From: a bacterium
GTDB taxonomy: Bacteria > UBP15 > UBA6099 > JAJRTR01
Reading direction: 5' to 3'
Assembly (NCBI GenBank): GCA_024278215.1
Contig: JAJRTR010000104.1
Location: 1 to 19,236 of the forward strand
Length of the DNA: 19,236 nucleotides
The stretch's first letter is position 1. The number at the start of each line of letters is the position of its first letter. Below the pieces are notes generated by a model, which was given only the letters and a program-made list of their open reading frames with translations, did not search any database and was not told the DNA's origin. The position numbers and the translations under genes are program-made. This document shows, one piece after another, positions 1-19,236 of the stretch.

Positions 1-152
1 CTGCGGTCGGCTGCTATTGTCCATAGCTGCGTTGTCGGCATAAAATCGTCCTCGACGTACTCTACAAGTACGCCTGCGAGGATTTTGCACCTCCGCCTTG
101 CTCTGAACAATTTCGCTCGACCTCGCTACGAACATAATTTTACAACTGGCTC
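1..152 (+). repeat. Fold-back MITE-like repeat, family 1, copy 1 (5' end outside window)
   Basis: This is the right-hand ~152 nt of the family 1 element described in full at 8776-8953. Its first ~26 nt, including the left terminal inverted repeat, lie outside the window. It ends in an ACAACTGGCTC terminus at 142-152, a variant of the GCAATTGGCTC seen in the complete copies. The central stem around 46-84 (CGTACT / AGTACG inside CCTCG / CGAGG) is intact. It differs from the copy at 11086 at only a handful of positions. The base run after it is AGAA; the matching left flank is not visible, so a target duplication cannot be tested. Confidence 0.85.
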
Positions 153-608
153 AGAATTATAACAAATTTATGTGGATTCAGTAATCTATTCGCAATAATC
201 GCTGCATGTTTGTGATTGCAGAAGCTGGAAAATATTGCCAGGTGCTATAAAGGTCAGTGAAAGTGAGTGCTACCCGTTTTGCCGAATAAGAATAAAAGGC
301 CTCTTCGCTATTTGTTGTGGGTAGAAAAAGAATAGTGCGCCGGCGGTGAAAACGACAATTCGGCAATGACAACTGTGGAGTTTTTCACAAATCCATCGTC
401 CGGAAACCCTTTGAAATTGCCGGGAAACGGTGTGTATTGTGGTAAACTCGGATCGATAGCTATGAGTTTTTCGTGCACACCGAAGTTTTTTATGGTGAAC
501 GCAGCCCCGGAACGATGAAAAAATACTTTTTCGGTGCGGCTTTAGCCGCCTTGTAGTACGACACCTTTTTGGGCTTGCACTCGTTTAATCTGGATCAAGT
601 AAATACAC
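153..608. other. Intergenic region with probable coding remnants, no intact gene recognised
   Basis: No convincing intact gene is visible. Two overlapping short reading frames look like decayed coding DNA. One runs from an ATG at 366 to a TGA at 516-518 (50 codons), with the upstream frame open back to 336. It has no Shine-Dalgarno sequence. The second starts at 515 with an ATGA overlap and reads MKKYFFGAALAAL, a typical start of a secretion signal, but is cut by TAG at 554-556. The same frame then continues open to TAG at 620-622. I infer a relic of an exported-protein gene; chance is possible. An open frame on the minus strand (178-372) resembles nothing I know. Confidence 0.3.
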
Positions 609-691
609 CTAACCCGGCATAGCCGGAACCAAAAAGGTCGCATTTTCGTGCCCAAACAAATGCGGTTTGAGCACGGCACACAGAGTTTCAT
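609..691 (+). repeat. ~83-bp intergenic repeat (copy A): 23-nt CCGGC/GCCGG hairpin plus second hairpin
   Basis: The first 23 nt (609-631) contain a 5-bp stem, CCGGC (614-618) and GCCGG (622-626), with loop ATA. The second part holds a 10-bp stem with one mismatch, CGTGCCCAAA at 647-656 against TTTGAGCACG at 666-675. The whole block recurs at 10919-11001 with few changes, including changed loop bases while the stem bases are kept. The 23-nt part alone recurs at 7656-7678. An imperfect inverted relative (TGGTTCCGGC then GCCCGG) lies at 861-883. The open frame that starts inside the repeat at 648 is probably not a gene. Confidence 0.7.
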
Positions 692-731
692 CGTTCCCAC
701 AGTCATCGTACTCACACTCGTCCACGCCGAT

Positions 732-771
732 TTTTCGTCGTTCCCAGGGGGGACTCCGGGAACGACGAGAA
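732..771 (+). other. Strong stem-loop in the trp upstream region
   Basis: CGTCGTTCCC at 736-745 is the exact reverse complement of GGGAACGACG at 758-767. The stem extends outward by about four more pairs, one of them a G-T pair, giving ~14 bp around a 12-nt purine-rich loop. No T-run follows, so it is not a standard intrinsic terminator. It lies about 260 nt before trpE and could be part of a leader structure or another repeat. No Trp-rich leader peptide is visible nearby. Confidence 0.5.
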
Positions 772-980
772 CAACGCCCTACCCTACTGGGAAACCGATG
801 ATTATAGTTGTGAATTCGGAGCCGTGCGCGTAAGCAAGCGGACTTGGATAGGCCCCTGCCTGGTTCCGGCTCTTCCTGCCCGGAAATAATATAAAAATAG
901 CCGTCAATATGGAAAACACATTATTTAACATGTAGAATTGTGCGTAAGCGAAGCCGTGTGTTTTTGTTATATTATGAAAC

Positions 981-1010
981 TCGACACTATTCAATTGGAA
1001 CATATATAAA
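981..1010 (+). promoter_or_regulatory. Weak candidate promoter for the trp operon
   Basis: TCGACA at 981-986 and TATAAA at 1005-1010 are spaced by 18 nt and resemble -35 and -10 boxes, though the -35 is poor. Transcription would begin near 1017, leaving a very short leader before the proposed trpE start at 1030. The region is AT-rich, which raises the chance of a fortuitous match. Another promoter further upstream, before the stem-loop at 732-771, is equally possible. Confidence 0.22.
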
Positions 1011-1029
1011 AAGGAATCAGGTAAAGACA

Positions 1030-2511
1030 TTGCTGCTCGTACAACCCGGATTCAGAGAATTCTGCAAACTTGCGGAAAAGGGAAACATTATCCCCGTCTA
1101 TGCCGAAGTGCTGGCCGACCTGCTGACGCCTGTGTCGGCATACCTGAATATTGCAGGTGACAATCCGTATTCGTTCCTGCTCGAGAGTGTTGTGGGTGGA
1201 GAGCACACGGCGAGGTATTCGTTCCTTGGCGTGAAACCCTATGCCGTGTTCAAGAGCAAGGGCAGGCAGTTTGAGTTCGCCGGAAAGCAGGAGGAAGGCG
1301 ATCCGCTGGCGGCGATAGACAGGATATTCAAGAAGTTCAAGGTGGTGGGCGCGGAGGCGCTTCCGCCGTTTATCGGCGGGGGTGTGGGCTACTTCGGCTA
1401 CGACATCATCCACCACATAGAAAAGTTGCCTGCGGAAGCGAAAGACGACCTGAATTTCCCTGACATCCTGTTTATGCTTGTGGATTCGATACTGATTTTC
1501 GACCATATAAAACACAAGATAAAGATTGTGTGTTGCGCCAGGCTGGACGACGGCGGTACTCTTAACGGAATCTATCGCGATGCTGTGGACAGGATACAAC
1601 AGTTATACGAAAAACTGAGGAGTTCGCGTTTTCTTGAGATCGGCACGGAGCTGACACAGCGCAGAAAAAGTTCGGTGAGATTCAAACCGAATATGAATAA
1701 GGAAGACTTCTGCGCGATGGTGGAAGCGGGCAAGAAGTACATACGTGCGGGCGATATTTTTCAGACGGTACTTTCGCAGAGATTCTCGGCAAAGACGGAA
1801 GTGCCGCCCTTCGATATCTATCGTGTGCTCAGATCGCTGAACCCGTCGCCGTATATGTTTTATTCCAAGCTTGGCGACGTCCTGCTCGTGGGTGCGTCGC
1901 CTGAGATACTGGTGACGCTAAGGGGCAGGGATGTAGTTGTAAGACCTATTGCGGGCACAAGGCCGAGGCCTGCCGACCCGAGTCGGGAAAAAGCGGTCAT
2001 AAAAGACCTTCTTTCAGATGAAAAAGAGCGCGCGGAACACATAATGCTGGTTGATCTGGGGCGGAACGATATTGGACGCATCGCCCGCCCCGGCACGGTT
2101 GTGGTCGACGACCTGATGTCGATCGAGAAGTATTCACACGTGATACACATTGTGTCGAATGTGTCGGGCAAACTGCGGCAGGGTCGTTCGGCGATGGATG
2201 TGCTGAGGGCGTGTTTCCCGGCGGGCACTGTGTCGGGTGCGCCGAAGGTGAGGGCGATGGAGATCATCGACGAGCTCGAGCCGACCCGGCGCGGCCCTTA
2301 CGCGGGCGCGGGCGGATACCTGAGCTTCACCGGCCACCTCGACACTTGCATCACTATCAGGACTACTTTCATAAAAGACGGTATTGCCCATGTGCAGGCC
2401 GGAGGCGGCATTGTCGCGGACTCCGTGCCGGAGAACGAGTACCAGGAATCCGTCAATAAAGCGCGCGCGCTTCGCCTGGCTATCGAATACGCTTCGGAGG
2501 GTGTCCTTTGA
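1030..2511 (+). CDS. trpE: Anthranilate synthase component I (TrpE)
   Basis: Converts chorismate to anthranilate, using ammonia released by TrpG; first committed step of tryptophan synthesis, cytoplasmic. The N-terminal LLES motif (residues 50-53 from the chosen start) is the signature of the tryptophan feedback site, so feedback inhibition is likely. The C-terminal chorismate-binding domain is complete, with RPIAGTRPRP, LVDLGRNDIGR, FPAGTVSGAPKVRAMEIIDE and GAGGYLSFTG. The frame is open back to a GTG at 940, but that stretch is unlike any TrpE. I prefer TTG at 1030 (AGG at 1019-1021, 8 nt away), giving 493 residues, normal for the family. The start is less certain than the identity. The stop overlaps the trpG start by 4 nt. 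Confidence 0.95.
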   Translation: MLLVQPGFREFCKLAEKGNIIPVYAEVLADLLTPVSAYLNIAGDNPYSFLLESVVGGEHTARYSFLGVKPYAVFKSKGRQFEFAGKQEEGDPLAAIDRIFKKFKVVGAEALPPFIGGGVGYFGYDIIHHIEKLPAEAKDDLNFPDILFMLVDSILIFDHIKHKIKIVCCARLDDGGTLNGIYRDAVDRIQQLYEKLRSSRFLEIGTELTQRRKSSVRFKPNMNKEDFCAMVEAGKKYIRAGDIFQTVLSQRFSAKTEVPPFDIYRVLRSLNPSPYMFYSKLGDVLLVGASPEILVTLRGRDVVVRPIAGTRPRPADPSREKAVIKDLLSDEKERAEHIMLVDLGRNDIGRIARPGTVVVDDLMSIEKYSHVIHIVSNVSGKLRQGRSAMDVLRACFPAGTVSGAPKVRAMEIIDELEPTRRGPYAGAGGYLSFTGHLDTCITIRTTFIKDGIAHVQAGGGIVADSVPENEYQESVNKARALRLAIEYASEGVL

Positions 2512-3077
2512 TCGCGGTTATCGACAATTACGATTCTTTTACATACAATCTAGTACAGTACTTCTACGAATGGGAGCGCAACGTAAAGGTGTTTCGCAAC
2601 GATGCGATCTCCGTGGAACAACTAATTAAGTTGAAGCCTGATTACCTTGTGATATCGCCCGGACCGGGAAAGCCCGGCGACGGCGGGATCAGTATGGAGG
2701 CGATCGAGGCGTTCGCGGGCCGCGTGCCGGTGCTGGGAGTGTGCCTTGGACACCAGTGCATCACGCAGGTGTTCGGTGGCCGCATTATCAGGGCGCGCCG
2801 CCTCATGCACGGAAAGGTTTCAAAGATTTATCACGATGGAAAGACTGTTTTCAAAGGCATCGACAACCCTTTCATCGCGACAAGGTATCATTCGCTGACA
2901 GCATCACCCGCTAAGATGCCCGATTGCCTGGAGGTAACGGCTAAAACGAAGCGTGGCGAAATAATGGGTGTACGCCACAAACAATTCCCTGTCGAGGGCG
3001 TTCAGTTCCACCCCGAATCGATACTGACCGAACCAGGGAAAAAACTTCTGAAAAACTTTCTTGATCTGAAATGCTGA
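2508..3077 (+). CDS. trpG: Anthranilate synthase component II, glutamine amidotransferase (TrpG)
   Basis: Class I glutamine amidotransferase that hydrolyses glutamine and passes ammonia to TrpE. The catalytic triad is visible: Cys79 in GVCLGHQ, His168 and Glu170 in FHPES. The SPGPGKP loop (50-56) forms the oxyanion region, and HGKVSKI is also family-typical. At 189 residues it is the usual length for a free-standing subunit. The TTG start at 2508 overlaps the trpE stop by 4 nt, indicating translational coupling. In many bacteria the same protein also serves PabB in folate synthesis (PabA role). That cannot be judged here, but the operon position supports TrpG. No TrpD domain is fused to it. 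Confidence 0.95.
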   Translation: MIAVIDNYDSFTYNLVQYFYEWERNVKVFRNDAISVEQLIKLKPDYLVISPGPGKPGDGGISMEAIEAFAGRVPVLGVCLGHQCITQVFGGRIIRARRLMHGKVSKIYHDGKTVFKGIDNPFIATRYHSLTASPAKMPDCLEVTAKTKRGEIMGVRHKQFPVEGVQFHPESILTEPGKKLLKNFLDLKC

Positions 3078-3673
3078 ACAAACTTTTATACTACATTCCG
3101 ATGTTGACGCAGATGGCGACTGACGGACTGGATGCGGAAAAGGTGCAGCAGCACCTGGACCAGATGTCCGGCTGGGAAAAAATGATGCTCGCCTTCGAGT
3201 ATGGTGACCTCGCTGTTATTATCACCGGCGCGGCGTTGCTTATGGGGGTCTCGATCTTTGCATATATGTTCATCCGCAGGTGGAATATTTCAAGGATGGG
3301 ATATTTCCTTATTTCCGCGATGGTTGTCGGTGTGCGCATACAGAAACCGGATATTATTTTCTGGACACCTTTCGCTTTTGTCGCCGGACTATTTTCCGTA
3401 CTTATGTTTTTTCTTACGCAGAAAAACGTGGATTTCGATTCGCGAAAGGAACCCATGTATTTCCTGTTCAATGGTATGTGTCTTCTGCTGATCGCATTTC
3501 CCATGGGACGACCCACTGACTTTTTTCTGGTGACTATAGCTCTGATCTCGCTTCTGTCCTCGCTGTTTTTTGTTGTCACAAAGAAACATGTGCCGACTGG
3601 AAAGTTCAAGAAGCATGACGCGGACGAAGCAATTATGAATATCCTCGAAAAGAAAGCAAGGCGCCCGTTGTGA
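3071..3673 (+). CDS. Five-TM membrane protein of unknown function inside the trp operon
   Basis: I do not recognise this 200-residue protein. It has about five hydrophobic segments, near residues 46-68, 75-90, 95-116, 127-145 and 150-170. An amphipathic N-terminus of ~40 residues precedes them, and a basic, charged tail (171-200, Lys/Arg/Asp/Glu-rich) follows. No Cys pairs, enzyme motifs or cleavable signal peptide are evident. The ATG at 3071 overlaps the trpG stop by 7 nt, and its TGA overlaps the trpC start by 4 nt, so it is translated as part of the trp operon. It sits where trpD is usually found but bears no resemblance to a phosphoribosyltransferase. A role in transport or sensing of an aromatic metabolite is only a guess. 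Confidence 0.85.
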   Translation: MLNKLLYYIPMLTQMATDGLDAEKVQQHLDQMSGWEKMMLAFEYGDLAVIITGAALLMGVSIFAYMFIRRWNISRMGYFLISAMVVGVRIQKPDIIFWTPFAFVAGLFSVLMFFLTQKNVDFDSRKEPMYFLFNGMCLLLIAFPMGRPTDFFLVTIALISLLSSLFFVVTKKHVPTGKFKKHDADEAIMNILEKKARRPL

Positions 3674-4458
3674 GCACGATCCTCGACAAGATAATCGACT
3701 CGAAAAAAAATGAACTCGATGTGCTGAAAAGCGAAAAACCCCTGAATGATGTCATTGCCGCCTGCCGTGATGCGGAACCCACACGCGGATTTGCCTCGGC
3801 GATAGAAAGCTGCGAAGGCCCGGCAATAATCGCTGAACTGAAAAAAGCTTCACCGACGAAAGGGCTGTTGTGCCCGGATTTCTCGGTGGAAAAACTTGCC
3901 GCCGCCTATGCGGCGCATGGGGCGGCGGCAATGTCGGTGCTGACTGAAAAAACTTTCTTCCTCGGCGACCTGTCATATATCGCAATCGCGAAAAGTTTTT
4001 CGGCGCTGCCTGCGCTCAGAAAAGATTTCATTGTCGATCCGTACCAGGTGTACGAAGCGAGGGCGGCGGGCGCGGACGCGATACTGCTGATTGTTGCCGC
4101 GCTCGATAAACATTTGCTTGCAGACTTTCTCGGTCTTGCGCATGAACTGTCGATGGATGCTCTTGTCGAGGTACACGACGGGCTCGAGCTCGAAACGGCC
4201 GCCGCGCTGCCCTGCGATGTCATTGGGGTCAACAACAGGAACCTTAAAAACGGTGAAGTGTCAATAGGGAGAAGTATCGACTTGATTGGCGGAATCCCGG
4301 CGGGTTCCTGTAAAATAAGCGAGAGCGGAATCAGGAGCGGGCAGGATATACGAACCCTCTATGATGCGGGATACGACGGCTTCCTTATCGGCGAGTCGCT
4401 TGTGGCAAGCGACGATCCGGGCCGCACACTTGCAAACTTTTTAAAGACGACAGGATGA
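3670..4458 (+). CDS. trpC: Indole-3-glycerol phosphate synthase (TrpC)
   Basis: Ring-closing decarboxylation of CdRP to indole-3-glycerol phosphate; a soluble TIM barrel. Family motifs appear in order: IAELKKASPTKG (54-65, catalytic Glu56 and Lys58), LRKDF (Lys118), EVH (167-169), GVNNRNL (Asn188) and ISESGI (216-221), followed by the FLIGE phosphate loop. Length is 262 residues, a stand-alone IGPS. There is no C-terminal phosphoribosylanthranilate isomerase domain, as found in the E. coli TrpCF fusion. The segment FFLGDLSYI replaces the more usual FFGGSLEDL, a mild variation. The GTG start at 3670 overlaps the preceding stop (GTGA), so coupling is expected. The trpB start follows 6 nt after the stop. 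Confidence 0.95.
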   Translation: MSTILDKIIDSKKNELDVLKSEKPLNDVIAACRDAEPTRGFASAIESCEGPAIIAELKKASPTKGLLCPDFSVEKLAAAYAAHGAAAMSVLTEKTFFLGDLSYIAIAKSFSALPALRKDFIVDPYQVYEARAAGADAILLIVAALDKHLLADFLGLAHELSMDALVEVHDGLELETAAALPCDVIGVNNRNLKNGEVSIGRSIDLIGGIPAGSCKISESGIRSGQDIRTLYDAGYDGFLIGESLVASDDPGRTLANFLKTTG

Positions 4459-4464
4459 TTCGAT

Positions 4465-5667
4465 ATGGGCGAAATACCTGATAAAAACGGACACTTCGGC
4501 ATATTCGGCGGTAGCTATGTGCCGGAAACGCTCGTGTATGCGCTCCAGGAACTCGGCGATATGTACGAGAAGATGAAAGACGACGACGAGTTCAAAAGAG
4601 AGATGGCTTACTATCAGAAACATTATCTCGGACGTCCGACGCCGCTGTTTCTTGCGGAGAATTTCTCGAAACGCATCGGAAACGGCAACAAAATATACCT
4701 GAAGCGCGAAGACCTCAACCACACGGGCGCGCATAAGATGAACAACACGCTCGGACAGGCCCTGCTCACAAAGCGAATAGGAAAGAAAAGAGTCATCGCC
4801 GAGACGGGAGCCGGAATGCACGGCGTGGCCACTGCGACCGCCGCGGCGCTGCTAAACCTCGAGTGCGAGATTTTCATGGGAGAAGTCGACATCGCGCGGC
4901 AGTCGCAGAACGTCAGCAGGATGAAGATGCTCGGCGCGAAGGTTACGCCAGTGCTGTCGGGTTCGCGAACCCTGAAAGATGCTGTGAATGAGGCGTTCCG
5001 AAACTGGATTTCAACAGTGACGACAACCCATTATGTCATGGGAACAGTGGCGGGCGCGCATCCGTTTCCCTATATGGTAAGGGACTTCCAGAGGATAATC
5101 GGCGAAGAAACGCGCGGCCAGATATTGGAGGCCGAAGGCCGGCTGCCGGACATGCTTGTAGCCTGTGTCGGAGGCGGCAGCAACGCGATGGGGCTGTTCT
5201 ATCCTTTCCGCGAAGACACGGACGTCGAGCTCATAGGAGTCGAGGCGGGCGGCGAGGGCCTCGATACCGGCAAACACGCCGCGACACTGCAGAAAGGCAC
5301 GGTCGGGGTCATTCACGGCAGTATGACGTATATGTTGCAGGATGAGGACGGCCAGATTCTCGAAGCGCACTCGGTTTCCGCCGGTCTGGACTACCCCGGT
5401 GTCGGCCCCGAACACGCTTATTTCAAAGACCTCAAGAGAGCACGATACGGATCGGCGACAGACCGCGAGGCTGTCGAAGCTTTTCTTGCTCTAAGCAGGG
5501 ATGAAGGGATTATACCGGCGCTGGAGAGTTCACACGCGCTCGCGTATCTCATGAATAACGACACAGGGAAGAACAAAGTTGTTGTTGTGAACCTTTCAGG
5601 GCGGGGCGACAAAGATATGGGTATAATAAACAGTTATCTAAAGAACGTGGATGTTACAATACAATGA
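4465..5667 (+). CDS. trpB: Tryptophan synthase beta chain (TrpB)
   Basis: PLP enzyme joining indole and serine to make tryptophan; works as an alpha2beta2 complex with TrpA. The Schiff-base lysine is Lys91 in HTGAHKMNN. The phosphate-binding GGGSNA, the [11 protein letters not shown] loop and the C-terminal SGRGDKD are present, and it belongs to the canonical TrpB1 type. At 400 residues it has normal length. The catalytic glutamate is Glu113 in ETGAGMHG. The usual sequence there is ETGAGQHG, so residue 118 is Met instead of the nearly invariant Gln of the substrate-carboxylate loop. ATG at 4465 has AGGA 9 nt upstream, and the stop overlaps the trpA start by 4 nt. Confidence 0.96.
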
Positions 5668-6458
5668 CTATCGCAGAAGTTCTCGAAAAACTTAAGCGGA
5701 ATGACGAAGGCGCGCTTGCAATGTTTTCGACGGCGGGCGACCCCGACCGGGAAACATCGCTCGAATTGTTCAAAGTGCTGGGAGACAGCGGCTCCGACTT
5801 GATCGAGATCGGTATACCCTATTCCGATCCCCTGATGGACGGTCCTGTGCTGCAACGCAGCTACCAGCGCGCGCTGAATGCCGGTTTCAATCTCGCCGAT
5901 TTCCCTTCATACATCGAGGCTGTCCGGGCTTCCACTCCGACACCGCTGCTTGTTATGACCTGCTACAATCCTGTACATAAATACGGAGTGCGCAGATTTT
6001 TTCGCGACATTTCAAATGCGGGCGTGGATTCGATTCTGCTTACCGATCTACCGCCGGAGGAGTGGGGCGAAAGCATGGACCTCGCAAGGGGCTTCAACCT
6101 AGGCACTGTCTTTCTCGTGGCACCGACTACGCCAAGTCCGAGAATGGAAATGCTGAATGATTTGTCCGACCCATTCGTTTACTGCGTATCGAAAATGGGC
6201 ATTACAGGCAGTGGACAGGGGCTGCCGGACACTCTTAAGGAATATGTTTCATTCGTCAAAGGAATAGTGACGAAACCGCTTCTTGTCGGGTTTGGAATAA
6301 CAACACCCGAACAAGCTGAAATGACGGGCGCAATGGCGGACGGAGTAGTCGTCGGAAGCGCGCTGGTGTCGATAATCGAAAGACACCTCGACGACAACAG
6401 GAACATTTTCAAGTTTGCGGGCAGGTTTGTCAACGAACTGAAAGAAGCACTGAAATAG
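5664..6458 (+). CDS. trpA: Tryptophan synthase alpha chain (TrpA)
   Basis: Cleaves indole-3-glycerol phosphate to indole and glyceraldehyde-3-phosphate; indole is tunnelled to TrpB. The motif [14 protein letters not shown] carries catalytic Glu48 and Asp59, one position from E. coli Glu49 and Asp60. The TDLPPEE loop, the [10 protein letters not shown] segment and the GFGITTPEQ phosphate-binding loop are recognisable. The length of 264 residues is typical of a TIM-barrel TrpA. ATG at 5664 overlaps the trpB stop (ATGA), consistent with stoichiometric synthesis. This is the last trp gene; the gap to pilT is 23 nt with no terminator, so read-through is likely. Confidence 0.95.
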
Positions 6459-6481
6459 ACGGGAATACCGAGGAGGATTAG

Positions 6482-7636
6482 ATGCTTCACATAAACGACC
6501 TTCTGAAAAAACTGGTTGATATGGGCGGGTCGGACCTGCATCTCAAGGTCGGCAGTCCGCCGATCATCAGGCTCGACGGCACACTGAAACAAATTGAAAA
6601 AGACAGGCTGAACGCGGATGCCATCAACCAGATGGTTATGAACATACTCAACGAAAAACAGAAGAAAGAGTTCACGACCCATCACGAACTCGACTTTGCT
6701 TACGGTGTGCCCGGTGTTGCCAGATTCCGTGTAAATCTCTGCATCCAGCGCGGCACAGTGCGCGTTGTAATGAGGATCGTTCCATTCGAGGTCAAGAACT
6801 TCAACGAACTCAATCTTCCCGCTGAAGCCCTGATTTATCTATGCGGTCTCGGCAGGGGGCTCTGTCTTGTCACAGGTCCCACCGGAAGCGGAAAATCTAC
6901 GACACTTGCCGCCATGGTCGACTTTATCAACAATACGCACAATGCACATATCGTCACTGTAGAGGACCCCATCGAGTTTCTATATAGAGACAATAAATGC
7001 ATCATCAGCCAGCGTGAAGTAGGCTCAGATACCGAATCTTTCCAGAAGGCGCTAAGGCATGTTCTCAGGCAGGACCCCGATGTTATCCTGATAGGTGAAA
7101 TGCGCGACCTGGACACTATCTCCACGGCACTCACCGCTGCTGAAACAGGGCATCTGGTCCTCAGCACACTTCACACTACCGACGCACCCGGTACGATCGA
7201 CCGTATCGTCGATGTTTTCCCGCCGCACCAGCAGTCGCAGATCCGCATCCAGCTTGCGAACGCGCTCCAGGGAATCGTATGCCAGAAAGTACTTCCTCTC
7301 AAGGCCGGCCAGGGCAGGATACCGGCAACAGAGGTGCTTATCGCCACTCCCAGGATCAAACAGCTCATTCTCGAACAGGCAACTCCCATGCAGTTCTATG
7401 AGACAATTCTCGGCTCCCCCGAATTCCTTCATATGCACACGATGAACGAAGACCTTGTCAGACTTACAAAAGAAGAAATAATTACGATGGAAACAGCGCT
7501 GACCAACTCGCCGAACCCCGACGAATTCAAACTTAACCTGCGCGGCATATATGCAGGCGGCACGAAAGATGAAATGGGAAGGCACGCAACAGGTGACGAC
7601 AGCAGCAAATTCGGTGGCCGGTATAGCGGTAAGTGA
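6482..7636 (+). CDS. pilT: PilT/PilU-type pilus retraction ATPase
   Basis: Hexameric secretion ATPase that powers type IV pilus retraction (twitching, DNA uptake) at the inner membrane. The N-terminal PAS-like domain contains GSDLHLKVGSPP (16-27). The RecA-like domain has Walker A GPTGSGKST (132-140), the Asp box around VTVEDPIEF (158-166), Walker B VILIGEMRD (201-209) and the His box TGHLVLSTLHT (222-232). The C-terminal AIRNLIRE motif of classical PilT is not clear; PRIKQLILE stands near that place. The C-terminal ~25 residues are Gly/Ser/charge-rich. A strong AGGAGG lies 5 nt before the ATG. No other pilus genes are nearby, so PilT versus PilU cannot be decided from context. Confidence 0.88.
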   Translation: MLHINDLLKKLVDMGGSDLHLKVGSPPIIRLDGTLKQIEKDRLNADAINQMVMNILNEKQKKEFTTHHELDFAYGVPGVARFRVNLCIQRGTVRVVMRIVPFEVKNFNELNLPAEALIYLCGLGRGLCLVTGPTGSGKSTTLAAMVDFINNTHNAHIVTVEDPIEFLYRDNKCIISQREVGSDTESFQKALRHVLRQDPDVILIGEMRDLDTISTALTAAETGHLVLSTLHTTDAPGTIDRIVDVFPPHQQSQIRIQLANALQGIVCQKVLPLKAGQGRIPATEVLIATPRIKQLILEQATPMQFYETILGSPEFLHMHTMNEDLVRLTKEEIITMETALTNSPNPDEFKLNLRGIYAGGTKDEMGRHATGDDSSKFGGRYSGK

Positions 7637-7655
7637 TAGCATCAATGTTCAGGCT

Positions 7656-7678
7656 CTAACCCGGCACGGCCGGAACCA
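7656..7678 (+). repeat. 23-nt hairpin repeat (copy B) between pilT and gmhB
   Basis: CCGGC (7661-7665) and GCCGG (7669-7673) with loop ACG form a 5-bp stem. The 23 nt match 609-631 except for two bases at the stem-loop junction, and match 10919-10941 closely. Here it stands alone, without the ~60-nt continuation seen in the other two copies. It sits 19 nt after the pilT stop and ends 18 nt before the gmhB start, just ahead of the gmhB Shine-Dalgarno. No T-run follows, so termination is doubtful. Confidence 0.6.
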
Positions 7679-7696
7679 TACAGGAGAAACAAAAAC

Positions 7697-8281
7697 ATGA
7701 CGAAACCGGCTGTATTCATAGATCGGGACGGCACCCTCAGCGAAGAGATCGGTTACGTAAATCATGCCGACCGATTCAAACTGCTGCCGGCGTCGGGAAA
7801 AGCCATAAGAAAACTCAATGAGGCAGGTGTCCCCGCTGTTATCGTCACCAACCAGGCCGGCGTGGCGCGCGGGTATTTCCCCGAAGAGCGAATCCGCCAG
7901 GTACACGAGAGAATGGCGGCACTTCTGGCGGAAGAAGGCGCGATACTTGACGGAATCTACTATTGCCCGCACCATGCCGACGTAGGCGAGCCGCCTTACA
8001 GGAAAGATTGCAACTGCCGGAAACCGCGTACGGGGATGATCGAACAGGCGGCTCGTGAGCTCGATCTCGATATGTCCGCGTCTTATGTCGTCGGCGATAA
8101 ATTCAGCGATATCGAGCTTGCGCGGCGTGTCGGCTGCAAAGGAATATTCGTGCTGACAGGCTACGGGCTCGGACTGTGGGAATATGACCGCGACAAAGCA
8201 GGAACTGAACCGGACCTTGTCACACACGACCTTCTCGAAGCGGTGGAATGGATACTCGAAGACTTGAAAAATTCAAAGTAG
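7697..8281 (+). CDS. gmhB: D-glycero-D-manno-heptose 1,7-bisphosphate 7-phosphatase (GmhB)
   Basis: HAD-superfamily phosphatase that removes the 7-phosphate of heptose bisphosphate in the ADP-heptose pathway (LPS core or S-layer glycans), cytoplasmic. HAD motif I is DRDGTL with Asp9 and Asp11, motif II is TNQ (51-53), motif III Lys109 lies in RKP, and motif IV is GDKFSDIE (Asp134, Asp138). A zinc site typical of GmhB is complete: Cys90, His92, Cys105 and Cys107. The 194 residues match the family. AGGAG (7682-7686) is 10 nt before the ATG. The anomer (alpha or beta) handled cannot be told from sequence. Histidinol-phosphatase members of the same fold are the main alternative. No other heptose genes are nearby. 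Confidence 0.88.
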   Translation: MTKPAVFIDRDGTLSEEIGYVNHADRFKLLPASGKAIRKLNEAGVPAVIVTNQAGVARGYFPEERIRQVHERMAALLAEEGAILDGIYYCPHHADVGEPPYRKDCNCRKPRTGMIEQAARELDLDMSASYVVGDKFSDIELARRVGCKGIFVLTGYGLGLWEYDRDKAGTEPDLVTHDLLEAVEWILEDLKNSK

Positions 8282-8301
8282 AAAATTGAGGTGCAGTCGC
8301 A

Positions 8302-8748
8302 ATGGGAATGATGGAAGAAATCACTGAAAAACTTAAAACTGCGATGAAAGAGAAAGACAGCATCACGCTGGAGGCGATGCGTGCTGTCAAATCCGCTGTG
8401 AAATATAAAAAAGCTGAAACGGGGAAAGACCCTGAGGAGGCCGACATAAAAAAGATTATTCTGAAAGAGGCGAAAAAGCGCAGGGATTCTATTGCGGAAT
8501 TCAGGCGTTGCAAGCGCGAAGACCTCGCCGAAAAGGAAGAAGCGCAACTGAAAGCCCTGGAGCCATTTCTTCCAGAGGAAATGGGTGACGGCGAAATTGA
8601 AGAAATTGTCAGGGCAGCTATCGAAGAGACCGGCGCGGCGGGAAAACAGGATATAGGCAAAATCATGAAAACCGTCATGCCGAAACTACAGGGCAAAGCC
8701 GACGGTCGCAAAGTCAACCTTATCGCCGCCCGCCTCCTGACACAATAG
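8302..8748 (+). CDS. yqeY: YqeY / GatB-Yqey domain protein
   Basis: Small (148-residue) helical protein of the YqeY family, which is related to the C-terminal tail domain of GatB, the amidotransferase subunit that makes Gln-tRNA or Asn-tRNA. Family-typical segments are the N-terminal EEITEKLKTAMKEKD, the central LPEEM, and the C-terminal IGKIMKTVMPKLQGKADGR. It is highly charged and lacks membrane segments. The function of free-standing YqeY proteins is not established; binding to tRNA is inferred from the GatB tail. GAGGTG lies 8 nt before the ATG at 8302, and the gene follows gmhB by 20 nt, suggesting one transcript. A fold-back repeat begins 27 nt after the stop. Confidence 0.9.
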   Translation: MGMMEEITEKLKTAMKEKDSITLEAMRAVKSAVKYKKAETGKDPEEADIKKIILKEAKKRRDSIAEFRRCKREDLAEKEEAQLKALEPFLPEEMGDGEIEEIVRAAIEETGAAGKQDIGKIMKTVMPKLQGKADGRKVNLIAARLLTQ

Positions 8749-8775
8749 TGTCGTGTCAACAATGAAAAGACATAG

Positions 8776-8953
8776 GAGCCAATTGCAAAATTCTGATTCT
8801 GCTACGGTCGGCTGTTATTGTCCATAGCTGCGTTGTCGGCATAAAATCGTCCTCGACGTACTTTACAAGTACGCCTGCGAGGATTTTACACCTCCGCCTT
8901 GCTCTGAACAATTTCGCTCGACCTCGCTACGAACATAATTTTGCAATTGGCTC
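8776..8953 (+). mobile_element. Fold-back MITE-like element, family 1, copy 2 (complete, with TSD)
   Basis: This is a complete 178-bp element. It starts with GAGCCAATTGCAAAATT (8776-8792) and ends with the exact reverse complement (8937-8953), giving 17-bp terminal inverted repeats. ATAG occurs directly on both sides (8772-8775 and 8954-8957), as expected for a 4-bp target duplication. The body is also palindromic: left-arm segments such as GGTCGGCTGCTATTGTCC mirror GGTCGAGCGAAATTGTTC of the right arm. The centre (8843-8887) is a hairpin bounded by AAAATC and GATTTT. No protein is encoded. The features fit a MITE mobilised by a transposase encoded elsewhere; a structured RNA or bidirectional terminator role is possible. 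Confidence 0.85.
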
Positions 8954-9156
8954 ATAGGTGTGCATAAAACACTCCCATTCTGTCAGGCACGGACCGGTGA
9001 GCGTGTCGTGCGGTTGTGCCGACATTCAATGTTTGATACGAAACCAGTTGACCCGGTTTTCCCATTAGGAAATCAGGAAAAACGGGTACATTATGTTCTG
9101 ATAGTCATCACATAATCAGTTAGTCAGGGATGAAGAAGCAACGATAGGCAACACCT
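8954..9156 (+). promoter_or_regulatory. Upstream region of the membrane beta-propeller gene with inverted repeats
   Basis: This non-coding stretch contains two inverted repeats. The first is a 12-bp stem with one mismatch, ACCCGGTTTTCC (9051-9062) against GGAAAAACGGGT (9076-9087). It overlaps a TTGACC that could be a -35 box, but no good -10 is placed correctly. The second is ATTATGT (9090-9096) with ACATAAT (9110-9116), spaced 13 nt, operator-like. A five-codon frame (ATG at 9130) ends just before the proposed gene start and is probably chance. Regulatory meaning is inferred only from symmetry and position. Confidence 0.35.
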
Positions 9157-10881
9157 GTGGCTTATGACCATTTTAACTTGACCAGCACAGACAAAGTAAT
9201 TGCCCCTGTCGCTACAGACGACCTTTCGGGCGTCGCTTCCAGAGCGGCATATATCGTGTTTGATGCGATTGCTTATGTATTGTTGATATTTCTTTGCGTG
9301 CAAGCCGCGCTGCTGAGGCTCGAGAATCTTGTTGATTTGATTCATGTGCTCACAGTGATATTCTTCTCCGGCATATACATTTTCGCTTCCCGTGCGATAT
9401 ACACGAAATTGTTCAAAGCGCCGCTCGTCTTCGGACTGATGCTGGAGTACATCGCTGTTTTCTCTTTTGTGGCGATCCCGGCATTTCTTGTTGTCCGGGG
9501 ACCGGAGGTCCAAAACTTCTGTTGGCTCACACTGTGGTGGCATCAGTTGCCGGCGCTGCTCGGAATGTTCTTGAAATTATCGCCATTTGTAGCAGTATGC
9601 CTGATGATTGCTTTTTGCGTGTTCACATCTCAGGTGGTAAGGAAAAGACCGCAAATACCGATGCTTGCTGTCTCAGCAATCGGGGTGTTGCTGCTGTTGC
9701 AATACATCGTGATTATGCGACACGGATTCAGGTTTATGGAATTCGTCGCGCTGCCGGCGCTGATGATAGTAACTTTATTATCTGCGTTTAGAGGACAGCC
9801 CCGGCTGTTCGCGAAGTCACTGCTGCTTTTTTTCATCGCGGTGTTCGCAAGCTGGCATTTTCTCGGTTTGCTGCCGGTAAATCATGAGAGATCGTTCATC
9901 GAGTCCTCAGATGTCGACAAGGTATATCCCCCTGCAGATGTTACGGCGCCGGTGCCGGCGGCGCTTGTGAAAGACATCGCGTTCGACCCGGCGGGTGATA
10001 TGTTTTATATCGCGGGCGGCAGATCAGGATATGTGCTGGCTATAGACACAGGTTCGGGTGTACTGCATCATATATTGTTCAAGAATGCCGACATCTCAAG
10101 AATTGCAATTGACAGGTGGACCCACGACATGTTTGCTCTGGACAGGGCCGGAGCGGATGTGCACCAGTTCGCGCCGGGCTCGCTGCGAGCCATGACAAAA
10201 CACAGCGTAAAAACCGACTGGGGCTTCGTTCCAGAAAAAATCATTCCATTCGACAATCAATTTTATGTAACATATTCCGAGTATCCCGCCATAGCGGAAT
10301 TCAGTACAGCAGGATTCAGACAGGAAGGTGGGATCAGTCTGAGACCTGCCGGCATGACGACATTCAGGACAGGCGCGTCGGATATGGTGGCAGTGCGCGA
10401 AGCAGGCGCTCTCTATGCTGTCGCAGGTGCCCACGGTACAAAGGGCGAATCGATGATCGTCAGGATCGATCCCGCGCGCTTCGTGGTCAACGCACAGGTT
10501 ATAGTCCCGGATTATGTGCGTTCTCTTGCTGTCGACAGGAAAAAGTTGCGCCTGTACGCCGCCGGTTATTTCAAGAACAACATATACGAAATAGACCTGA
10601 AAACGATGACTGTGGCGCGGTCGCTGCCGGCTCCCCCGGCTTGCTCGAACGTCATTTTTGATGCCGGTCGAAAACTGATATATTCCACGGGTTACTTTAA
10701 CGGTGAATTGATGATAGTGGATGCGCAAAACGGAAGAATGCTTGATATGCGGCGCACATGCAATAAAATAGAGGCAATGAACCTCGACGAAAGAAGAGAC
10801 CGACTCTATATTGCATGTGTAAATGGTGTTTATAGTGCGTCACTCGAAAAATATATTTCGACGCCCATGCAAAGCAATTGA
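9157..10881 (+). CDS. Seven-TM protein with C-terminal extracytoplasmic beta-propeller, unknown function
   Basis: The 574-residue protein has two parts. Residues ~30-240 hold about seven hydrophobic segments (near 30-52, 62-82, 88-113, 140-158, 167-187, 193-211, 219-239). Residues ~267-566 show a repeated pattern of strands ending in IAIDR, LAVDRKKLRLYAAG, IYEIDLKT and MNLDERRDRLYIA, typical of YVTN/NHL-like beta-propellers. Lys/Arg-rich loops (SRAIYTKLFK, VRKRP, RGQPRLFAK) alternate so as to put the N-terminus inside and the propeller outside. I do not recognise a named family. The GTG start at 9157 has AGG 8 nt upstream; no in-frame ATG is near. The gene stands alone between two direct copies of the fold-back element. 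Binding of a ligand or partner by the propeller is a guess. Confidence 0.85.
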   Translation: MAYDHFNLTSTDKVIAPVATDDLSGVASRAAYIVFDAIAYVLLIFLCVQAALLRLENLVDLIHVLTVIFFSGIYIFASRAIYTKLFKAPLVFGLMLEYIAVFSFVAIPAFLVVRGPEVQNFCWLTLWWHQLPALLGMFLKLSPFVAVCLMIAFCVFTSQVVRKRPQIPMLAVSAIGVLLLLQYIVIMRHGFRFMEFVALPALMIVTLLSAFRGQPRLFAKSLLLFFIAVFASWHFLGLLPVNHERSFIESSDVDKVYPPADVTAPVPAALVKDIAFDPAGDMFYIAGGRSGYVLAIDTGSGVLHHILFKNADISRIAIDRWTHDMFALDRAGADVHQFAPGSLRAMTKHSVKTDWGFVPEKIIPFDNQFYVTYSEYPAIAEFSTAGFRQEGGISLRPAGMTTFRTGASDMVAVREAGALYAVAGAHGTKGESMIVRIDPARFVVNAQVIVPDYVRSLAVDRKKLRLYAAGYFKNNIYEIDLKTMTVARSLPAPPACSNVIFDAGRKLIYSTGYFNGELMIVDAQNGRMLDMRRTCNKIEAMNLDERRDRLYIACVNGVYSASLEKYISTPMQSN

Positions 10882-10918
10882 TGTGAGCGACTGTTTCACA
10901 CATTTACCATGCTTACCC

Positions 10919-11001
10919 CTATCCCGGCAAAGCCGGAGCCAATCATGCCGCATTTTCGTGCCCAAACAAATGCGATTTGAGCACGGCATACATAGTTTTT
11001 A
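10919..11001 (+). repeat. ~83-bp intergenic repeat (copy C)
   Basis: Second copy of the block at 609-691. The small hairpin is CCGGC (10924-10928) / GCCGG (10932-10936) with loop AAA. The larger hairpin is CGTGCCCAAA (10957-10966) / TTTGAGCACG (10976-10985). Bases 10950-10975 are nearly identical to copy A, whereas flanking DNA is unrelated. A further small stem, GCGACA/TGTCGC (11010-11026), follows. The repeat lies 37 nt after the stop of the beta-propeller gene, so it may be a 3' end structure. There is no T-run. Confidence 0.65.
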
Positions 11002-11085
11002 TCTGCCTGGCGACAACAAGTGTCGCTAACGAAGCTTACGAAGCGATAAGTGCATATTATCGTATTCGGCAAAGAAAAGACGTAA

Positions 11086-11262
11086 GAGCCAATTGCAAGA
11101 TTCTGATTCTGCTGCGGTCGGCTACTATTGTCCATAGCTGCGTTGTCGGCATAAAATCTTCCTCGACGTACTCTACAAGTACGCCTGCGAGGATTTTACA
11201 CCTCCGTCTTGCTCTGAACAATTTCGCTCGACCTTGCTACGAACATAATTTGCAATTGGCTC
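11086..11262 (+). mobile_element. Fold-back MITE-like element, family 1, copy 3 (complete, with TSD)
   Basis: This 177-bp copy lies in the same orientation as copies 1 and 2. It starts GAGCCAATTGCAAGATT and ends AATTTGCAATTGGCTC, so its terminal repeats have small changes relative to copy 2. GTAA flanks both ends (11082-11085 and 11263-11266), a 4-bp duplication different from the ATAG of copy 2, which supports independent insertion. The central hairpin is conserved apart from one base in the left stem (ATCTTCC instead of ATCGTCC). A second, unrelated MITE-like element begins 11 nt further on. Frames opening inside it are not genes. Confidence 0.85.
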
Positions 11263-11273
11263 GTAAGATGAGT

Positions 11274-11443
11274 TGATTCGTGTGTAAAAAGTCACAGATG
11301 ACATTTGGCAACAGACAATAAGCGACAATAGCGGACCCGCAAAGAGCGTTTTTGTGTATTTTCACCGACTTTAACAACAACGGCTGCATTGGAAATGGCT
11401 AACCCGCATTTGTGGAATATGCTGGCTAATTACACACGAATCA
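11274..11443. mobile_element. Second MITE-like element, 170 bp, 14-bp TIRs and 5-bp TSD
   Basis: TGATTCGTGTGTAA (11274-11287) is exactly the reverse complement of TTACACACGAATCA (11430-11443). Immediately outside, TGAGT occurs on both sides (11269-11273 and 11444-11448). Perfect terminal inverted repeats together with a target duplication define a transposed unit of 170 bp. The inside has no open frame of note and is not broadly palindromic, unlike family 1. This looks like an internally deleted derivative of an insertion sequence. I cannot name the parent family. It is the only copy in the window, lying 48 nt downstream of the phoH stop. Confidence 0.75.
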
Positions 11444-11491
11444 TGAGTTAGCGTAAAAACAATTCAGTATATCATACAACAGCGCAGTCAA

Positions 11492-12829
11492 TCAGAGCAG
11501 GTTGGCGGCGAGTTCGGCGAGCTCCGAACGCTCGCCTTTCATCAGTGTCACGTGCCCGGCTATCGGGCTGTTTTTGAATTTTTCGACGACATAGTTCAAG
11601 CCGTTGCTGTTCATGTCGAGATATGGATGGTCTATCTGGTAGGGGTCGCCGGTGAGTATTATTTTCGTATTTTTGCCGGCGCGTGTGATGATGGTTTTCA
11701 CTTCATGCGGCGAAAGATTCTGTGCTTCGTCAACTATCATATATCTTTCCGGCAGGCTGCGTCCGCGGATGTATGTTAGCGGTTCGATATTGATCACGCG
11801 CGTGTTTTCGATAATGTCGCGGATGTTGTCTTTTCTCTTTTTCTTTTCACCGCCGGACGTGAATATAAGATCGAGATTATCATATATAGGCACCATCCAG
11901 GGGTCGAGTTTTTCGCCGATGCCGCCGGGCAGGAATCCGAGGTCTTTGCCCATCGGTATGACGGGTCTCGACACGAGCATCTCTTCATATCTTCCGTCTT
12001 CGACGACCATTTTTACGCCGGCCGCGAGTGCGAGAAGCGTCTTCCCCGTTCCCGCTCGACCGTTCAACGTCACCAGTTGTATCCTCTCGTCCATCAGTAT
12101 TTCCAGGGCGAACAATTGCTCGGGATTCCGCGGTGTGATGCCCGCGAAATCCGTCTCGAGATCGTAGTTGAGAGGATAAATAACATCTTTGTCCGGGGCG
12201 CGGCGACCGTATATCACCTCACCGGACTCCCCGCATATAAGCACTATCATTTCATTCGGCGTCAGCGGCGTCTCGAGGTCCAGTTTTATTTCCTTCATGC
12301 TGGACAGTGTATCCATTAATTTCTTATCGACATCCATCTCGCGGAACCCCATGTATAATTCGTCGAGCTCGACTTTGCCCGCTTCATAGTCTGTCGATTT
12401 CAGCCCGATCGTTTCGGCCTTTATGCGCATGTTTATGTCTTTTGTGACGAAGACGCATTCATAATCCGGATTCTTTTCGGCGATGCTGAGTGCGGTCGCG
12501 AGTATCCTGTTGTCTTCTTTATTTGTCCTTATGCTTGGCGGCAGCGAATGGAGTGTTTTTTCGCCGAAGATGACCGAAACCCTGCAACCGTTGTCCAGTT
12601 CCACGCCTTGGGAAAGGCTGCCCTTCACCCGGAGTTCGTCGAGCAGGCGTGAAGTGCGGCGCGCGTTGCTTCCGACATCGTCCATGCGCCTTTTGTGGTC
12701 GTCGATTTCTTCGATGACCTCGAGCGGGATCATAACGATGCCGCCGGGATAGGCATTGAGGCAATTGGCGTCGTGGAGAAAAATGTTGGTGTCGGGAATA
12801 ATAATCGTTTTGTTGTTGCTTTCCGTCAT
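11492..12829 (-). CDS. phoH: PIN domain / PhoH-type ATPase (PhoH2-like)
   Basis: Two-domain protein of 445 residues. The N-terminal PIN nuclease domain (~8-150) carries the acidic residues expected for metal binding: Asp13 in PDTN, Glu37/Glu40, Asp106 in NKEDNRI and Asp131 in VTKDIN. The C-terminal PhoH ATPase domain has Walker A GRAGTGKT (257-264), Walker B YMIVDEAQN (363-371), LTGDPYQID (392-400) and a C-terminal KGERSELAELAANLL. This architecture is known as PhoH2, reported to unwind and cleave RNA, and is often linked to toxin-antitoxin loci. No small antitoxin gene is visible; instead the start overlaps the aminotransferase stop by 4 nt (ATGA). Function as an RNase-helicase is inferred from the family. 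Confidence 0.9.
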   Translation of the reverse strand: MTESNNKTIIIPDTNIFLHDANCLNAYPGGIVMIPLEVIEEIDDHKRRMDDVGSNARRTSRLLDELRVKGSLSQGVELDNGCRVSVIFGEKTLHSLPPSIRTNKEDNRILATALSIAEKNPDYECVFVTKDINMRIKAETIGLKSTDYEAGKVELDELYMGFREMDVDKKLMDTLSSMKEIKLDLETPLTPNEMIVLICGESGEVIYGRRAPDKDVIYPLNYDLETDFAGITPRNPEQLFALEILMDERIQLVTLNGRAGTGKTLLALAAGVKMVVEDGRYEEMLVSRPVIPMGKDLGFLPGGIGEKLDPWMVPIYDNLDLIFTSGGEKKKRKDNIRDIIENTRVINIEPLTYIRGRSLPERYMIVDEAQNLSPHEVKTIITRAGKNTKIILTGDPYQIDHPYLDMNSNGLNYVVEKFKNSPIAGHVTLMKGERSELAELAANLL

Positions 12830-14010
12830 AATTTTTTTAACCTTTCCACCGCTTCAGCGATTCTGTCTTCGGGTTCGACGAGGGCGAATCTGACATGATC
12901 GTTACCGGCTTCTCCGAAGCCGATACCGGGCGCGACCGCGACCCCGGTTTCCTTTACTATCAAAGATGCGAATTCCATTGAAGTCATTTCCTTGAACTGC
13001 TCGGGGATGGGTGTCCAGACATACATAGTCGCTTTCGGCCTGATGTGTTTCCAGCCTAGTTTGTCGAGACCGTCGCACAGCACGTCGCGGCGCCGCTGGT
13101 AGGCGGCGGCAGTTTCCGCGACCATATCATCGCTTAGTTCCAGCGCGCGCACGGCGGCCTTCTGGATGGCAGAGAAGACACCGAAATCGACATAGCTCTT
13201 CATTTTCGCGAGCATTTTCAATATGCCTGCATTCCCAACGACGAAAGCTATGCGCCAGCCCGCCATGCTGAAGGTCTTCGAGAAGCTGTGGAACTCGACG
13301 CCGACATCCTTCGCGCCTTCCGCCTGGAAAAAACTCGGTGCCCTATATCCGTCGAAACATATCTCCGAGTATGCGGCGTCGTGGCTTATGATCACTCGGT
13401 GTTCGTGCGCGAAATTGACGACGTCCACGAAATAATTGCGGTCGACGCACACGGTTGTCGGATTGTGGGGATAGCTGAGGTACATGAGTTTGGCGCGCCT
13501 GAGGACCGCCGGGTCGAGACCGCGGTAGTCGGGCAGGTAGTCGTTCTCAGGCAGCAGCGGCATGTTGTAGAGCGTGCCTCCGAAAATTATTACGCTATTG
13601 AAGAAGATTGGATATGTCGGGCTGGGCACAAGGGCGTAGTCGTCGCGGTTGAGAAAAGCCGCGGACAGGTTGGCGATGCCCTCTTTCGAGCCGATGAGCA
13701 CGAGTACTTCCGTGCTCGGGTTGAGGTCGACATTGAACCGTTTTCCGTACCAGTAGGCTATCGCCCGCTTTAGTTCTATGGAACCGTCGCCTGCTGGATA
13801 CCGGTTGATATGTTTCACGTTTATCGCTTCGCAAAGCTCTTTCCTTATAGGTTCCGGTACCATCAGGTCGGGGCTGCCCATGCCCATGTCGATGATGTCC
13901 ATACCCTGCATTCGCGCTTCGTTCTTAAGCCTGTTGATGGTGGTAAAGACATAAGGCGGAAGTTTGCTGATGCGGTTCGCCTGCATATTTTCTATTTCGA
14001 AAAAACTCAT
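12826..14010 (-). CDS. alaC: PLP-dependent aminotransferase, AlaC-like (glutamate-pyruvate transaminase)
   Basis: Fold-type I, class I/II aminotransferase of 394 residues. It closely follows E. coli AlaC: RISKLPPYVF near the N-terminus, GSKEGIANL, NPT (Asn183), HDAAYSEI (Asp211), the PLP lysine Lys245 in SFSKTFSMAGWR, MYVWTPIPE and APGIGFGEAGNDHVRFAL. The probable reaction is pyruvate plus glutamate to alanine plus 2-oxoglutarate. The related LL-diaminopimelate aminotransferase (DapL) is the main alternative. An ATG at 14034 would add eight residues, but the ATG at 14010 has AGAGGA 9 nt upstream and begins MSFFEIENMQ, so I chose it. Co-transcribed with phoH; a promoter lies at 14088-14116. 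Confidence 0.87.
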   Translation of the reverse strand: MSFFEIENMQANRISKLPPYVFTTINRLKNEARMQGMDIIDMGMGSPDLMVPEPIRKELCEAINVKHINRYPAGDGSIELKRAIAYWYGKRFNVDLNPSTEVLVLIGSKEGIANLSAAFLNRDDYALVPSPTYPIFFNSVIIFGGTLYNMPLLPENDYLPDYRGLDPAVLRRAKLMYLSYPHNPTTVCVDRNYFVDVVNFAHEHRVIISHDAAYSEICFDGYRAPSFFQAEGAKDVGVEFHSFSKTFSMAGWRIAFVVGNAGILKMLAKMKSYVDFGVFSAIQKAAVRALELSDDMVAETAAAYQRRRDVLCDGLDKLGWKHIRPKATMYVWTPIPEQFKEMTSMEFASLIVKETGVAVAPGIGFGEAGNDHVRFALVEPEDRIAEAVERLKKL

Positions 14011-14087
14011 TTTCGTGTGTCCTCTCCCGGACATTGCGGCGTGTGAAGATTTAAGTACGTCCTCATTTTACAATAAATAATTTTACA

Positions 14088-14116
14088 ATTATATCTATTG
14101 GGCGATTCAACATCAA
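14088..14116 (-). promoter_or_regulatory. Probable sigma70-type promoter of alaC-phoH
   Basis: On the minus strand, TTGATG (14116-14111) and a perfect TATAAT (14093-14088) are separated by exactly 17 nt. The surrounding DNA is AT-rich. Transcription would start near 14081, giving an untranslated leader of about 70 nt before the alaC start at 14010. The -35 box ends two bases from the GTAA that flanks the decayed fold-back element at 14123. Confidence 0.55.
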
Positions 14117-14122
14117 TCGTAA

Positions 14123-14183
14123 GAGCTGCCTGCCGGAGTCTGTTCGCAGCGAGGTCGTGGAAAATTGATCAGAGCAAAGAAGT
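14123..14183 (-). repeat. Decayed family 1 fold-back element (one arm) between divergent promoters
   Basis: The stretch GTTCGCAGCGAGGTCGTGG (14142-14160) followed by AAAATTGATCAGAGCAAAG aligns with the right arm of family 1 read in reverse (GTTCGTAGCGAGGTCGAGCG then AAATTGTTCAGAGCAAGG). The terminal GAGC is at 14123, preceded by GTAA, the same four bases that flank copy 3. The bases between GAGC and GTTCG have diverged, and the other arm is missing or unrecognisable. I read this as an old, degraded insertion in the alaC/uvrB intergenic region. Confidence 0.6.
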
Positions 14184-14210
14184 TGAATTGTTTTGAATCG
14201 GGCATAGAAT
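14183..14210 (+). promoter_or_regulatory. Probable promoter of uvrB-uvrA
   Basis: TTGAAT (14183-14188) and TAGAAT (14205-14210) are spaced 16 nt, a fair sigma70-type match. Transcription would start near 14217, about 66 nt before the uvrB start. The -35 box abuts the decayed fold-back element. No recognisable LexA/SOS box of the CTGT-N8-ACAG or GAAC-N4-GTTC type was seen between 14035 and 14282. Confidence 0.42.
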
Positions 14211-14282
14211 TACATAAGCGGCAGTCGTTGCAGGCCGCGGTTGCGCGTAATTTGCAACAGTCTGAAAGGAAAAAAGTTTTCA

Positions 14283-16277
14283 GTGGAAGGTTTTTTCAAA
14301 CTCGAATCTTCTTATGAGCCGTGTGGCGACCAGCCGAAGGCTATCGACAGGCTTGTCGAGAGCATCGAGGAGGATAATAAATTCACCACGCTTGTCGGCG
14401 TCACAGGTTCGGGCAAGACATACACAATCGCAAATGTCATCGAGCGTTTGCAGCGGCCCACACTTGTGATTTCCCACAATAAAACGCTCGCGGCGCAGCT
14501 TTGCAACGAGTTTAAGAGCTTCTTTCCCTCCAATGCGAATGAATATTTCGTCAGCTATTACGACTACTACCAGCCGGAAGCATATATGCCTGTGACGGAT
14601 ACATATATAGAAAAAGATTCGGCGGTCAACCAGGAGATCGACCGCCTGAGGCACTCGGCAACACAGGCTGTGCTGCTGCGCAATGATGTTGTAGTCGTGG
14701 GCAGTGTGTCCGCGATATACGGGCTGGGCTCGCCGCAGGACTACCAGGACGTGTGCCTCACGCTCGAAGCGGGTGCCGAGTATGACCGCGACGATCTCCT
14801 GCTCACTCTCATCAGGATGCAGTACGAGCGCACGGAGGACCTGCTCGAGACCGGCAAGTTCAGGGTCAGAGGCGGCACCGTCGAGTTGATACCTTCCGAC
14901 CGCGAGACTGTCGTGAAACTCGATTTCTTCGGCGACGATCTCGAGCGAATAACACAAATGGACCTCATTACGGGCGAAACGATTATGAGGCCCGAAAAGA
15001 TAATGCTGTTCCCGGCGACTCATTACGTGCTGATTCCCGAGCGGCTGACGGATGTGTTGCAAAGTATTAGCGACGAGCTCGGCGAGCGGTATAAAGAACT
15101 GCGCGGCTTGGGCAGGGAACTGGAGGCGAACAGACTGTGGGAGCGCACACAGTATGACATGGAGATGCTGCGCGAGATGGGCTACTGCCACGGCATCGAG
15201 AACTATTCGCGTCACTTCGACGGTCGTAAGCCGGGCGAGCCGCCTTATACTCTAAGCAGCTATTTCCCCGACGATATGCTTGTCGTCGTGGACGAATCGC
15301 ATGTGACGATTCCGCAACTGCGGGCGATGTGCAACGGAGACAGGGCGCGCAAGAACAGTCTCGTCGAGTTTGGGTTCAGACTGCCGTCGGCCTACGACAA
15401 CCGGCCGCTCAACTTCGACGAATTCGTCGAGCGGTCGCCGAATATAATATTTGTCAGCGCCACGCCGGGTCCGTTCGAGCTGAAAAATAGTGGTCGTATA
15501 GTCGAGCAGATAATCAGGCCGACCGGTCTTGTGGACCCGCGTGTCGAAGTGAAACCGATCAAGGGCCAGATGGCGCTGCTGCTCGATGAAATACATACCG
15601 TCGTCGAACGCAATGAACGCGCGCTGGTGACTACGCTTACTAAAAAGATGGCAGAAGAATTGACTGATTACCTCGTCGAGAAAAACGTGCGCGCACGCTA
15701 CATGCACTCGGATATCGATACGCTCGACCGGATACAGATAATATACGACCTGCGCCGCGGCGACTTCGATGTGCTCGTCGGCATCAACCTGCTGCGCGAA
15801 GGACTCGACCTGCCGGAAGTGTCGCTTGTGGCGATTCTCGACGCCGATAAAGAGGGCTTCTTAAGGTCGGCCACAACGCTCATTCAGACGATGGGCCGCG
15901 CCGCACGCAATGTCAACGGTAAGGTGATCCTTTTCGGCGACAAAGAAACGGATTCGATGAAACTGGCGCTGAAGGAAACAGGCCGACGCAGGAAACGCCA
16001 GATCGAATATAACAAAAAGTACGACATCGTGCCGAAAACAATTACGAAATGTGTGCAGGACAGATTCGAGACCACCGGCTACAGAGTGTCGGACCGGCGC
16101 GGCGAGTTCGTCGCGAAACAGATCGAACTGCAATCCGTCGCGGACCTGACGCTGCACGTCGATAAACTCGAGAAGGAGATGTGGGAAGCGTCAGACCGGC
16201 TCGATTTCGAGACGGCAGCCGCCATCCGCGACCAGATCAACCTGATAAAGGCAAAGAAAGGCGACAAACCCGTCTGA
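14283..16277 (+). CDS. uvrB: Excinuclease ABC subunit B (UvrB)
   Basis: Damage-verification helicase of nucleotide excision repair; receives DNA from UvrA and recruits UvrC. Walker A GVTGSGKT falls at residues 39-46 and the damage-probing beta-hairpin [10 protein letters not shown] at 93-102, both matching E. coli numbering. Further motifs are VVDESH (Walker B), [18 protein letters not shown] and TMGRAARN. The C-terminal UVR motif ([20 protein letters not shown]) binds UvrA/UvrC. The frame is open to a TTG at 14241, but GTG at 14283 reproduces the family N-terminus ([20 protein letters not shown]) and gives 664 residues. Its AGGA is 12 nt away, slightly long. The stop shares one base with the uvrA start. 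Confidence 0.96.
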
Positions 16278-19096
16278 TGAAAAATATTACTGTTACAGGC
16301 GCGAGGGTCCACAACCTGAAAAATATCAGTGTGACTATCCCGCGCAACGCGCTGGTGGCGATTACGGGAGTGAGCGGATCGGGTAAAACATCGCTCGCTT
16401 TCGACACGATATTCGCGGAAGGACAGCGCCGCTATTTCGATACGCTTTCGGCATATTCGCGCCAGTTTGTGCAGGATATGGAACGCCCGGATGTCGATCT
16501 CATCGAGGGGCTTTCTCCCGCTATCAGCGTCAGCCAGAAGGGTATGCCCACAAGCCCGCGCTCGACCGTCGGCACTCTCACAGAGATATATGATTACCTG
16601 CGCCTGTTCTTCACCGCCGCCGGCACGCCCGTCTGCCCGAAGTGCGACATCGAGATAACTTCCTCATCGCCCGAACGCATCGCCGACCTGCTCATCGAGC
16701 AGCGCTCCAATACATTCGTTTATATTTTGGCTCCGCTCGTCATCGGCAGGAAAGGAATATATATAGACCTGATCGAAAAGGTTGCTAAGAAGGGATTCAC
16801 CCGCGTGCGCGTCGACGGCGACCTTTATCATGTCGACGATCCTATCGAGATGAGCCGCTACAAAATCCACAATATCGAACTCGTGGTCGACCGACTTGTA
16901 GTGAACCTTCTGAACCGCGAGCGCATAGTCGACTCGCTCACGACAGGCGCGAAAGAGGGTAAAGGCGCAATAGTCATTCATGACCGCGAAAGCGGCGAAG
17001 ACACGACATACAGCACGCGCATGTCATGCCCCGTCTGCGGCTACAGCCTGCCGAAGCTGTCGCCACGCATGTTCTCTTTCAACCATCCGTCCGGCGCGTG
17101 TCCGTCGTGCAGGGGAGTCGGGCATGTCGAAACATTCGATCCGGCTCTCGTAGTTCCCGACCCGGACCTGTCTTTGCAGGAAGGAGCGATAGCGCCGATT
17201 CCGCGGCTTAAGAATTCATTTAACTACAAGCTGGTATGCGCGGTGGTCGAACATGCCGGAGAAACTCCCGCGACGCCGATATCGCAGTACGGAAAAAAAG
17301 CGCTGGACATGCTTTTCGATGGTGGTGTAGCGAAGAAAAAGTTCAAGATAAGATACCGCTCGCATACAGGCAAATGGCGGTTCGCAACCGTGGCCTATCA
17401 CGGGCTCGGCGCGCTGCTATTCGACATGCTGCACGCGACGTCATCGGACAGAGTTCGCGATAAACTCGGGGAGTATATGTCGCTTGTCGACTGCCCCGAG
17501 TGCGGCGGAGCCAGGCTGAGGCCCGAGTCGCTGGCCGTACGCATACACGGCAGCAGCATCGCCGATCTTGCAATGATGCCTGTGGATAAACTCGCGGAAT
17601 ATCTCGACGGACTCGTGCTGAATGAGAAGGAAAAAGCTGTCGGCAGGGGACTTATGAATGAGGTGCGTAAACGCATAGGTTTTATGATGGATGTCGGGCT
17701 TGGGTATCTCACGTTGAACAGGAAAGCGGCGACACTTTCGGGAGGCGAATACCAGAGAGTGCGGCTGGCGGCGCAGATCGGCACGTATCTCGCGGGCGTG
17801 ACCTATGTGCTGGACGAACCGTCTGTCGCCCTGCACGCGCGCGACGGTCAGCGGCTGCTCGATACGCTCGAACGTCTCCGCGACCTGGGCAACTCGGTGC
17901 TCGTTGTCGAACACGACGAATTCACAATCGAACGCGCCGACCACATCGTGGATCTAGGCCCCGGCGCCGGCCGCCTCGGCGGCAGGCTTATCGGACAGGG
18001 CACCGCGAAGCAACTCGCACGTAATAAAGATTCGCTGACAGGCCAGTACCTGTCGGGCAAACTCGAGGTGAACTCCGCTTCCAAACGCAGGAAACCCGGA
18101 AAAGAAAAACTTGTCCTGCACGGCGCGGCCGGAAATAACCTGAAGAATATAAAAGTGGAAATACCTGTCGGCCTCTTCACCTGTCTGACCGGGGTCAGCG
18201 GTTCCGGCAAGAGCACGCTCGCTGCGGACACACTCATGCCCGCGCTGCAGAAAGCGCTTGAACTTAAACATGAAAAGCCGCTGCCTTACAAAAAACTCGA
18301 AGGCGCGGAATATATACAACGCGCGTTGTTCGTGGACACATCGCCCATCGGCAAAACCCCGCGCTCGACTCCAGCCACCTACACCGGCCTGTTCGACCAG
18401 ATAAGAAAGCTATTCACCGCGCTGCCCGAATCGAGGGCACGCGGATACAAGGCGGGGCGTTTCAGCTACAACGTCAAGGGCGGCCGATGCGAAGCCTGCG
18501 GCGGCAACGGTGTGCTGCGTGTCGAGATGCACTTTCTGCCGGATGTTTTTGTTAAATGCGATGTGTGCAACGGCAAGCGCTATAACAACGAAACGCTCGA
18601 AGTGACTTTCAAAGGAAAGAACATCGCCGAAATTCTTCAGATGACCGCCGAGGAAGCATACCCGGTATTCGAGAACATTCCTAAGGTGAGCAAACAACTT
18701 GCGATAATGCGCGACATCGGGCTGGACTATCTGCTGCTGGGTCAACCCGCCCCTACCCTGTCGTCGGGCGAGGCGCAAAGGATAAAACTCGCTTCCGAAC
18801 TCCAGTCGACAAATAACAACCGGACATTCTACCTGCTCGATGAGCCGACCAGGGGCCTGCATTTCTCGGACATACAGAAACTCGTCGACATCGTCAACAG
18901 GCTCGTCGACATGGGCAACACGGTAGTTGTCGTCGAACACAATCTCGACGTGGTGAAATGCGCCGACTGGATAATCGACCTCGGACCGGAAGGCGGCGAT
19001 GAAGGAGGCCGAATCATCGCGCAGGGGCCGCCGGAAAAGATCGCCCGCTCAAAAAAATCACACACAGGCAGGTTCCTGAAAAAATATTTAAAATGA
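16277..19096 (+). CDS. uvrA: Excinuclease ABC subunit A (UvrA)
   Basis: Dimeric ABC ATPase that finds bulky DNA lesions and loads UvrB. Walker A of the first site is GVSGSGKT (31-38, Lys37 as in E. coli); that of the second is GVSGSGKS. Zinc modules are intact: CPVC (251-254) with CPSC (275-278), and CEAC with CDVC in the second half. The first signature is LSGGE (487-491), but the second is LSSGE (828-832) instead of LSGGE. The first-site D-loop reads DEPSVALH rather than DEPSIGLH. Length is 939 residues, as in E. coli. The start ATG overlaps the uvrB stop (TGATG), so the pair is a uvrBA operon. A longer frame back to 16181 lies inside uvrB and is unlikely. Confidence 0.96.
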
Positions 19097-19099
19097 TAA

Positions 19100-19236
19100 G
19101 AGCCAGTTGCAAAATTATGTTCGAAGCGAGGTCGAGCGAAATTGGTCGGAAGCAAGGCGGAGGTGCAAAATCCCCGCAGGCGTACTTGTAGAGTACGTCG
19201 AGGATGATTTTGTGCCGACAACGCAGCTGTTGACAA
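19100..19236 (-). repeat. Fold-back MITE-like element, family 1, copy 4 (3' part outside window)
   Basis: An inverted family 1 copy starts with GAGCCAGTTGCAAAATT at 19100, three bases after the uvrA stop codon, and runs off the window end. Only 137 bp are visible, covering one arm, the central hairpin and part of the other arm. The flank on the visible side is ATAA (19096-19099), which includes the last base of the uvrA TGA. This copy is somewhat more diverged than copies 1-3 (for example GGTCGGAAGC for GTTCAGAGC). Confidence 0.82.

Follow-up and report, generated by a model that had tools for sequence, protein, structure and literature searches.

A conserved, strand-specific hairpin module within a family of 178-bp miniature transposable elements

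The window analysed here, a stretch of 19,236 nt that constitutes the entire contig C77 of a 4.55 Mb bacterial genome assembled in 207 contigs, contains an almost palindromic element that raises the question of whether its long hairpin is a by-product of inverted arms or a structure with a role of its own. The features first assigned to this element, a length of 178 bp, exact 17-bp terminal inverted repeats and ATAG on both sides, are all present in the sequence, and the suggestion that its arms pair over nearly their full length into one long hairpin is borne out by a predicted folding energy of -68.9 kcal/mol, compared with -40.8 +/- 3.8 kcal/mol in shuffled sequences (z -7.5). The initial annotation was also correct in counting four copies plus one decayed arm within the window, and in noting GTAA on either side of a further copy (Table 1). 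The ATAA before the copy that starts at 19100 and the GTAA before the decayed arm are present as described, but a single flank cannot prove a duplication. Both complete copies have the same left flank because both sit in another repeat family, a dispersed repeat (GTGTCGTGTCAACAAAGAAAAGACGTAAGATGGGTTAGCG...) located at 8750-8775 and 11066-11085, of which there are many empty copies genome-wide. More intergenic repeats are present in the window at 604-688 and 10914-10998, and at 609-637, 7656-7684 and 10919-10947, and one of the window's other intergenic repeats has CCGGCATAGCCGG-like palindromes. Two predicted proteins have no Pfam match, one of 574 aa (9157-10881), encoded on the downstream side of the complete copy, and another of 200 aa (3071-3673), encoded inside the trp gene cluster.

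Table 1. Locations of the hairpin element, its parts and its other copies within the window
Feature	Coordinates	Strand	Basis or remark
Complete element, 178 bp	8776..8953	-	minus strand folds best (GGCGTACT..AGTACGTC)
Target duplication ATAG, left	8772..8775	.	flank comparison
Target duplication ATAG, right	8954..8957	.	flank comparison
Terminal inverted repeat GAGCCAATTGCAAAATT	8776..8792	+	17/17 match to other end
Terminal inverted repeat, opposite end	8937..8953	-	17/17 match
Internal hairpin module, conserved across phyla	8805..8925	-	approximately positions 30-150 of model R1
Apical hairpin GGCGTACTTGTAAAGTACGTC, invariant G.U pair	8855..8875	-	alignment and covariation analysis
Second complete copy, 177 bp	11086..11262	-	GTAA at 11082-11085 and 11263-11266
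Copy truncated by contig start	2..152	-	sequence and model match
Copy truncated by contig end	19100..19236	+	ATAA before it, adjoining uvrA stop codon
Decayed arm of a copy	about 14127..14180	+	sequence

When up to three mismatches are allowed, a 20-mer from the centre of the element matches the genome 243 times, and its reversed control once. A profile search of 2.35 Mb (52% of the genome) identified 246 copies, 127 of them full length, that together occupy 33 kb (1.4%), and by proportion the whole genome would contain ~475-500 copies. Contig ends hold 33 of the 246, probably because assembly fails where copies are nearly identical. When flanks were tabulated, as the initial annotation had proposed, exactly four identical flanking bases were found at 82 of the 126 full-length copies with both flanks and five at only 6; among the first 103 copies, 66 match at exactly four bases, compared with a mean of 2.3 with shuffled flanks. 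These 66 exact duplications comprise 46 different 4-mers that are AT-rich and follow no stricter rule, which disposes of the RTAR-like target preference originally suggested. Where copies interrupt other repeats, the joined flanks, with a single 4-mer retained, correspond to uninterrupted sequence elsewhere in the genome, as exemplified by ACCCATCTTACGTCTTTTC, in which the copy at C199:5166 (TTAC) can be compared with the uninterrupted site at C186:10805 and with others. Such sites show insertion accompanied by a 4-bp duplication, and the empty sites called for by the initial annotation have therefore been found at paralogous repeats, in the element's own genome only. A 46-bp derivative in this genome (G000 C6:16952-16997) has both ends, with TATC on each side, and has lost the interior, as though a copy had first inserted and its hairpin had then been deleted.

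The 178-bp element is thus a MITE, a non-autonomous transposon, being short and having no transposase-sized frame inside, and the original claim of a genome-wide family with 4-bp target duplications holds. Bacterial MITEs are less than 500 bp in length, have terminal inverted repeats, direct repeats in younger copies and an intergenic location, and are expected to give rise to stem-loop transcripts (PMC10969869). The window element is likewise short, with terminal inverted repeats and a target duplication of constant length. It differs from MITEs in general in having an interior that is conserved across phyla, with compensatory changes, one preferred strand and varied ends.

This interior, missed in the initial annotation, is a conserved, strand-specific hairpin common to bacterial phyla. 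A pattern describing the apical hairpin, scanned against one genome per species from 84,980 species, occurs in at least 83 stretches among the matches listed, with hosts among these that include Nitrospira, Acidobacteria (including Bryobacterales), Delta- and Gammaproteobacteria, Aminicenantes, Aegiribacteria and others, and the surroundings of the matches are fold-backs with the same length and plan as the window element. Of 386 genomes sampled, 5 contain a slightly broader pattern, and none contains the reversed version used as its control. Sixteen elements, aligned without reference to structure, conform to a consensus hairpin of 50 pairs, 33 of which have pair-keeping changes on both sides; 90.1% of cells pair, compared with 72.4% after shuffling and 36-43% with slid partners, and the covariation score is 0.505 versus 0.191 in shuffled alignments, with none of 500 shuffles reaching the observed value. 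The sequences of the stems vary across lineages with pairing retained. The outer part of the module consists of an end stem, an internal loop GTAGCGAGG/CGCAGTAGA and a stem, and the inner part of an internal loop CAAGGCG/AACGCAG, a further stem and the apical GGCGTACT..AGTACGTC. Because an exact core pattern was used to collect the elements compared for covariation, the invariance of the core itself reflects how the sample was selected, but GCGAGG, CAAGGC, AACGCAG and CGCAGTAGA are outside the core and so their conservation was not imposed by sampling.

A covariance model, R1, built from such elements has matches at E <= 1e-4 in 31 of 290 genomes sampled across bacterial families, the best of them at 2.5e-37; nine candidates were scored per genome, so that copy numbers are lower bounds, and the E-values are rough. 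Many of the matches span model positions 30-150 only, and one positive genome holds at least 39. Window positions 8778-8951 are part of the model itself, but other copies, and a second fold-back family of this genome, are absent from it and are matched with E-values from 1e-28 to 1e-8. The relatives outside the training set that R1 matches are this second family, designated family B, and loci L055, L046 and L098. The distribution is patchy: of six genomes belonging to the same order, G005 alone has the module. In Rfam, there was no match at the gathering score, nor for the window element up to E 10, and blastn searches found no match to the window element in phages and none to an Acidobacteria element in plasmids. 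Four viral contigs contain the core; the remainder of the fold is lacking in all but L305, where it is weak.

Folding is consistently better on one strand. With RNA parameters, the GGCGTACT..AGTACGTC strand is the more stable in all 49 distinct elements, by a mean of 19.5 kcal/mol; with DNA parameters the same strand folds better in 48 of the 49, and there is one preferred folding strand in 19 of 19 lineages. The internal helices contain 41 G.U pairs, compared with 12 A.C oppositions; an inverted repeat not subject to strand-specific selection should show both equally. One G.U pair of the apical stem does not vary among the sampled elements.

The ends that surround this interior are not constant. 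Most elements of other phyla have CC(C/T)G(C/G)AT.. ends beside CTAG, CTAA, TTAA or TTAG. In a Bryobacterales genome (G064), one IS1380 transposase gene lies between CCCGCATTTCTCACC..GGTGAGATATCCGGG with CTAA on either side and a second is within a unit that begins CCTGCATTTCTCACC.. and has CTAG on either side, and the hairpins of this genome have the same ends and targets as these two IS1380 transposase units. Family B (C71:14501-14675, which is L139, and C34, C109 and others) contains this internal module as well; its ends, CCCGCATATTTCACC/GGTGAGAAATCCGGG, are of IS1380 type and its targets include TTAA and CTAT, the latter at C71:14501-14675. The hairpins of Acidobacteria, Nitrospira, Proteobacteria and family B that have CCYG(C/G)AT ends and YTAR-type 4-bp targets resemble the IS1380 copies L200 and L207 in both respects, and this subset can be classified as IS1380 derivatives. 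The window family, in contrast, has GAGCCAATTGCAAAATT ends rather than IS1380-like CC(C/T)G.. ends, and AT-rich targets, and so does not belong to this class. Yet other ends are found around the same module, GAGGCTCTAACAAAA in G005, GGGGCTGTTCAAAAAA at L018 and GAATGCTCAAAAAGTCC at the Nitrospira locus L098, and the ends also differ at the Sulfidibacter locus L090 and at L009.

The full transposon with the same 17-bp ends that the initial annotation proposed looking for was not found; there is no gene-bearing unit or transposase with these (GAGCC) ends in 2.35 of the 4.55 Mb (52%). An IS701-type transposase (PF13546, DDE_5), suggested by the 4-bp target, has no match in a search of the whole genome. 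The same genome-wide search for IS1380 (PF13701) detected one C-terminal transposase remnant (C44:16102-16254, L119), and IS1380 was rejected as the mobiliser of the window family as this is only a C-terminal fragment, the proximity of which to a copy is taken as chance. None of the three DDE_Tnp_1 genes in the genome has GAGCC ends. A 2.1-kb unit (C84:26022-28102) with TGAT on both sides contains ordinary genes for thioredoxin-like and nitroreductase-like proteins, and is also taken as a chance arrangement. Duplications of 4 bp are made by some IS1182 and IS5 elements (table in PMC3281130), so that several mobilising families are possible.

The median divergence of copies from the consensus is 5.6%, and 17 of the 126 are at least 98% identical to a relative. 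The duplication is kept in 13 of the 27 most diverged copies, compared with 75 of the remaining 99. The family was described initially as recently active; with these close relatives, and with contigs that break repeatedly in the element, activity likely dates to the fairly recent past. After insertion, individual copies decay with no visible constraint to keep the fold. G.U and A.C arise equally (22 each) from changes confined to one or two copies, such private changes break pairing in 108 of 142 cases, and selection for pairing in single copies was accordingly rejected. Changes common to many copies in this genome also show no G.U excess (5 G.U versus 9 A.C). The pair is kept in 13 of 24 shared changes versus 34 of 142 private changes (p 0.006), a difference that transition bias would give. 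Orientation relative to genes is near random, with a slight sense bias (45:28, p 0.06), as is orientation relative to GC skew, with no replication-strand bias, and no preferred gene context was found around the copies. When the two flanks of each copy are joined, an open frame of >=300 nt spans 34 of 70 sites, compared with 90% of random sites, and this is a fairer sign of intergenic preference than the absence of all of 114 copies from genes, a count that was set aside as circular given that a copy splits the predicted gene.

These features are, we consider, probably best explained together by a MITE that carries a strand-specific hairpin module serving its own spread. A DDE-type transposase supplied in trans would recognise the 17-bp ends, and insertion with a 4-bp stagger into AT-rich DNA would leave the 4-bp duplication. 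A folded single strand, as RNA or single-stranded DNA, would be required for the module to amplify itself or survive, such that only source copies that fold would leave offspring and inserted copies would then decay unconstrained. That the fold would serve the element's own spread is suggested by the near-random orientation to genes and GC skew, and the element is favoured over the host as the level of function because single copies fail to keep the fold. The points against this explanation include the following: the 52% of the genome searched contains no transposase with GAGCC ends, and none is provided by the three DDE_Tnp_1 genes; gene conversion could partly keep near-palindromic arms alike, although it leaves the strand asymmetry unexplained; and the changes shared by many copies lack a G.U excess. 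A broader proposal, which we regard as tentative and as having the balance of probability against it, is that these are bacteria-wide structured mobile modules that are not tied to one transposase and swap ends among DDE transposases, the hairpin being the unit of descent. Under this same tentative proposal, the hairpin would move or multiply by way of a folded single-stranded form, either RNA or DNA.

It is rather unlikely that the element is simply an ordinary MITE, derived from an insertion sequence by internal deletion, in which the arms fold merely as inverted repeats and the interior has no role. Every feature of a MITE is present, and the loss of the fold as single copies decay is as this explanation would have it, but leftover sequence would not be expected to show pair-keeping changes between phyla, internal loops that stay fixed, a preferred strand in every lineage or the same interior with different ends.

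A structured RNA used by the host, for example in mRNA processing or stability in the manner of Correia elements and RNase III, that happens to spread is an improbable explanation. The Correia (NEMIS) elements of Neisseria, like the window element, have terminal inverted repeats and hundreds of copies, with lengths of about 100-157 bp. They have a TA target and ends that differ from those of the window family. Correia sequences (L291 and other Neisseria viral contigs, L289-L301) have ACAAGGCG, GTAC-loop-GTAC and GCAACGC in the order of the module, and R1 has no match to them by default; with filters off, the strongest of 49 weak matches within 2 kb (6.9 bits, E 0.055) falls on the Correia element, in the same register. 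When present in mRNA, Correia elements are bound or cut by RNase III (PMC2649163), and this, with the strand-specific fold, intergenic location and slight sense bias of the window family, is consistent with a host RNA. Against it are the near-random orientation without a favoured gene context, the decay of copies without constraint on pairing and the patchy presence among relatives noted above. REPINs are short mobile hairpins with hundreds of intergenic copies, in which REP doublets are linked to Y1 transposases (PMC3116915), and the genome does have six Y1_Tnp matches (C56, C6, C115, C201, C59 and C112), IS200-like or RAYT-like, but movement of the strand-specific hairpin as single-stranded DNA by a Y1 (RAYT) transposase is highly improbable given the constant 4-bp duplication, which REPINs lack, true terminal inverted repeats, lack of replication-strand bias and one long hairpin rather than a REP doublet.

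Literature searches by element sequence returned nothing relevant, and a search of open-access papers found none that describes the superfamily as a whole. There are, in Geobacter metallireducens, 24 intergenic "predicted short RNA elements" described as a local RNA family (PMC2700814, additional file 4). The reverse complement (GGCGTAGC..GCTACGYC) of their central palindrome GRCGTAGCGCTGCTACGCC resembles the apical hairpin of the module, and a locus (L097) in a Geobacter MAG matches R1 (E 1.6e-6). Judged by their description, the G. metallireducens elements are probably an earlier sighting of the module family.

MITEs are usually taken for dead fragments of insertion sequences. The preferred reading, of a mobile element with a hairpin module that serves its own spread, would give the interior a role, and the presence of the fold in about a tenth of sampled genomes and with several types of ends suggests a structure that is selected during transposition or amplification. 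Such a module family would unite scattered local descriptions, such as the short RNA elements of Geobacter, and a single model would serve the annotation of a family that breaks assemblies.
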